DNA of 64,000 nt from Anaerohalosphaera lusitana. GTDB lineage: Bacteria > Planctomycetota > Phycisphaerae > Sedimentisphaerales > Anaerohalosphaeraceae. Of this stretch, positions 1 to 64,000 are shown in pieces. The translations under genes were made by a program, and so were the position numbers. The DNA lies in contig NZ_CP019791.1 in NCBI RefSeq assembly GCF_002007645.1, positions 1,178,001-1,242,000 on the forward strand, given 5' to 3'. Within the stretch, counting starts at the first letter, position 1. Every line of letters begins with the position of its first letter. The notes under the pieces were generated by a model, which worked only from the letters and a program-made list of their open reading frames with translations, was not told the origin of the DNA and did not search any database.

Positions 1-906
1 ATTCCGATGATGCAGCATATGGCCGCGAGCGGTGTTGACTTTGGAGTTGCCTGCGGAGATATGGCTGAGAACGGAGGTAACTATGGGAGCGTTAAGGCAT
101 ATTTCCTTGATCGTGTCGTGAAGTATCTTGGTTCTGTTGTGCCGTTTACTGTTGCCTGGGGCAATCATGACAATTACGGCAATGCAATGATCAAGAAATA
201 TACTGATGCAGGTCCTGGTAATTATTCGTTCGATTATGCGGGTTGTCACTTCATTTGTATCGATGATGCATATCGAAGCAACTACAGTTGGATAGAGAAT
301 GATCTGCAGGCAGCGGTTGCCGACAATGCACGATACATTTTCGTATTCGTGCACAGGCCGCCATACTGCGAGCGATGGATTGATGGTGATTCTGCTTTCA
401 GAACCTATCTTGTACCTCTGTTTGAACAGTATGGAGTAGATGCGTGCTTTAGCGGCCACACTCATGAATACGAACGAGGCTTTTCGAACGGAGTATATTA
501 CTGCATAACCGGCGGGGGAAGTTGGCTCGATCATGGCGAACCGGTTGTTTACGACTGGAGCCATATGACAGTCGGCGGTGCTCATGATCTTGCATCGGGT
601 ATAAATGGCGGGCTAGTCAATGAGTATGTCAGGATCGATGTGGATGAATATGGCTTTACGGCCAGCATTGTACCGTTTTATTCGGACGGAACTTACCGGC
701 CGGGCATAGACGAAACATTCAGCAAGACTGATCCGCTGGCGGACATCAATGATGACGGAAGCGTGGACTTGAGTGATATGGCTCGGTTGGCAGAAAACTG
801 GCTTGCGCCTTGCACGGACTGTGCCGGTGCGGATGTCAACGGTGACGATTCCGTCGATATGGACGATCTTGCCATCATAGCCGGCAGTTGGATGTGGCAG
901 CAATAG
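1..906 (+). CDS. Secreted metallophosphoesterase with dockerin-like C-terminus (5' partial)
   Basis: The frame is open from base 1 and an ATG at 7 is only an internal methionine: the downstream paralogue (1078-3180) has the same I-P-M-M-Q-H-M stretch in mid-protein, so the real start lies outside the window. Visible calcineurin-like phosphoesterase motifs in order are GVACGDM (metal Asp), WGNHD, VFVHRPPY and SGHTHEYER. These form a two-metal site expected to hydrolyse phosphomonoesters or diesters outside the cell. The last ~55 residues hold two Ca-binding dockerin-like repeats, DINDDGSVDLSD and DVNGDDSVDMDD, each followed by a hydrophobic helix. This type of C-terminal module is common in secreted planctomycete proteins. 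The exact substrate cannot be told from sequence. Confidence 0.88.
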   Translation: MPMMQHMAASGVDFGVACGDMAENGGNYGSVKAYFLDRVVKYLGSVVPFTVAWGNHDNYGNAMIKKYTDAGPGNYSFDYAGCHFICIDDAYRSNYSWIENDLQAAVADNARYIFVFVHRPPYCERWIDGDSAFRTYLVPLFEQYGVDACFSGHTHEYERGFSNGVYYCITGGGSWLDHGEPVVYDWSHMTVGGAHDLASGINGGLVNEYVRIDVDEYGFTASIVPFYSDGTYRPGIDETFSKTDPLADINDDGSVDLSDMARLAENWLAPCTDCAGADVNGDDSVDMDDLAIIAGSWMWQQ

Positions 907-962
907 AATATTTTTTTGGAGAATTTTGGCGTCTTTAGGAAAAGTCAAGCTTTGTTGCAACT

Positions 963-989
963 GGGCGGTGGTCAAACGATTCACCGCCC
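963..989. other. Leader hairpin between the two phosphoesterase genes
   Basis: GGGCGGTG (963-970) pairs perfectly with CACCGCCC (982-989) across an 11-base loop. No T-run follows, so it is not a canonical terminator. It is more likely a stabilising or regulatory structure in the leader of the next gene, whose strong Shine-Dalgarno (AAAAAGGAG) lies just before the ATG at 1078. The rest of 907-1077 shows nothing recognisable. Confidence 0.35.
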
Positions 990-1077
990 GGTTAGCAGGG
1001 CTCGAGAAAGGAGGTGTAGACAGGCTCATGTAGTAAGGCGGTTAAATGGGGGAAACGCACGGAAAAAGGAGATAGAC

Positions 1078-3180
1078 ATGAAGTGTTTAAGATTTACGTT
1101 ATGTTGTGCGCTTGTAATGGCGGGGATGACTTTTGGAGCGGATCCAGCGGTGCTTGTCGGACAATGGGATTTTGACGATGCCCAAAACCTGACGCTGGCA
1201 ACCCTTGGTAATGATCTGACTTTAAGCGGGCAGGATTACGCGGTAACCGGTTGTGAGGTATCGGATGGTGCCGCAAGGATTGGGGTCGGCAGTCATTATA
1301 TCTGCGATCATGGGATCGCACCGGCGTCCGGCGAAACCTATGTTAATGAATTCAGCCTTGTGATGGATGTCAGCTTTCCGGACAGCAGCACGGGTTTATG
1401 GAAGGCGCTTTATCAGACAAATAACTCCAACGCAAATGACGGCGATTGCTTCATAAGTCCTGTTGGCGCAGTAGGTGTGTCGAGCACTGGTTATACTGAT
1501 GATGCGTCACCGGTATTTCTTGCTCAGGCTGATGCGTGGCACCGTATTGTTATAGTCGTCGATAGTGAGAAGCAGTATGATATTTTCGTCGACGGCTCCA
1601 GGTATTTGCAGGGTACGCCCCAGCCGACGGATGGGCGGTTTACTCTCGATCCACAAGTGTTATTCTTTGCGGATGAAAATAGCGAAGACAATGCAATGGA
1701 TGTCTCAACGATCTTACTTTACAAGGGCGTGCTTACGGACTCAGAAGTTGCTGCTTTGAACGGGCCTCTCGGTCAGGATCCGTCACAGACAGGCTCAATG
1801 CTCACAGATCCTTATCTGCAGAACCTTAAATCTGATAGAATCACAATTATGTGGGAACTACAGCAGCAGGAAACCTGCACCGTCGACTATGGTCCTGATG
1901 AATCATACGGCAATACAGCGAATCCTTCCAGTACAACATCCAGTGCCGGGACTGAGATTTACTCCTGTGAGCTTACTGGTCTGACGGCAGGCGCTACTTA
2001 TCATTTCCGTGTAAATATTGCCCAACAGACAGGTGCTGATCGAACCTTTACTACGTCTCCTGCCGGTGAGGCAGACTTTTCGTTCGCAGTCTGGTCGGAC
2101 AGCCAGGGGGCGAGCAATGCGACAATTCCGATGATGCAGCATATGGCGGGCAGCGGGGTGGATTTCGGCGTCGCCTGTGGAGACATGTGCGAGAACGGCG
2201 GTGACTACGGCAGCGTCAATGCGTACTTCCTGGATAGAGTGGCCGAACATCTGGGGCAGGTGGTGCCATTTGATATCGCATGGGGGAATCATGATGGATA
2301 CGGTAACGCTATGATCAAGGAATTCAGCGATTTCGGTGCAGGTAATTATTCATTTACACGTGCAAATTGTTATTTTATCTGTATCGATAATGAATACCGG
2401 TCAGATTACAACTGGATAGAAAGCGAACTGCAGACGGCGGTAAACAACAACGCACGCCATATATTCGTATTTGTCCACAGGCCTCCTTATTGCGAACGAT
2501 GGTACGACGGTGAGGCGGATTTCCGTACAAATCTTGTACCGCTTTTTGAGCAGTACGGCGTTGACGCTTGCTTCAGCGGCCACACGCACGAATATGAGCG
2601 GGGCTTTCTGAACGATGTCTATTACTGCATAACTGGCGGCGGAAGTTGGCTCGATCATTCAGAACCGCTTGTTTACGACTGGAGTCATATGACTGTTGGC
2701 GGTTACCACGATCTCGGAAGCGGCATTACTGGTGGGCTTGTCAATGAATATGTTCGCGTGGATGTCGACAGCAATGGCTGGACCGCTACGATGATCGCAT
2801 TTGATCCCGACGGCAATCCACTGACCGGTGTAACGGATTCCTTCAGTGCTGTGTCTGGTGGCTGTACACCTTCTTCCACCTATGTTCATTCGATAGTTCC
2901 TGGAACGTCGAAGGGCAGCAAAGGACAGGAGTACGGTCAGGTTAATGTGACTGTTTTTGACGATTGCGGCAACCTGGTTGCTGGGGCAGACGTGACCGGT
3001 ACTTTCAGCGGTGATTTCTCCGAGCAGCATGCGGCTACTACCAATGCAAGTGGAATCGCTGTAATAACAACGGCTGCACAGGTAAAGAAGCCGGCTTATA
3101 TGTTCTGCGTGGACAGCATTTCACATCCTACGCTGAGTTATGACGCTTCATCTAACACGGAAACCTGTGACAATTACTGA
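1078..3180 (+). CDS. Secreted LamG / Fn3-like / metallophosphoesterase protein with Ig-like C-terminus
   Basis: 700 aa. The start at 1078 is chosen because AAAAAGGAG precedes it and the product then begins with a signal peptide (MKCLRF..., hydrophobic core, cleavage near FGA-DPA); the frame is open further upstream but that stretch is not protein-like. Order of parts: concanavalin/LamG-like jelly roll (~25-235), Fn3-like purple-acid-phosphatase N-domain (~245-335), calcineurin-like phosphoesterase (~340-590) with GVACGDM, WGNHD, VFVHRPPY and SGHTHEYER, then an invasin/Big_1-like Ig fold (~605-700). The catalytic domain is highly similar to the gene just upstream, so the pair is a tandem duplication. 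The C-terminal modules differ: dockerin-like upstream, Ig-like here. Probably secreted; substrate unknown. Confidence 0.9.
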   Translation: MKCLRFTLCCALVMAGMTFGADPAVLVGQWDFDDAQNLTLATLGNDLTLSGQDYAVTGCEVSDGAARIGVGSHYICDHGIAPASGETYVNEFSLVMDVSFPDSSTGLWKALYQTNNSNANDGDCFISPVGAVGVSSTGYTDDASPVFLAQADAWHRIVIVVDSEKQYDIFVDGSRYLQGTPQPTDGRFTLDPQVLFFADENSEDNAMDVSTILLYKGVLTDSEVAALNGPLGQDPSQTGSMLTDPYLQNLKSDRITIMWELQQQETCTVDYGPDESYGNTANPSSTTSSAGTEIYSCELTGLTAGATYHFRVNIAQQTGADRTFTTSPAGEADFSFAVWSDSQGASNATIPMMQHMAGSGVDFGVACGDMCENGGDYGSVNAYFLDRVAEHLGQVVPFDIAWGNHDGYGNAMIKEFSDFGAGNYSFTRANCYFICIDNEYRSDYNWIESELQTAVNNNARHIFVFVHRPPYCERWYDGEADFRTNLVPLFEQYGVDACFSGHTHEYERGFLNDVYYCITGGGSWLDHSEPLVYDWSHMTVGGYHDLGSGITGGLVNEYVRVDVDSNGWTATMIAFDPDGNPLTGVTDSFSAVSGGCTPSSTYVHSIVPGTSKGSKGQEYGQVNVTVFDDCGNLVAGADVTGTFSGDFSEQHAATTNASGIAVITTAAQVKKPAYMFCVDSISHPTLSYDASSNTETCDNY

Positions 3181-3198
3181 TTTGGATACTTCTCTCGT

Positions 3199-3236
3199 GG
3201 CTCTGTGGGCTCAGGCCTGCAGAGCCTTCTTTTTTA
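3199..3236 (+). terminator. Rho-independent terminator after the phosphoesterase gene
   Basis: GGCTCTG (3199-3205) pairs with CAGAGCC (3220-3226), followed by TTCTTTTTT. It lies 18 bases past the stop codon. The rest of the gap to 3440 shows no gene; a TATACT hexamer at 3399-3404 could be the -10 of the ATPase gene but no good -35 was seen. Confidence 0.8.
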
Positions 3237-3440
3237 TCAGATTGGCCATATCTCTACCTTGGGCGCGGGACATGGTTAAGGGTATCACCTAATTACCGCT
3301 AAGATGATTGCTTAATTTCACTTCCATTGTGACTGAAAGAAATTGCCGTAAGAAATTATGCTTGTTTATCTCGTTCATTTGCCTTCTTATATTGGAGGTA
3401 TACTTTAATGAATTGAGTTTCAGCGGAGGGCGATCATCTT

Positions 3441-6152
3441 ATGGCGTCTGCGCATAAAGAAGGTAATGCTTTTATAGAAACTCCCTGGGTTCAAACTGCA
3501 GAGGATTGTCTGGCCCGAGCCAAAACGGATCCGTCAAAGGGGCTTAGCGATGCCGAAGCCGATCATCGCAGACAAACGTGGGGGATGAACCGGCTCAAAG
3601 AGTCACAAAATAAGAGTACATGGCAAATCCTCGTTAATCAGTTCAAGAGCATGATCGTGGCAGTACTGATCCTGGCGGCAATTGCCTCTTTCGCATTTGG
3701 TGACTGGATCGAGGGTGTGGCCATCCTCATTGTGGTTGTGATAAACACAGTCATCGGGCTGTTTATGGAGCTTAAGGCTGTTCGTTCGATGGAAGCGCTG
3801 CGGCAGATGGAACAGATAACCACTACGGTGCTGCGAGACGGTTCGGCCCAGCGGATAGATGCTGCGCACCTGGTTCCCGGCGACATCATTATTCTGGAAG
3901 CGGGTGATATTGTATCGTCTGACATGCGGCTGCTGGAAGCGGCAAAATTGCGGGTCGACGAATCGATGCTTACGGGCGAGTCGGTTGCAGTTTACAAGTC
4001 CACGGAACCGATCGACAATGAATCAACGCCGGTCGCGGATCGAAAGAATATGCTCTTCAAGGGGACGGCCCTGGTTGGAGGGTCGGGCAAGGCGGTGGTC
4101 ACTGCTACAGGTATGATGACGGAGCTGGGGCATATTTCCGAGCTTACGGAACAGTCGGACGAAGAAGAATTTACGCCGTTAGAAAAACGTCTGGGGCAAT
4201 TCGGCAAGAAACTTCTGTGGATAACTTTCGGTATCGTCATTGTCGTAGGTGCGGTCGGAGTCTTCCAGGGCAGAGATATGGTGACGATGATAAAGACCGC
4301 TGTTGCACTTGCGATCGCTGCGATCCCCGAGGGCCTGCCGATCGTTGCAACGATAGCGATGGCTAGAGGTATGCTGCGTATGGCCAGACGTAATGCCATC
4401 GTAAAAAAGCTCGCGGCGGTAGAGACACTGGGCGGTACCAACGTGATCTGCACCGACAAGACGGGTACGCTTACCGAGAACAAAATGACCGTCACACAGC
4501 TCGCTTTGCCTGAGGGGAAGATCGATGTTCATGCACAGAAATCCGAGACCGGCAGTTACTTTGAAAAGGACGGAGGGTTTATCGATCCGGGCGAGGATGC
4601 TGTTTTGGCGGAGATGCTAAAAGTTTTTGTTCTTTGTAACAATGCTTCGCTGCATGAAGAGGAAGATAAGGCGGTTGGTGATCCACTGGAGGTCGCTCTG
4701 CTCGAAGCGGCGGCCAAGGCAGACATGCATCGCCCTGAGCTGGCGGACCGAATGCCTGAGGAGCGGGAGGAGGCGTTTGATCCGAGCATCCGCAAGATGG
4801 CGACGTTCAATCGTGAAGTGGACGAACTGTATGTGGCTGTCAAGGGTGCTGCCGAAGCGGTGTTGGAGGTTTCCACGCATGTCCGGGAGGACGGGGGTGC
4901 GGCGGAGCTCGATGAAGCAAAGCGTGACGAATGGCTGGATCTGAATGAGAAAATGGCCCGGGAAGGCTTGCGTGTTCTCTCGGCTGCGTACAAAACAGTA
5001 TCGTCGACAGATGAAGAACCATATGAGGGACTGACGTTCTTAGGGTTGATCGGGATGATGGACCCGCCTCGCCAGGACGTCGACAAGGCCATTGAAAAAT
5101 GTCACCATGCCGGCTTGCGGGTCGTTATGGTCACAGGTGATCAGAAAGAGACCGCGGGTTATATCGCGTCGGCGATCGGACTTGCGCATAACGATGGCGA
5201 CGAGATTATCGAGGGCAAAGATATTCGGCCGGTGGAGGAACTTTCGGATGATGAACGCGACCGCTTTGTAAGGTCCCATGTTTTCGCCCGCGTCAGTCCC
5301 GAGCAGAAGCTGAATCTGATCGGCATTCATCGCAAGGCCGGCAGTGTCGTTGCGATGACCGGTGATGGTGTTAACGATGCGCCGAGTCTGCAGAATGCGG
5401 ACATAGGGATAGCGATGGGCGGACGCGGCACACAGGTCGCGCAGGAAGCTTCGGACATGGTGCTCAAGGACGATGCGTTCTCGACGATCGTGGCGGCGAT
5501 CGAGCATGGCCGCATTATCTTTGACAATATACGCAAGTTCGTTGTCTACCTGCTTTCGGGTAATGCGGGTGAGATCATGATCGTTTTTTTTGCCAGCCTG
5601 CTTGGGCTGCCAATGCCGATACTTCCGCTGCAGATACTTTTCCTGAATATTATCAGTGATGTGTTTCCCGCGTTGGCACTGGGGTTGAGCGAAGGCAGCG
5701 GCGATGAAATGAATCGGCCGCCCAGGGACTCTTCCGAGCCTGTATTGACGCTCAAGCACTGGGGGGGAGTCTTCGGCTGGGGGCTGCTGATCGCGGTGCC
5801 TGTTCTGGCGGTGTTCGTGTGGTGCCTCGAAGGCCTTGAATGGAATACGGAAAGCGCGGTTACCATATCGTTTCTGTCGCTGGCGTTCGGCAGACTTTGG
5901 CACATATTCAATATGCGGGACCAGAGATCGCATTTCATAAAGAATGAAATTGTTCGCAACAGATATGTATGGTATGCGCTTGGCCTGTGCACATTGCTGC
6001 TGCTGGGCCTGGTCTATCTGCCGGTCATTTCGGATGTGCTTCAATTAACGCAACCCGCCGTGCATGGCTGGACGCTGATCATTGCAGTCAGCCTGATCCC
6101 GTATGTGCTTGGACAGTTGTTCCGCGAGATCCCAATGGGAGAAAGCAAGTGA
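3441..6152 (+). CDS. P2A-type cation-transporting ATPase (probable Ca2+ pump)
   Basis: 903 aa, full length for the SERCA/PMR1-like bacterial family. Visible motifs: LTGES in the actuator (~176), phosphorylation loop CTDKTGTLTE (~337), and hinge GDGVNDAP (~640). Residues that coordinate calcium in SERCA are kept: PEGLP in M4, the Asn and Glu of SGNAGE in M5, and the Asn, Ser/Thr and Asp pattern of NIISD in M6. This favours Ca2+ (possibly Mn2+) efflux across the inner membrane over H+, K+ or Mg2+ transport. There is an N-terminal cation-ATPase domain and about ten membrane segments. A weak GGAGGGCGATC Shine-Dalgarno precedes the ATG. It stands alone between a terminator and the convergent sulfate operon. 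Confidence 0.9.
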   Translation: MASAHKEGNAFIETPWVQTAEDCLARAKTDPSKGLSDAEADHRRQTWGMNRLKESQNKSTWQILVNQFKSMIVAVLILAAIASFAFGDWIEGVAILIVVVINTVIGLFMELKAVRSMEALRQMEQITTTVLRDGSAQRIDAAHLVPGDIIILEAGDIVSSDMRLLEAAKLRVDESMLTGESVAVYKSTEPIDNESTPVADRKNMLFKGTALVGGSGKAVVTATGMMTELGHISELTEQSDEEEFTPLEKRLGQFGKKLLWITFGIVIVVGAVGVFQGRDMVTMIKTAVALAIAAIPEGLPIVATIAMARGMLRMARRNAIVKKLAAVETLGGTNVICTDKTGTLTENKMTVTQLALPEGKIDVHAQKSETGSYFEKDGGFIDPGEDAVLAEMLKVFVLCNNASLHEEEDKAVGDPLEVALLEAAAKADMHRPELADRMPEEREEAFDPSIRKMATFNREVDELYVAVKGAAEAVLEVSTHVREDGGAAELDEAKRDEWLDLNEKMAREGLRVLSAAYKTVSSTDEEPYEGLTFLGLIGMMDPPRQDVDKAIEKCHHAGLRVVMVTGDQKETAGYIASAIGLAHNDGDEIIEGKDIRPVEELSDDERDRFVRSHVFARVSPEQKLNLIGIHRKAGSVVAMTGDGVNDAPSLQNADIGIAMGGRGTQVAQEASDMVLKDDAFSTIVAAIEHGRIIFDNIRKFVVYLLSGNAGEIMIVFFASLLGLPMPILPLQILFLNIISDVFPALALGLSEGSGDEMNRPPRDSSEPVLTLKHWGGVFGWGLLIAVPVLAVFVWCLEGLEWNTESAVTISFLSLAFGRLWHIFNMRDQRSHFIKNEIVRNRYVWYALGLCTLLLLGLVYLPVISDVLQLTQPAVHGWTLIIAVSLIPYVLGQLFREIPMGESK

Positions 6153-6197
6153 TTCGCTCTAGCAGTACGAGTGTACTTGGCTGATCGCGTGACGGCT

Positions 6198-7751
6198 TTA
6201 ACCAGAGTATGTGCTCACAATTTCGCTGATGTGAGTCTTCGTGAAGCCGTCTTTCTTTACCAGCGTCTTGATCATCTCTGGTACCGTCTTTTCGGAGACA
6301 GTTCCTATTTTGGTTCCGAGCCGGGTTTGGCCCTGGGTCATGTCCGAGCCGGCATACACGTCATAATGGGGCACTGCTTCTCCATCGACGCGTTTGAGGC
6401 GGCCCTGCAGGCCGAGATCCGCGATCTGGTGCTGGCCGCACGAGTTTGGGCATCCGCTAACCCGGATGGTTCTACCGGTGCCGAAAGCGGTTACGTTCGT
6501 GATAGCTTCTTCGATTTCCTGCCCCATTTCGCGCGAACGGCATATGCCGAGTCTGCATGTCGAAGCTCCTGTGCAGGCAGCGACCGTTATGTTGTGGTCC
6601 CTTCGGAGTCCGAGTTCGCCCAGCCTTGCATTTACTTTACCGATGTCATCACCCGCTACGGAAGTGATGAGCAGGTTCTGTGCTTGCGTGATCCTTACGG
6701 GAGCCGCTGAATGTTCACTCGCAAGCTGTGCCACTGCGAGCAGATCGTCCGCCTCGATGTCGCCCATAGACACATGGACCTTAACCGTGTATCCGCCGGA
6801 CTGTTTGTCCGCTTTTATGTTGCCGGGCAAATCAGCGTCACTTGCGTCTTCTTCGATTGGGGCGGGTTCGGGGTATAGCTGTCGGATGTTCGGCACCTGG
6901 CCTCGAAGGCCGTCTTGAGTGACGTGTTCTCTTGCCTTTTTGTATAGCTGCACGAATTCATCATCGCCCACGCGATCGAGTACGTAACGCAGGCGGGCCT
7001 TGCGTCGATTGGTCCTGTCGCCGTGCTCTTCGAATACCAGCTTCATCGCTTCGACAACCTGCAGGAAGTCATCGGCAGATATGAATTCTTCGATGAGAAT
7101 GCCTGCACGCGGTTTGGAGCCGAGTCCGCCGCCGCCATATACCTGGAAGCCTTTATTGCCGTTACGGACAGCAGCAAAGAAGCCGAGATCGTTAATACCT
7201 GCGAATGCGCAGTCGTCGGAACAGCCCGAAAAGGCGACCTTGAACTTGCGAGGCAGTGCGAAGGAACTCTCGTCCGAAAGCAGAAATTCACCGGCTGCGA
7301 CAGCATAAGGAGCGACGTCAAACTTTTCGTTCGGGCAGACGCCGCTACGAGGGCACGCGGTCACGTTGCGTACGGTGTTGCCGCCGCCTCCGCCGCTGGC
7401 CAGGCCAACTTCGAGCAGGCTTTCCATGATCGCGGGCGTATCCTCAATCGAAACGCCGTGGATCTGAAAGTCCTGTCGTGTGGTTACATGCACAACACTG
7501 TTGCCAAATTCTTTGCTCAGAGCGGCGATCCGTTCGAGCTGTTCGCTCCAGACCTGTCCGGCACCAATACGCACTCGCACCATATATTTGCCGTCCTTTC
7601 TAAGTTCATAGATGCCCATCGACTTAAACTCGTTCTTTGAGATATCACCCGCAAGATATCCCTGCACTTGCGAGCCGTGTCCGCGGGCGCGCCTTATCAG
7701 AGGTTCGGACAATCTCAAAATTGATCTGGCTTTAGATCCGTCAGGTATCAT
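6198..7751 (-). CDS. Ferredoxin-type sulfite/nitrite reductase, last gene of the sulfate operon
   Basis: 517 aa from the ATG at 7751; a TTG at 7781 in frame is possible but overlaps the upstream gene. Two ferredoxin-like halves and two sirohaem/4Fe-4S catalytic segments are visible. The ligand cysteines are in CTGASTC (~393 and 399) and GCPNSC (~434 and 438). The family performs six-electron reduction of sulfite to sulfide or nitrite to ammonia. Its place directly behind the cysD/cysN-like and APS-reductase genes, 26 bases after the CysN-C stop, argues for sulfite. No flavoprotein subunit is nearby, so a ferredoxin is the likely electron donor. Cytoplasmic. High confidence in the family, good confidence in the substrate from context. 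Confidence 0.88.
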   Translation of the reverse strand: MIPDGSKARSILRLSEPLIRRARGHGSQVQGYLAGDISKNEFKSMGIYELRKDGKYMVRVRIGAGQVWSEQLERIAALSKEFGNSVVHVTTRQDFQIHGVSIEDTPAIMESLLEVGLASGGGGGNTVRNVTACPRSGVCPNEKFDVAPYAVAAGEFLLSDESSFALPRKFKVAFSGCSDDCAFAGINDLGFFAAVRNGNKGFQVYGGGGLGSKPRAGILIEEFISADDFLQVVEAMKLVFEEHGDRTNRRKARLRYVLDRVGDDEFVQLYKKAREHVTQDGLRGQVPNIRQLYPEPAPIEEDASDADLPGNIKADKQSGGYTVKVHVSMGDIEADDLLAVAQLASEHSAAPVRITQAQNLLITSVAGDDIGKVNARLGELGLRRDHNITVAACTGASTCRLGICRSREMGQEIEEAITNVTAFGTGRTIRVSGCPNSCGQHQIADLGLQGRLKRVDGEAVPHYDVYAGSDMTQGQTRLGTKIGTVSEKTVPEMIKTLVKKDGFTKTHISEIVSTYSG

Positions 7752-7777
7752 AATTTTAATCCGTCTAATTGTAATAA

Positions 7778-9619
<1,842 letters not shown>

Positions 9620-9656
9620 AGAAAAATCACTGCGTATGTTCGATTATCTAGCCGGA

Positions 9657-10538
9657 CTACATATACCCGTCACGTCTAAGTGACTCGAGGCTGTTGCCGT
9701 CTTCCTTGTCCTGTTCTCGCCCGGACCGCTCAGCGATATTGGCGAACTTGCCGCTGGTGAGCTCCTCGACAATTTCGTGCACATTGCTCGCGGTCGATTC
9801 GACGGGCTTTGTGCAGGGGCCGCAACCGAGCGACCTGTATCGTGTGCCGTCTCCCTGATCGAAGTACAGATCAATGATCGGGATGTTCTCGCGTTCGATG
9901 TACTGCCAGATGTTCAGCTCGGTCCAGTCCAGCAGAGGGTGCACCCGGACATGCGTACCTGGTGCGAAATCGGTCTTGAACTGATTCCATAGCTCGGGCG
10001 GCTGATCGCCGACATCCCAGTCGTTCTCTTTGTCACGCGGACTGAAGTATCGCTCCTTGCTCCGCGAGCCTTCCTCGTCTGAACGCACACCGGCGATCAC
10101 ACCGGTATAGGGTTTTGAATCTTTTTCCTGCACGTACTTGCCGGTTTCGTGATCGAGCACCCACCGCGGCCAACTGCCTTCGAGGGTGTTCTTCAGTGCC
10201 ATGCTCTTGAGTTTGCGGCAGCAGTCCATCCGGCTAACTCCGCCGTCCGGGAATGTCTGTCGTTTCTTGACAGCTTCTGTGTTCTGACCGACGACCATGT
10301 TCAGGTTCCACCGCATCGCCAGTTCGTCACGGTACTCGATCATTGCCGGTATCTTGAAACTGGTATCGATGTGCACCAGCGGGATCGGTACGTGGCCGAA
10401 GAACGCTTTGCGGGCAAGCCACAGAAGCACGGTGCTGTCCTTGCCGATCGACCACAGCATTGCCAGGTCCTTGAATTCTCTATATGCTTCACGCAATATA
10501 AATACGCTCTGAGCTTCGAGTCTTTCCAGATGATCCAT
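9657..10538 (-). CDS. cysD: Sulfate adenylyltransferase small subunit
   Basis: 293 aa. The start at 10538 ([12 protein letters not shown]) is chosen because AAAGGAAAG lies just upstream and because the family begins with this leucine-rich helix; a longer frame upstream is basic and non-homologous. The ATP-PPase signature SIGKDSTV and the following IDTSFK segment are present, and the protein ends in RRDGYM as is usual for CysD. It adenylates sulfate to APS together with the GTPase subunit encoded next. It lies 32 bases after the APS reductase gene. Length is normal for the family (about 300 aa). Confidence 0.95.
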
Positions 10539-10570
10539 TTTAGCTTTCCTTTTATGTCTGTATCGTTTAG

Positions 10571-11293
10571 CTACACCTTTTCGGTCTCGGTTTTCTTCGG
10601 GCCCAGGTGCAGTCCGCATTCTTTATGTTCAGGATTTTCCCACCACCATCTGCCCGCACGAATGTCCTCTCCGGGTTTTATCGCGCGAGTACACGGTGCA
10701 CAGCCGATGCTTTCATATCCCATATCGTGCAGCTTATTGTACGGTACATCATTCTGCCGGACGTAGTCCCAGACCATTTCGGTCGACCAACCCGCCAGTG
10801 GGCTGATCTTGACAAGGCCGTTGCCCGCGTCCCATTCGACGGTCTGCAGATCTGTACGCGTAGGTGATTGTTCGGCACGCAGGCCGCAAATCCAGGCGTC
10901 CAACCGGGCGAGTTTTCGCTTCAGTGGTTCGACCTTGCGTATCGCACAGCAGGCCTTGCGTTTTTCGACGCTGTCGTAAAAACTGTTCGGTCCGTTCTTG
11001 CTGACGAATTCGCTGAGCTTGTCTCCGTCGGGAGCGAGCACCTCGATATCGATGCCGTACCTTCTTCGGGTTGCATCGATGACTTTGTATGTTTCTTCGG
11101 GAAGCCGTCCCGTGTCCAAAGTAAATATTTCGATCGCGAGACCGGCTTTGGCAATCTTTTCTGTTATGATCTGATCCTCCGCGCTGAAACTGGAAGCGAG
11201 TGCGATCCTGCCGTCAAACATTTTGCCCGCAACTGCAAGCAGTTCATCCGCGTCGTGTATATTCTGCAGCTTTTCGATCAGTTCATTTGTCAT
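10571..11293 (-). CDS. cysH: Assimilatory APS reductase (CysH family, 4Fe-4S type)
   Basis: 240 aa from the ATG at 11293, preceded by GAGGAG. Two adjacent cysteines (115-116, KACCAI) and a CxxC (198-201, GCAPC) form the iron-sulfur ligand set that marks APS reductases and is lacking in enterobacterial PAPS reductases. The nucleophilic cysteine is at 226 in ECGLH near the C-terminus. It should reduce adenylyl sulfate to sulfite and AMP with thioredoxin. This makes APS kinase unnecessary for assimilation, which fits the degenerate kinase domain of the CysN-C fusion two genes downstream. Cytoplasmic. It is separated from the DUF2061 gene by 10 bases. Confidence 0.92.
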
Positions 11294-11303
11294 TTTTTGC
11301 TCC

Positions 11304-11528
11304 TCATACATGTTCGGAACCAGCTCTGCTAAATCTGCCAAAGTCGATTTTGGTCCACAGTCGTTCGTGATAATAGTAGATCGCGAATTTGATTACCGTG
11401 TCAGCCACACCGATACTTGCAGCTTTGTCGACTTCACCGATCAGAAATAATGCAACTGAAAACGTTATCATCGTGGCCAATACTCTCCAGCTCAACGATT
11501 TGAATATGCTTCTCCAATGACTTTCCAT
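11304..11528 (-). CDS. DUF2061 small membrane protein
   Basis: 74 aa with two hydrophobic segments (~14-32 and ~36-54) and the conserved ending YYYHERLW followed by a basic tail. It matches the DUF2061 family, which is often encoded inside cysteine/sulfate assimilation clusters; its biochemical role is not established. Here it sits between the Rrf2 regulator and APS reductase genes in the same leftward operon, so a role linked to sulfate uptake or sulfite handling at the inner membrane is inferred from context only. Confidence 0.82.
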   Translation of the reverse strand: MESHWRSIFKSLSWRVLATMITFSVALFLIGEVDKAASIGVADTVIKFAIYYYHERLWTKIDFGRFSRAGSEHV

Positions 11529-11585
11529 TCTTACCTCAGCATTCCCATGTTTTTAGTAGGGTATATTTGTAAAAAAACTATCAAG

Positions 11586-12041
11586 CTATATCACATAATT
11601 TCCGACGTATTCGCTTCGCCTTTTTTCTTCATTTCGCACAAGATCGCCAAGGCTGGTGCCTTCGAAGACGTTCGCGACCGCATCGTGCGCCTCTCGCCAG
11701 AGGTCCGAAAACGCCGCCTGACCGGGGACATCTTTATCAGGGCCAACCTCAACAGCCGCTCCGCCCTGCATGAACTGCAGGACCTCACCGACGGAGATGT
11801 CGTTCGCATTGCGGGCCAGCAAATAACCTCCGCCGCTGCCTCTGCGAGACTCGACAAAGCCGCCCTGACGCAACTGAGCAAGAATTACCTCCAGAAACCG
11901 CACCGGCAGTTTCTGAGACTCCGCTATGGACCTGACCTTCACAGGTCCGGCCTTGGCTCGGGCAGCCAACTCATAGAGTGACCTTAGTGCATACTCAGAC
12001 TTTTTGGGAAGTCTGCCAAAATTTTCAAGCTCAAATGCCAT
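11586..12041 (-). CDS. Rrf2-family transcriptional regulator (CymR-like)
   Basis: 151 aa with the typical N-terminal winged helix (SEYALRSLYELA, then LPVRFLEVILAQLR as recognition region, wing RGSGGGYLL) and a C-terminal dimerisation helix. The protein contains no cysteine at all, so it cannot bind an iron-sulfur cluster as IscR or NsrR do; this points to the CymR-like branch that controls cysteine and sulfur metabolism. As first gene of the sulfate operon, with its own promoter region at 12042-12296, it probably autoregulates the cluster. A GAGGATTG Shine-Dalgarno lies before the ATG. A perfect palindrome TTTCTAGAAA at 12106-12115 is a candidate operator. Confidence 0.88.
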   Translation of the reverse strand: MAFELENFGRLPKKSEYALRSLYELAARAKAGPVKVRSIAESQKLPVRFLEVILAQLRQGGFVESRRGSGGGYLLARNANDISVGEVLQFMQGGAAVEVGPDKDVPGQAAFSDLWREAHDAVANVFEGTSLGDLVRNEEKRRSEYVGNYVI

Positions 12042-12105
12042 TCAATCCTCATCAAACCAATCAACTTACTGATATTTAACAGTTTTGCCTTAGCGTGTCC
12101 AGAGA

Positions 12106-12115
12106 TTTCTAGAAA
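12106..12115. promoter_or_regulatory. Palindrome in the Rrf2/sigma-factor divergent promoter region
   Basis: TTTCTAGAAA is a perfect 10-base palindrome 65 bases upstream of the rrf2-like start, inside the intergenic region shared by the sulfate operon and the sigma-factor gene. It is a candidate operator for the Rrf2 protein. Short AT-rich palindromes also occur by chance, so support is modest. Confidence 0.3.
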
Positions 12116-12296
12116 AAGACAAAAAATTCCGTACGAACAAAGCCGGATATTCCTGGTAGTGTTTCCGTGAGGCCCGGCACAAAAGCTGACAAATATTCCT
12201 GTATCGACCTCAACTTGCGAGAATGCTATCTTTTAGTATATTGCTGGAACCTTTCAGCCGGCTTGAGAGTTTATAATAGTGCACAGAGTGATTCTT

Positions 12297-12878
12297 ATGA
12301 AAAACAGGGACAGCTTCCAGAAAACTGCATTGATTCACCTGACCCAGGTATACCGGGCCGCTTTTGCGCTGTCGGGTTCGCATGACCTTGCAGAGGATTT
12401 GACCCAGACAACTTTTGCAAAGGCTTATCAGAGGTACAGGACGTTCAAGAAGGGTTCTAATTGCAAGGCCTGGTTAATGACTATTCTTCGAAATACCTGG
12501 ATTGACGAATTAAGGCGCAAGAAGCTGGAGACGTGCTCTTTGGATGCAGGGGAGTATGAATTGCCGCATCCTGTCGAGAAAGAAGAAACATCGTGGACGG
12601 ATTCCGATGATCTGCTGGAAAATTTCGGCGACGAACAGATAATTTCAGCCCTGGGGCAGCTTCCGGATGACCAGAGGCTCACGATCTACCTCACCGATGT
12701 AGAGGAGATGAGTCATGAAGAAGTCGCACAAATTCTGGATGTTGCGGTCGGAACGGTTAAGAGCCGGACCAGCCGGGCAAGATCGGCACTCAGGAATCTG
12801 CTGCAGGATTATTCACGAACAGAGAAAAGTAACTTTGCGGAGGCTGAGAATGAGCCACCTGAACAAAGAGCAATTTGA
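12297..12878 (+). CDS. ECF-type sigma-70 family RNA polymerase sigma factor
   Basis: 193 aa from the ATG at 12297; a GTG at 12279 also opens the frame, but a TATAAT at 12272-12277 would place transcription start at about 12284 and so favours 12297. Region 2 (SHDLAEDLTQTTFAKAYQ...CKAWLMTILRN) and region 4 (EMSHEEVAQILDVAVGTVKSRTSRARSALR) are both plain, separated by a longer acidic linker. It directs RNA polymerase to its own target promoters. The following gene overlaps it by 29 bases and encodes a membrane-anchored zinc-finger anti-sigma factor, the usual partner arrangement. The inducing signal is unknown. Confidence 0.9.
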   Translation: MKNRDSFQKTALIHLTQVYRAAFALSGSHDLAEDLTQTTFAKAYQRYRTFKKGSNCKAWLMTILRNTWIDELRRKKLETCSLDAGEYELPHPVEKEETSWTDSDDLLENFGDEQIISALGQLPDDQRLTIYLTDVEEMSHEEVAQILDVAVGTVKSRTSRARSALRNLLQDYSRTEKSNFAEAENEPPEQRAI

Positions 12879-13596
12879 AGACATTATTGCGGGCAAAACA
12901 AAGCCCGACAGTCATCTGGAGAACTGCCCTCGCTGCCGCAGTCGTCTCAGTGACCATGTGCGAATCAAGGACGGCCTAAAAGCGGCGTTTGACAACGTCG
13001 AGCCCCCCGCAGAGCTCTCGCGCAGACTCAGAATGAGTTTTCCGGACACGGTCAAACACAAGTTTGCAACCGCTAAAACCGCCGGCAGTGCCCTGGCAGT
13101 CGCTGCGTCTCTGCTGCTTGTCGTTATACTTTTTGCCAATTCTATGGCGCCTTCCACCGTCCAGGCATCACCGGAGGATCTGTCCAGAATTCATGATATG
13201 AATATTACCGGACATGACAAATTTTACTCCCAGTCGGATCCGGCCAAACTTTCGGCCTATTTCCGTACCGAGCTGGGGTTCAATCCTCATCTGCCCAGGC
13301 CGGATATGGGTCTGGAATTGCGAGGCTGCTGTGTGTCCCATTTTGGCGAATCCGTCAAGGGAAGCTATGTAGTGGATACTCCGCAGGGCTATATAAGCGT
13401 TGTAGTTGTGAACGATACCCCCCGGGATATGGTTATGCACAAGATTCCGTCATCTGGCGGACAGACAGTTTGGTGCAGCAAATTTGCCGGCAACAGAATG
13501 GCTGCTGTGCAGCTCGGCGAGTACACTTATTGCGCTGTTGGGCAGGCGGACTACGAAGTTCTTGGAGAGCTTCTGGATAACCTGACCAGCGATTAA
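12850..13596 (+). CDS. Membrane-anchored zinc-finger anti-sigma factor
   Basis: 248 aa. The start at 12850 is chosen for the GGAGG eight bases upstream and for the overlap with the sigma gene; the frame further upstream is a shadow of the sigma gene. The N-terminus carries the ZAS-type motif HLENCPRC (His-x3-Cys-x2-Cys), expected to clamp the sigma factor. One transmembrane helix follows at ~78-97 (AVAASLLLVVILFA). The C-terminal ~145 residues are periplasmic, of unrecognised fold, with several cysteines (RGCCVSHF, TVWCSKF), possibly redox- or ligand-sensing. It is translationally coupled to the sigma gene and convergent with the potassium-channel gene. Confidence 0.85.
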   Translation: MSHLNKEQFEDIIAGKTKPDSHLENCPRCRSRLSDHVRIKDGLKAAFDNVEPPAELSRRLRMSFPDTVKHKFATAKTAGSALAVAASLLLVVILFANSMAPSTVQASPEDLSRIHDMNITGHDKFYSQSDPAKLSAYFRTELGFNPHLPRPDMGLELRGCCVSHFGESVKGSYVVDTPQGYISVVVVNDTPRDMVMHKIPSSGGQTVWCSKFAGNRMAAVQLGEYTYCAVGQADYEVLGELLDNLTSD

Positions 13597-13618
13597 GCGT
13601 CAAATTTGCATTTCTTTT

Positions 13619-14296
13619 CTACTTCGATGACTTGCGTTTCATCTCGTAGGCAGTATGCAGTGCAACCAGCCGCGCGATGAATATGGCGATGAAGAGCTGG
13701 CCGGCGACGGCTTCGCACTGGGCGAGTACCATTACGCCGCGGCTGGCGGGGACGATGTCTCCATAGCCAAGCGTCGTAATAGTTACAAAACTAAAGTAGA
13801 AAAAAGATATATCTCCGGAATACGAAATGGCTTCAGGAGAGCTCTTCAGTGAGAGATCGTAGAATATGGCCCATAATATGCCTATGAGCAGGTAGATGCA
13901 TATGCCTCCAACGATCATGTCGGAAGTGAACCTTTTTGTAGTGAACATGTGGTGCATGAGTACTACTATCGTCAATGCAAGGAAACAGCAATCGACTATT
14001 CTGCTGCCGAAGTAGAGTATGTTTGTGATGCGTGTGCTTTCAGGCATCAAAGCCAGGTATTGCAGGGCTCCCGCGGCGACCGCGAGTATGACCGATATCC
14101 AGAACAAGATGGGATTATCCACCGCAGCCCTTATGCACACGATAACTGCCGCAAGCAGCAAGAGCGTCAGCAATTTCATCGGGGGCATTATCCGCCCCTG
14201 TTCAATGAACGGTGACAATGTCATAACTACAATAAGTATGACCAGCAGATGGTTATATCGGTTTGAAGCAATGTTTTTAAGGCTGTAGATTGCCAT
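13619..14296 (-). CDS. Two-pore-helix-type potassium channel protein
   Basis: 225 aa with about six hydrophobic segments. The selectivity filter TTLGYGD (~174-180) lies between the last two helices, as in the Ion_trans_2 family. No cytoplasmic RCK/TrkA-N domain is present; the protein ends in a short basic tail, so gating is not by a NAD-binding domain. It is an inner-membrane K+ conductance. The ATG lies only 12 bases after the stop of the RND pump gene, so it is probably co-transcribed with the efflux operon, although a functional link is not obvious. Confidence 0.85.
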   Translation of the reverse strand: MAIYSLKNIASNRYNHLLVILIVVMTLSPFIEQGRIMPPMKLLTLLLLAAVIVCIRAAVDNPILFWISVILAVAAGALQYLALMPESTRITNILYFGSRIVDCCFLALTIVVLMHHMFTTKRFTSDMIVGGICIYLLIGILWAIFYDLSLKSSPEAISYSGDISFFYFSFVTITTLGYGDIVPASRGVMVLAQCEAVAGQLFIAIFIARLVALHTAYEMKRKSSK

Positions 14297-14308
14297 CTCA
14301 TTGTCCGT

Positions 14309-17300
14309 CTAATGCGCTCTGATTTTGTAAAAGCATGCGTACAGCACGGGCACCACGATAAGCGTCAGGACTGTCGCGAACGCCAGGCCGAACATGATAG
14401 TCACTGCCATGGCTACAAAAAAAGCGTCAGTTAGAAGCGGGATCATACCGAGCACCGTTGTCAATGCTGCCATCGATACTGGTCTGACGCGACTGACGCC
14501 AGCATCCAAAATGGCATTGAAGTGGTTTTCTTGTTGCTGCTGCTGCAGCCCGATCTCATCGACCAGCACTATAGAGTTTTTGATCAGCATGCCTGAAAGG
14601 CTTAAAAAACCGAGAAGTGCCATAAATCCAAATGGCTGATTCGTTGTCAGCAGGCCGACGGTTACTCCGATCACAGCGAGCGGGACCGTCAGAAAGATCA
14701 CCAGGGGCTTGCGGAAAGAATTGAATAGTAGTATGACGACAACGATCATCAAAATGGCTGTCAACGGCAGCTTTCCCATAAGAGCAGCCTGTGCGTCGCC
14801 CGAGTCCTCATATTCGCCTCCCCATTGAAGTTCGTAGCCGATCGGCAGGGGGATGGCCTCGATTTTAGGCCTGATTTTTTCGAAGACCGGGCTTGCGGGA
14901 CCTTCGCGTGGATCACATTTGACAGTCAATGTCGGTACCCTGTTACGTCGTCTAACGATGGTATTTTCCCAGCTTGTTCTGAAATCCAGCACTACCTGGT
15001 TCAGCGGTATGTATTGTTTTGCGACAGGGCTGTATATCTGGGCGTATCGCAGGTCCTCGATATCTTCTCTTTCGCTTTGCGGAGATCGTGCGATGATCGG
15101 CAGCAGGTCATCGCCTTCGCGATAGACCCCCATCGTGGTCCCGTCGCTGGCGACCTCCAGGGCATTGGTAATCTCGCGACGGGTTATACCGGCATTCCTT
15201 GCCTGTACTTCTGCGGTTACCGGCCTGAGCAAGGGGACCGGTTGCCGCCAGTCTATCTGAATGTCAGTCACTTTCGGATCTTTGCGGAGAAGCGTGACCG
15301 CCTGTTGCGCCAGATCTCTAAGCACGCCGGGATCCGGGCCGCGGAATCGGGCCTGTATTTTTGAAGGATCGCCTGGGCCGAGCACGAAGCGTCTGCAGAA
15401 GGTAAGTGCACCAGGAAAAGACTCTCTGGCATGCTCGTTGACCTGTTCGATCAATCCGTCGATCTTCTTGTAATCGTCAACCTCAACCAGCAGCAATCCG
15501 TATGAATCGTTCGCTTCTTCCGGCGTGTAAGTCAGCAGAAATCTCGGAGCTCCCTGGCCTGTGATGGAGCAAGCATCGGTTACGCCATCCAGGTCCATAA
15601 CATATTTTTCCAGAGCGGTGAGGTCCTTGCCCGTCTCCTTAATATCGGTACCTTGGATTCGCCAGTAATGAACAAGAAATTGGGGACGGGTAGAATCAGG
15701 GAAGAAGCTCTTATCTATGAATTTGGAGCCATATATTGCTATGAAAAGCAGGGCGAGCATTATAATCACCGTAAGCCATTTACGTTTTACCGCGAAGCTC
15801 AGAGAACTCCTGTAGGATCGGAATAATTTGCCTGCGTACGGATCTGCTTGTTCTCCGCCAGCTTTGACCTTGATGAATTTGACTCCAAGAAAGGGCGTAA
15901 TAGTAATTGCAAGAAGCCAGCTCAGGCCCAGCGAATAAAGAATGACCTGGAATAGAGATCTGCAGTATTCGCCCGTCGAATCCTGCGAGACACCTATAGC
16001 TGCAAATGCAAGGATTGCAACGATGGTCGCCCCGAAAAGAGGCCACATTGTCTGGCCTACGGTTTTCGAAGCCGCATCGACAGGCCGGTCGCCTTTTTGC
16101 ATATTTACTATAATGCCTTCGACCACCACTATAGCATTGTCGACGAGCATGCCCAGTGCAATGATCAAGGCTCCAAGGCTTATGCGTTCGAGCATGACGC
16201 CGTTCATGTACATAAGAATGAATGTACCAAGTACGGTCAGCACCAGTATCAGGCCAATGAGCACGCCGCTGCGAAGTCCCATTGCAACCATGAGCACGCC
16301 GATCACTATCGCAACCGCTTCGACGAGACTTATGACGAACCCGCTTATCGACACGTTTACCGAGTCTGCCTGATGAGCTATTTTGCCGATCTCCATCCCG
16401 ATCGGTGTTTGCACCTGCAAATTTCTGAGACGCAGATCCAGCGCCTCGCCCATTTCGACGACGTTTCCGCCTTCGACTGTGGAAATGCCAAGACCTATTG
16501 CCTGATGTCCGTTAAAATGCATGATTACATCAGGCGGTTCCTGGTAGCCCCGGTATATTTTTGCGATGTCTTTGAGATATAGCTTGGTTTCGGAAGCATC
16601 TTCCTGCAGAACAAGCAACTCGCCGATATCCTCAACCGAATCGAACTCGCCCGTCGGTTGAATGTTTATATACTTACTGCCCACATTGATTTTGCCGGAA
16701 GGCGATACAAGGTTCTGACCGGAAAGCGATGCATAAATGGTCTGCGGTGATATGCCAAGCTGAGCCAGTCGAGCCCGTGAAATCTCGACGTAGACCACCT
16801 CCGGCCTTATGCCGAAAAGCAGTACATCGCCAACCCCCTCTACAGTCAGTATCTCCCGACGGAGCATTTCAACATAGTCCTTGAGCTCAGCGTAGGTGAA
16901 TCCGTCGCCATAGACGGCGTAGAATATGCCGTAAACATCTCCGAAGTCGTCATATACAATTGATGGTTTCGTGCCAGGCGGCAGGTTCCTCTGAGCATCA
17001 TTGACCTTGCGTCTGAGTTCATCCCAGACTTGCGGCAGGGTGTGTCTGTCATACTTGTCCTTTATTTCAACGTCAACACTCGAAAAGCCCGGCGTCGAAA
17101 GACTTGTCACCAGTTCGAGCTGGCCCATCTGCTGAACGGCTGTTTCTATCTCATCCGTGACCTCCTCAGCAACCTGCATAGCGGTCGCACCGGGATAACT
17201 CGTATATATCTTTGCGTTTTTTATTGTGAACTCAGGGTCCTCGAGTCTGCCGAGCTTGCTGTAGCTGAACAACCCGCCCGCGATTATAAGTACCGTGAAT

Positions 17301-17347
17301 GTGATACTTATGGCCTGCTTTTCGATGGAAAAACTGGCGACGTTCAT
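14309..17347 (-). CDS. RND-family efflux pump (AcrB/HAE-like inner-membrane transporter)
   Basis: 1012 aa, normal length, twelve predicted membrane helices in two repeats with large periplasmic loops. The proton-relay helix 4 reads MLVDNAIVVVEG: the first Asp of the AcrB Asp-Asp pair is kept and the second is Asn, as in many HAE-type members. N-terminal SYPGATAMQVAEEVT is typical of the porter domain start. It exports drugs or other small molecules by proton antiport with the adaptor and outer-membrane factor encoded just upstream; the adaptor stop overlaps this ATG by four bases (ATGA). The substrate cannot be predicted. Confidence 0.93.
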   Translation of the reverse strand: MNVASFSIEKQAISITFTVLIIAGGLFSYSKLGRLEDPEFTIKNAKIYTSYPGATAMQVAEEVTDEIETAVQQMGQLELVTSLSTPGFSSVDVEIKDKYDRHTLPQVWDELRRKVNDAQRNLPPGTKPSIVYDDFGDVYGIFYAVYGDGFTYAELKDYVEMLRREILTVEGVGDVLLFGIRPEVVYVEISRARLAQLGISPQTIYASLSGQNLVSPSGKINVGSKYINIQPTGEFDSVEDIGELLVLQEDASETKLYLKDIAKIYRGYQEPPDVIMHFNGHQAIGLGISTVEGGNVVEMGEALDLRLRNLQVQTPIGMEIGKIAHQADSVNVSISGFVISLVEAVAIVIGVLMVAMGLRSGVLIGLILVLTVLGTFILMYMNGVMLERISLGALIIALGMLVDNAIVVVEGIIVNMQKGDRPVDAASKTVGQTMWPLFGATIVAILAFAAIGVSQDSTGEYCRSLFQVILYSLGLSWLLAITITPFLGVKFIKVKAGGEQADPYAGKLFRSYRSSLSFAVKRKWLTVIIMLALLFIAIYGSKFIDKSFFPDSTRPQFLVHYWRIQGTDIKETGKDLTALEKYVMDLDGVTDACSITGQGAPRFLLTYTPEEANDSYGLLLVEVDDYKKIDGLIEQVNEHARESFPGALTFCRRFVLGPGDPSKIQARFRGPDPGVLRDLAQQAVTLLRKDPKVTDIQIDWRQPVPLLRPVTAEVQARNAGITRREITNALEVASDGTTMGVYREGDDLLPIIARSPQSEREDIEDLRYAQIYSPVAKQYIPLNQVVLDFRTSWENTIVRRRNRVPTLTVKCDPREGPASPVFEKIRPKIEAIPLPIGYELQWGGEYEDSGDAQAALMGKLPLTAILMIVVVILLFNSFRKPLVIFLTVPLAVIGVTVGLLTTNQPFGFMALLGFLSLSGMLIKNSIVLVDEIGLQQQQQENHFNAILDAGVSRVRPVSMAALTTVLGMIPLLTDAFFVAMAVTIMFGLAFATVLTLIVVPVLYACFYKIRAH

Positions 17348-18459
17348 TCTTGGCCTCCCTGTTTGCCCATCAGTCTTACAGTTTGCCCGTCCTCGATCAG
17401 ATGCACTCCCGCGGTTACGATTTTTTGCCCGGCCTCGAGTCCTCTCTGGATTATCACGCTGTCTTCAACCATGTCGCCGGCCTGCACCGTTGTTTGTTTG
17501 CAGGAGAACAGATCTTCTTTATACGGCTCCAGACTCCAGGTATAATACTTTCCCTCTTCTGAGATGACCATTGCTTCAATTGGAACCAGAAAAGCCTGAG
17601 CCTTATCAGCCTTCTTTTCAGGCGGAAATTCCATTACTGTTGCGGTCATGCCCGGCAGGATCATGATATCTTCTGGATTGGGCATTGTGAAGCGTGCTTC
17701 GTAAGTCTGCGTCAGCGGGTCGGCCTCTGTGGAAAACTCCTTTAGTGTGACATCAAAACGGCGTCCAGGGGCATATTCAAAAGTAGCAGCATATCTTATG
17801 TCCTGACCTTCCTTTGCGACAATTACTCGCTCTTCTGTAACGTTGATAAGTATCTCGACCTCGGAAATGTCCTGCAGGCTCAGTATAGGTTCTTTTGCTT
17901 TGACGTTCTGAAAGTTCTCTACGAACGTATCTGCTACTATTCCATCGAATTTTGCGACCAGAATAGTGTCGTCCAGAGCTTTCTCAGCGGTTTTGAGGTT
18001 CGCCTTTGCCACATCGAAGGCTGCCTGGGCGTTGGTGAGTTCTGTTCGGGATACTGCTCCTGTTTTTACTGCTTTTTCGATGCGTTCGAGATAAGTCTTG
18101 CTTTTGTCATATTCGGCCTGTGCGGATTCGACTGAGTTTAAATAATCGCGCGGATCCAGACGGGCCAGAAACTGGCCTTCTTCAACACGGTCGCCGCTTT
18201 TAACAGGAAATTTGATGATAGGCCCGTCCACCTGAAATGCCAGCTCAACCTCTATGCTGGCCTTGACCCTGCCGGGGTATTTTCTGCGCCAGGCAACGAA
18301 CGGTTCCTGGACCACAGTGTATTTTACAGGGCGTATCAGCTCGGGAGGCTCTTCATGGCCGCGTCTTTTTGATATGAAAGCTACAGCCAGGATGCCGCCA
18401 ATCAACAGAATGCTGCCCAGCAGAATGCCAAGTCTTTTAGAGCTCAGTATCTTTTTCAT
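17344..18459 (-). CDS. RND efflux periplasmic adaptor (membrane fusion protein)
   Basis: 371 aa. An N-terminal membrane anchor (~10-28) is followed by a lipoyl half-motif, an alpha-helical hairpin (~95-150, ending GAVSRTELTNAQAAFDVAKANL) and the second half (DDTILVAKFDGIVADTFVE), then beta-barrel and membrane-proximal domains. It bridges the RND pump to the TolC-like protein. TTAGGAG nine bases upstream supports the start. It lies 24 bases after the outer-membrane factor gene and overlaps the pump gene by four bases, so the three are one transcription unit. Confidence 0.92.
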   Translation of the reverse strand: MKKILSSKRLGILLGSILLIGGILAVAFISKRRGHEEPPELIRPVKYTVVQEPFVAWRRKYPGRVKASIEVELAFQVDGPIIKFPVKSGDRVEEGQFLARLDPRDYLNSVESAQAEYDKSKTYLERIEKAVKTGAVSRTELTNAQAAFDVAKANLKTAEKALDDTILVAKFDGIVADTFVENFQNVKAKEPILSLQDISEVEILINVTEERVIVAKEGQDIRYAATFEYAPGRRFDVTLKEFSTEADPLTQTYEARFTMPNPEDIMILPGMTATVMEFPPEKKADKAQAFLVPIEAMVISEEGKYYTWSLEPYKEDLFSCKQTTVQAGDMVEDSVIIQRGLEAGQKIVTAGVHLIEDGQTVRLMGKQGGQE

Positions 18460-18483
18460 TTCTGCAGGCTCCTAAAGGTATTT

Positions 18484-19977
18484 TTAGTCTGCACCGTCTG
18501 CGGTTATTGCTTGCGAGTCCTGAGCTTTCTGCACATCTTTATCCCACCATCCGCCCAATGCTTTGTAAATGCGTGCCGAATTTATAGCGACTTGACCACT
18601 GCTTTGGGCCAACTGGTCCTGCTGTTCAAAAAGAGTTCGCTGCATGTCCAGCACATTCTGGAAATCCGTCAGACCATTGCGGTAAAGTTCGCTGACCAGT
18701 TCAACTGATCTTCGGGCAGCGGTTACACTTCGTTGAAGCGCGTCACTTCGCTCCCGTTCCTGTACGTAAGCAACCATCGCATTTTCGACATCTTCCAATG
18801 CCAGCAGCAGGGTCTGCTCATATCCGACCAAGGCCTGATCTGCCTGGCTTTTCTGTATGTCTATGTTATTTCTGATGCGGTTGCCGTCAAAGATGTTCCA
18901 CACAAACGCAGGACCGAATCCATATGTCCGGCTGCCCCAGTTATCCAGCGTGGACAGATCAAGTGACTGGAAAGCGAAGAAGCCGTCGAGGGAGAACTGT
19001 GGATACAATTCGGAAGTCGCTATGCCTATCTCGGCAACCTGCCGGGCAAGTTCGCGTTCGGCACTGCGAATGTCCGGACGATGTCTGATCAGCTCGACCG
19101 GAAGGCCGACCAGGATGTCATCCGGCAAAGCAGGAAGCTCGGTTCGATCTGTAAGAAGCTTGTCTATCTGTCCCGGGTTCTTACCAAGCAGCACCGCAAG
19201 GCGGTTTAACGCTGCGGTTTCAAGGATGCGAAGAGTCGGCAGTATGGACTCGGTGTTAGCAAGATTCAGCTCAGCTTGCTCGACGTCGAGTTCGGGTGCT
19301 ATTTCAGCATCAAAGCGATTTTTTGTGAGTTCCCTCATCTCCTTTTGAAGGATGATGTTCTGCTCAGCAAAGTTTATTCTCTTCCGGGTCGCTAGGAGTT
19401 CGAAGTAGTTGAATGCGACATCGGCAGTGAGTATGACCAGCACGTCATGAAAATCTTCGATGGTTGCCTCATATGCAGCTCTGGAAGCTTCCACCGACCG
19501 CCTGATATCACCGAATACGTCGATTTCCCAGCTCGCATCGAAACCCAGATTATGGATGTTGTACTGATCACCTGATGTTCCGGCCGCTTCGATCGCGGTA
19601 ATGTTTTCGCTGTTCCTGAACCTTGTATAATAGCCCGAGGCATTGATGTCCGGGTAGTAACGTCCCATGGTTGCTGCCAGTGCTGATCGCGCCTCTGCAA
19701 TACGCACAAAGGCCTGCTGCACATCGAGGTTCTTCGATCTTGCTGTTTCCACAAGTTCGATAAGTGTAGGATCGCTATATCTCTGCCACCACCCGGCCAC
19801 ATCGAGTTCATCGGCATTCAGCCCCCGTTGAAGTTCAGCCTGCCATTTGTCCGGCACCAACAGCCCGGGATGGCTGTAATCTGGCCCCACAGTGCATCCT
19901 TGTCCCAGAAGGATGGTAAGAACAAGAATAATCAACCTTATACCGATTGAATTCATTAATGCACGACTGGTCATCAT
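18484..19977 (-). CDS. NodT/TolC-family outer-membrane efflux lipoprotein
   Basis: 497 aa from the ATG at 19977, preceded by AGAGAGG; the frame is open to 20025 but that extension lacks a ribosome site. A signal peptide ends at GQGC-TVGPDY, the characteristic acylated-cysteine start of NodT-type factors (lipobox imperfect at -3). Two outer-membrane-efflux repeats follow, each with long coiled-coil helices (for example NLDVQQAFVRIAEARSAL). It forms the outer-membrane duct of the RND pump encoded downstream and is the first gene of the operon. Confidence 0.92.
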   Translation of the reverse strand: MMTSRALMNSIGIRLIILVLTILLGQGCTVGPDYSHPGLLVPDKWQAELQRGLNADELDVAGWWQRYSDPTLIELVETARSKNLDVQQAFVRIAEARSALAATMGRYYPDINASGYYTRFRNSENITAIEAAGTSGDQYNIHNLGFDASWEIDVFGDIRRSVEASRAAYEATIEDFHDVLVILTADVAFNYFELLATRKRINFAEQNIILQKEMRELTKNRFDAEIAPELDVEQAELNLANTESILPTLRILETAALNRLAVLLGKNPGQIDKLLTDRTELPALPDDILVGLPVELIRHRPDIRSAERELARQVAEIGIATSELYPQFSLDGFFAFQSLDLSTLDNWGSRTYGFGPAFVWNIFDGNRIRNNIDIQKSQADQALVGYEQTLLLALEDVENAMVAYVQERERSDALQRSVTAARRSVELVSELYRNGLTDFQNVLDMQRTLFEQQDQLAQSSGQVAINSARIYKALGGWWDKDVQKAQDSQAITADGAD

Positions 19978-20036
19978 ATTCAGGCCTCTCTTTGTGCTTC
20001 TTTGACACACTTGTGTATGATACATTTTTACAGCGA

Positions 20037-20050
20037 CCTGACCAGTCAGG
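20037..20050. promoter_or_regulatory. Palindromic operator candidate upstream of the RND operon
   Basis: CCTGAC-CA-GTCAGG, a perfect inverted repeat, lies 60 bases upstream of the outer-membrane factor start. A second imperfect dyad (ACAC-TT-GTGT) is between it and the gene. TetR-type repressors of efflux operons often use such dyads, but no regulator gene is adjacent. Confidence 0.4.
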
Positions 20051-21121
20051 GTGGTTCATGAATTTGTCATAAAGTTTTGAATAAATGATGGTTAGCTTAG
20101 AGGGCGTAAAAATGTTCATAAATCGGCCACAGAAGTTCTGGAAAGATCAGTGGTTCTAAAGCTCTTGGTCAAATAGAAGAAAGGCTGCAATGAAACGAGC
20201 TCGCTCTATGGATTCAGGTGGTCTTCCTCCGCTGTGGGGCTTGCCTATTGCCCATGCCGAATTAAATACCCGACAAGTCTGGATATGGGCGAAATGCGGG
20301 TGCGAAAAAATACCTCTGTTAATCAAATTGGCCGAAATACAGGTGTGAGCATGTCCGGTAAATGTTCTGATTACAAAGCAGGGGTGGTTCGTAAGTGCTT
20401 GCCCAACAATAGCTTGTAAACGCAAAAAGCCCGCCGGAGTCTTCCAGCGGGCCTTTGCTCTATCCGTTAACTGAACAGGCCAATTTTTCCGAGCCTGATT
20501 GTTTTTGGCTCCGCACAGAATTAATTATTTGGAAAAGAGAGCTGAGTTAACTAATTCGGCCGGCCCATGATAACTGAAGGGGCCGGATTCGGAAGACCAA
20601 TTGGCTGTGATGGTCGAAAAAAATGCAACTCTTACTTTTATATGCCTGTGGCTGTTAACCAGGTTTCAAACCAGTCGTTCTCTATCATGGAATGTGCCTT
20701 TGGCTCCTAATATTGTCTTCGGGAATCGGTCAGCTTCAGTCGCATGTAGTCGCATTGATTCTCGGGTTCCCGGAGAATACGGTTTCACTCCACTCAGTAG
20801 TCCGGTGACTTGTGCAAATTAATAAGGTGTTCTGAACCATCTTGTTCGACAAGCCTGTAGTTAGTATTGTGAAATAACGCGGCATGTAGCCTTTTAGGCC
20901 TTCTAGTGTCGCAACATTGCATTTTTCAGGCGATATTTACTGGCAAAATACTTCCACAAATTATATAATTACTAACGATCAATGTAGACGCAGCCGGAAA
21001 CATATATCTGAATGTGTTAGCGCCTGCTGCTATGTACGTCGTACCGACGGTTCAAATCGGTATTTGCTCCTTAGAAGTTTTTTGCCGAACATATTTACCC
21101 CGTTATTTAGATTTACTAACT
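20051..21121. other. Gene-poor stretch at the left edge of the accessory region
   Basis: Apart from the terminator-like hairpin at 20429-20452, about 1 kb shows no convincing coding sequence: short frames on both strands lack ribosome sites and recognisable composition. It probably marks the junction between the conserved chromosome and the island to the right. Confidence 0.5.
20429..20452. terminator. Terminator-like hairpin in a gene-poor stretch
   Basis: GCCCGCCGGA pairs with TCCAGCGGGC (one mismatch) around a four-base loop, flanked by AAAAA on the left and CTTT on the right. It could terminate transcription on either strand. No gene ends close to it, so it may be a remnant of a lost gene. 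Confidence 0.5.
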
Positions 21122-22429
21122 ATGCGCCAGATCAGACGAGTTCTTAAAGATCGCGTGGATTTTCGCGACAACAGAGCTATATTCAGAGGGAGTGTAGGGC
21201 CTCGCGTTCAGCGTTACTTCCAGTTTTTTGTCAATGACATTAACCGGAGAGGTTACGATTTAATTGAACTGGATTTTAGTCGCGCCACCAAGGCTTATCC
21301 GAACTCGATGGTCCCAATCATAGCAACAGTTCAACGCTTGATTCATTTAGGCGTAACCGTACATTGCAACCTGCCATCCAATGCCAATCTTCGCACGCTT
21401 TTTTTACGAGCCAACTGGGCATACTTTTTGGATCCGGAGAGATTTCGGCCATCTGATGTCACGCATGACAGACACTTATCAACGAGACTGTTTCGGGACA
21501 GCGGTGAGCAGCAACGGGTTGTCAATGAATTGATCGATATCTTGATGCGTACACTAGAAGTCAAGCGATCTTTTTTTTCTGGTCTCGAATGGGCAATTAA
21601 TGAAATTACAGACAACGTTCTAACTCACTCGCAGGCTGATGTCGGTGGATTCATTCAACTTACGACGTACAAGGATACCAAGCGGCTGGCCTTCTGTGTC
21701 GCAGATCCTGGGCAGGGAATTTTAAATTCTCTTCGCGAAGCTGAACCTACGCTTCGTGGTGATGCTGATGCTATTGCCGATGCAGTACGTGCTGGCGTTA
21801 CACGTAACAAAGACGTTGGTCAAGGAAACGGTTTGAGCGGCACCATGAAGATAGCTATGATAGCAAACGGGAGATTTTTGGTTGCGTCTGGCAGAGCATG
21901 GATTGCATGGCAAGGGGGACAACCTGATACTCTTAGCATGGCACCAGGCCAAGCTTATCAAGGGACCTATGTAGATGTGCAGTTACCTCTTGGCGAAGGC
22001 ATTGATTTGGCAGAAGCCTTGTCATTTGGTAGCGGTGCCAAAGCTACTCTTCCAGCTGATATTATTGAAATAAAGTATCTCTCCGATGATGCTAGAAAGC
22101 TCAAAATTAAGATGGGCGAAGAGACTTCTGGGTTTGGGTCACGCCATGCTGGAAAGCAGATTAGAACTAAGGCCAAGAATCTACTCCGATCGGAACCATC
22201 ATGTCTTCTGGAAATTGATTGGGACGGAATTCAGATGGTCTCCAGCAGCTATGCAGATGAATTTATTGGCAAGCTCTTCGTAGACTTACAGCCGATTCGT
22301 TTCATGAATCGTGTCCGACAAGTTAACATAATACCGGTGGTAGAGCAACTCATTAACAAGGCGATAATGCAGCGGGTCGGACAAGTAGCCACCGAAATAG
22401 AAGGGCAACAAGGGGGCAATGGCCCATAG
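21122..22429 (+). CDS. STAS-like / GHKL ATPase / STAS-like (DUF4325) signalling protein
   Basis: 435 aa from the ATG at 21122 (no clear ribosome site; the frame is open from 21014 but that part looks non-coding). Three parts are seen. An N-terminal STAS-like fold (~15-110) includes LDFSRATKAYPNSM. A GHKL/HATPase domain (~140-300) has N-box EWAINEITDNVLTHS, G1 box VADPGQGI and G2-like GQGNGLSG. A C-terminal DUF4325-type STAS-like domain (~355-425) includes IDWDGIQMVSSSYADEFIGK. This joins an anti-sigma-kinase-like ATPase with antagonist-like domains in one chain, as in partner-switching regulators. The target is unknown and no sigma gene is adjacent. Base composition looks more AT-rich than the genes to the left, in keeping with acquired DNA. 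Confidence 0.75.
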   Translation: MRQIRRVLKDRVDFRDNRAIFRGSVGPRVQRYFQFFVNDINRRGYDLIELDFSRATKAYPNSMVPIIATVQRLIHLGVTVHCNLPSNANLRTLFLRANWAYFLDPERFRPSDVTHDRHLSTRLFRDSGEQQRVVNELIDILMRTLEVKRSFFSGLEWAINEITDNVLTHSQADVGGFIQLTTYKDTKRLAFCVADPGQGILNSLREAEPTLRGDADAIADAVRAGVTRNKDVGQGNGLSGTMKIAMIANGRFLVASGRAWIAWQGGQPDTLSMAPGQAYQGTYVDVQLPLGEGIDLAEALSFGSGAKATLPADIIEIKYLSDDARKLKIKMGEETSGFGSRHAGKQIRTKAKNLLRSEPSCLLEIDWDGIQMVSSSYADEFIGKLFVDLQPIRFMNRVRQVNIIPVVEQLINKAIMQRVGQVATEIEGQQGGNGP

Positions 22430-22440
22430 GTGACGAAGCA

Positions 22441-22675
22441 ATGACACTATTAGGCATAGGCGGTCCTTGCATCTATAAACGGGTGCTTGCCGCCACTGTG
22501 TCTGCTGATGTTGAGTTATAGCGGAAAACACAAGAGCTCTGCTATTACAAGCGGACTTTGGGGACTACCTGTAATGTGTTCGCCCATCAGTGGAGAATGC
22601 ACTTTGCTGCCAATTGCATTAGTTGATTCGCTTACAGGAACTGAACTCGCCTTTGCTGTTTTCAGGATGTACTAG
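22441..22675 (+). pseudogene. Possible small frameshifted gene after the STAS-ATPase gene
   Basis: An ATG at 22441 lies 12 bases after the STAS-ATPase stop with AGGTGA seven bases upstream, but the frame ends after 26 codons (TAG at 22519). The +1 frame then stays open to 22675 with protein-like composition (SGKHKSSAITSGLWGLPV). A single indel near 22515 would join them into ~78 residues. No family is recognised and this may be chance. Confidence 0.2.
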
Positions 22676-22719
22676 TAATTGTTGATCAGTCGCCTTGCTC
22701 GATCATAACACGAACATTA

Positions 22720-22795
22720 TTCCTCCTCGAGTAGGACTCGAATCTACAAGCCTGGCGGCTAATAAACCCGAGTCCCATTCGCTATACTTTTTAAA
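22720..22795 (-). other. Degenerate tRNA-like sequence
   Basis: Read on the minus strand, GTAG-ATTCGAGT-CCTAC resembles a T-arm with the invariant TTCGA core, preceded by a CGGG...CCG dyad where an anticodon arm would be and by AGCGAATGGGAC, which resembles a D-arm. The anticodon stem does not close to a canonical seven-base loop and the acceptor stem does not pair, so this is not a working tRNA. It may be a decayed tRNA copy, as found at island attachment sites. The rest of 22676-22884 shows nothing. Confidence 0.2.
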
Positions 22796-22884
22796 AGCTA
22801 GTACATTAGTTTTGTGGCACATCTTGACCTGTTGCAAATAATTTAACTCGCGGTTATGTACCATATCTTGCTAGCTATGTGCTT

Positions 22885-23571
22885 TCAGTTTCTACCATAA
22901 GGCTCGAGTGAAAGCTTGCCGCTTTTCCAATTGCCGCAGACGCGATGTACTCGGAAAAAAGGTACTACATTTCGCCTCGCGATAATCTGTTTGCCCATTT
23001 GCTTCGCCCCTGAGATCGACAAACTTAGGTTTGGGTCCGCGATATTGAACCCAAGTTGCGTAATTGGAATATTTGTTCTTACAGAAGCCATACCGCCACT
23101 GGAACTGCCGACGAGAAGTGAAAATGCTGAGGCGACGAATACCTCTGTGACAACCACCCATTTTTTGTTCCATTTTAGACTTCCATTATTTATGCCTTTT
23201 ACTATCTGCTGCTCAAGTGAGTCAATGTCTAAGGCTTTCGATTCGGTGCCAATAGCTTGGGCCGCAACAGCGTATTTTTTTCTGAAAAGAAAATCTGCTG
23301 TGCCAAATTTCTCTTCAGTCACGCGAAATTGCGTTTCCACACCGCCATATGATGTGTACAGCTCGTCACAAATTGGAAATTTGTCGTCCCGAGGTTCCTC
23401 AGAAATAAATAAGTTAAGTCGGTCCAATGATGTCTTCCAATTAAAGAATGCGCGTCGATTATCGAAAAAACCAACTTTCCCCAACTTAACCGTTTCCGAA
23501 ACATCCAAATTAGGGAATCTAGCAAATTCCCTACGCATTTTCCGGAAAATAATCTTATTTACATGTGGCAT
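22885..23571 (-). CDS. Hypothetical protein, beta-rich, unknown function
   Basis: 228 aa, not recognised. It starts MPHVNKIIF with AAGGAGA a few bases upstream. No signal peptide or clear membrane helix is present. The centre and C-terminal half look beta-rich with alternating hydrophobic residues (WVVVTEVFVASAFSLLVG, then SSSGGMASV), followed by ADPNLSLSISG and ending near VVPFFRVHRV. It is transcribed away from the XRE-regulator operon across a 362-base gap with repeated ATATGC motifs, so both may share control. The alternating pattern could suit a pore-forming or barrel-like effector, but this is only an idea. Confidence that it is a real gene is fair; function is unknown. Confidence 0.6.
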   Translation of the reverse strand: MPHVNKIIFRKMRREFARFPNLDVSETVKLGKVGFFDNRRAFFNWKTSLDRLNLFISEEPRDDKFPICDELYTSYGGVETQFRVTEEKFGTADFLFRKKYAVAAQAIGTESKALDIDSLEQQIVKGINNGSLKWNKKWVVVTEVFVASAFSLLVGSSSGGMASVRTNIPITQLGFNIADPNLSLSISGAKQMGKQIIARRNVVPFFRVHRVCGNWKSGKLSLEPYGRN

Positions 23572-23758
23572 TTTGGGTCTCCTTATAAAATATGACAGAC
23601 TGTTTAGCTGTATATCGAACCAGTAAGGACTGGCGACTACCTGTTTGCCAAATTGCCGCTAACGCTGACATTGCCACTTGCTACCAATCGCATTGAACCT
23701 CGCCTTCTTATGCCACTGTCTTCGGGGGCTGACAGCCGATAAGTCCATGCTGACTGGG

Positions 23759-23787
23759 ATATGCATATTATATCTGTATATGCGTAT
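23759..23787. promoter_or_regulatory. Repeated palindromes in the divergent promoter of the XRE operon
   Basis: ATATGCATAT (23759-23768, perfect palindrome) and ATATGCGTAT (23778-23787) start exactly 19 bases apart, about two helical turns, in the gap between the unknown leftward gene and the XRE regulator. A TTGACA begins one base after the second copy (23788-23793). The layout suits binding by the XRE-type protein encoded 147 bases downstream. Within 23572-23933 nothing else was recognised. Confidence 0.4.
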
Positions 23788-23933
23788 TTGACAAGAATAA
23801 AAGCAGTACATGCTGAATATATGTGTTTTTTCTGGATTTATATGCGGCCTTAAGCGGGAGATAGCACTAGACAGTCAAGGCTGATGCGAGTATAATGTGC
23901 ATTATTCTGACGTTGGTATTGATATTCTGATGG

Positions 23934-24953
23934 ATGCGAACTATGTCAAGACAAGACAATTACAATACACTGGGGCAGGCGGTTAAAGAATATCGAGGTG
24001 CGATGACGCAGGGTGACCTTGCCAGACGCATGACAGAAGATGCCGAGCAACGCCATTATCCTACAAGGCCTGATGGGAAGGCCGACACAGTGAGTCAGTC
24101 CTGGATATCAAGACTTGAGGATGGCAAGCTGAAGCGTGATGTTAGCGAAGACCGTCGACGGTGGATCGCTCGTGTTCTTGGAGCCGATGAGGATTTGTTC
24201 CTCAGACTTCCGATTGCCAAGCAGCGAGCTGGAGATGAACATGCTAGGACTGCGGGCCAAACAAGCTACGTTATTGATTTTGCTAAAAAACTTCTGAGTA
24301 ATCTAGAACCTGGGAGCGACGTTTGGTTCGACAGCCCTCTTCAGGAAGAACCGCTGTCGGCACGGAAACCAGAAGCCCTTTGGTGTCATACCCAGATTAT
24401 TACTGAAGGAAAATCGCGAGTTTTTGTTTTCTCCAGCGAACGCGAGCGAAAATCTGTGCTTAAGATGCCCCTATTATTAGCCATGGTTCTTGGTAAGCTG
24501 GAAAATGATGAGGATGTCGAGACAGACGAGATCATCGCCGGTAATGGGCCATTTGACGACTCTTTGGAAATATGCCGCGAGGTGGTGACCTCATTTCAGC
24601 GATGGCGATCAGACCCAATCACACTATCGGGACAGCTTTTTTCATTTTTACAGGAAAGGCTGGTTCTCTACCATCGTACACGCTTCAGCGATGTGCCAGA
24701 ACGCCCAAATCCTCTTACATTGATAGTCGTACGATCAGACGCTTCACCAACGCGTCGCGATTCAGTTCCGACCAGTCTTGCCATTCTTGCTTATGGCTTA
24801 GGTTGGGCCGACTACTATGATAAATCAGAGGAGTGGGTTAGCTACTTTGAGCGGGCGATTGAGGATGGTGCATTTACTCCAGTCACATATTCGAAGGCCG
24901 ATATTGCTGAATTAGCCGAGAACAAGAGAATTCCATTGACAATAACTGAATAA
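23934..24953 (+). CDS. XRE-type helix-turn-helix protein with unknown C-terminal domain
   Basis: 339 aa (an ATG at 23943 is equally possible; neither has a strong ribosome site). The N-terminal ~75 residues form a lambda-repressor-like HTH (LGQAVKEYRGAMTQGDLARRM, QSWISRLEDGKLKRD) with an insertion between helices 2 and 3. The remaining ~260 residues are not recognised; a hydrophobic stretch at ~182-190 (MPLLLAMVLG) is too weak for a membrane anchor. It is first in a three-gene run with a methyltransferase and an exporter, so it is probably the local regulator, perhaps sensing a small molecule through its large C-terminal domain. Confidence 0.7.
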   Translation: MRTMSRQDNYNTLGQAVKEYRGAMTQGDLARRMTEDAEQRHYPTRPDGKADTVSQSWISRLEDGKLKRDVSEDRRRWIARVLGADEDLFLRLPIAKQRAGDEHARTAGQTSYVIDFAKKLLSNLEPGSDVWFDSPLQEEPLSARKPEALWCHTQIITEGKSRVFVFSSERERKSVLKMPLLLAMVLGKLENDEDVETDEIIAGNGPFDDSLEICREVVTSFQRWRSDPITLSGQLFSFLQERLVLYHRTRFSDVPERPNPLTLIVVRSDASPTRRDSVPTSLAILAYGLGWADYYDKSEEWVSYFERAIEDGAFTPVTYSKADIAELAENKRIPLTITE

Positions 24954-24982
24954 CATAACTGGATTTAAAAGGGTTTAAATTC

Positions 24983-25732
24983 ATGAAGATACATCGTGAA
25001 ACTGATTGCCAACTTTCTCCTGAGCAGTATGCTCATCTCCGCGCCACCAGCCCCGGGCTTTGTAGACGCATACTCGAACGGCTGCAGTTACCAGCTGGAG
25101 GCATTCTTTGCGATGTTGGTTGTGGTCCAGGCCTTCACACAGTCGTGCTTGCAGAAATGTATCGTGGCAGCGTTATTGGCATTGATAAGGATGCCGCACG
25201 CATATTACATGCTAAAGCAGGACTCTCTTCTTGCACTTGGAAAGTGGCAGACTCGGTTGATTTACCTCTAGCCTCTAAGTCGATTGATGGGTTAACTGTT
25301 ATGTTTGCTTTTCATAGATTTTCACAACCGCACAAGGCTCTGTATGAGTTTGCCCGCGTTCTTCGCTCCGGTTCAAGGCTGGCAATCGTTACACTTTCAC
25401 ATCAACAACTGAAGTCTCGCCCTGAGCTTAATGGCTTTCCAGAGGCTCTGCTGGCGGAACTAGCCCGATTCCCAAGAATTAACCAGATTGAAACGATCTT
25501 AATGGACGTGGGATATAGCGACATTCAAACCGAGCAGTATAAAGAAGTGGTTTCATATTCGGGCTATAGCTTCTTGGAGTGGGTTCGAATGCGCCCTTAC
25601 TCATCGCACCGCTTCATGCCCAAACGTAGATTTTGCGAATGTATGAAGCGATTGTCTGACCAGTTTTCGACATTGCCTCAAGTTGAAATCGCAAATGAAG
25701 CTACCATCATCACCGCCGAGCATGCGGGTTAG
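24983..25732 (+). CDS. Class I SAM-dependent methyltransferase
   Basis: 249 aa. Motif I is CDVGCGPGLHT (~41-51) with motif II acidic residue in VIGIDKDA and motif IV-like ADSVDLPLASKSIDGL, typical of the UbiE/Methyltransf_11 group acting on small molecules. It lies 29 bases after the XRE gene and 8 bases before the MFS gene, so the three are likely co-transcribed. The substrate is unknown; with an exporter beside it, methylation of a small metabolite or toxin before efflux is one possibility. Confidence 0.82.
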   Translation: MKIHRETDCQLSPEQYAHLRATSPGLCRRILERLQLPAGGILCDVGCGPGLHTVVLAEMYRGSVIGIDKDAARILHAKAGLSSCTWKVADSVDLPLASKSIDGLTVMFAFHRFSQPHKALYEFARVLRSGSRLAIVTLSHQQLKSRPELNGFPEALLAELARFPRINQIETILMDVGYSDIQTEQYKEVVSYSGYSFLEWVRMRPYSSHRFMPKRRFCECMKRLSDQFSTLPQVEIANEATIITAEHAG

Positions 25733-25740
25733 GAGGCATT

Positions 25741-27024
25741 ATGTCAGGAAAGGCTTGTAAATCTATCTGGAACCCTCAAGTCGTGGCATGGGTTCTCTAC
25801 GATTTCTCAAATTCGGCATACATTTTATTAGTACCGGCCGTGGCATTCGCAGTGTACTACAGGCAGGTCGTAGCAGGTGGACACGCCGGTGCAGATCTCC
25901 AGTGGTCTTTTCTAGTGTCTTTGTCGCTTGCGATTGCTGGCTTTCTCGCTCCATTCATCGGCAGCCTAGCGGATGTTGGTGGATTACGTCACAGACTTTT
26001 TACTTTATGCACGGTAATTTGCTGTCTGTTAACAGGTCTCCTCTGGTTTATAACGGACGGTATGGTCGTAGTTGGTGGAATACTATTTATTGTAGCGAAT
26101 GTGACTTACGCCATAGCTATTTCGCTCTATGACTCTTACCTTAGATCAATAGTAGATAATTCTCGGTCGGCTAGGCTATCTTCTATCGGATGGGGGGTGG
26201 GTTACTTGGGAGGCATCCTTTGTTTTATCCTCTGCTACCCCTTGCTGAAGGGAGGGCTGGCCACAGATAACCTGGTCCAGTATCGAACTAGTTTTACGAT
26301 TACAGCAGGATTTTACCTTGTGTTTTCAATTCCGGCATTCATCATGTTGCGTGGTATTGTTCCAAGGGAGAATAGTAGAAGCCAATTCAGCCCCTCAATT
26401 GTTATGAAAGCGTATGCTGAAGTCATAAAAACCGTTCGCCAATGGCGTGCCCATAAGGAGATATTTAAGTTCCTGTTGGCTTTCTACTTCATAAGCGATG
26501 CAATTGTCACAGTTATTTACTTTACCGCGATATTCCTTCAGACTAATTTCGGCATGCCAGTTACTGAAATACTGATACTGACGCTTATTGTACAGTTGAT
26601 AGGCATACCATGTACGATAATTGCCGGGGTCCTTGGAGACCGAATTGGGAAGAAAATTGTTGTACTCGCGACTTTAGTGGTTTGGGTCGGTGTGGTTCTT
26701 TTAATGGTCTTTGGCAGGCATCCTGTTGTTCCGTACTTGATGGCTGGTACAATGGGACTTGTGCTCGGTTCTACGCAGGCAGTTTTGCGGAGTATGTTTT
26801 CTGACATGCTAACTGAGAATCATGCCGCGGAGTTTTTCGGCTTTAATGCGTTGGCAGGCAAGGTCTCGTCAGTTTTAGGTCCGCTCACATTCGGTCTTAT
26901 AGCAACAGCCACTGGTAGTCAGCGGTTGGGACTAGCCTCTCTGCTTCTATTCTTTGGTACAGGAGCAGTCATTTTGACAACTGTGAAGCCAAGTAGGTCT
27001 GCCAAGCATGTTAGCAAGTGGTAA
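25741..27024 (+). CDS. MFS exporter, UMF1/Atg22-like family
   Basis: 427 aa with about twelve hydrophobic segments. The start WVLYDFSNSAYILLVPAV and the loop GSLADVGGLRHR are signatures of the UMF1/Atg22-like branch of the major facilitator superfamily. Inner-membrane transporter; substrate not predictable. The ATG follows the methyltransferase stop by 8 bases, with TTAGGAGGC as ribosome site. No gene was seen in the 263 bases after it. Confidence 0.85.
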   Translation: MSGKACKSIWNPQVVAWVLYDFSNSAYILLVPAVAFAVYYRQVVAGGHAGADLQWSFLVSLSLAIAGFLAPFIGSLADVGGLRHRLFTLCTVICCLLTGLLWFITDGMVVVGGILFIVANVTYAIAISLYDSYLRSIVDNSRSARLSSIGWGVGYLGGILCFILCYPLLKGGLATDNLVQYRTSFTITAGFYLVFSIPAFIMLRGIVPRENSRSQFSPSIVMKAYAEVIKTVRQWRAHKEIFKFLLAFYFISDAIVTVIYFTAIFLQTNFGMPVTEILILTLIVQLIGIPCTIIAGVLGDRIGKKIVVLATLVVWVGVVLLMVFGRHPVVPYLMAGTMGLVLGSTQAVLRSMFSDMLTENHAAEFFGFNALAGKVSSVLGPLTFGLIATATGSQRLGLASLLLFFGTGAVILTTVKPSRSAKHVSKW

Positions 27025-27287
27025 AACAAAAAAAATGTTGTAAGGAATGTGGATTAAAAAGCATTATGCAAAGAGGAGGTACAGCCAAGTAGGCTATTAA
27101 ATCGTTTTGAAAGCCCATCAGGCAAATTGTTCGCACCATAATGTCAATTATGGGACCAAGGCAGCTGCATTGAAGGTAGTGAAGTGTGAAAACCGTCAGA
27201 AGTGGAGCGGAAAATCTTTGACAAATGCTTTCTGAAAACTATTCTGGTCGTATATGGCAAGTTTTTGTGCGATGAGAAAGGAAGTGG

Positions 27288-28286
27288 ATGGGTTTCAGAG
27301 ATCAAGAAAAGCAAAGATATGCACAGCTAAAAAGCAGTCTGTTTTCAGAAGCAGCGCAACCTGAGGGTGTCTACCGAAACATACCGCGTACTTTTTGCCT
27401 GCCTGAAGAGTGCTCATCGGAAAATCTTCATATGTCTATCAGAAAAGATGCTCTTGACTACTTCAGGAGACGCAACATTCCCTGGCATGATGGGTTTGCA
27501 GATACAGAAGGCAAACAGAAGGCCTTGCCCAGCAATCATCTGTGTTGTTCACAGTCAATGTGTGTAAATTCATTATTTCCAATGACGCGAGACAAACGTC
27601 TGTTTGAGCGTGTATTTAGGGTGTTTTTCCCAGAACTTAAAGAAGCTCTGACTTTTGAAGCTGACCAGGAGGATGGTGAAAATGCTGTCCCCTACCTTTG
27701 CTTTGAGTTTGTTGGAGAAAAAACGCATTTTGAAGGAGAACGGTCTTGGCCTCAGCGGGGCGCAAATTGCACAAGTCTGGATTTTGCGTTCCTGTTCGAG
27801 CAGTTCGACGGCAAAAGGCACTTGGTGCTCGGTGAGTGGAAGTATACAGAGGAATATCTGCGCTGCAAGCTTCCTACCGCTGGAGACTACAACAAGACCC
27901 GGCTGGCGACATATAAGGAAGATTTCCACAAGTCCCAACTGAACCACGGTAAGTTGCCAAACTACACAGACTATTTTGTAGAACCCTTCTACCAACTCAT
28001 GCGGCAAAGTTTGCTGGCTAGCAAAATGCAGGCAGCTGGAGAGCTTGGTGCCGATATTGTGACTCATTTGCATGTATCTCCTAAGGCCAATCGTCAGCTT
28101 GCATATACCTTTACATCGCCTGAATTTGCCGCTCATGGAGCCACCGTATTTGATGCATGGAAAAAACTGGTCGGCCCGGATACTTTCTGCAATATCCATT
28201 CAGAGAATTTGCTCACTGCAATTGAGCAATGCTGCTCAAACGATTGGTCTCACTGGCTGCTTAAGCGGTATGGCTGGTGGAGATAG
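27288..28286 (+). CDS. PD-(D/E)XK nuclease-like protein (PGN_0703-type restriction endonuclease-like)
   Basis: 332 aa, preceded by AAAGGAAG. The nuclease core is visible: Asp165 in SLDFAF, then Glu183-Trp-Lys185 in LGEWKYTE, matching D...ExK. Several paired cysteines and histidines (FCLPEEC, HLCCSQSMC) lie in the N-terminal third and could bind a metal. The layout resembles the PGN_0703 putative restriction-endonuclease family. The next gene, 54 bases downstream, encodes a DEAH helicase with its own C-terminal nuclease-like motif, so the two look like a module that recognises and cuts foreign DNA. Defence function is inferred from context. Confidence 0.7.
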   Translation: MGFRDQEKQRYAQLKSSLFSEAAQPEGVYRNIPRTFCLPEECSSENLHMSIRKDALDYFRRRNIPWHDGFADTEGKQKALPSNHLCCSQSMCVNSLFPMTRDKRLFERVFRVFFPELKEALTFEADQEDGENAVPYLCFEFVGEKTHFEGERSWPQRGANCTSLDFAFLFEQFDGKRHLVLGEWKYTEEYLRCKLPTAGDYNKTRLATYKEDFHKSQLNHGKLPNYTDYFVEPFYQLMRQSLLASKMQAAGELGADIVTHLHVSPKANRQLAYTFTSPEFAAHGATVFDAWKKLVGPDTFCNIHSENLLTAIEQCCSNDWSHWLLKRYGWWR

Positions 28287-28340
28287 ATATGAGGTGCTAA
28301 ACAGATGACAAGGTGACAATTTGTTCTCTAGGAGGAACTT

Positions 28341-31300
28341 GTGTCAAGAAACTGTCAATTATACCTTCCCTTACGCGAAGCCAACCGCAGGAAAATTGGC
28401 GGCAATACTGTAATTCAAGTTGCAGAGCCAGCCCAAATTTGCGATCTTACTTTCCAGAAGACGGCTAAAAGTGCGTACTTATACAACGACTCATTGGGCC
28501 GCGAATTTGCGATTTACCCGCCTAGGACAAAGCAGAGTCATTCAGAGGTGCCGTGCCAATTACGCATCTGCCAGGATGCGATAGGCCCAGAGGACCTTAC
28601 CTGTGACACAAAATTAAAGTGGTTGCAGCATCCAGCAGATGATTGGGTTGCAGATCCAAAGTCAATTGTTAAAGAATGGCAGGGACATTTTCGCTTTATA
28701 CAAGAGGATGAGAAAAGTGGCACGGTGGGGCTGCGGGAACCACAGATTGGCGCAATTCATGCTACTGCCGCCCATTGGACGTTAAGAAGTAATCCAGTGA
28801 CAGTTGTAATGCCGACGGGCACAGGCAAAACTGAGACAATGCTGTCGCTGCTGGTTTATGCTCAATGTCCTAGGCTGCTTGTAGTGGTCCCCTCCGATGC
28901 ATTAAGATCGCAGCTATTTACCAAGTTTCAGTCACTTGGTTGCTTGCGAAAAATACAGGCAATACCGCATGGCATCCCGAATCCTTGTACAGGATTGCTT
29001 AAAAGAGGGATTCATGACGAGCAAGAAGCCAGAGATTTTGCTAATTGCTGCAATGTTATTGTTGCTACAGCTAGCATTCTAAATAGTTGTGACGAGGCGT
29101 CTCGCAAAGCCTTAGCTGGAGAATGTACTCATCTTTTTGTTGACGAGGCACATCATCTAGGGGCCAAAACTTGGCAGCACATTAAAGACTTGTTCGAAGA
29201 AAAACATGTGGTGCAATTCACAGCTACTCCTTTCAGGCGTGATGGTAAGCGTTTCAGTGGCAAACTGGTCTACAATTATCCGCTTGGGCGGGCGCAGAAA
29301 GCAGGCTACTTCAAGTATGTAGATTTATGCCCTGTTGATGAAATAGATGAAGCTGCATCAGATAGGAAGATCGCCGAAAGAACCATTGCCAAACTTCGAG
29401 AAGATTTGGAGAAGACGTTAGACCACCTTGTTCTTGCCCGTGTAAAAAATATAAGTGATGTCGAAAACGTGGTCAGCATTTACAATGAAATTGCACCTGA
29501 GTTTAATGCTATTGGAATTCACTCACAAGTATCACAAACAGAAAAGTTGAAGTGTCTTGAAAAACTTGAGAACCGGAAGTCACGAATTCTAGTTTGTGTT
29601 GACATGTTTGGCGAAGGGTTCGATCTTCCGAATTTAAAAATAGCAGCTATGCACGAAATTCACAGGAGTTTGCCAATCACATTGCAGTTTGTGGGTAGAT
29701 TTACCCGTAAAGCATCTTCCGTTGGGGATGCTTCTGTGGTTGTAAATGTAGCAAATCCTAGTGTAGATAAGGAATTGCAAGCACTGTATGCTGAGGATGC
29801 CAATTGGAATGAACTCTTACGGCGACAAAGTGAATCAAAGATAGAAGAAGAAGTTCGTCTCCAGGAACTTATAGACAGTTTTGAAGGCACTCTACCCGAT
29901 GAGCTTCCTCTCTGGAATTTGCGGCCAACGATGTCGGCACTTATGTTTACTGCCGAAGAAGCAAAATGGCAGCCGGAGAAACTTCTTGAGGTTCTTCCGT
30001 CGACCGAAGTCCAGTGGCATGCAATAAATCCAAGCGAAAAGATCATTGTCGTCGTGTTCGCAAAAAAGGATGATGTGAAATGGGGACGGTATAAAGACAT
30101 TAGGGATTGGACGTGGCATCTTATAGTGGCTAACTGGAATGACGAACTCGGCTTACTATTCCTTCATGCTAGCAATTATGGTGTACTAAATACCCGAAGA
30201 GCAGCATGTGCCATAATTGGAGATGACGCTAAGCTGGTGAATGGATTACGTGTCTGTCGAGCTTTCAGTAACATTGAGAGGCCTATGGTGAAGAATCTTG
30301 GTGCGTCCAGGACAGGCACAGTTCGTTACACAATGTATTTTGGTCCTGACGTGTCTGCAGGGCTTTCTCTAATTGAAAAGTCTGAAGCTAGTCTAAATAA
30401 TCTATTTGGATGGGGATACGAAAATGGCAGTCGAATAACTCAGGGGTGTTCTTTCAAAAAAGGAAAACTGTGGTCTGTTACTGGAGGCACAATTAATGAT
30501 TGGCAACAGTGGTGTTGCGGTGTAGGAAGTAAAGTTATCGATGAAAATATTGATGAAAATGAAATTACATCTGGTTTTTTAAAACCTCAAGAATTAGAAG
30601 CTAGGCCGCGAAAAGTGCCAGTAGAAGTAGAATGGGGTGAGGATATTTTGCGATCTGCTGAAGATCGAGTAATTATCCGCCAAGGAGAAGATGAATTCCG
30701 GTTAAATGAAGTTGATATTGTAATTGATAGCCACTCTGATGAGGGGCCATATAAATTTAAAATTATAAGTCCAAAGTCTGAAAGTGTATATAATTTTCAA
30801 ATCGGTGGGTCACAAGGTTTTAGCTATTCTTTAATTGCAGGTTTAGAAATAGAAATCAAAAAATCTAGTGGAGAATTCAATTCACTTGCTGATTGGTGCA
30901 TGCGTGATCCACTATTGTTTATGTATGCTGACGGTGCTTTTTCATATAATAATTTTCTTGTAGAAGCTGAATGCCAGGGTGAATTTGATGCAGACTCTAT
31001 TGAGACGTTAGATTGGGCGACTGTAGATATTAAAAGGGAGTCAGAAGGACAAGACAAAAGAAAAGATTCAATACAGTACAAAATGATTGAGAACATATGG
31101 GACGATTATGATGTGATCTTCAATGACGATGATTCAGGAGAAGCGGCTGATATCATTGCTATAAGACGTGAAAGTAATGACCAAGTGACTTTGTGCTTAG
31201 TCCATTGCAAATATTCGTTGCACGATCAAATTGGTGCGAGAGTGGATGACTTCTACCAGCTCTGCGGTCAAGCCCAGAAATGCATCAAATGGAAGCACGG

Positions 31301-31538
31301 TGGAATGAAAGCATTGCTTGAGCACATGAAAAGTCGTCATAACAAGTGGAGACAACAAGGGTATAGCAGGTTTAGAAAAGGTGCTTATGGGGATGCGAGC
31401 AAACTTGAGCAATTAACGCGTCGCTCTAAATTACAGTTTGAGGTTATGGTTGTGCTGACCTGCCCCCGAATTATGTACCAGCTTCTGTTAGAGAGTTATC
31501 CTTCTCATCTGTCGTGTATTGCTGTAGCTGAGCCGTAG
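28341..31538 (+). CDS. DEAH helicase with C-terminal nuclease-like domain, 3' end replaced by IS sequence
   Basis: 1065 aa as read now, GTG start with AGGAGG five bases upstream. Superfamily 2 motifs: MPTGTGKT (I), VDEAHH (II), TATPFRRDG (III) and QFVGRFTRK (VI). Near 935-957 a DIIAIRR...LVHCKYS segment looks like a PD-(D/E)XK core with His in place of the second acidic residue. The native frame runs only to base 31455 (residue 1038); the last 27 residues are read from the inserted IS3 element. Removing the IS plus one GTGC duplication gives an uninterrupted 1076-residue protein ending FRVIASA. The displaced tail is still present at 32742-32857. The truncated protein keeps all visible helicase motifs but may be unstable or inactive. 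Confidence 0.8.
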   Translation: MSRNCQLYLPLREANRRKIGGNTVIQVAEPAQICDLTFQKTAKSAYLYNDSLGREFAIYPPRTKQSHSEVPCQLRICQDAIGPEDLTCDTKLKWLQHPADDWVADPKSIVKEWQGHFRFIQEDEKSGTVGLREPQIGAIHATAAHWTLRSNPVTVVMPTGTGKTETMLSLLVYAQCPRLLVVVPSDALRSQLFTKFQSLGCLRKIQAIPHGIPNPCTGLLKRGIHDEQEARDFANCCNVIVATASILNSCDEASRKALAGECTHLFVDEAHHLGAKTWQHIKDLFEEKHVVQFTATPFRRDGKRFSGKLVYNYPLGRAQKAGYFKYVDLCPVDEIDEAASDRKIAERTIAKLREDLEKTLDHLVLARVKNISDVENVVSIYNEIAPEFNAIGIHSQVSQTEKLKCLEKLENRKSRILVCVDMFGEGFDLPNLKIAAMHEIHRSLPITLQFVGRFTRKASSVGDASVVVNVANPSVDKELQALYAEDANWNELLRRQSESKIEEEVRLQELIDSFEGTLPDELPLWNLRPTMSALMFTAEEAKWQPEKLLEVLPSTEVQWHAINPSEKIIVVVFAKKDDVKWGRYKDIRDWTWHLIVANWNDELGLLFLHASNYGVLNTRRAACAIIGDDAKLVNGLRVCRAFSNIERPMVKNLGASRTGTVRYTMYFGPDVSAGLSLIEKSEASLNNLFGWGYENGSRITQGCSFKKGKLWSVTGGTINDWQQWCCGVGSKVIDENIDENEITSGFLKPQELEARPRKVPVEVEWGEDILRSAEDRVIIRQGEDEFRLNEVDIVIDSHSDEGPYKFKIISPKSESVYNFQIGGSQGFSYSLIAGLEIEIKKSSGEFNSLADWCMRDPLLFMYADGAFSYNNFLVEAECQGEFDADSIETLDWATVDIKRESEGQDKRKDSIQYKMIENIWDDYDVIFNDDDSGEAADIIAIRRESNDQVTLCLVHCKYSLHDQIGARVDDFYQLCGQAQKCIKWKHGGMKALLEHMKSRHNKWRQQGYSRFRKGAYGDASKLEQLTRRSKLQFEVMVVLTCPRIMYQLLLESYPSHLSCIAVAEP

Positions 31539-32301
31539 GCGAAGCGGAAGCAATGCACGAGGCGGCGAACTCGGCCGGGGTCGCGTAGTCCAGCCCGCTG
31601 TGCGGCCGATGGTTATTATATTCCATCCGCCACTGTTCGACAATCACTTTCGCTTCCTTAACCGAGTAAAACAATTCACGATTGAGCACCTCATCTCTGA
31701 ACTTGCCGTTGAACGATTCTATAAAGCCGTTTTCCCACGGCTGACCCTTCTCGATATAAAGCGTTTCGACGTTCTTTTTGCCGAGCGTCTTCTTGATCGC
31801 ATGGGCCACAAATTCCGGCCCATTGTCGCTGCGTATAAATCCAGGCACGCCTCGGACCGCAAACAAGTATTCCAGCGTTTCAACCACATCGCCCGACTTG
31901 ATCGACCTGCCTACTTCTATCGTAAGCGACTCACGCGTGAACTCATCGAGCACCGTGAGAAACTTCAGGCTGCGCCCGTCCTCGCTCTGGTCGCTGACGA
32001 AATCATACGTCCAGACATGGTCCTTGTACTCGGCCTTTTGCACGCTGCAGCTGTTGTCGCTGTTGCCTTTCGATTTTCGCCCTTTGCGTCTGTGATGCAC
32101 TTGTAACGCTTCCTTTCGCCATATTCGTTGAACTCGTTTGTGATTCACACGCCAGCCATGCTGACGAAGCTTGGCCGTTATAAACCTGTAGCCGTAGCAC
32201 TGGTGTTCCTTTGCCAGCTCGATTATCTTGCTAGTCAGTGCCGTGTTCGTTGGCTGTTGCTGAGGTTTATACCGCTGGCTCGCTCGCGGCTGACCTATCA
32301 C
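31471..32301 (-). CDS. IS3-family transposase orfB (DDE integrase core)
   Basis: 276 aa from the GTG at 32301. It has an HTH_21-like N-part and the rve integrase core with DDE residues in TYDFVSDQ, IRSDNGPEF and NGFIESFNGKFRDE. The frame is open further upstream (SPARRRKSARHVQ...), up to the orfA stop, without its own start. The natural product is therefore most likely the orfA-orfB fusion made by -1 frameshifting at GGGAAAT (32382-32388). The C-terminus ends before the left IS end. Confidence 0.92.
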   Translation of the reverse strand: MIGQPRASQRYKPQQQPTNTALTSKIIELAKEHQCYGYRFITAKLRQHGWRVNHKRVQRIWRKEALQVHHRRKGRKSKGNSDNSCSVQKAEYKDHVWTYDFVSDQSEDGRSLKFLTVLDEFTRESLTIEVGRSIKSGDVVETLEYLFAVRGVPGFIRSDNGPEFVAHAIKKTLGKKNVETLYIEKGQPWENGFIESFNGKFRDEVLNRELFYSVKEAKVIVEQWRMEYNNHRPHSGLDYATPAEFAASCIASASPTAQLQQYTTDEKDNSLTEAGT

Positions 32302-32375
32302 CTTGCATGCCCGACGCTCGGATACGGCCAGACTCTTTTGAACATGCCTGGCCGATTTGCGTCTCCGGGCCGGGC

Positions 32376-32654
32376 TCAGTAATTTCCCGAAAGCGCCTCC
32401 TTGAGGATGGCGTTGTCCAGTGCCTGGTCGGCAACGAGCTTTTTGAGCTGAGCGTTCTCTTTTTGCAGGGCCTTGAGCTGCTTGACCTGGTCGAGCTTCA
32501 TGCGGCCGTACTGCTTGCGCCAGTTGTAGTAGGTCGCCTCGCTGATGCCCAGCTCACGGCAGGCCTGCTGGACCGTACCGCCGGAGCCGATTACAGCATC
32601 CGCCTGACGGAGCATCTTTACGATCTGTTCGGGACTGTGATTCTTGCGTTTCAT
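32376..32654 (-). CDS. IS3-family transposase orfA (HTH_Tnp_1)
   Basis: 92 aa. The helix-turn-helix at ~8-45 (SPEQIVKMLRQADAV, CRELGISEATYYNWRKQYG) binds the IS ends. A leucine-zipper-like coiled coil follows (LKALQKENAQLKKLVADQAL). The last codons hold the slippery heptamer G-GGA-AAT two codons before the TGA stop. This is in the right phase for -1 slippage into orfB, the normal expression mode of IS3 elements. Confidence 0.9.
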   Translation of the reverse strand: MKRKNHSPEQIVKMLRQADAVIGSGGTVQQACRELGISEATYYNWRKQYGRMKLDQVKQLKALQKENAQLKKLVADQALDNAILKEALSGNY

Positions 32655-32741
32655 AAGAGCATCCTTTCCATAAAAACTAACAAATTATAACGGATACTCT
32701 CTAATCAGCAACGGTACAGTTTTTCGGGGTCAAGCCAGTGC

Positions 32742-32857
32742 AGCCTGGTTTATCGAAAAGCCAAGTGTCACATTCCATTCTTAACTTACTTGGTACCACG
32801 GAGTTGTATCTCAAAAAAACAGCAGATGCAAGATTTCGTGTTATTGCTTCAGCTTAA
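32742..32857 (+). pseudogene. Displaced 3' end of the IS-interrupted helicase gene
   Basis: Joined to base 31455 (after removing 31456-32741), this continues the helicase frame: GTG-CAG at the junction, then QPGLSKSQ, LLGTTELYL and FRVIASA, stop TAA at 32855-32857. This gives 38 native residues now cut off from their gene. The clean continuation shows that the host gene was intact when the IS landed. It has no start of its own. Confidence 0.88.
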
Positions 32858-32858
32858 G

Positions 32859-33539
32859 CTAAATATCTTCCTCGAGAATTTGTCCGTTTTCCTTCAGCCA
32901 CGATCTTGCCTTTTCCATTTTTGGTGTGTGGGTGCGAACTATGCTCCAGAAATTGGCCGTGTGATTAGCTTCGAGTAAGTGCGCAAGTTCATGGACAATC
33001 ACGTAGTCTACTGTGAACATCGGAGCCTTGATCAACCGCCAGTTTAGATTGACATTGTTTCTTGGAGTGCACGAACCCCACCTGTAGCGATTGTCGACTA
33101 TCTTTATGTGATTGAAATTGACGCCAAGTTCTTTAGCGTGTCCGACAGCTTTAGGAAGAAGTTTTTCTTTGGCTTTAGCAATATACCAGTTCTTCAAAAC
33201 CGTTTTGCGTTGATGTTGTTGCGAGCTCGGGATTAAAAATCGATTCGAAAAGCAAATTTCTTCTAGCTGCTCCACCAATTCTATACGGTACAGTTTGCCC
33301 AAATATAATGCTGATTCACCATTAACTAGCTCCTTGCCAGGTGGGTGTGGGAGATCAGAATATTTCTGACTGTGTGTTAATTTTTCAAAAACCCAAGCTT
33401 TCTTCGACTCGAGTATTTCTCCAATCCTGTCATCTGGAAGTTCAAATGGCGCGTGCACAACTACAGATTTGTCGCGTTCAACCGTGATTGTCAGCTTTTT
33501 TCGCTTCCGAGATCTTTTTACTGTGTACGCAAACTCCAT
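32859..33539 (-). CDS. YgjP/DUF45-like M48-type metallopeptidase of the type I R-M operon
   Basis: 226 aa. The zinc site HELAHLLEANH (HExxH, third ligand expected in the following EANH/FW region) and preceding VNLNWRLI...VDYVIV are typical of the YgjP-like (DUF45) family. Such genes are regularly encoded next to hsdR; their role is not settled, with control of restriction-subunit turnover one suggestion. The ATG is 6 bases after the hsdR stop, so it is the last gene of the R-M operon. Its stop lies two bases from the displaced helicase tail, convergent. Confidence 0.85.
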   Translation of the reverse strand: MEFAYTVKRSRKRKKLTITVERDKSVVVHAPFELPDDRIGEILESKKAWVFEKLTHSQKYSDLPHPPGKELVNGESALYLGKLYRIELVEQLEEICFSNRFLIPSSQQHQRKTVLKNWYIAKAKEKLLPKAVGHAKELGVNFNHIKIVDNRYRWGSCTPRNNVNLNWRLIKAPMFTVDYVIVHELAHLLEANHTANFWSIVRTHTPKMEKARSWLKENGQILEEDI

Positions 33540-33545
33540 CGAACT

Positions 33546-36500
33546 CTATTCCGCATAAAGAATGGTATCGTTTTTGTTCTCAGCGATTTCCATGGTTCTG
33601 CTTATCAGACGGTTTCTATTTTGGACTAAGCCAGGGATAGTTTGGAACTTTCTTGAAAGCAGCGTCTTTTTGATTTCAGCACGCAGTCGATTTCGGGCAG
33701 GTATGCTTTCCCAGAATCCTGTAAGTTGCAGCTCACGTTCCACAAGATTATAAATGTGTTGAGTAAGGTCGACCAATTGGCTGACCTGATCCTCATTCAT
33801 TTGTCCATCAAGGTGAATTTCTCGTTTAAGCATTCGAAAGAAAGGCATCTGTTTCTTTCTATGCAGTCCATATGTTGGCTCTTTGCTTGCATTGACAATT
33901 CGCGATCTTAGCTTTTCGAGTTCCTCATAAATTTTTTGCCAATTGTCCCGGAACTCTTCAAAGATCTTTGTCAGAGCCTCTGCAAAAGAAGCTTGCAAGT
34001 CAGGATCATCATCCAACTCAATCTCCAGATGGTGGCGGATTGCATGCTCAACCTCGGCTGCTTTAGTCTTGGTTCGACTGCGATTGGCAACATCTTTTTG
34101 AAAATCTTCGTCAAGTATGGAGATCGGCTTGATTTTAACGTCAATGCCTTTGGATTCTAAATGCTCGTCTGCAATCGCCCTAAGCTTTGGGGGTACCCCT
34201 TTCATACTCAGCCGTTTGTCACGAAAATGTTTGCCCGCTAGGACATTAATCTCTGTTAATGCTTGATAGTCATTCATGTAATCTAATGCCTGACGAGCTG
34301 GGAACACGAGGTTGAGGCACTTAGTTAACTTCTTAAATGCCTGAATAAACCTGTACCGTAAATCTTCGTCATAGAAAACATCGAAGAACGCGTCATGATC
34401 GGTCAAATCAGTCAGACCATTTTCGTTCAACAGTGACATGATTTCAGCGTGGCTTTCTTTCAGATCGCGAAGTTCCTGTTCAGGGAAACTCAGTGTGTCG
34501 ACAATCTCTTTCTGCTCACGTTCATCATATGCATCTATCGCTTTTTTAAGATGATGACCAATCCCCACGTAGTCTACGACGAACCCTTTTTCCTTTGTTT
34601 CATCGCTTACGCGGTTAACGCGAGCAATGGCCTGTAAAAGATTATGAGCTACGACCACTTTGTCGAGATACATGACCTGCTCAACGGGTGCATCAAAACC
34701 TGTTAATAGCATATTATTGACGATGAGAATTCCGATATCGCCTTTTATGCCTTCATCCTCATTGCCAAAAGCCAGTTTAAAGCTCTTTATGCTGGCGTCA
34801 TGCTTAGACTTATCGCTATATGCCTTCAGATGTGGTAAGTCGTTATGTCCGCCAGAAATAACAACGTCTGTCTTCAGTCTTCGCAACTGATCCAAATCCA
34901 GCTTGTTCGGATTTGATTGCTCTAGACATGAGACTGCTTCAGATAATGCTGTGTCAATAGCGTCCTTGTATCTTACAGCTGCTTCACGAGATGTTGCCAC
35001 TACCTGGGCTTTGTATCCGTTAGGGTAAACATGCGTTAAGTAGTGTGTCACCATGTCTTTGGCTTTGGCTACTATTGTATCCTTAGCTTCAAGATAAGCC
35101 TGCCGTGATCCATAGCCCAGAACCTTTAGCCTTTCCTGCAGATTATAGTCACTGAAAACATCTTGAAACTGGGAATCCATAGCCTGCTGATCGGCCACTT
35201 CAGCGTTGTGAGTGCGTCCTTCATATACGATTTCAAGTGTCACGCCATCATCTATAGATTGACGCATAGTGTACTTATCAATGTAGTCACCGAAGACCCG
35301 TTCGGTCTTATCGATTGGTGTCCCTGTATAGCCGATCTTGGCTGCGTTAGGGATACCTTTATCGAGATTAGCTGCGAGTAGTTTGTATTGAGAGCGATGA
35401 GCTTCATCCGTCATCACTAAGATATTTGGGCTTGTATTCAGCTCCGGAAAAGTTTCGACCAGATCTACTTCCCTGAACTTATGAATCATAGCCATCACCA
35501 AGTCCGAAGTATCGGTTCTCAGTAACTCCTTTAATCGCCTTATCCTATCTGCGACTTTTACAGTGAAACCGATGCTCTGGCTTGTCTCAGTAAGTTGTTC
35601 TTCCAGCTGAGTTCGGTCGGTAACAAAAACAACTTTCCAGTGTGACAGATTGGCATGCCTATACATCTCGCGTACCATAAACATCATGGTGAGAGACTTT
35701 CCTGATCCTTGTGTGTGCCAGACAATGCCGCTGCGCTCGCGGGGACTTTTTCCGGCTAGGAGTCGCTTAACTGCAAGCTTCACAGCTCTAAATTGCTGAT
35801 ACCGCCCGACAATTTTGATAGCCTGCCCTTTGTCGTTTGTAGAAAACAATGTAAACGTGCGTATAAGGCTCAGTAAATTTTCATGGTCAAGCATTCCGGC
35901 CACAAGTCGTTGCTGGTCATTCGGACCGCTGGTTCCATGTTCCAGTTCATCCACACTGCGGGGATAAGGATCAGCCCAGCGATAGAAATATTTTTCACTG
36001 TGCGTTGTTATGGTGCCGAACTTGGCCTCCTGGCGACATGTGACTACAACAAACTGATTGTAATAGAATAAAGGTTTGCTTCCTTCGCCATTTGCCCCTC
36101 GCTGTTCACTGTAACGAAGTAGCTGATCGATTGCTTCAGGTATTGCGTCATTTACCTTTGGCGACTTACACTCGATGACGACTACCGGCAGGCCATTGAG
36201 AAACAGGACGACATCAGGAACAATGTGATGCTCCGTTCCCAAAACACGAACCTTGTATTGGCATACAGCAATGAAACGGTTATTCTTCTTTTCCTTAGAG
36301 TCAATGAACTTGACAGTTGGACTTTGGTCTCCGGTCTGTCGATTTTCGCTGACACTCGTATTCTCTAGAAGCAATTGCAAAAGGTGTTTGTTATTTTCAA
36401 GCAGGTTAGTTCCCGGGAAGTTAGCTGTTAGTTGCTTTACGACTTCTTCAACCTGATCGTCTTCAAGCCAGGGATTGATAACCTTCAGTTGTTCCCGCAA

Positions 36501-36680
36501 TACTGGGGGCATAACCACTTCGGCGAAGCTTTCTCGTCCGGTATCACCAGGCTTTTGTTTTTTGTCAGTCAGGTCGATTATTTCCCAACCAAGTCCCTCA
36601 AGCTGAGCAAGCAAAGGTAGTTCGACATGGTTGCGTTCGTCGATTCTAAAACGATTTTGCTTGTCATTATGACCAGCCAT
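33546..36680 (-). CDS. hsdR: Type I restriction endonuclease subunit R
   Basis: 1044 aa, usual length. The N-terminal PD-(D/E)XK nuclease is visible as PDVVLFLNG...VIECKSP (Asp156, Glu170, Lys172). The translocase motor follows with Walker A HTQGSGKS (~320), DEAH in VMTDEAHRSQY and motif III IGYTGTP. The C-terminal helical region would contact the methylase complex. It translocates and cuts unmodified DNA at a distance from sites defined by HsdS. It lies 17 bases after the DUF262 gene, part of the five-gene leftward operon. No truncation or frameshift seen. Confidence 0.94.
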   Translation of the reverse strand: MAGHNDKQNRFRIDERNHVELPLLAQLEGLGWEIIDLTDKKQKPGDTGRESFAEVVMPPVLREQLKVINPWLEDDQVEEVVKQLTANFPGTNLLENNKHLLQLLLENTSVSENRQTGDQSPTVKFIDSKEKKNNRFIAVCQYKVRVLGTEHHIVPDVVLFLNGLPVVVIECKSPKVNDAIPEAIDQLLRYSEQRGANGEGSKPLFYYNQFVVVTCRQEAKFGTITTHSEKYFYRWADPYPRSVDELEHGTSGPNDQQRLVAGMLDHENLLSLIRTFTLFSTNDKGQAIKIVGRYQQFRAVKLAVKRLLAGKSPRERSGIVWHTQGSGKSLTMMFMVREMYRHANLSHWKVVFVTDRTQLEEQLTETSQSIGFTVKVADRIRRLKELLRTDTSDLVMAMIHKFREVDLVETFPELNTSPNILVMTDEAHRSQYKLLAANLDKGIPNAAKIGYTGTPIDKTERVFGDYIDKYTMRQSIDDGVTLEIVYEGRTHNAEVADQQAMDSQFQDVFSDYNLQERLKVLGYGSRQAYLEAKDTIVAKAKDMVTHYLTHVYPNGYKAQVVATSREAAVRYKDAIDTALSEAVSCLEQSNPNKLDLDQLRRLKTDVVISGGHNDLPHLKAYSDKSKHDASIKSFKLAFGNEDEGIKGDIGILIVNNMLLTGFDAPVEQVMYLDKVVVAHNLLQAIARVNRVSDETKEKGFVVDYVGIGHHLKKAIDAYDEREQKEIVDTLSFPEQELRDLKESHAEIMSLLNENGLTDLTDHDAFFDVFYDEDLRYRFIQAFKKLTKCLNLVFPARQALDYMNDYQALTEINVLAGKHFRDKRLSMKGVPPKLRAIADEHLESKGIDVKIKPISILDEDFQKDVANRSRTKTKAAEVEHAIRHHLEIELDDDPDLQASFAEALTKIFEEFRDNWQKIYEELEKLRSRIVNASKEPTYGLHRKKQMPFFRMLKREIHLDGQMNEDQVSQLVDLTQHIYNLVERELQLTGFWESIPARNRLRAEIKKTLLSRKFQTIPGLVQNRNRLISRTMEIAENKNDTILYAE

Positions 36681-36697
36681 ACTCTCTCCTCGACTTA

Positions 36698-38797
36698 TTA
36701 ATTGCTTCCAGATGGGTCTGGCAAAGTGGGGAACAAAAGCTCTAACTTTTCTTCTTCATCACCAAGCTCAAGCTCCCACCGCTGTTCCATAAAGTTTAGC
36801 AGTTTTAGCCCGCGATTGCGAATTTGGTCCGGCCCCCACAAATCATGTTGGGAAACCTCGATTTCAGAATGTGACCCATCAGAATAGCCGTTCCGAGCCT
36901 TAGTCCCATCGTTACGAAATTTCGGATGTTTCTTCTTATTGAAGCTGTCGTTCTGTAGTGACGAATTGATGGCAGAAGAAAGTAGCAACAAATTACCAAG
37001 GCTCATTTTGTAAGCTGCTCGATCTTCCTCATCAAGCCCTTTGAAAGCTTGAAGCCAATCGTCCGTATCTGTCTGAGGGTATATGTGCTCAATACTAATT
37101 TTGTCTTTGCTAGTTTTTAGCAAGTCAGACCAGTCAACCTTCTTCTGTCGTGTTCCCGAAAGCAGGCTCAGCTCGTATTCATACAAGAAATACTTAAGCC
37201 CCGACCACTTGTAGAAGCCGCTCTCTTCATCAAAGTGCTTTTCGAGTACGCTGTACAGCTTGTCGCCATCAAAAAAACCGTCACCGTCAAACGCAAAACT
37301 TGTGCGATTTATCAGTGCTGTTTCGATATCGCTAACAGATACTTCATCGCGGTCTACGGCCCTGGCGAAATTGTAGAACTCACTACTTCGGTAGTTAGAT
37401 CGGGTTGTGGTCATCCTGAATACGATGAAAATAAATCGCTCGATTTGCTTAAAGATGTGTATGCGATCTGCCTCCTCATAGACATTTTTCAAAATTGCCA
37501 TTACCAGGGGCCGGAAATAGGTCATCCCAACTCTATTTAATCTCTGCAGCCAGGATTTCTCTTGCTCCGAGATGTCTTCCGCCATTTCCGGGTAAAAGGA
37601 TTTGAACCAGTAAATTGATGATTCTTTTAGGCTGAGTACATAATCACGAATTTCAGTCGGCCTCAGCTCGGCAGACTTTGTCGGCGTATCTGCGTTGTTG
37701 CCACTGCCGTTATCATCTTCATTTTCGTCAAGCTCTTCTTCCCAAACTTGTTCTTCTGCCGGTTCTAGTTCAACATTATGAACGACTTTTTTATGAACTC
37801 GTCGTGGTGAAAACTGTTCATCCAAGAGGAAACGTATGTAGTCTCTGCCGGTTTTGCGTGAATACTTAAAGTACATGGTCCAATGAGCTCTTAGAAAATC
37901 GTCATCGTTGAGCGGTCGCGATTTATTTCGGCCCAACTGATAGTACACTTCTTTCCAGGCATCATTTATAGAGTCACGAAGTTCTTTCCGTGCAGCGGGA
38001 TTCAATTCATCTTCAGTATATAGGGTTGTCAGATAAACCAGGCGGTTCTTTAGAAGTTCCAAATCCGACAGTTTTTTGCCGCGATTGTTCATCGTTTCGA
38101 ATGCTACGAAAACATCAAATTCGTCTTTAATGATGTACTCGTTAAAAAGAAACCGTTTCGTCAAAGTACGGTACAGTGACTGCAATCCTTTAAAACCTTC
38201 TTGATCGTGCCAAGTGCTAAGCTGTTGAGAGAAAAACTGCAATGCGTTGCCCAATCTCAATGTGTAAAAAGTTTCCGAAACTGTACCAGGGGATTCTTCG
38301 TCTAAAATGCGGTATCGCATGTATTTGTAGCTTGGATTGTCAGTGGTATAGCCAAATTTATAGCTTCTGTAGTTGTCATTTGGCTTGACCATGAACAGGT
38401 ACTGATCTTGGACTGACTTGATGGTTAATGACTCTGTTAAAAAGATGTTCTCGTCAGGCTGGCCGGAGTTTTCAGGGAGGTTGCGAACATGGTCGATTAA
38501 GGCTTGCAGGAATATTATGAAGGTGGTCAATCTTTGTTGCCCATCTACGATGTGATACAGTTTGAATCCGTGATCTTCGATCAGCCAGAACTCATTCTCG
38601 TCCTCTTCTAGGTTCTTTATGGGCATCTCCTTGAGAGTCAATACTCCAGTGTAATGTGACCGTTTATCAGGAAGGTTTACAAGGTCTTCCCAAAAATCCT
38701 CCAACTGGTCCAAGCCCCACGCATATCCCCTCTGGTAATCCGGCACACGGAATAGTTTGTGTGTGAACACTGTATCTAGCGATCGTGGTTCGTACAT
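36698..38797 (-). CDS. DUF262/DUF1524 GmrSD-like nuclease inside the type I R-M operon
   Basis: 699 aa. The N-terminal DUF262 (ParB/Srx-like NTPase fold) shows PDYQRGYAW (~18-26) and IVDGQQRLTT (~84-93). The C-terminal DUF1524 His-Me nuclease shows SIEHIYPQ with a following LGNLLLLS. GmrSD-type proteins cleave modified phage DNA in an NTP-dependent way; related genes are known as additions to other defence systems. Here it sits between hsdS and hsdR, co-oriented, with GGAGGCACCT as ribosome site. It could act on phages that escape the type I enzyme by base modification, or assist the complex. An acidic linker (~320-345) separates the halves. Confidence 0.85.
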   Translation of the reverse strand: MYEPRSLDTVFTHKLFRVPDYQRGYAWGLDQLEDFWEDLVNLPDKRSHYTGVLTLKEMPIKNLEEDENEFWLIEDHGFKLYHIVDGQQRLTTFIIFLQALIDHVRNLPENSGQPDENIFLTESLTIKSVQDQYLFMVKPNDNYRSYKFGYTTDNPSYKYMRYRILDEESPGTVSETFYTLRLGNALQFFSQQLSTWHDQEGFKGLQSLYRTLTKRFLFNEYIIKDEFDVFVAFETMNNRGKKLSDLELLKNRLVYLTTLYTEDELNPAARKELRDSINDAWKEVYYQLGRNKSRPLNDDDFLRAHWTMYFKYSRKTGRDYIRFLLDEQFSPRRVHKKVVHNVELEPAEEQVWEEELDENEDDNGSGNNADTPTKSAELRPTEIRDYVLSLKESSIYWFKSFYPEMAEDISEQEKSWLQRLNRVGMTYFRPLVMAILKNVYEEADRIHIFKQIERFIFIVFRMTTTRSNYRSSEFYNFARAVDRDEVSVSDIETALINRTSFAFDGDGFFDGDKLYSVLEKHFDEESGFYKWSGLKYFLYEYELSLLSGTRQKKVDWSDLLKTSKDKISIEHIYPQTDTDDWLQAFKGLDEEDRAAYKMSLGNLLLLSSAINSSLQNDSFNKKKHPKFRNDGTKARNGYSDGSHSEIEVSQHDLWGPDQIRNRGLKLLNFMEQRWELELGDEEEKLELLFPTLPDPSGSN

Positions 38798-38843
38798 AGG
38801 TGCCTCCTAAAGAGTCAGTCAATTATTTTTGGTGATCTTGCCC

Positions 38844-40073
38844 TCAAGTTTTATTTTCAAGCAGTTCGGTCACGCGAACTTTACCTTTCAGAAGATCCTG
38901 CATTAAACCAGTCTTTAATGCTTTCAGCTTCTTTTTAGCCTGTACTGTATCTTCCACATACTGCCACTGCTCTGCTAAAATCAATAGAATCCGATCTTGT
39001 TCTGCTGCAGAGGGCAAGGGTATTCTCAAGTTCGTGACGTCGGGCCTTTTAATGCGTGGCGCAGTCGTGCCTGCTGTGAACATTTCCCACACACCTCTTT
39101 GTTTCGCGGATTTGAGACTATAAAATAAATACTGTTTTCGCAATATATCTGTTTGGGGCCGGAGGGCTATTACTCGACGTGTTAAAAGGTATGTCTGGTC
39201 TCCTGGCAGACAAGCCACTTCCCCTACGGGAGCTTCCGTGGTAAATATGACGTCACCTGGCTCTGGTAAGCCTCGTGTTGTCCACTTTTCGTAAACATCT
39301 TTTGTAACGTACTTTGTTATTTGCCTAACGCGATCTTCACCAATACTTTCCGCGGAAATCACCGCAACTCCATCATTTGAATGTGGTGGAGTTTTACCGC
39401 GATAATCTATAATAAATGAAATACTTTCGCCTATTGGTGTTGCCTCCCACTCGATTGGAATTCTCCCAATAGCGGACTCCTTAAACTTATGTGTTTTCTC
39501 AGAGCGGAGATCGCCGTTTTCATCAATGCCACGAGTTAGTAGGTCTTGCATCAGGCCAGTTTTTATCCGCTGCTGTTTTGCGATCAGAGCCTCGGTGTCT
39601 TCAATCGCCTGGTCAACGGTCGAAAGAACCTCTGCGATTTTGGCTTGTTCCGGCCTTGAAAAGGAGATCAATGACAGATTGGCAAAAATTTCTTTGTCGA
39701 CATGAGGAATGCCGGAGCCTGAAGTCTGCGCTTTTAAAAAGTTCTCCCAGTTTTTTAAAGAGTAATTGAAGTAACCAGAATCAAATTCATCATTGTGCCG
39801 TACAACTGCCATAGTCGAAGCTAAGATACCGTTCTTTGCTCGAAAGATTTCACCTGCATTTGATCCGTCCCACAGCACTATGGTTTCGTCATCTTTCACA
39901 TGGACGGCATTGAGACAGGGCTTGACAAATTCGGCATCGTCATTGCCACGTAAGTATTCAGGGGTGAGGTATCTCTCAGCACCTGCCCCATAGTAAGGTT
40001 GTTGCAGCGGAGGCTTGCCTTTGATGATAACAATGCCTTCTTTCAGAGATTGTTTTGGCTTGCTACTGTTCAT
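38844..40073 (-). CDS. hsdS: Type I restriction-modification specificity subunit
   Basis: 409 aa with two target-recognition domains, each followed by a conserved coiled coil: the first ends [21 protein letters not shown]...[12 protein letters not shown] (~130-175), the second near [17 protein letters not shown]...[12 protein letters not shown] at the C-terminus. The first domain is shorter than usual at its N-terminus. HsdS picks the split DNA target for methylation and cutting. Its ATG overlaps the hsdM stop (ATGA), so translation is coupled. The recognition sequence cannot be predicted by eye. Confidence 0.93.
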
Positions 40074-42751
40074 ACAAAATACCCGAGCTTATCAAGGAAA
40101 CCATTCAGCTTCTTAAGTGTTCCCGCCCTTTTTGCTTCAAGCTGCTGGCTGGAAACAGCATATTTGTCCCAAAGGTTGTGGACTGAACTGATTAGTGCTC
40201 GTTTTTCAGTGTTAAGATACCTATCCAATTCTGATTGCACAATGTCATAGATCTTCTTGAGGATGAGTGTGCTGGCCTGATCAGCCGTCAACTGGCCTCC
40301 GATTTCTTTTAAGAGGTTGTCCGTTTTTGTAATACGTTCCTCGAGGACAGCTCTGTCTTTCTCCAGGGCGTTAATCTTTCGCTTATCAGATTTATTCTTT
40401 GGATTGAGCTCAGCAAGACGGCTGTCAACCTGCTTGATAAGGTCATACGTTTCGGTTTTGAAGTCATCGCCGCCAACACGCTTCAGCATCAACTTGTCTT
40501 CAAGTTCGACTGTTCTTTCTTTGAGCTTTGCCCTTACAGCCTTGATTTTTTTTTCAATAGCTTTGATTACTTTGTCCTGATCTTTCAAAGCTTTCAGTTC
40601 CTTTTTGCCGCTTTCACCTGCGGTATCTTTCAGGTCGTCTATGAGAGCTTTGAGCACCTTCTTTATTGCTGCAGCGGTAACCTTCTCTCCTTCGTCAGGT
40701 TCATACCCCGCGACTTCCTGAGCCGTTTCAACTGCATCTGCCAGTTCCGTTTGGAGTTCAGAGATATTGGTCTCCAGCTGTTCAATTTCATCTGCCTCAG
40801 ACTGGAAGTATTCAGCAATCAAGTACTCGTCCGGGATGAGACTATGATGCCATCCGATCGATACAATGGTCTTCAGGTCAAAGCGAATTTGCTGCCACCA
40901 ATTTACAAAAACGCCAGCACTCTTGAACTCATCCAATACACCAACGGGCACCAGCTTATCTTTGAGCGATGTTAATAGTTCTTGCCTGACCTCGGGCATT
41001 TTTTTGCCGCCATTGTTGGCGTGTTCAAGTTCAGCGAAGTCATCCTGTGCAACATCCCACCATTCTGTGAGAAAATCGATGTGTTTGGAAATAGTGGTTA
41101 GTAATGCCGGATCAGCTTCAATATGATCCTTTATTGATGTCCTGTTTTCGATTTCGTCTCTAAATGTCAGGTAGTTGGGTCTATCCGGTTGCAACAAGGA
41201 TTTATAGGACATTTCAAACTTGCTAAATTCATCAGCGAGAGAATCTACTTCCGACTGAGGAATGCCGCCTAGCAGATGAGCCTGAACGTCTTCGGGCTCA
41301 GGTTCGGGAGTATTGTCAACGTACCTGCGGATATTTAGATTATATTCGTGCTTGCTGACGATTTCAAATTTCGCGACAAGCCTGGAATATTTGGGCAGAT
41401 CAAGTTTGTGAGTGAATACATGATCAATCTTCTCGATGTCTTCGGGCCGTAGCTTGTTCTGATTCTTGCCTTCGGCATACTCACGATCAGCATTTATGAA
41501 CAGTACCTTGTCACGGAGTTCCTCGGGCTTGTTCTTGTTGCATACCAGTACACATGCTGGAATGCCAGTGCCGTAAAAAAGCCCTTGTGGCAGGCTTATA
41601 ACGGCCTCGATCACATCGTCCTCAACAAATATTTCCCTGATCAATTTTTCTTTGCCGCCCCTGAAAAGGACTCCGTGGGGCATAATCGTTGCCATATGGC
41701 CATCAGATTTGAGGCTTGCAAGCATGTGCTGGACAAACATGAGATCTGCTTTTTTCCCTGTCTCAGGGCACCACTCACGAAATCTACCCGGATATTTTAC
41801 ACTGGCGCGGCTGTAGTTTTGGGAGAACGGTGGGTTTGCCAGGACACGGTCAAATCTACGAATCTGGCCATTCTCAAGAATTTGCGGATCTTCAAGCGTA
41901 TCGCCGTTCTCTATTGTGAAACGGGTGATGTTGTGAAGAATCATATTCATGTTGCAAATCGACCAGACTGTGCCGTTGGAGTCTTGGCCGTAGAGTGCAA
42001 GGTTGTCAGCATTTTGGCCTTGTTCTTCCACGTACTGATGAGATTGTATCAAAAATCCACCGGATCCGGCAGTCGGGTCGTAAACGGTATTACCCTCTTG
42101 TGGCTTTGTTAGTTGTACTAAAAGACGCACAACTTCTGCAGGGGTATAGAATTCGCCGCCTTTTTTGCCTGCGCTGTCTGCGAAATACTTGATCAGATAC
42201 TCGTAAGCCGCGCCGAGCAGGTCAGGGAACTCAAAATTGTCGTTGACGAGAACAAAACGGGGGTCATTGAAGTGGTCTAAAAGATCTTTCCACTTCTGGT
42301 CTGGTATTTTTGTCTTGCCTTTAACTTCATTGAAGTTGATGTTATTCTTCAGTACGCCTGTTAGGGCATCATTTTCATCTTCAATGGCAGCGATAGCTTT
42401 ATTAAGCATATTCCCGATATCATGCTTCAAATCTTTCATCGCGGGGACTAATTCGCCGTTCTCGTCTTTCCAGGATTCGTTCCACCGGGCTCGAACTGGC
42501 ACAAAGAAAGTTTCGCCGTAAGATGATTTCTCCTCGAGCAGTTCATCTACCAGCTGAGGGTCAAGATGGGCATAGTCCTTTTTACGTAGTTGCTCGCGTT
42601 TTCGGTCGAATTCATCAGATAAACGTTTGATGAAAAGCATGCCAAAGATGAATTCCTTGAATTCAGAAGCATCCATCTTGCCACGTAAGATATCAGCTGC
42701 TCCCATCAAAAAGGATTCAAGCTGAGAAAGTGTGATTTTTTCGCGATTCAT
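40070..42751 (-). CDS. hsdM: Type I DNA N6-adenine methyltransferase subunit
   Basis: 893 aa. The start at 42751 is chosen because AAAGGAT lies five bases upstream; the frame runs nine codons further. The N-terminal helical HsdM domain ([21 protein letters not shown]) leads to the catalytic core with SAM motif [11 protein letters not shown] and catalytic ANPPFS. It is longer than a minimal HsdM (~500 aa): residues ~600-890 add a helical and coiled-coil region with many Lys/Glu/Asp. Together with HsdS it methylates host DNA. First gene of the leftward operon; the region 42752-42840 holds its promoter. Confidence 0.93.
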
Positions 42752-42840
42752 GGACATCCTTTTATGGCTAGTCTGGGGATACAAATGGCTCTAACAAAGT
42801 CACCAAATATATCTAAAAATGTTTGTTTTGTCAATTCCTT

Positions 42841-43728
42841 CTAGTGTCCAATCATGAACTGGCACCGATAGCACTTCTCATCTTTGCCCCACACAATAGG
42901 TTCGTCAGCAATCTGAAAGAACTTCCGTAGCTTTTTTGACAGCTGTTGTTTTTGCTTTTTAAGTCTGGGACTGGCCGAGCTGTTTTTCCAGCTCAATAGA
43001 CCACCGCTTTCAGCGAAGATCCTCAGAGTTTCCCACTGCCTGTTAGGTTCTCCCGTATGGCGGTTTATCATGCCCATTTGTGCGAAGTTGCAAGTGTGGC
43101 TTTTTCTCCCAACCCGAATCGATACTGTGTGTCCATTGGTAAAACAAATCGATATGTCGGACCAGCAGGTACCTGCAGACATTGCAATTCCTGGCTCTGA
43201 TGGTCTGGACTTCCCAAGGTCCTCCTTCACTATTTCATCCCTGAGTTGGGCGGGCGAGTACGGACATTCCTTTAGGTTTGCTGTGAACGTTTTTTTGCGC
43301 AATCGCTGTAGCAGGGCGGAAAGGTGTGCAGCCTCCCGTCGGCATTGCCGCACCAGCCTGGTTTCGGCCTGCTCATCCTCGTCATCGAGCTTGGGGTAGA
43401 TTTCGTCCAGGGCTGACGCCGAATCCCTCAAACTGTTGAAACATTCCTGCAGACAAGCGGCAAGACGGTCGTGCCCCCGGAGGACAAGTTCGTTGGTAAT
43501 GGCACGAATTTCATTCTGCTCTGCTCCAAGCCCCCAGTGATTGACCGGCTTGTAAACACCTTCTGCAAAATGCGATTGTGGTAACGTGTCGGACCAATTC
43601 TCGAGCTCTTCTGTCAGAGCCGTAAACAGTCCGGGACATATTGCACCAATCTGCTCATAGCGGTCAAGAGCCCGCTGATACCTCTGGTTCCAATCGACAT
43701 TTCCCTTTATGCCGGTTGCTTTCATCAT
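42841..43728 (-). CDS. Hypothetical protein between the R-M operon and the lexA-like gene
   Basis: 295 aa from the ATG at 43728 (GGAAGG upstream; a GTG at 43740 is in frame). Not recognised. It is helical in the first ~165 residues with a charged segment DDEDEQAETRLVRQCRREA. The C-terminal ~75 residues (NRQWETLRIFAESGGLLSW, then KKQKQQLSKKLRKFF) look like a winged-helix segment of transcriptional-activator type, so a DNA-binding role is possible. It is co-oriented with the lexA-like gene and may belong to the lysogeny region of the prophage or be the last host gene before it. Confidence 0.55.
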   Translation of the reverse strand: MMKATGIKGNVDWNQRYQRALDRYEQIGAICPGLFTALTEELENWSDTLPQSHFAEGVYKPVNHWGLGAEQNEIRAITNELVLRGHDRLAACLQECFNSLRDSASALDEIYPKLDDEDEQAETRLVRQCRREAAHLSALLQRLRKKTFTANLKECPYSPAQLRDEIVKEDLGKSRPSEPGIAMSAGTCWSDISICFTNGHTVSIRVGRKSHTCNFAQMGMINRHTGEPNRQWETLRIFAESGGLLSWKNSSASPRLKKQKQQLSKKLRKFFQIADEPIVWGKDEKCYRCQFMIGH

Positions 43729-43857
43729 AATACCTTCCACCAGTTACGATTATACAACAGGCTTGGGTTTGACATGCCTAGGGCCGAGGTCGGTTCCACC
43801 TGGTAGATTTACTATTTTTTTGTTTGTGGAAGCGGCATTGCCGCATTGTGAGCAAGG

Positions 43858-44484
43858 TCAGGACTTATGCTTGCAGCCGACAACCCTGCCCAGTATTCTC
43901 AACTCATCATCATTGCTGATGATTATGGGTTCTAACTTTGAATTCTCCGGGACCAGCTCGATCCTCTCATTGTTGATCCGGAGCCGTTTAACAGTGACTT
44001 CGCCATTGAGAAAGGCGACTACTATATCGCCGCTTTGGGCAAGCTGCTGTCGCCTGACGATAATCAGGCTCCCATCCTTTATGCCGGCACAAATCATGCT
44101 TTCACCGGACACTTCACAGGCAAAATGCTCTCCTCTGCCCAGGGTGCGGGAATCCACCAGCACTTCACCGCAGATATTCTCTTCAGCAAAAATGGGCATT
44201 CCAGCGGCTACCGTACCGACAATCGGGACGGGCTTGAGTCGGCCTGGCCTGTTTTCGGTTCTTTTGAGTACGCGTAAGCTGCGCGGGGTCCGTCCGGTTC
44301 TCTCAATGTAACCTTTGTAAATGAGCTGATTGACCCTGTCTACCACGCTCGGGGCGGTAATACCGAATTTGTCCGCAAGTTCCTGCATGGTGGGGGGATA
44401 GCCGTTTAGATCAATAAACCGGCATATCTCGTCAAAGGCTTCCTGCTGAGGGGGAGTTATTTTTTTGATTTTGCCTCTTGGCAT
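43858..44484 (-). CDS. lexA: LexA-like autocleaving repressor
   Basis: 208 aa from the ATG at 44484 (GGAG eight bases upstream; a TTG at 44496 is in frame). N-terminal winged helix with YPPTMQELADKFGITAPSVVDRV, then the S24 peptidase domain with cleavage site Ala94-Gly95 in TVAAGMP, nucleophile Ser129 (GESM) and Lys166 (EVTVKRL). All catalytic residues are kept, so RecA-stimulated self-cleavage is expected. It faces the rightward phage early genes, so it may be the prophage repressor and not (or not only) the host SOS regulator. Multiple inverted repeats in the 344-base gap upstream are candidate operators. Confidence 0.9.
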   Translation of the reverse strand: MPRGKIKKITPPQQEAFDEICRFIDLNGYPPTMQELADKFGITAPSVVDRVNQLIYKGYIERTGRTPRSLRVLKRTENRPGRLKPVPIVGTVAAGMPIFAEENICGEVLVDSRTLGRGEHFACEVSGESMICAGIKDGSLIIVRRQQLAQSGDIVVAFLNGEVTVKRLRINNERIELVPENSKLEPIIISNDDELRILGRVVGCKHKS

Positions 44485-44567
44485 TGATTTCTCCAATACA
44501 TTAACGCAAGGATTATAGCCCTGTCTGCAACAAGGTCAATACCTGACGGCTGTTTTTCCGGGAGAAG

Positions 44568-44739
44568 TCGGCGAAAAACCAAGCTGGATTTTCGCCCAAC
44601 GAATTTTCGTCGGACGAAAATCCAGAAAATAAGAAAATTTGCCCTTCCAGTTTTTAGCCATAACTGCCGTACAACAAATCTTTTACGCCAACACAGGACA
44701 TTCTATATCCGACGAAAATCCAGCCCTTCGGCGAAAATT
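44568..44739. repeat. Inverted and direct repeats (CGACGAAAATCCAG family) before the repressor gene
   Basis: CTGGATTTTCG (44584-44594) is the exact reverse complement of CGAAAATCCAG (44615-44625). GACGAAAATCCAG recurs at 44711-44723. The core CGRCGAAAA or its complement occurs about six times: near 44570, 44590, 44604, 44613, 44711 and 44730. It lies between the divergent lexA-like gene and the first rightward phage gene and contains no gene. Probably an operator region; alternatively a structured RNA. Confidence 0.6.
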
Positions 44740-44828
44740 CACCATTAAGGGGTGAAGGCACTTGGGCCTTTTTAACAGGACATGCTGGTCCTCGAATAAG
44801 AACGATTGAGTTTATAAGGAGATATGTT

Positions 44829-45149
44829 TTGAAACAAGTCATGAAAACATCGCTTTCGCCCCGGCGACAAGAATTGGTTACCCTAATGCAGCAGATCAAC
44901 TTTGGCAGGATTGAGGATCTGCCGGTCCGTTGTGGTGAGCCTGTGATGGACTCATCAGTCCGGGTAATTCGCAAGATCAAGTTCGGTAGCGAACACAGAC
45001 CTGGACCTAAGACTGGCCGGGATTTCGAGCTGAAGAAGCAGGTGACTGAACTGATCAGTCAAATCGACCGGATTGGGACCGGGACTATCCATTCGCTGGA
45101 GGTTAAACACGGACTGCCATTCGTAATGGACGTTGAATCAGCAATATAA
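44829..45149 (+). CDS. Small hypothetical phage protein
   Basis: 106 aa. A TTG at 44829 is taken as start because AAGGAG ends seven bases upstream; the ATG at 44841 would leave a spacing of 19. Not recognised. It is basic at the N-terminus (KTSLSPRRQELV) and has a C-terminal GTGTIHSLEVKHGLPF segment. It is the first rightward gene after the repressor region, so it is likely an early phage product, perhaps DNA-binding. No membrane segment. Confidence 0.6.
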   Translation: MKQVMKTSLSPRRQELVTLMQQINFGRIEDLPVRCGEPVMDSSVRVIRKIKFGSEHRPGPKTGRDFELKKQVTELISQIDRIGTGTIHSLEVKHGLPFVMDVESAI

Positions 45150-45302
45150 ATCAAAAACCAAAATCAATTTACGTTAGTCGATTTTACTAACCGCAAAGCG
45201 GAGGTGATCGGGAACGCAAAGCCATTGGGCTTGTATCTCGGTCGTCTCCGTCTTGCATTCGACTTGGCTTTTCGTTCCTGCCTCCGCAGAAAGAGAGGCC
45301 AA

Positions 45303-45878
45303 GTGGATAACGAACAATTCAAAACGTACATCAGGTCCTTAGTTGAATGCAAAGCCAGACAGCTGGTCGGCAAGTGTGGCATTCGAAAGTGTGACGTCGA
45401 GGACATCGAACAGGAACTGTTTCTTCACCTGCTGCTTAGAGCCAGCGAGTACAAGTCATCCAAAAGCAAGCTTACGACGTTCGCTCAGCGAATTATCGAA
45501 CGGAAGGTCAAAAACATATTGAGAGACAGATCGGCCGGTAAGCGAAGCACGTTCGACCAGGCACGATCGCTCCATGAGGTGATTGGCTCGGATGATCAGG
45601 GTACTGAGATTACTCTACTAGCAACCATTCCAGCCAGGGACGTCCCCTCAGTTGAGTTTGCCACGGATGTAAAGATGATCATCGAATCACTGCCTGTTTT
45701 GCATCGCAAGGTCTGCCTGATGCTTATGGCCGGTTTTACCATCGGTTCTATTGCTGATCAGCTTGGCATGCCTCGCACGACCCTGAGGGATTCAATCGTC
45801 AAGGAGATCAGATTTGCGTTCTCTGAGTTAAAAAACTTCTCGGATTTTCGCCGTTTTGGCAATTCACCGAGTATGTAA
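45303..45878 (+). CDS. Sigma-70-like factor of the prophage
   Basis: 191 aa from the GTG at 45303 (AGAGAGG just upstream); the frame is open to 45204 but the extension is basic and not homologous. Region 2-like helices (KCDVEDIEQELFLHLLLRA...KLTTFAQRIIERKVKNILRD) and a region 4 HTH (LPVLHRKVCLMLMAGFTIGSIADQLGMPRTTLRDSIVKEI) are recognisable. It probably redirects transcription to phage genes. It lies in the early module; a three-copy conserved element found in front of three phage genes (45847, 54411, 59870) could be its promoter, one copy overlapping this gene's own 3' end. Confidence 0.75.
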   Translation: MDNEQFKTYIRSLVECKARQLVGKCGIRKCDVEDIEQELFLHLLLRASEYKSSKSKLTTFAQRIIERKVKNILRDRSAGKRSTFDQARSLHEVIGSDDQGTEITLLATIPARDVPSVEFATDVKMIIESLPVLHRKVCLMLMAGFTIGSIADQLGMPRTTLRDSIVKEIRFAFSELKNFSDFRRFGNSPSM

Positions 45879-45879
45879 T
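45847..45879 (+). promoter_or_regulatory. Phage conserved element, copy A (before the nuclease gene)
   Basis: TTCGCC, 14 variable bases, then CCGAGTATGTAAT; the start codon of the next gene is 31 bases further. Copy A differs from copies B and C at three of the 13 right-hand positions. It overlaps the sigma-like gene's stop codon. Candidate promoter or leader element. Confidence 0.5.
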
Positions 45880-45910
45880 AACTATGGACACTACACACAA
45901 GGACAAACCA

Positions 45911-46717
45911 ATGCACCAACTAACAAGACCGGATTGGCTGATCGAGGAACCTGATGAAGTTTACCATGGCAAGGCGAAAGAATTTCTCTCGAGCCATCAA
46001 CTGAATGATTTTCGCAAGTGCCCATATCTCTACTGGAAAAAGCACAGCGGGCTGATCGCTGACAAAGACAGCTCAGCATATGCGTTCGGACGGGCCGCTC
46101 ACACGCTTATCTTAGAAGGACGGCAAACATTCGAACAACGCTATGCAGTGGGTGGACCAATAAATCCAAGAACCGGCAAACCTTACGGCAGCGGCACCAA
46201 GGCGTTTGCTCAGTGGTCTGCTGACCAGGGCAAGCCGGTGGTTACTGACGACGAATTTGTAATTCTGGAGATGATGGAGCAGGCGGTTCTGACACATCCC
46301 TGTGCTCCCAAATTCATCACAAGCGGTTTTGCAGAAGGTGTATGCAGGTCGCCTTATCTTGGCATCCCTTCGCAGATCCGCATGGACTATTTGCACCCAT
46401 CTTATGGAATTGTTGATCTTAAGACCTGCGATGACTTGACATGGTTTGAATCTGATGCCAGGCGATATGGCTATCTTCACCAGATGGCTTTCTATCGAGC
46501 CGTTTTGAAAGAGACCATGGGCAGTAAAGCATCAGTGCATATCTTAGCGGTCGAGAAAAAACAGCCATTCAGGTGTGGCATCTGGAAGGTCTCTGGTGAT
46601 GCACTGGATTTTGCCCAGGCCGAAAACGAGTCAGCAATCAGGCTGCTCAAGGAATGCTGCAGCGAGCAGATCTGGCCCACGGGCTACGAGGACATTCGAA
46701 TCTACGACACAGTTTAA
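45911..46717 (+). CDS. Phage PD-(D/E)XK exonuclease-like protein (DUF3799-type)
   Basis: 268 aa from the ATG at 45911 (AAGGACAA upstream; the ATG at 45884 lacks a ribosome site). LNDFRKCPYLYWKK near the start, then IRMDYLHPSYGIVDLKT (Asp...Asp-x-Lys) and YGYLHQMAFYR are the RecB-type nuclease motifs of the phage exonuclease group used with single-strand annealing. It likely resects double-stranded ends during phage recombination, working with the ATPase and DUF669 genes next to it. A GRAAH motif (FGRAAHTLIL) is also typical. Confidence 0.85.
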   Translation: MHQLTRPDWLIEEPDEVYHGKAKEFLSSHQLNDFRKCPYLYWKKHSGLIADKDSSAYAFGRAAHTLILEGRQTFEQRYAVGGPINPRTGKPYGSGTKAFAQWSADQGKPVVTDDEFVILEMMEQAVLTHPCAPKFITSGFAEGVCRSPYLGIPSQIRMDYLHPSYGIVDLKTCDDLTWFESDARRYGYLHQMAFYRAVLKETMGSKASVHILAVEKKQPFRCGIWKVSGDALDFAQAENESAIRLLKECCSEQIWPTGYEDIRIYDTV

Positions 46718-46722
46718 CCCGG

Positions 46723-46788
46723 TTGAGCAGGACGGCGTGCCCGGCTTGATCACCCGGACCAGACTCCCCATGCCTGCTCAATCTTTTT
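46723..46788 (+). terminator. Long-loop hairpin with T-run between nuclease and ATPase genes
   Basis: TTGAGCAGG (46723-46731) is perfectly complementary to CCTGCTCAA (46773-46781), followed by TCTTTTT. The 41-base loop holds a further GC-rich dyad. It could be an intrinsic terminator or attenuator separating two early transcripts. Confidence 0.45.
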
Positions 46789-46819
46789 GAGATTAAATTT
46801 CTTTATTGGAGTAAACTAA

Positions 46820-47548
46820 ATGACCTTACTGAACAACATCATAACCGACCCTGCACCATCCGCTCCCAAGGGGATCATATACGGCCCACCTGGTGTTGGT
46901 AAGACCAGCTTTGGTGCATCGGTATCAGACTCGCTGATTATAGACTGCGAGAATGGGGCCGGATCTATCAAGTGCAGCAGAACGCCTTATCTGGCCAGCT
47001 GGGAGCAGATACTTGGATGGCTCAGGGCGATCGAACAGGAAGATCATCCTTACAAAGTCATAGCGATCGATACGATCGACTGGCTGCTGCGACGCATAGA
47101 AGAGCATGTCTCTGGATGTGCTGGCGGTAAAACTGACTCGACGCTCAATAGAAGTCACGGTGGCTATGGCAACGGCAAGCAGGTTCTAAAGAATTATGTT
47201 TACCAAATCCTGTTGCCTGTGCTCGACCGGATCGTGGCTCGCGGCATTGCCGTACTGCTTCTCGCTCATGCCAAGCGGACTGAGATTACTGATATCGACG
47301 GCATCACGGTGGAAAAGACGACGCCCGAGCTTCCGGATGGCTATTTGAACGTCATGGTCGAGTGGTCTGATTTCGTTTGCCTGGCTCGCATTGACAGTCA
47401 GGACCATCGATACCTGACCACCCGTGAAACGCCTCGTGCACTGGCAAAGAATCGTTACCACCTGCCCGAGTCACTGCCTTTTGAATGGAATGCATTCAGC
47501 GAAGGAATAACTCAGGGCCTTTCAAAAGCTTTTAACCCCAAATCTTAG
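46820..47548 (+). CDS. Phage AAA/RecA-like recombination ATPase (Sak4/AAA_24-type)
   Basis: 242 aa. Walker A GPPGVGKTS (~20-28) and Walker B VIAIDTIDWL (~77-86), with a later LLLAHAKRTEI segment, match the phage AAA_24 group related to RecA-like single-strand annealing proteins. It is a cytoplasmic DNA-dependent ATPase for recombination or repair of phage DNA, and fits between the nuclease and the DUF669 protein. TTGGAGTAAACTAA supplies the ribosome site. Confidence 0.85.
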   Translation: MTLLNNIITDPAPSAPKGIIYGPPGVGKTSFGASVSDSLIIDCENGAGSIKCSRTPYLASWEQILGWLRAIEQEDHPYKVIAIDTIDWLLRRIEEHVSGCAGGKTDSTLNRSHGGYGNGKQVLKNYVYQILLPVLDRIVARGIAVLLLAHAKRTEITDIDGITVEKTTPELPDGYLNVMVEWSDFVCLARIDSQDHRYLTTRETPRALAKNRYHLPESLPFEWNAFSEGITQGLSKAFNPKS

Positions 47549-47562
47549 GAGAATCCTAAACT

Positions 47563-48030
47563 ATGGCATATCTTAATAATTTTGATGCTAACACGGTAGA
47601 TCCGGCCCAGAGCTTTGAAGCCCTGCCAGCAGGTAAGTATATCGCGGCGATCACCGAATCCGAAATGAAGCCCACCAAAAACAACAATGGCCATTACCTG
47701 CAGCTGACCTTGGATGTCCTCGATGGCCAGTACAAGGGCAGAAAGGTATGGGCCAGGCTTAATCTCGATAATCCCAATGCCCAGGCGGTCCAGATCGCTC
47801 GTGGTGAACTTTCGGCAATATGTCGGGCGGTTGGAGTAATGCAGCCTCGTGACTCGGTTGAGCTGCACAATCTGCCTCTGTGTATCAAGGTGACCTGTAA
47901 AAAACGCGGGGACACAGGTGAAATCACAAATGAGATCAAAGGGTACGAAAAGAAGGAAGCTGCCTTTGCAGCAGCACCTTCTGTTCCCGCACCGCAGGCG
48001 ACTAATAACACCCCGCCATGGCAGCGGTGA
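47563..48030 (+). CDS. DUF669 family phage protein
   Basis: 155 aa. The start LNNFDANTVDP...FEALPAGKYIA and the NGHYLQLTLDVLDGQYKGRKVW core are characteristic of DUF669, a family encoded beside phage recombination ATPases. An OB-fold single-strand-binding role is commonly supposed but not proven here. The C-terminal ~30 residues are Ala/Pro-rich and flexible, ending in TPPWQR, like the acidic or proline tail of SSB proteins in position though not in charge. It lies 14 bases after the ATPase gene. Confidence 0.8.
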   Translation: MAYLNNFDANTVDPAQSFEALPAGKYIAAITESEMKPTKNNNGHYLQLTLDVLDGQYKGRKVWARLNLDNPNAQAVQIARGELSAICRAVGVMQPRDSVELHNLPLCIKVTCKKRGDTGEITNEIKGYEKKEAAFAAAPSVPAPQATNNTPPWQR

Positions 48031-48037
48031 GGTTTAG

Positions 48038-48424
48038 GTGGTTTTAACGCTTCCATATCCGCCAAGCATTAATCACTACTGGCGGCGCGTCGGGCAGCGA
48101 ACGCTGATCAGCCGGGAGGGCCGGACTTTCCGTAAGAAGGTCTGCGCCCTCCTTGGCCGTGGCATCGAACCGCTCGAGGGACGCCTGGCTGTTGTGCTGG
48201 ATATTTATCCGCCCGATCGCCGCCGTCGCGATATCGACAATGTACAAAAAGCTCTGCTCGATGCTGTTGAGCATGCAGGTGTTTACCGCGATGACAGCCA
48301 GGTTGATCTACTGATCACCCGGCGGCGCGACGTGGTCAAAGGCGGCAGGGCGGTCGTCCACATAACAGATATTTCAACAGCCAGGAATCTTTTGAGTAAA
48401 TTAGCTAAGGAATTGCATGCATAA
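48038..48424 (+). CDS. rusA: RusA-family Holliday junction resolvase
   Basis: 128 aa, GTG start 7 bases after the DUF669 stop. The RusA signature is complete: PYPPSINHYWR near the start and RRRDIDNVQKALLDAVE...YRDDSQV with the three catalytic acidic residues. It resolves four-way junctions formed by phage recombination and replication. The usual length is ~120-130 aa. The small membrane gene starts inside its last codons. Confidence 0.92.
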   Translation: MVLTLPYPPSINHYWRRVGQRTLISREGRTFRKKVCALLGRGIEPLEGRLAVVLDIYPPDRRRRDIDNVQKALLDAVEHAGVYRDDSQVDLLITRRRDVVKGGRAVVHITDISTARNLLSKLAKELHA

Positions 48425-48551
48425 GTTCTTTCCAACCATATTAATCTTTCTCGATATTTGCGCAGCCGCAGGGTACGTGCCGAGCGGTGACTGGAGAAAA
48501 GTCGTCTACTGGCTCGCCGCAGCTACGCTCACGACGGTGGTGACATGGTAA
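48417..48551 (+). CDS. Small phage membrane protein (44 aa)
   Basis: 44 aa. It overlaps the rusA end by 8 bases and the helicase start by 7, both in other frames, so translation of the three is chained. The sequence is largely hydrophobic in two stretches (FFPTILIFLDICAAAGYV and VYWLAAATLTTVVTW) separated by a short polar PSGDWRK turn, suggesting a membrane hairpin. No known family is claimed. Similar small hydrophobic proteins are common in phage early regions. Confidence 0.65.
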   Translation: MHKFFPTILIFLDICAAAGYVPSGDWRKVVYWLAAATLTTVVTW

Positions 48552-50287
48552 TCCAGCTTAGACCCTATCAGCAAGAAGCCATTGATGCCGTTTATCAGCA
48601 TCTGCGAGAGAGAGATGATAACCCATGCGTTGTGCTCCCGACAGGTACGGGTAAAGGGGTCGTGCTGGGGCAGATAGCTACTGATGCGGTTACCCGCTGG
48701 GGCGGTCGAGTTCTTGTCCTTGCACATGTCAAAGAACTACTCGAGCAGAATGCCGAGAAGATCCAGCTGCTGTGCGATGATCTGGATGTGGGCATCTACT
48801 CTGCAGGTATGAACCGCAGGGATACCGATCATCCTGTTATCGTGGCGGGGATTCAGAGCGTCTACAGGCGGGCATGTGAGCTCGGTGCGTTCGATCTGGT
48901 CATCGTAGATGAGGCGCATTTGATAGCTCCGGATGGGGAAGGAATGTATCGCCAGTTCTTGGGTGATGCAAAGATCATCAACCCGAACCTGCGTGTAATC
49001 GGCCTGACCGCCACACCCTACAGAATGAAAGGAGGTATGATCTGCAAGCCTGAGAATATCCTTAACCACGTTTGCTATGAAGCGGGCATCAAGGAAATGA
49101 TCGTCCAGGGGTATTTGTCAAAGCTCAAAAGCCGTAGCGGTAAGGTACGGGCGGATCTCGATGGCCTGCATGTACGTGGCGGTGAATTTATCGCCTCTGA
49201 GATGGAGTCGGCCATGGATCAGGATTCGCTTGTCAGGAATGCCTGCCGTGAAATAGTCGAGCTGACCAAGGACCGCAACAGTGTTCTGATCTTTACGACC
49301 AGCATCACCCACTGCGAGCATGTAGCGGCCGAGATCAGCAGGCTCTCAAAGCAGGAATGTGCAATGATCACAGGTGATACGCCATCTGATGAGCGGGCCG
49401 AGATTATCAATCGATTTAAAGGCAATACCGTCAAATCTGATCTGTTCGGTGGTACAAAGCCTCCGCTCAAGTACCTGGCTAACGTCAATGTTCTTACCAC
49501 GGGTTTTGATGCAGCCAACATCGATTGTGTGGTTCTGCTTCGCCCAACCGCTTCAGTGGGGCTCTTCGTGCAAATGATAGGTCGTGGCACCCGTCTGCAT
49601 CCGGGCAAAGAGGATTGCCTCGTTTTAGACTACGGTGGAAACGTCCTGCGGCATGGGCCTGTAGATGCGGTTGTTTTGCCAGAGGAACTGGCGGGCGGTG
49701 GTGAAGCTCCAGCAAGGGAGTGCCCTGAATGTAATTCGCTTATTCATGCTGCTTATACCGTCTGCCCCGAATGCGGGCACCAGTTCCCGCCTCCCGGGGC
49801 TAATGACAATCTTACCGATCGAGCGGATTCATCAGCCATTCTTTCTGGTGAAGTGGAAGATACTGACTACAAGGTCAGGGACGTTTTCTACTCGGTGCAT
49901 ATCAAGCGGGCTGCTGATGATGACCATCCTAAGACCATGCGTATCGAGTACTGCATTGGATGGCAGCTTTATGTCAGTGAGTGGGTCTGTCCCGAGCACA
50001 GCGGATGGGCCAGGCAAAAATTCGAAAAGTGGTGGTCGCAAAGATCGATCGTGCCAGCTCCGCAGACGGCACATGAAGCAGTGATGCTGGCAGAAGATGG
50101 AGCACTGGCCCGAACTAGAATGGTCACAGTACGAACGGTCTCCGGCGAAAATTATGACCGGGTCATAGGCTATGAGGTCGGCGAAAAGCCAGATTATTGT
50201 CCTGAGCCCGGATGGAATGATGATGTTGGCAGCTACGAAAACAACGAACCGGCATACGCATTTGATGATGACGATTTACCCTTCTAA
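48545..50287 (+). CDS. Phage DEAD/DEAH helicase with C-terminal zinc ribbon
   Basis: 580 aa. It begins QLRPYQQEAIDAV (Q-like motif), then LPTGTGKG (Walker A), VDEAHLI (II), TATPYRM (III), TTGFDAANIDCVV (V) and IGRGTRLHP (VI). A four-cysteine ribbon, CPECNS...VCPECGHQF, lies at ~392-415, followed by a ~160-residue extension of unknown fold. It is a superfamily 2 helicase likely used in phage replication or repair. Its start overlaps the 44-aa gene. Confidence 0.88.
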   Translation: MVIQLRPYQQEAIDAVYQHLRERDDNPCVVLPTGTGKGVVLGQIATDAVTRWGGRVLVLAHVKELLEQNAEKIQLLCDDLDVGIYSAGMNRRDTDHPVIVAGIQSVYRRACELGAFDLVIVDEAHLIAPDGEGMYRQFLGDAKIINPNLRVIGLTATPYRMKGGMICKPENILNHVCYEAGIKEMIVQGYLSKLKSRSGKVRADLDGLHVRGGEFIASEMESAMDQDSLVRNACREIVELTKDRNSVLIFTTSITHCEHVAAEISRLSKQECAMITGDTPSDERAEIINRFKGNTVKSDLFGGTKPPLKYLANVNVLTTGFDAANIDCVVLLRPTASVGLFVQMIGRGTRLHPGKEDCLVLDYGGNVLRHGPVDAVVLPEELAGGGEAPARECPECNSLIHAAYTVCPECGHQFPPPGANDNLTDRADSSAILSGEVEDTDYKVRDVFYSVHIKRAADDDHPKTMRIEYCIGWQLYVSEWVCPEHSGWARQKFEKWWSQRSIVPAPQTAHEAVMLAEDGALARTRMVTVRTVSGENYDRVIGYEVGEKPDYCPEPGWNDDVGSYENNEPAYAFDDDDLPF

Positions 50288-50300
50288 GTGAGACAACCCA

Positions 50301-52577
50301 TTGGAAAACAGAGATACAATCGTAAGAGTCTTAAAGACACTCTTTGAGTCTGGTGATGTGTTCGAGATTCGCATGCTGGATGCAGTTTTGCCCGGCTCGA
50401 GCTGGCAGCACGTTCAAAGCGGCTATTTCGATTACGAGCACATCGAGGACGTACCGAATGCACTGGCCAACTTTAAAACCTATGGCGGCGTTTACGTCAC
50501 CCTTAACCCGGTTAACCCGAATCTGCTGGGAAGGGCAAACAACCGTCTAAAGAAAGCCAAAAACCGCGAGACCACAGGCGATAAGGACATCCTGCGTCGT
50601 CGCTGGTGGCTGATCGATGTGGATCCGGTCCGACCAGCGGGCATCAGTGCTACCGAAGAAGAGAGGGGTCTGTCGTTCGATAAGGCAGCAGAGATATCCA
50701 GTGGTTTACAGTCGATGGATTTTCCAAAGCCGATGTGCGTCAATTCAGGTAATGGTACGCAGCTGCTCTATCGGGTTGATTTACCAGCTGATGATGGCGG
50801 GCTTATACAACGGTGTCTACAGCAACTTTCTGCCTGTTCGACGGACAGGGTGCAGGTTGATATGAGCGTATACAACTCTGCACGCATCTGCCGTCTGCCG
50901 GGCACATGGAACCGCAAAGGCGATCCCATCGATACCCGGCCGCATCGGGTCGCTGAGATTATAGATTTGCCTGATGAAATTGAAACGGTCCCAGCGGAGC
51001 TCTTGCACAAACTTGCAGGCAACTGTTCGAAAACATCGAATAGTTCGGCTGACGAGATCCAACCGACAATCTCGACCGTCTCACCAATCGACGATTTCAA
51101 CGAGCGAGGCGACATAACGGCTATTCTTCAAAAGCATGGCTGGACGCTCAAAAGTGAATCTGATCAGCAGTACTGGTACAGGCCCGGCAAATCCACCGGC
51201 CAGCATTCAGCTACTTATGATGGCACTGTCTTTTATGTGTGGAGCGATAATGCCCATCCATTCGAGGCCAGGCAGGGCTATAATCGGTTCGGTGTGTATA
51301 AGCTGCTCGAATATGGCGGGGACGATTCGGCGTCTATTGCCGCACTCAAAACCGACGGGTACGGGCCAGATGATGGTGATGTGGATCTGACGGGTATTCT
51401 TGGCAAGTTGTGTGATGGGACCGCAAAAGCGTCTCCACCATTGCCATATGGCATTGAAGTTCACTCACTGGCCCAATTGCGCAAGACATTCAGTGGTCTT
51501 AACAAACCAGTGGTTCATGGCCTGTTGCGCGAAGGTGAGACAATGAATGTCATTGCCGCGCCCAAGATGGGTAAAAGCTGGCTCACGATGCGACTGGCCG
51601 TTTCCATAGCGTCAGGCATAGATTGGATGGGATTCGAAGTTGAACAAGGGAAAATCCTGCACATCGACAACGAATTACATCGAAATCTGATCATCGATCG
51701 TTATGAGAAAGTATGCAAGGCAATGAATTTGCCTGCGCGGCTCTTAGATGGAAACGTGGATGTTATCTCGCTGAGAGGTGAGCTAAAGGATATTGTTTCT
51801 ATCGGGGATATTTGTCAGAGCTTGCAGTCTAACTGTTATAAGCTGGTAATTATTGACGCATTCTATCGCACACTGCCGGTTGGAACTGATGAGAACGACA
51901 ACGGTGCCATTGCAGGCATCTACAATATGATAGATCGTTACGCAGCTTTGATGAAGTGCGGTTTTGTGCTGATCCACCATTCCAGCAAGGGCAATCAGTC
52001 CGGCAAATCTGTAACCGATGTCGGTGCAGGTGCAGGCAGTCAATCGCGAGCGGCCGATACCCATCTGGTGATACGTCCACATGAAGAGCAGGATATATTC
52101 GTCATGGAAGCGGGTATTCGCAGTTGGGCACCAATTGACCCAATAGCATTGCATTGGCAGTGGCCGTTGTTTTCGCGAACAGATGAGGTAGATACATCAC
52201 AGCTGCTGGGAATGGCAAAGCCCAAAGCCAAGGACAAGCCGCCGTCACTGGAGGACTTTGTCGATCGCTGTGTCGCACCATACGATCCATGCTCCAAGAA
52301 TTCGATCGTGTACGAAGCGGGGCAGATACTTGGGCTTTCTGAACGCAAGGCAAACGATATGCTGTCTCTGGCCATGGAGAATGGCTTGTGCACTAGAATA
52401 AAGGCTGGCTCAAGAATGGTCTATGTCAAAAATCGTGCCGGGATCTCTGGTGAAAAAAGTCTGTGGGCGGCGGCCTTGCTTACACATGACCCCGGTAAAC
52501 CTCCGCAGGAAATTGCAGAAGTTACGAGTTGTTCAGTCAGGCAGGTTAACAGGGTTCGACAGGAATTAAGCCTCTAA
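50301..52577 (+). CDS. Phage primase-polymerase/RepA-type helicase
   Basis: 758 aa, TTG start 13 bases after the helicase stop. The N-terminal ~240 residues resemble an archaeo-eukaryotic primase-like domain: WWLIDVDPVRP (Asp-x-Asp), VNSGNGTQLLYR and RICRLPGTWNRKG. The middle is an AAA_25/RepA hexameric helicase with Walker A APKMGKSW (~417-424) and Walker B LVIIDAFYRT, plus IHHSSKG. A helix-turn-helix-like end (EIAEVTSCSVRQVNRVRQEL) closes it. It would prime and unwind phage DNA. The 3' end overlaps the convergent ATPase gene by 12 bases. Confidence 0.85.
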   Translation: MENRDTIVRVLKTLFESGDVFEIRMLDAVLPGSSWQHVQSGYFDYEHIEDVPNALANFKTYGGVYVTLNPVNPNLLGRANNRLKKAKNRETTGDKDILRRRWWLIDVDPVRPAGISATEEERGLSFDKAAEISSGLQSMDFPKPMCVNSGNGTQLLYRVDLPADDGGLIQRCLQQLSACSTDRVQVDMSVYNSARICRLPGTWNRKGDPIDTRPHRVAEIIDLPDEIETVPAELLHKLAGNCSKTSNSSADEIQPTISTVSPIDDFNERGDITAILQKHGWTLKSESDQQYWYRPGKSTGQHSATYDGTVFYVWSDNAHPFEARQGYNRFGVYKLLEYGGDDSASIAALKTDGYGPDDGDVDLTGILGKLCDGTAKASPPLPYGIEVHSLAQLRKTFSGLNKPVVHGLLREGETMNVIAAPKMGKSWLTMRLAVSIASGIDWMGFEVEQGKILHIDNELHRNLIIDRYEKVCKAMNLPARLLDGNVDVISLRGELKDIVSIGDICQSLQSNCYKLVIIDAFYRTLPVGTDENDNGAIAGIYNMIDRYAALMKCGFVLIHHSSKGNQSGKSVTDVGAGAGSQSRAADTHLVIRPHEEQDIFVMEAGIRSWAPIDPIALHWQWPLFSRTDEVDTSQLLGMAKPKAKDKPPSLEDFVDRCVAPYDPCSKNSIVYEAGQILGLSERKANDMLSLAMENGLCTRIKAGSRMVYVKNRAGISGEKSLWAAALLTHDPGKPPQEIAEVTSCSVRQVNRVRQELSL

Positions 52578-53882
52578 CGGCAGCTGCTGGCGATTTCCCA
52601 GATGTGGGGTAGCATAGAGGGGCCAGAAGATGAGTTTTTGCGAAGGCAATTCCTGGTACGGACCATCTTGCAATACCCAGCCTTGTGGGCAATTGGGATA
52701 AGCTTCAAGGCATAAATGCAGACTTCTAAGTCGCCCGGCGGGGCCGGATTTAACTTCGATCGGATAGATAGTGCTGTCGCGAACCGTAAGATAATCTACC
52801 TCGGCATTGGAACTCTTGGCAGTGCGTGACCAGTAAAAGAGCTTATCCGTATGCCAGGCAAGCAGCTCCTGAGCGACGAACTGTTCGGCAAGCTGACCAT
52901 TGTAAATTGATAAAAGATTCTCCTTACCAACCGCAATTGAGGGATCGATGCCACACATGTGCTGCATTAGTCCGATGTCCAGCATGGATGCTTTAAATCG
53001 CTTTCCTTGCGAGGCTCCCAAGGGCAAGCCGGATGGATTAGCCGAAGATATTCTGTTAAGCAATTTGGCCTTACAGAGCAAATCGAATGCTTTGTGGTTG
53101 GTTACCCCTGACGCATGCTCATAAAGTTGGGTGTATTTAATCTGCTGGCCAGTGCTTCGGGCAACCGAATCCAGTACTCCATCCAAACAGGCATAGTCAA
53201 CTGAAGGGCGATACTTGGCAAAATCCTCTCGATAAGATGAGATGATTTGCGAATGTATTTTGTAAGACTCCAGCTTTGATCTCGTGTCCCGGTATGCCTC
53301 TACTGCTTCAGGCATGCCGCCGATGAAGAAGTAGTCTCGTAAATGTTGGTGAATGGCCTCCACAAGGGCATCAGAATGATCTTTGGGGTGCTCCAGTAGT
53401 CTTTCGGCGATAATCTCGTTACCGATGGCCAGTATGTATTCGTAGAATGTCATCGGCGTTATGTGAAGATATTCGATTCGGCCGACCGGGACGGAAATTC
53501 CACCAAACGCGAATTCCAGCATCGAACCAGCTGCAACAACGTGCAGTTCGGGAAGTTCTTCATAGAAATATCGCAAAGCAGTGATTGCCCGAGGGTAGCC
53601 TTGAATTTCATCGATGAACAATAATGTTTTGCCGGGTGTGATGCGCCCCGCGTGCAATTCGATGACCTCCAGCATCCTGTTAGGTGTTAGGTCTCCTTCG
53701 AATGCTGCATGGAATTGAGGTTGTTTTTCAAGGTCAATTTTAACGTACTTCTCAAATTGTTTCGCCAGACAGTTTTCTACAAGCCAGGTCTTGCCCACCT
53801 GCCTGGCTCCACGGATTACAAGTGGTTTGCGGCGGTAGGAATTTATCCACGCAAGTAGTTTTTTTTCGGCGATCCGCTTCAT
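52566..53882 (-). CDS. AAA ATPase with DUF4143 domain (phage cargo)
   Basis: 438 aa. N-terminal AAA_14 ATPase: GARQVGKTW (Walker A), LLFIDEIQGYP (Walker B) and AAGSMLEFAF (sensor). The C-terminal DUF4143 part shows AEVDYL...PIEVKSG, a PD-(D/E)XK-like Asp...Glu-x-Lys. These ATPases are widespread, mobile and of unsettled function, with suggested roles in defence or stress. It is transcribed against the phage early and structural genes, as cargo genes are. Three copies of a TTTAGAAATACAAGG repeat with exactly 33-bp spacing lie just before its start. Confidence 0.85.
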   Translation of the reverse strand: MKRIAEKKLLAWINSYRRKPLVIRGARQVGKTWLVENCLAKQFEKYVKIDLEKQPQFHAAFEGDLTPNRMLEVIELHAGRITPGKTLLFIDEIQGYPRAITALRYFYEELPELHVVAAGSMLEFAFGGISVPVGRIEYLHITPMTFYEYILAIGNEIIAERLLEHPKDHSDALVEAIHQHLRDYFFIGGMPEAVEAYRDTRSKLESYKIHSQIISSYREDFAKYRPSVDYACLDGVLDSVARSTGQQIKYTQLYEHASGVTNHKAFDLLCKAKLLNRISSANPSGLPLGASQGKRFKASMLDIGLMQHMCGIDPSIAVGKENLLSIYNGQLAEQFVAQELLAWHTDKLFYWSRTAKSSNAEVDYLTVRDSTIYPIEVKSGPAGRLRSLHLCLEAYPNCPQGWVLQDGPYQELPSQKLIFWPLYATPHLGNRQQLPLEA

Positions 53883-53898
53883 TGTTTGTCTCCACTGC

Positions 53899-53977
53899 TT
53901 TAGAAATACAAGGTAAATATAGCAGGTATGATTTAGAAATACAAGGCAAAAGCTAAAGGATTGCTTTAGATATACAG
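53899..53977. repeat. Triple direct repeat with exact 33-bp period upstream of the DUF4143 ATPase gene
   Basis: TTTAGAAATACAAGG at 53899-53913 and 53932-53946 (identical), and a diverged TTTAGATATACAG at 53965-53977. Starts are 33 bases apart in both steps, about three helical turns, so bound proteins would sit on one face. The first copy begins 17 bases upstream of the ATPase start codon. Likely operator of this gene. Confidence 0.65.
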
Positions 53978-53998
53978 TTCATACTAGCATTATGATTT

Positions 53999-54235
53999 GG
54001 GACATGGCCGGGACATGGCTTGGACATCATGTCCTAAAATCAGGGACACCATGTCCCAACTTTAAAATCGTAAGTGCTTATTTTACAGGAAGTTAAGGGT
54101 TTCATGTCCCGTAGGACACGGCGCAGTATAAGGTCATGTCAGAAAACGTGTCTGATGTCCCAAGGGTTGATTTCTGTAAGTCTTGTATTTACAGTGGTTT
54201 ACAAAATTTGATTTGGGACATATGCTTGGACATGG
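53999..54235. repeat. Cluster of GGGACATG / CATGTCCC boxes
   Basis: GGGACATGG occurs at 53999 and 54010. Dyads follow: GGACAT-C-ATGTCC (54022-54034), GGGACA-CCA-TGTCCC (54043-54057) and TGTCC-CGTA-GGACA (54105-54118). Single boxes are at 54155-54162, 54215-54220 and 54228-54235. At least eight boxes in both orientations lie within 240 bases without a convincing gene. It could be an iteron-type replication origin, a partition site or a multi-operator. Confidence 0.6.
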
Positions 54236-54245
54236 TCACACTCTA

Positions 54246-54349
54246 CCCCCTACGGGGGTATATGCGGGCGTCTGAAACGCCCCGCAATAAACCCCAAAGA
54301 CGTAGGGTGATCGCAAGCCAATGGGTCCTTCCTGCCAAAATGGCAGGAA
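54246..54349. other. Three consecutive hairpins before the DNA methyltransferase gene
   Basis: CCCCC-TAC-GGGGG (54246-54258); GCGGGCGT with ACGCCCCGC, one bulge (54264-54285); and TTCCTGCCA-AAA-TGGCAGGAA (54329-54349, nine perfect pairs). None has a T-run. They may be part of a structured leader RNA or of a replication region with the box cluster to the left. Confidence 0.45.
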
Positions 54350-54410
54350 AAGGCAGCGGGAACCAGTCACGTTACTGACCACAGTTTGTTTTTTGTGCAT
54401 AACAGATTTT

Positions 54411-54443
54411 TTCGCCGAAACGCCGTTTTACCGGGTAAGAAAT
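54411..54443 (+). promoter_or_regulatory. Phage conserved element, copy B (before the DNA methyltransferase gene)
   Basis: TTCGCC, 14 variable bases, CCGGGTAAGAAAT; the start codon follows 38 bases after it. The right-hand block is identical to copy C at 59890-59902. Confidence 0.55.
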
Positions 54444-54481
54444 GGGTAGCCGATTACTTGCTACTTATCCCAGGAAACGAT

Positions 54482-55705
54482 ATGCGAATTACCCAGCGAA
54501 ATACCGACTCGATCAGACCCTACGAAAACAACCCGCGCCTCAATGACGAGGCTGTGGATGCCGTTGCACAGAGCCTCAAGGAGTTCGGCTTTCGTCAGCC
54601 AATCGTGGTGGACGAAGATGGTGTGATCATCTGTGGTCACACCCGGTTCAAGGCGGCACAGAAACTTGGCCTGGAAAAAGTCCCTGTCCACGTGGCCAAG
54701 GATCTCTCGCCCGAGCAGGTCAAGGCGTACCGGATCGCGGATAACCGGACCGGCGAGTTGTCGGAGTGGGACTGGGGTCAGCTCAAGATTGAGCTTGGCG
54801 ATCTGCAGGAAGCAGAGTTTGACCTTGGCATGCTGGCGTTCGATGAAGAGGAATTGAATAAGCTGCTGGATGGTGACAGCGAAGCCGTGGTCGAGGGGCT
54901 CACGGATCCAGATGCTGTTCCCGAGCCGCCGGAGGAGCCGATCACCAAGCGAGGGGACATCTGGCTGCTTGGTGATCACCGGCTCATGTGTGGCGATTCG
55001 ACCAGCAGGGTAGATGTCGAAAGACTCATGGATGGCTGCCTGGCGGATATGGTTTTTAGCGACCCGCCATACGGGGTCAACTACGTAGGCGGCACTGCCG
55101 AGCAGATGACCATCGACAACGACAATCTCAGCGAGGCCGATTACATTTCGTTCATGGACGCCTTCTTTACCCGGTTCCGTGAAAGCATCCAGGAAACCGC
55201 ATCTTTGTACATCTGCCATGCATCGTCGTGGCAGCTCGAGACAGAGCTGGCAATGCGGCAGGCAGGGTTTGAAGTCCGCAACCAGATCATCTGGGCCAAG
55301 AACTGTGGGGCATTCGGATTCGGCCGCTACAAGTTCCAGCACGAGCCGATTTTCTATGCTCACATCAAAGGCGAATCAGACAAGTGGTACGGCGACAAGA
55401 CACAGACCACACTCTGGCAGGAAAAGAAGCCAGCTGCCAACCGGCTGCACCCGACCATGAAGCCGGTGGAGATAGTCCAGAGAGCCCTGGTAAACAGCTC
55501 TAAACGCAGCGATCTGGTGCTCGATCTGTTCATGGGCTCTGGCACGACGCTGATCGCCGCAGAAACGCTTGGACGGCGGTGTGTTGGGATGGAGCTCGAC
55601 CCGGCCTATTGCGATGTGATTGTCAAAAGGTACGAAGAATTCACAGGGACCAAGGCCAAGCGGTCCAATGAGAAAACCCCAGCAGTTGCCGGGGTTGAGG
55701 ATTAG
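54482..55705 (+). CDS. ParB-domain DNA methyltransferase (phage, DPPY type)
   Basis: 407 aa from the ATG at 54482 (CCAGGAAACGAT upstream; the frame runs further but lacks homology). The N-terminal ParB/Srx-like domain has IRPYENNPRLND and GHTRFKAAQKLG. The methylase domain has catalytic SDPPYGV and, C-terminally, SAM-binding FMGSGTTLIAAE, the beta-type motif order of CcrM-like N6-adenine or N4-cytosine enzymes. It probably modifies phage DNA against restriction or marks packaging or replication sites. The two stop codons of this gene and the convergent doc gene overlap. Confidence 0.9.
   Translation: MRITQRNTDSIRPYENNPRLNDEAVDAVAQSLKEFGFRQPIVVDEDGVIICGHTRFKAAQKLGLEKVPVHVAKDLSPEQVKAYRIADNRTGELSEWDWGQLKIELGDLQEAEFDLGMLAFDEEELNKLLDGDSEAVVEGLTDPDAVPEPPEEPITKRGDIWLLGDHRLMCGDSTSRVDVERLMDGCLADMVFSDPPYGVNYVGGTAEQMTIDNDNLSEADYISFMDAFFTRFRESIQETASLYICHASSWQLETELAMRQAGFEVRNQIIWAKNCGAFGFGRYKFQHEPIFYAHIKGESDKWYGDKTQTTLWQEKKPAANRLHPTMKPVEIVQRALVNSSKRSDLVLDLFMGSGTTLIAAETLGRRCVGMELDPAYCDVIVKRYEEFTGTKAKRSNEKTPAVAGVED
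55675..55696 (-). terminator. Terminator of the doc toxin gene, inside the methyltransferase 3' end
   Basis: Read leftward: AACCCC, ten-base loop, GGGGTT followed by TTCTC. It lies a few bases past the doc stop and closely resembles the terminator at 56406-56432. Confidence 0.45.
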
Positions 55706-56100
55706 GGCATTGGGTCTATGACATTGGAACGCAGGAACTTGGCGATTTCTGTTTTGCCTATCTGGCCCTTAGCTACGCCCAGAGTTATTTCGACCAGTCC
55801 TTCTTCGTCGTTTTGAATTTGGATGTCATTGATTGCCAGAAAGACGATCGCCGAGGCGGCTCCGATTCGCTTGTTGCCGTCTAGGAAAGCATGGTTTTGA
55901 ACAAGATGATAAAGATAAGCCGCAGCCATCTCGAAGATGTCATTGTAAAGAAACTGACCCTCATAGGCGGCTTGAGGGGCTGCAATTGCAGATTGGAGCA
56001 AGCCCATGTCTCGAACGCCAGCAAGGCCTCCGTAATTCTCAATAAGACTGCCGTGCAATCGCAGGACTTGTTCAAGGTCAAGGAAGTAAGGAATTTGCAT
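55702..56100 (-). CDS. doc: Doc-type Fic toxin
   Basis: 132 aa. The Fic/Doc active site HAFLDGNKR (His70-Arg78) is intact, and the N-terminus YFLDLEQVLRLHGSLI matches death-on-curing proteins. Doc phosphorylates EF-Tu and stops translation when not held by its antitoxin. It follows the antitoxin gene by three bases. In a prophage this is a typical stability or exclusion module. Confidence 0.92.
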   Translation of the reverse strand: MQIPYFLDLEQVLRLHGSLIENYGGLAGVRDMGLLQSAIAAPQAAYEGQFLYNDIFEMAAAYLYHLVQNHAFLDGNKRIGAASAIVFLAINDIQIQNDEEGLVEITLGVAKGQIGKTEIAKFLRSNVIDPMP

Positions 56101-56103
56101 GAG

Positions 56104-56331
56104 TTACTCAGCCAGCTTTTTCATGGCATTGCCGAATCGCTCGTGAATCATACTGACGGCATCGTGAAATTTCTTTTCTTGTTCGGGGCTGCGAACGGGT
56201 GTTAGAACCAGCGAACGGCCATCGGAAATAATCTCAAAAGATGTCTCGGGCGTAGCCTGGAGCAGGTCCAGGATAGGCTTGTCAATGACCATGGCATAAC
56301 TGTTGCCGTGTTTTGTAAGCTTTTTAATCAT
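56104..56331 (-). CDS. AbrB/MazE-type antitoxin of the Doc toxin
   Basis: 75 aa from the ATG at 56331 (AAGGAT eight bases upstream). The swapped-hairpin DNA-binding fold is recognised by IKKLTKHGNSYAMVIDKPIL, followed by a C-terminal helix rich in charged residues (RSPEQEKKFHDAV) that would cover the toxin. It probably represses its own promoter at a dyad at 56363-56381. It pairs with the doc gene just downstream. Confidence 0.88.
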   Translation of the reverse strand: MIKKLTKHGNSYAMVIDKPILDLLQATPETSFEIISDGRSLVLTPVRSPEQEKKFHDAVSMIHERFGNAMKKLAE

Positions 56332-56362
56332 GATTTTATCCTTAGCAAATGTGTTTAACAAA

Positions 56363-56381
56363 GTATACACATTGTATATAC
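56363..56381. promoter_or_regulatory. Dyad operator of the toxin-antitoxin pair
   Basis: GTATA at 56363-56367 and TATAC at 56377-56381 form a dyad with a nine-base centre, 32 bases upstream of the antitoxin start. Position and symmetry suit autorepression by the AbrB-like antitoxin. Confidence 0.45.
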
Positions 56382-56405
56382 GGAAGTCAAGGCCAACTGT
56401 GCACG

Positions 56406-56432
56406 AGAAAACCCCGGCAGAAAATACCGGGG
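56406..56432 (-). terminator. Terminator of the HARE-HTH gene
   Basis: Read leftward: CCCCGG, nine-base loop, CCGGGG followed by TTTTCTC. It begins 28 bases past the HARE-HTH stop codon. Confidence 0.7.
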
Positions 56433-56460
56433 CTGGGGAGGTGAAGGGTTAATGGTGTCT

Positions 56461-56958
56461 TTAGTTGACCAACTCGAACTTGCCTCTCTCTTGGGCCCGG
56501 CGGAACCGCGAGTCGTCGCCCTTGGTGTTGATCTCACGAAGGATGCTGGCATAGAGCGTGTTGGCAGGTGTCTTGCCCGACTTGGGTTGCCAGATGTTTG
56601 TCTCAATCGCTTTTTCGACGATGTCCTTGCAGGACAGCGGGCTGATGACTTCGAGAATAACAGCGGCCGAATCGAGAAGCGACAGCCGCTTGCTCTCGCG
56701 TTTGGCCTCAGAGCCTTTAGGTCCCCCCGTGTGGCCTTTGGTTTTGCTGGCCGGGGACTTGTCGGCCTTGGAGCTTTTCTCGGCCGTGTCGGCAGGCTCT
56801 AGCCTGTCGGCGTTTCGGATGGTCATGGTTTTGCCGCTGGTAAGGCTCTCAACTTTCCATCCGCCTTTGGGTTCTGCTTCGAGCAGTTTTACCTGCGTGG
56901 TGTTCGAGCCTACTTTGCAGGAGCAGATGGTTCCGGGTTTGAGTTGGTTAGCTTTCAT
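56461..56958 (-). CDS. HARE-HTH domain protein
   Basis: 165 aa. The N-terminal ~55 residues look like a small beta domain (GTICSCKVGSNTTQVKLLE), then a Lys/Ser-rich linker, then a HARE-HTH winged helix (~92-165: SLLDSAAVILEVISPLSCKD, WQPKSGKTPANTLYASILREI). This domain is known from eukaryotic ASXL and HB1 and from bacterial DNA-linked proteins, where it is thought to read DNA. It is the second gene of a leftward pair; function in the prophage is unknown. Confidence 0.78.
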   Translation of the reverse strand: MKANQLKPGTICSCKVGSNTTQVKLLEAEPKGGWKVESLTSGKTMTIRNADRLEPADTAEKSSKADKSPASKTKGHTGGPKGSEAKRESKRLSLLDSAAVILEVISPLSCKDIVEKAIETNIWQPKSGKTPANTLYASILREINTKGDDSRFRRAQERGKFELVN

Positions 56959-56984
56959 GTTTCGTTCCTTTCGTTAGAGGGTTC

Positions 56985-57245
56985 TTAAAATTTGCCAAGA
57001 CGAATGAGTTCTCGGTAATAGTCGTGGATGTCGGAGTTGGTGCCGCGATAGCCTTCAAGGCTCAACTGCATTTGCTCGGCCATCGCGTAGATGTCCTCTT
57101 CGCTATTGGCCGCGATCTGATACTGCTTGCCGTTTGGAAAATCCGGAGTGAGAAGTTCTACTTCGATGTGATCAGTGTAGCGTTTGCGGTGTGCGGTGGC
57201 GAAGTAGCCGATCTGTCCTTCGAATTCGATTCGCGTGATACGCAT
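56985..57245 (-). CDS. Small hypothetical protein paired with HARE-HTH
   Basis: 86 aa, not recognised. It has a beta-rich first half (ITRIEFEGQIGYFATAHRK, HIEVELLTPDF) and a helical second half (EEDIYAMAEQMQLSLEGY). No membrane segment. It lies 26 bases upstream of the HARE-HTH gene in the same direction, so they are probably co-transcribed from the 57246-57386 region, divergent from the terminase genes. Confidence 0.6.
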   Translation of the reverse strand: MRITRIEFEGQIGYFATAHRKRYTDHIEVELLTPDFPNGKQYQIAANSEEDIYAMAEQMQLSLEGYRGTNSDIHDYYRELIRLGKF

Positions 57246-57386
57246 GTTGTGCCTTTCTGTAAGTCCTTGCTCTAAAATGGTTTAGCTCGCTTTTGCTGGT
57301 TAGACATTACCATCAAAGCGGGCTTAATCAAGTCATGTAAGCCGTTATTTCAAAAGAATTTACGATAATTTCAGGTGTGTGCGAAG

Positions 57387-57587
57387 ATGTCCTCCAATGC
57401 TGCCAGAATCACTGCTATCTCGCCAAAGAAAGCCGCCGAGATCCTGCGAAAATCAGGCTCGAAGTTCGCAAATACCGAGACAATATCTGCGGACATCAAG
57501 GCCGGTGCGCCAGTCAATGAGGACGGCACTATCAACATAGTCGAGTACGCAGCCTGGCTGGTGAAGGAGGATGGCCGTGGCGATTGA
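57387..57587 (+). CDS. Small terminase-associated protein (possible small subunit)
   Basis: 66 aa from the ATG at 57387; a GTG at 57375 is also possible. It consists of helices ITAISPKKAAEILRKSGSKF and an INIVEYAAWLVKE segment. The same order of features recurs at the N-terminus of the large terminase encoded next (LKPAELTRLLN...VNLFKYIAWLVDE), so the two share a domain. Position directly before the large terminase and overlap with it by 11 bases suggest a small-terminase or DNA-recognition role. Confidence 0.6.
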   Translation: MSSNAARITAISPKKAAEILRKSGSKFANTETISADIKAGAPVNEDGTINIVEYAAWLVKEDGRGD

Positions 57588-59853
57588 TCCATCCAGGCTA
57601 AAACCAGCAGAGCTTACCAGGCTCTTGAACTCGACCAGCCTTGGAACGGTTGCCGAGGGGACGAAGATCTTTCGGCATCGCCAGCAGGCAGGCTATAGAA
57701 TCTCCTCTGACGGCAAGATGGTGAACCTGTTCAAATACATCGCCTGGCTTGTCGATGAGCGGCACAGGCCAAAGACCGAGTCCGAAGGGCCGCGCGACTA
57801 TGAGGCCATGAAAGAGGCCGCCCGTGCCCGCAATGCATCGCTTTCGGCAGCGGGTCGTGAGATCGGCGAGCTTCCCCAGGTAGTCGATAGCAGGAGGAAG
57901 CAGGCGTGTAAAAATGATTTCAGGCTGTTTTGTGAGTCGTATTTCCCGCAGACTTTCAGCCTGGAGTGGTCGGATGACCATTTGAGGGTCATCTTCAGGA
58001 TCGAACAGGCGGTATTGCATGGTGGGTTGTTTGCCATGGCAATGCCGCGTGGCAGTGGCAAATCTACCCTTGCAGAGACGGCATGTCTTTGGGCACTGGT
58101 CTACGGCCACCGCAACTTCGTGACGCTGCTTGGAAGTGATGAAGGGCACGCCCTTGGTATGCTCGAATCTATTAAGACCGAACTCGAATCCAACGATCTG
58201 CTGCTGGAGGATTTCCCGTCAGTGTGCTATCCGATCCATTCACTCGATGGTATTGCGAACCGCTGCAGCGGTCAGCTCTACAATGGCCAGCGAACCCAGA
58301 TCAGCTGGACGGCCAATGAGATTGTGCTGCCAACCATTGAAGGCTCACCAGCTTCGGGGGCTATCATCAGAGTGGCGGGTATCACCGGCCGGATCCGTGG
58401 TATGAAGTTCAAGCGTCCAGATGGTCAGACGGTGCGTCCATCCCTGGTGATCCTTGATGACCCCCAGACCGATGAATCGGCCCGGTCGCTAAGTCAATGC
58501 GCAAACAGAGAGAGGATACTGGCTGGTGCGGTTCTTGGTTTAGCCGGACCGGGCAAAAAGATCTCTGGTATCATGCCGTGCACTGTAATCCGTCCCGGTG
58601 ATATGGCGGACCGAATACTCGACCGCGAAAAACATCCCGAATGGAATGGTGAGAGAACAAAGATGGTCTATTCGTTTCCTGACGATGAGAGACTCTGGGA
58701 TAAATACGCGCAGATCAGGGCAGACTCATTGCGAGAGCATGGAGATATGCGAGATGCGACCGAGTTCTACAGACAGCACCAAGAGACTATGGATGCCGGG
58801 GCCGAGGTCGCCTGGGCCAGGCGATACAACCATGATGAACTCTCAGCCATCCAGCACGCCATGAATCTAAAGCTACAAGATGAAGCCGCGTTCTGGGCGG
58901 AGTATCAGAACGAACCTCTGCCCGAAAATGCTGGCGATGATGAGCTTTTAACCGTCGATGAGATCGCCCAAAAGCTGAACGGCTTCAAGTCGGGTGAGAT
59001 CCCAATCGGTTGTGACCATATGACGATGTTCATCGATGTGCAAGGCAAGCTGCTGTTTTATGTTGTCTGTGCATGGGAGAGCAATTTTAGCGGCTATGTG
59101 GTCGATTACGGAGCCTATCCTGATCAGAAGCGGAGATACTTTACCCTTCGCGATGCCAGACCTACCCTGACCGACATAAAAAAGGGAGCAGGGCTTGAAG
59201 GCAGCATCTATGCAGGGCTTGAATCTTTAACCGAGGATTACCTTTCCAGGGAATGGCAGCGGGATGATGGAGCCTTTATCAAGATCGACCGCTGTCTGAT
59301 CGACGCTAACTGGGGTACATCGACTGATGTGGTCTACCAGTTCTGCCGTCAATCTCAGTTCGGCTCGGTCATCTTCCCAAGCCATGGAAGGTATGTCGGC
59401 GCAGCCAGTACGCCGTTTATCGAGTACAAGAAAAAACGTGGAGACCGAGTTGGCCACAACTGGCGAATACCCAACGTAAAAGGCAAGCGAGCCATTCGTC
59501 ACGTTCTTTATGATACCAACTACTGGAAATCTTTCATTCACAGCCGCATGGCAGTGCCTATGGGTGATAGCGGATGCCTTTCGTTGTACGGCCGCAACCC
59601 GGTTGTCCATCAGCTTTTTGCCGAGCATCTTCTGGCCGAGTATCGCGTTAAGACATCAGGTCGCGGCAGGACGGTCGATGAATGGAAGCTGCGACCTGAG
59701 GCTAACGACAACCACTGGTTTGATGGGATTGTTGGATGTGCTGTTGCGGCAAGTATCCAGGGTGCGGTCTTGCCGGGAACGCAGACTCAGGCTGCAGATG
59801 TTCGCAAAAGAATCAAACTTTCCAATCTCAAAAGAAATCTTCGCAGGCACTAA
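57577..59853 (+). CDS. Phage terminase large subunit
   Basis: 758 aa from the GTG at 57577, six bases after AAGGAGG (the ATG at 57571 abuts that site and is unlikely). An N-terminal ~60-residue domain is shared with the upstream small gene. The packaging ATPase has Walker A PRGSGKST (~157-164) and Walker B LVILDDPQTDE (~290-300). The nuclease half begins near MFIDVQGKLLFYVV (~485). It pumps phage DNA into the prohead and cuts it. The length is large for the family because of the added N-terminal domain. First gene of the structural module. Confidence 0.9.
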   Translation: MAIDPSRLKPAELTRLLNSTSLGTVAEGTKIFRHRQQAGYRISSDGKMVNLFKYIAWLVDERHRPKTESEGPRDYEAMKEAARARNASLSAAGREIGELPQVVDSRRKQACKNDFRLFCESYFPQTFSLEWSDDHLRVIFRIEQAVLHGGLFAMAMPRGSGKSTLAETACLWALVYGHRNFVTLLGSDEGHALGMLESIKTELESNDLLLEDFPSVCYPIHSLDGIANRCSGQLYNGQRTQISWTANEIVLPTIEGSPASGAIIRVAGITGRIRGMKFKRPDGQTVRPSLVILDDPQTDESARSLSQCANRERILAGAVLGLAGPGKKISGIMPCTVIRPGDMADRILDREKHPEWNGERTKMVYSFPDDERLWDKYAQIRADSLREHGDMRDATEFYRQHQETMDAGAEVAWARRYNHDELSAIQHAMNLKLQDEAAFWAEYQNEPLPENAGDDELLTVDEIAQKLNGFKSGEIPIGCDHMTMFIDVQGKLLFYVVCAWESNFSGYVVDYGAYPDQKRRYFTLRDARPTLTDIKKGAGLEGSIYAGLESLTEDYLSREWQRDDGAFIKIDRCLIDANWGTSTDVVYQFCRQSQFGSVIFPSHGRYVGAASTPFIEYKKKRGDRVGHNWRIPNVKGKRAIRHVLYDTNYWKSFIHSRMAVPMGDSGCLSLYGRNPVVHQLFAEHLLAEYRVKTSGRGRTVDEWKLRPEANDNHWFDGIVGCAVAASIQGAVLPGTQTQAADVRKRIKLSNLKRNLRRH

Positions 59854-59869
59854 GTTTTTCTTCGCGTTC

Positions 59870-59902
59870 TTCGCCAATTTGCCCGTTTGCCGGGTAAGAA
59901 AT
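59870..59902 (+). promoter_or_regulatory. Phage conserved element, copy C (before the gpW-position gene)
   Basis: TTCGCC, 14 variable bases, CCGGGTAAGAAAT; the start codon of the 64-aa gene follows 30 bases later. It lies just past the terminase stop codon. Confidence 0.55.
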
Positions 59903-59932
59903 AAATGTGAGATCAATTTTGAGAGATGGCGA

Positions 59933-60127
59933 ATGAGCGATTCACTTGAACAAAACCTGGAACAGAATGCCCAGGGCCCAAAGAAGGTCAGAGGTGATGC
60001 CGGTGAAGTTGAACAGCATGGTTTGACTGATCAGATAGCAGTTGATCGTTACCTGGCCTCCAAGAAGGCAGCCAGATCAAAGGGACTTGGTATTCAAATG
60101 AGCAAGATGGTGCCGCCGGGAGCATGA
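59933..60127 (+). CDS. Small head protein at the gpW position
   Basis: 64 aa from the ATG at 59933. It ends in TDQIAVDRYLASKKAARSKG and GIQMSKMVPPGA. It lies between terminase and portal genes, the slot of lambda gpW, the small head-completion protein that joins head and tail. The match to gpW itself is weak and rests on position, size and the C-terminal helix plus short strand. One of the three conserved phage elements precedes it. Confidence 0.6.
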   Translation: MSDSLEQNLEQNAQGPKKVRGDAGEVEQHGLTDQIAVDRYLASKKAARSKGLGIQMSKMVPPGA

Positions 60128-60131
60128 GGGT

Positions 60132-61559
60132 TTGAAGCTACTTAATACAATTTTCAATAGAACAACCGAGAAGAAAAGTGCTTCTGCAAGCGAGCTCCGG
60201 CGAGGCCCAGCGAGAATCCGAGGTCGGTATGACGCCGCACAGACCACCAATGAGAATCAAAAGCACTGGGCGGCGGCTGACGGTTTCTCAGCCGATATGG
60301 CTGCCTCGCCGGAGGTTCGCAAGGCACTCAGAGAACGGTCCAGGTACGAAGTGGCCAATAACAGCTATGCCCGTGGCATAGTTTTGACGCTGGCCAACGA
60401 TACGATCGGGACCGGACCAAGGCTGCAGATGCTCACTGAAGATGCATGTTTGAATCGTGAGATCGAAAACGAGTTTTCAAGCTGGTCCCAGTCGATCGGA
60501 CTGGCTGCAAAGCTTAGAACGATGAGGATGGCCAGATGCCAGGACGGAGAATCGTTTGCGGTCCTGGCTGATAACCCGTCAGTTGGACATCCGGTCCAGC
60601 TGGACCTGCAGCTGATAGAAGCTGACCGGGTTACGAGCGAGCTTAGCTTCAATCAGAGCGATGATGAAATAGACGGGATCCGGCTGGATGCGTTCGGCAA
60701 CCCGGTAAGCTACAGGGTTCTGCGATACCATCCAGGTGGTGCGGCGTTGGACTATCAGCAGAAGGCTGTGATTATACCGGCCTCGTCGATGATTCACGTT
60801 TTCAGAAGCGATCGACCGGAGCTGCATCGCGGGATCCCTGAGATTACACCGGCCTTGGGGCTGTTTGCCCAGCTTAGAAGGTTTACGCTGGCTGTCTTGA
60901 CGGCGGCCGAGTCGGCAGCGAACTTTGCTGGCATTCTGTACACTGATGCACCGGCAACGGGTGAAGCTGATGCGGTCGAGCCGATGGATCTGATCGAGCT
61001 TGAGAGGAACATGCTCTTAACCATGCCGGGCGGTTGGAAGATGTCCCAGCTGGATCCAAAGCAGCCCGCGACGACATATGCTGAGTTTAAAAAGGAAATA
61101 CTTAACGAAATCGCCCGCTGTTTGAACATGCCGTTCAACGTGGCGGCTGGTAACTCATCGGGCTACAACTACTCATCCGGCAGGCTGGATCATCAGACCT
61201 ACTATAAGGCGATCAGGATCGACCAGGCATTTACGGCATCGAACGTACTGGACCGGATCCTGCAAAGCTGGCTATTGGAATACTCGATGTTTAGAGGCGA
61301 TCGATTTGCCTCTTTGCCAACCCATCAGTGGTTCTGGGATGGCATGGAGCATGTTGATCCTTACAAGGAAGCCAATGCCCAGGCAGCCAGGCTAAAGAGT
61401 AAAACCACGACTTTGGCTTATGAATATGCCCGGCAAGGACGTGATTGGGAAGAAGAACTTCGCCAGCTCGCTCGTGAAAAGAAAGTTATGACCGAGCTTG
61501 GTCTTATCGAAATAAAACCAAAACCTGCACAAGAAAGTTTTCAGGAGTCAAATACATGA
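60132..61559 (+). CDS. Phage portal protein (lambda type)
   Basis: 475 aa, TTG start four bases after the preceding stop with GAGGG upstream. The lambda-portal signature LFAQLRRFTLAVLTAAESAANFA-type helix is at ~240-260, and N-terminal EVANNSYARGIVLTLANDTIGTG is typical. It forms the dodecameric DNA channel at one head vertex. Its stop overlaps the next ATG by four bases. Confidence 0.92.
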   Translation: MKLLNTIFNRTTEKKSASASELRRGPARIRGRYDAAQTTNENQKHWAAADGFSADMAASPEVRKALRERSRYEVANNSYARGIVLTLANDTIGTGPRLQMLTEDACLNREIENEFSSWSQSIGLAAKLRTMRMARCQDGESFAVLADNPSVGHPVQLDLQLIEADRVTSELSFNQSDDEIDGIRLDAFGNPVSYRVLRYHPGGAALDYQQKAVIIPASSMIHVFRSDRPELHRGIPEITPALGLFAQLRRFTLAVLTAAESAANFAGILYTDAPATGEADAVEPMDLIELERNMLLTMPGGWKMSQLDPKQPATTYAEFKKEILNEIARCLNMPFNVAAGNSSGYNYSSGRLDHQTYYKAIRIDQAFTASNVLDRILQSWLLEYSMFRGDRFASLPTHQWFWDGMEHVDPYKEANAQAARLKSKTTTLAYEYARQGRDWEEELRQLAREKKVMTELGLIEIKPKPAQESFQESNT

Positions 61560-63478
61560 AAGAGTTTCTGACGATTAAAGCCGAGAGTAATTCCTCACAG
61601 AACCCGAGAGTTTCGGGTCTCGCCTATTCGGGCGGCAAAATGAATCTGCCCGGATGGAAACATCCAGTGGTGGTGGATCTGGCAGGTTTGCAGATCCCAG
61701 AAAACGTGCCGCTGCTTACCAACCACGAAAACCGCACGACCTCCCGTGTCGGCATGGTCTCAGCAAGCATCGAAGAGAGTAGCCTTGTCATAAGCGGTGA
61801 GATCACATCCTCGGCCGGGACTGCCAAGGGCATTGTTGAGCAGGCCAAGGCCGGTGCCGACTGGCAGCTTTCGATTGGCGCAGAGGTCGTCGATGCCGAG
61901 CTGGTCAAGACCGGAAGCCGTACTGTCAACGGCATCGAGCATGATGCTCCGTTCTATCACATTAAGGCTTCTAACCTTCGTGAGGTGTCCGTAGTGGCAG
62001 TTGGAGCTGATGACAGTACCAATATGAAAGTGGCCGCGATGTTCGATCTCAAGACCGACGAGAAAGAGCAAGAGATCCAGGCACAGGCAAAGGGGGCAGA
62101 AGAGCCTGCGAAGGCTGAACCAATCGACCAGACCGAGATCGCAGCTAAAGCCATATCGCAGGAACGCACACGAGTCGCTGCGATCAGGAATCTATGCGGT
62201 GGTGAGTATGACGACATCGAAGAGCAGGCGATCACGGCCGGTTGGTCGATCGAAAAAACATCAAAAGCTGTGCTCGAGGCCATCCGCGAGTCGCGTCCCA
62301 AGGCCGATGTCGGGATCAGTGTTAAACGTCAACCCCAGGGAGATACTATGAAAAACACCCTTGAAGCAGCTCTTTGCCTGCGTGCAGGCCTGTCCGGCGA
62401 TGAGCTGCTCAAAGACTATGGAGAGGCAACCGTCGAGGCGGCTGATAAAATCCGGGCCAAGGCACTGCCTGATGTGCTGCTGGAATGCATACGCATCGAA
62501 GGGATGTCCGTGCCCGGTGACAGTGATACCGCCCTTATCCAGGCGGCATTCAGTACGGTCAGCCTGCCGGGCATTCTCTCCAACGTGGCGAACAAGCGAA
62601 TGCTCAAGGCATTCCAGTCTCAGCCACTGATCGCACCGAGACTGTGCTCGGATGGTGACCTCAACGATTTTAAGGAAAACGAGCGTTTCAGGCTGACCGA
62701 TGTTGGCGATCTTGAGCCGGTCGCAGCTGATGGTGAGATCAAGGACGGCAGTGTTCGAGAGGACAAGGCCACCAACCAGCTCGATACCTATGGTAAGAAG
62801 TTTGTCCTGACCCGAAAGATGATCATCAACGATGACCTTGGGGCTTTCATGAAGTTTCCCACCTCTATGGGTAACAGGGCAGCTCGACTTATCGATCAGT
62901 TATTCTTCAAGCGTCTGCTGGCCAATCCCAAGCAGGGTGACAACAAGGCTCTGTTCCATACAGGTCACAAGAACATCCTGACCGGCACCGACAGTGCACT
63001 CTCACACGAGGCATTGACTCAGGCCGTGCAGATGTATCTGGATCAGACCGATGCGGACGGCCAGCCCATTAGCGTGGAACCCAAGTTCATGCTGGTCCCG
63101 ACAAATCTCAAGTTCGATGCGATTCGGCTGACCAGGGGTGCTCAGTTGATCATGTCCGGCGGTGATGCTTCTGCCGGGACGGATCCGACGATTATGCCTG
63201 CGATGAACGCGATGGCCGATGAGAATCTTACCGTTCTCTCCAGTCCGTATTTGACCAACGCGAATTATCCGGGCAGTTCAGAGACTGGGTGGTATCTGTT
63301 CGGCAACCCTGCTCAGGTTGATACGTTCGAAATCGGCTATCTCAAGGGCAGACGCAGTCCGACGATCGAGCGAGGCAATACTGATTTCAACACGCTTGGT
63401 ATGTGGTTCAGGGTTTACTTTGATATCGGCATCCGCGAGCAGGACTGGCGTGGCATGCTCAAATCTGATGGTGTGTAA
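61556..63478 (+). CDS. Prohead protease-major capsid protein fusion
   Basis: 640 aa. Residues ~1-165 are a prohead serine protease (His in LLTNHENRT, ~55; Ser in WQLSIGAEV, ~104). A charged Glu/Lys/Ala linker (~165-215) may serve as scaffold. Residues ~260-640 are the major capsid protein (GNRAARLIDQLFFKRLLANP, KFMLVPTNLKFDAIRL, TVLSSPYLTN, WYLFGNP, RVYFDIGIREQDWRGM). The protease would cut the capsid subunits free during maturation. Such fusions occur in some phage groups, though separate genes are the rule. ATGA overlap with the portal gene. Confidence 0.9.
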   Translation: MKEFLTIKAESNSSQNPRVSGLAYSGGKMNLPGWKHPVVVDLAGLQIPENVPLLTNHENRTTSRVGMVSASIEESSLVISGEITSSAGTAKGIVEQAKAGADWQLSIGAEVVDAELVKTGSRTVNGIEHDAPFYHIKASNLREVSVVAVGADDSTNMKVAAMFDLKTDEKEQEIQAQAKGAEEPAKAEPIDQTEIAAKAISQERTRVAAIRNLCGGEYDDIEEQAITAGWSIEKTSKAVLEAIRESRPKADVGISVKRQPQGDTMKNTLEAALCLRAGLSGDELLKDYGEATVEAADKIRAKALPDVLLECIRIEGMSVPGDSDTALIQAAFSTVSLPGILSNVANKRMLKAFQSQPLIAPRLCSDGDLNDFKENERFRLTDVGDLEPVAADGEIKDGSVREDKATNQLDTYGKKFVLTRKMIINDDLGAFMKFPTSMGNRAARLIDQLFFKRLLANPKQGDNKALFHTGHKNILTGTDSALSHEALTQAVQMYLDQTDADGQPISVEPKFMLVPTNLKFDAIRLTRGAQLIMSGGDASAGTDPTIMPAMNAMADENLTVLSSPYLTNANYPGSSETGWYLFGNPAQVDTFEIGYLKGRRSPTIERGNTDFNTLGMWFRVYFDIGIREQDWRGMLKSDGV

Positions 63479-63497
63479 CAGGAAAGGTTAGATAGAT

Positions 63498-63836
63498 ATG
63501 ACAGCAGTTTATAAGCAAAGAGGCGATGCGATCGATTATACGCCGGACGTCGATGTCACAGCAGGCGATGTGGTCGTCCAGGGCGATCTGGTAGGGATTG
63601 CGAAGCTCGACATCGCAGCAGGTGAGCTTGGTGCACTGGCTGTGGTAGGAGTATTCGATGTGCCCAAGGCGACCGGTGTTGGTGAGGCGATCGCGGCCGG
63701 GGCTAAGCTTTACTGGGACGAGGTTGACAGCCAGGCCACCACCAGTGACGGCAGCGGAGCGAACAAGTACATGGGCAAGTGCATCCTTGCTGCTGGTGAT
63801 GATGATACGGCCGTGCGTTTGAGACTGTCACCATGA
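63498..63836 (+). CDS. DUF2190 capsid decoration (cement) protein
   Basis: 112 aa. It begins YKQRGDAIDYTPDVDVTAGDVV and continues VGIAKLDIAAGELGALAV, the pattern of the DUF2190 family, which decorates and stiffens phage heads. AGGAAAGG-type ribosome site upstream. Located right after the capsid gene, as usual. Its stop overlaps the next gene's ATG (ATGA). Confidence 0.88.
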   Translation: MTAVYKQRGDAIDYTPDVDVTAGDVVVQGDLVGIAKLDIAAGELGALAVVGVFDVPKATGVGEAIAAGAKLYWDEVDSQATTSDGSGANKYMGKCILAAGDDDTAVRLRLSP

Positions 63837-64000
63837 CCGACATGCTGAACCAGGGTCTCGATTGGCTGGGGCAGATGCTTACAAAGCACTGCTCCAGCCA
63901 GATCATCTATCGGCAGGATCAGATAGAGGTGAGTATAAATGCCGTGTTTGCCAAGACAGACTTACAGCTGGAAGATGAACACGGCATCTCGATCAGAAGT
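63833..64000 (+). CDS. Phage head-tail joining protein (3' partial)
   Basis: 56 codons from the ATG at 63833 to the window end, still open. It begins MTDMLNQGLDWLGQMLTKHC and runs into a beta-like INAVFAKTDLQLEDEHG. Position after the cement protein and four-base overlap suggest a head-tail joining or completion protein; the family cannot be fixed from this part. Confidence 0.6.
   Translation, partial: MTDMLNQGLDWLGQMLTKHCSSQIIYRQDQIEVSINAVFAKTDLQLEDEHGISIRS

Follow-up and report, generated by a model that had tools for sequence, protein, structure and literature searches.

We analyzed a 64,000-nucleotide stretch of DNA from Anaerohalosphaera lusitana, hereafter the window, which is part of a 4.25 Mb single-contig genome and carries a prophage, a 37,727-bp IMG/VR element at window positions 44485-82211. 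In the left part of the prophage, genes for an exonuclease VIII-like protein, Sak4, a helicase, a primase-helicase, and a DUF4143 ATPase precede an array of short boxes, which is followed by genes for a ParB-methyltransferase, a terminase, and a portal protein (Table 1). The regions around the IMG/VR bounds of the prophage share no exact repeats of 14 bp or longer, and 53990-54400 showed no DNA similarity to phage and plasmid records at E 1e-5.

Table 1. Genes and features around the box array (window coordinates)
Feature	Position	Strand	Remarks
Primase-helicase gene	50301..52577	+	758 aa; proposed binder of the boxes
DUF4143/AAA_14 ATPase gene	52566..53882	-	Between primase and array; 12-bp overlap with primase end
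Box array	53998..54234	.	12 boxes, consensus TGGGACATG or near forms, both orientations; starts 53998+, 54009+, 54020+, 54028-, 54042+, 54050-, 54103-, 54112+, 54135-, 54154-, 54214+, 54226+
AT-rich spacer between boxes	54060..54102	.	70% AT; candidate unwinding stretch (putative role)
Second AT-rich spacer between boxes	54164..54213	.	70% AT; putative role
Conserved stem-loop	54248..54307	+	60 nt, CCCTACGG...CGTAGGG; 5-nt bulge on 3' side; directly after last box
Second conserved non-coding element	54323..54363	+	GGGTCCTTCC...GCGGGAAC; before methyltransferase; perhaps outside the origin
ParB_N + N6_N4_Mtase gene	54482..55705	+	Origin neighbour; not the proposed binder
Fic/DOC-family gene	55702-56100	-	After methyltransferase

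The box array and its neighbouring genes

An earlier note, made from the sequence of the window, had described at least eight boxes in both orientations, and this was borne out: between 53999 and 54234 we found four exact copies of GGGACATG/CATGTCCC (53999+, 54010+, 54050-, and 54103-) and four with one mismatch (54028-, 54154-, 54215+, and 54227+), while a looser 9-mer scan gave 12 GGACA-type boxes, 7 on the plus and 5 on the minus strand. The three dyads of that note are likewise all present, with a 1-base centre in GGACAT-C-ATGTCC (54022-54034), a 3-base centre in GGGACA-CCA-TGTCCC (54043-54057), and a 4-base centre in the back-to-back pair TGTCC-CGTA-GGACA within 54104-54119. Its placement of the boxes between the primase-helicase and methyltransferase genes holds, but the DUF4143 ATPase gene separates the primase from the array. 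This gene appears to be an insertion, because the arrays of relatives adjoin the primase gene end directly; it looks like a moron. An 80-aa mechanical frame from the open reading frame list (54136-54378) overlaps the array in part.

Counted across the entire window, the box word shows no enrichment (53 matches allowing up to one mismatch, against 50.3 expected); it is the clustering that stands out. Thus, 9 of the 54 window copies of GGACAT fall within 241 bp and any other 241-bp stretch holds at most 2, which corresponds to a Poisson P of about 2e-13 against the window's own background rate, for a word and a place picked post hoc. A same-orientation pair of GGGACATG at most 25 bp apart occurs once in the 4.25 Mb host chromosome, at the array. 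The looser dyad pattern GGACAT-N0-25-ATGTCC matched 10 times in forward form, against 3 times for its reversed control; of the 10 forward matches, three lie in the array and the other seven are single and elsewhere. As with iterons, several copies of a short word lie by the putative initiator gene, both here (12 boxes) and at 31 of the 35 related loci described below. Spacing is irregular, however, at 8 to 60 bp from start to start with intervals of 11, 11, and 12 bp among them, and the orientations are mixed, unlike direct repeats at a regular helical-turn spacing. We therefore regard the array as one that would work like iterons, rather than filing it as a classical member.

We then considered the primase-helicase, in which a predicted AEP primase fold (residues ~1-245) is followed by a RepA-like AAA_25 helicase (402-566), a winged helix (~650-710), and an HTH_23 domain (722-754) with the recognition helix S745-VRQVNRVR. 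The model of the C-terminal 119 residues (mean pLDDT 93) consists of the winged helix and then three helices, of which the last (model residues 107-116) is the variable one. HTH_23 scored 25.0 in the C-terminal piece, with a cut-off of 24.6, and 19.7, below the cut-off, in the whole protein. Foldseek gave no match to this model at E <=0.001, and its VIA-align rows mainly cover the winged helix. Pfam gave no match for the N-terminal part, whose model (pLDDT 88) supports an AEP primase fold: RSF1010 RepB' ranked first in Foldseek (E 9.3e-6) and eighth by VIA-align (Z 13.4), where cyanophage S-2L PrimPol was the best primase (Z 16.6). In its helicase section, the family profile has RSF1010 RepA as the best solved sequence relative (1g8y, E 7.6e-7), and the profile also matches pRN1 ORF904. 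The N-terminal domain is of another type in 11 A1 relatives (PF09250 Prim-Pol in 3/3 scanned HTH-type ones), and the window's type is common to loci L074 and L075. Since this domain (50301-51080) is unlike that of the A1 relatives while the rest of the protein aligns, a swap of the primase domain within the gene is suggested.

Repeated words in relatives and the primase recognition helix

A search with the primase gave matches in 79 of 298 genomes of the class, many of them partial. The genome and viral collections contributed 80 loci each, being the best 80 of 105 and the best 80 of 120, and further samples were added; once near-duplicates, defined by identity over the last 250 residues, had been removed, 174 loci with a readable primase remained. 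In 35 of these, a C-terminal HTH aligns with that of the window; of these HTH-type loci, 21 come from Planctomycetota genomes (the window's included), 2 from Victivallales, and 12 from viral contigs with unstated host. Repeated words were counted blind to the helix, and a log10 P of at most -6 was taken as significant. At this threshold, 31 of the 35 HTH-type loci had a significantly repeated word at the primase 3' end, in 6-13 copies per locus, compared with 1/34 control regions within the helicase, 1/28 upstream, and 1/33 further downstream. The four loci below the threshold, L035 (top word from the stem-loop) and L037, L038, and L157 (4-5 copies), were kept in the counts as weak rows, together with L249, on a very long branch, and L161, in which GTTTCA ranked just above TGTCAA.

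Among the 13 relatives viewed, HTH-bearing or closest to the window, the repeats begin in or right after the primase 3' end where present, and L043, without the HTH, has no repeats there. In some loci, L040 and L033 among them, repeats extend into the last stretch of primase coding sequence, so that the boxes spell the protein tails, for example DMNPDMGRTSDM and TAELDAELELSSS. Of the loci found later, L320 and L331, kin of L074, fit, and L332 has an HTH-type C-terminus with no array after it.

Among the other primase loci, 65 of 128 also had a significant 3' word, and these words were different. Clusters lie after the genes of HTH-less primases at L044, L046-L048, L051, L053, L054, L091, L131, L172, L176, and L180, and these clusters (AAACGA, GAGCGA, ACCACG, and others) seem to track the end of the winged helix in their primases. 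Two different words (TGTCAA and GTTTCA) share one array in L042 and L161, perhaps because the array is in transition or has two binders.

The words of the HTH-type loci were brought manually into a common frame and set against the helix, read as S-E-R-Y-V-R-Q-I-R. Arginine at helix position 3 goes with G just before the word core in 24/24 loci (for example GCGGAACTG), and glutamine goes with A (6) or C (3) in 9/9 loci, as in TGGAAACTG, TTGAAACTG, ATGAAACTA, and TGTCAACTA. In the remaining two, T in L142 goes with A, and S in L249 goes with G, the latter being a departure from the R-G rule. Similarly, H or Q at position 4 accompanies GGACATG (ACATG) words in the window, L040, and L159, and M at position 7 accompanies GCGGAAATG (GGAAATG) words in L162 and L164. 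On a tree restricted to the helicase domain, the residue at position 3 and the corresponding base each change 9 times; the supported branches contain 4 independent pairs, and among these the base shifted in the same direction in an average of 3.8 and in the opposite direction in none (sign test, p 0.125).

Because the word frame had been set by hand, a frame-free test was also run on array k-mer content. With helicase distance held, array content correlated with helix distance at a partial Mantel r of 0.53, and 0 of 5000 permutations were as high. When helix distance was held instead, helicase distance still accounted for array content (partial r 0.39), so that shared descent plays a part. In the leave-one-out comparison, the top word was shared with the nearest locus at 0.54 by helix, 0.29 by helicase, and 0.21 by background; by helix the score was 0 in 13 of the 35 loci, the window included.

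A natural switch was found among four close relatives with 80-90% protein identity, where GGAAC in L088 and L160 becomes GGAAA in L162 and L164. The same core base changes from C to A in 8-9 of 10 copies, while the other core positions changed in 0/40 and 9.6-15.9% of the remaining columns differ. The helices differ at positions 7 and 8 plus following residues. The box word thus appears to follow the recognition helix of the primase HTH, a co-variation which suggests that this domain binds the boxes.

The conserved stem-loop after the array

The stem-loop directly after the last box was predicted as one long hairpin that folds on either strand (z -5.8 as DNA). Alignment A2 held 28 sequences and left out L033 (cut off after the first arm), L087, L123, L142, L194, L196, and L249; L041 was put in by a typed probe. 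From these 28, A3 retained 22 (L035, L037, L038, L157, L074, and L075 were dropped), including the window, all of which fold with RNA parameters into long hairpins of the same plan with differing loop, bulge, and inner pairs. The model R1, built from A3, matched the window at 54237-54310 (84.5 bits) and also recovered the six dropped sequences and L087 at E 1.7e-4 or better. In total, 29 of the 35 HTH-type loci (the window included) have R1 matches, all except L033, L123, L142, L194, L196, and L249, compared with 0 of 54 other primase loci searched.

Over 30 R1 matches, 28 of them distinct, both sides have changed in 16 of 23 pairs, with 86 double-change cells compared with 28.6 in shuffled alignments, in an alignment that was fitted to the structure and so leans towards it. 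Pairing holds in 90.9% of the stem-loop cells and in 42-60% for slid versions, and the further pair types are less striking (29 vs 24.6; 13/500 shuffles as high). On the unfitted A2, RNAalifold preferred three hairpins, with double changes in 10 of 15 pairs, and the arms can form both folds.

Genome searches with R1 gave 13 places in 10 of 298 genomes and 12 places in 8 of 392, together 16 distinct places, 11 of which had gone into building the model. At fifteen of them, an HTH-type primase is encoded upstream on the same strand; the distance from where the primase match ends is 137-316 bp, the exception being the window with 1.66 kb. The sixteenth, L307, lies beside a primase remnant, where a neighbouring frame still spells SSRYVRMIGNQN. 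The remnant has M at helix position 7, and the words beside it comprise 8 GGAAAT against 4 GGAAC, so that this locus fits in part. The R1 search found one stem-loop place per origin. In Rfam, 53850-54700 gave one match, at chance level (rli26, E 0.88), and the 15 relatives gave none at the gathering threshold. The stem-loop could also act as RNA.

A putative phage replication origin

Taken together, the boxes are very probably an iteron-like replication-origin array bound by the HTH of the prophage's own primase-helicase, with the stem-loop as the priming site. The earlier note's first suggestion, an iteron-like origin next to the replication module, gains support from the primase-adjacent position, the joint change of word and helix, and the adjoining stem-loop. 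The GC-skew check proposed there lent no support and does not decide the matter: the cumulative skew of the prophage (44485-82211) rises steadily through the array, with no turning point at the boxes.

The array might instead be an operator cluster through which a transcription regulator, possibly the primase as an autorepressor, controls the downstream genes, the stem-loop being a leader RNA or attenuator. Reading frames do start soon after the stem-loop in several relatives, and its arms can alternatively fold into three separate hairpins; yet the copies, 6-13 of them and in relatives reaching into the primase coding end, are more than operators usually need, no T-run follows the window's stem-loop, and the words follow the primase HTH. 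We consider this explanation unlikely.

Less probable still is a centre for partition or plasmid-like segregation with the ParB-domain methyltransferase as its binder, which the earlier note had also entertained. A ParB_N domain is encoded by the methyltransferase gene, which begins about 250 bp downstream, and 30 of the 35 HTH-type loci have a related gene downstream. However, Pfam at E 0.001 reports ParB_N and methylase domains only and no HTH in the protein, which may yet contain a divergent one, and the word changes track the primase helix. Moreover, in L033, L037, L074, and L142 (4/35, all with 4 kb or more of sequence downstream) no relative of the gene lies there while the repeated word after the primase persists (weakly in L037), which leaves a partition centre read by this methyltransferase unsupported.

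Slightly less probable again is a site for packaging or recombination, of the pac, cos, or res kind, placed mid-way along the phage map: the terminase and portal genes begin 3.3 and 5.9 kb downstream of the array and the second conserved element lies close by, but the word of the boxes varies with the primase helix, and relatives carry their arrays at the primase gene end. A chance or low-complexity cluster without function, which the ordinary frequency of the word over the whole window would allow, is practically negligible in view of the significance of the cluster, its chromosome-unique pair, its conserved position, and the concerted change of the boxes.

For the replication-origin array, a mechanism can be outlined by analogy with RSF1010, P4, and pRN1. 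Several primase-helicase molecules would be anchored on the boxes by their C-terminal HTH, a step that rests on the co-variation; the RepA-like helicase ring would then be loaded and open the AT-rich spacers, and the stem-loop, exposed beside the array, would provide the AEP primase with a structured single-strand site for beginning synthesis. A single polypeptide would thus do three jobs that are split in RSF1010 among RepC, RepA, and RepB'.

The resemblance to the oriV of RSF1010 (IncQ) lies in iterons beside hairpin single-strand initiation sites, served by a RepA helicase and an AEP primase, as set out for RepC, RepA, RepB', and oriV in the consulted portions of PMC4234260 and PMC4434180. 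A RepA-like helicase is likewise predicted here (AAA_25; RepA 1g8y). Unlike the separate RepA, RepB', and RepC genes of RSF1010, the domains are fused in one frame, and in place of two ssi sites, with one hairpin per strand, R1 found a single stem-loop place per origin, predicted to fold on either strand. The Sulfolobus plasmid pRN1 also encodes a primase-helicase with a C-terminal winged helix, ORF904, and PF09250 occurs in the window's relatives. Excerpts from PMC4234260 describe an essential stem-loop directly downstream of the ORF904 gene and similar stem-loops in some phages, while its authors report no iteron structure and no specific binding to the downstream region. A conserved stem-loop downstream of the rep gene is present here too, but pRN1 combines an SF3 helicase with a 100-nt stem-loop, whereas this locus combines an AAA_25 RepA-like helicase with one of 60 nt. 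In phage P4, according to the same excerpts (PMC4234260), the alpha protein is a single primase-helicase whose C-terminal winged helix binds ori repeats, with a bacterial Toprim-type primase in contrast to the predicted AEP fold here, and they describe no paired stem-loop.

All parts of this arrangement have precedents, among them initiator-origin covariation in PLE RepA and a stem-loop after a PrimPol-helicase gene in pRN1. The RepA_N initiator of PLE is not known to have a primase domain. In these Vibrio cholerae phage satellites, the DNA-binding domain of RepA varies with the origin and modules are exchanged, as stated in the consulted part of PMC8263062, which describes two allele groups of the initiator, in contrast to about a dozen word forms with single-residue correspondences here. 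In the open-access literature searched, mostly listings and abstract starts, we found neither the combination of iteron-like boxes and a stem-loop with a fused AEP-RepA-HTH protein nor a residue-to-base correspondence for such boxes.

A more tentative extension, which we regard as quite possible, is that these loci form a planctomycete phage replicon family, in which the RSF1010 scheme is realized in one protein and one locus, with iteron-like boxes read by the HTH and an ssi-like stem-loop for the AEP primase. A few recognition-helix residues would set origin specificity, and nearly all boxes would be rewritten together with the helix, so that related phages would represent separate, mutually blind replication types. 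The locus provides a concrete candidate origin and initiator for Planctomycetota phages, for which no paper on either was found in the open-access literature searched (listings and abstract starts), and would unite the two origin designs contrasted by the authors of pRN1, iterons and the stem-loop. The natural pairs L088/L160 and L162/L164 offer a handle on the joint specificity change of an initiator and about 10 scattered sites. If several such prophages occur in one cell, cross-talk would be expected between those whose words match and independence between those whose words differ.

Two further observations concern the DNA beside the array. An exact DnaA-box-like TTATGCACA (TTWTNCACA) lies on the minus strand at 54394-54402; as one of 7 exact matches in the window, it was too weak, and DnaA-like boxes were dropped as origin evidence. 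The second conserved element, GG[GT]TCCT[ACT]CC...GGGAA (54323-54363 in the window), occurs at 43 of the 174 primase loci, including HTH-less ones, 16 to 1977 bp past the primase stop and often followed by a stretch like GACAGAGTTTGTTTCGCCTGTCCGG; it could be a cos-like or regulatory site.
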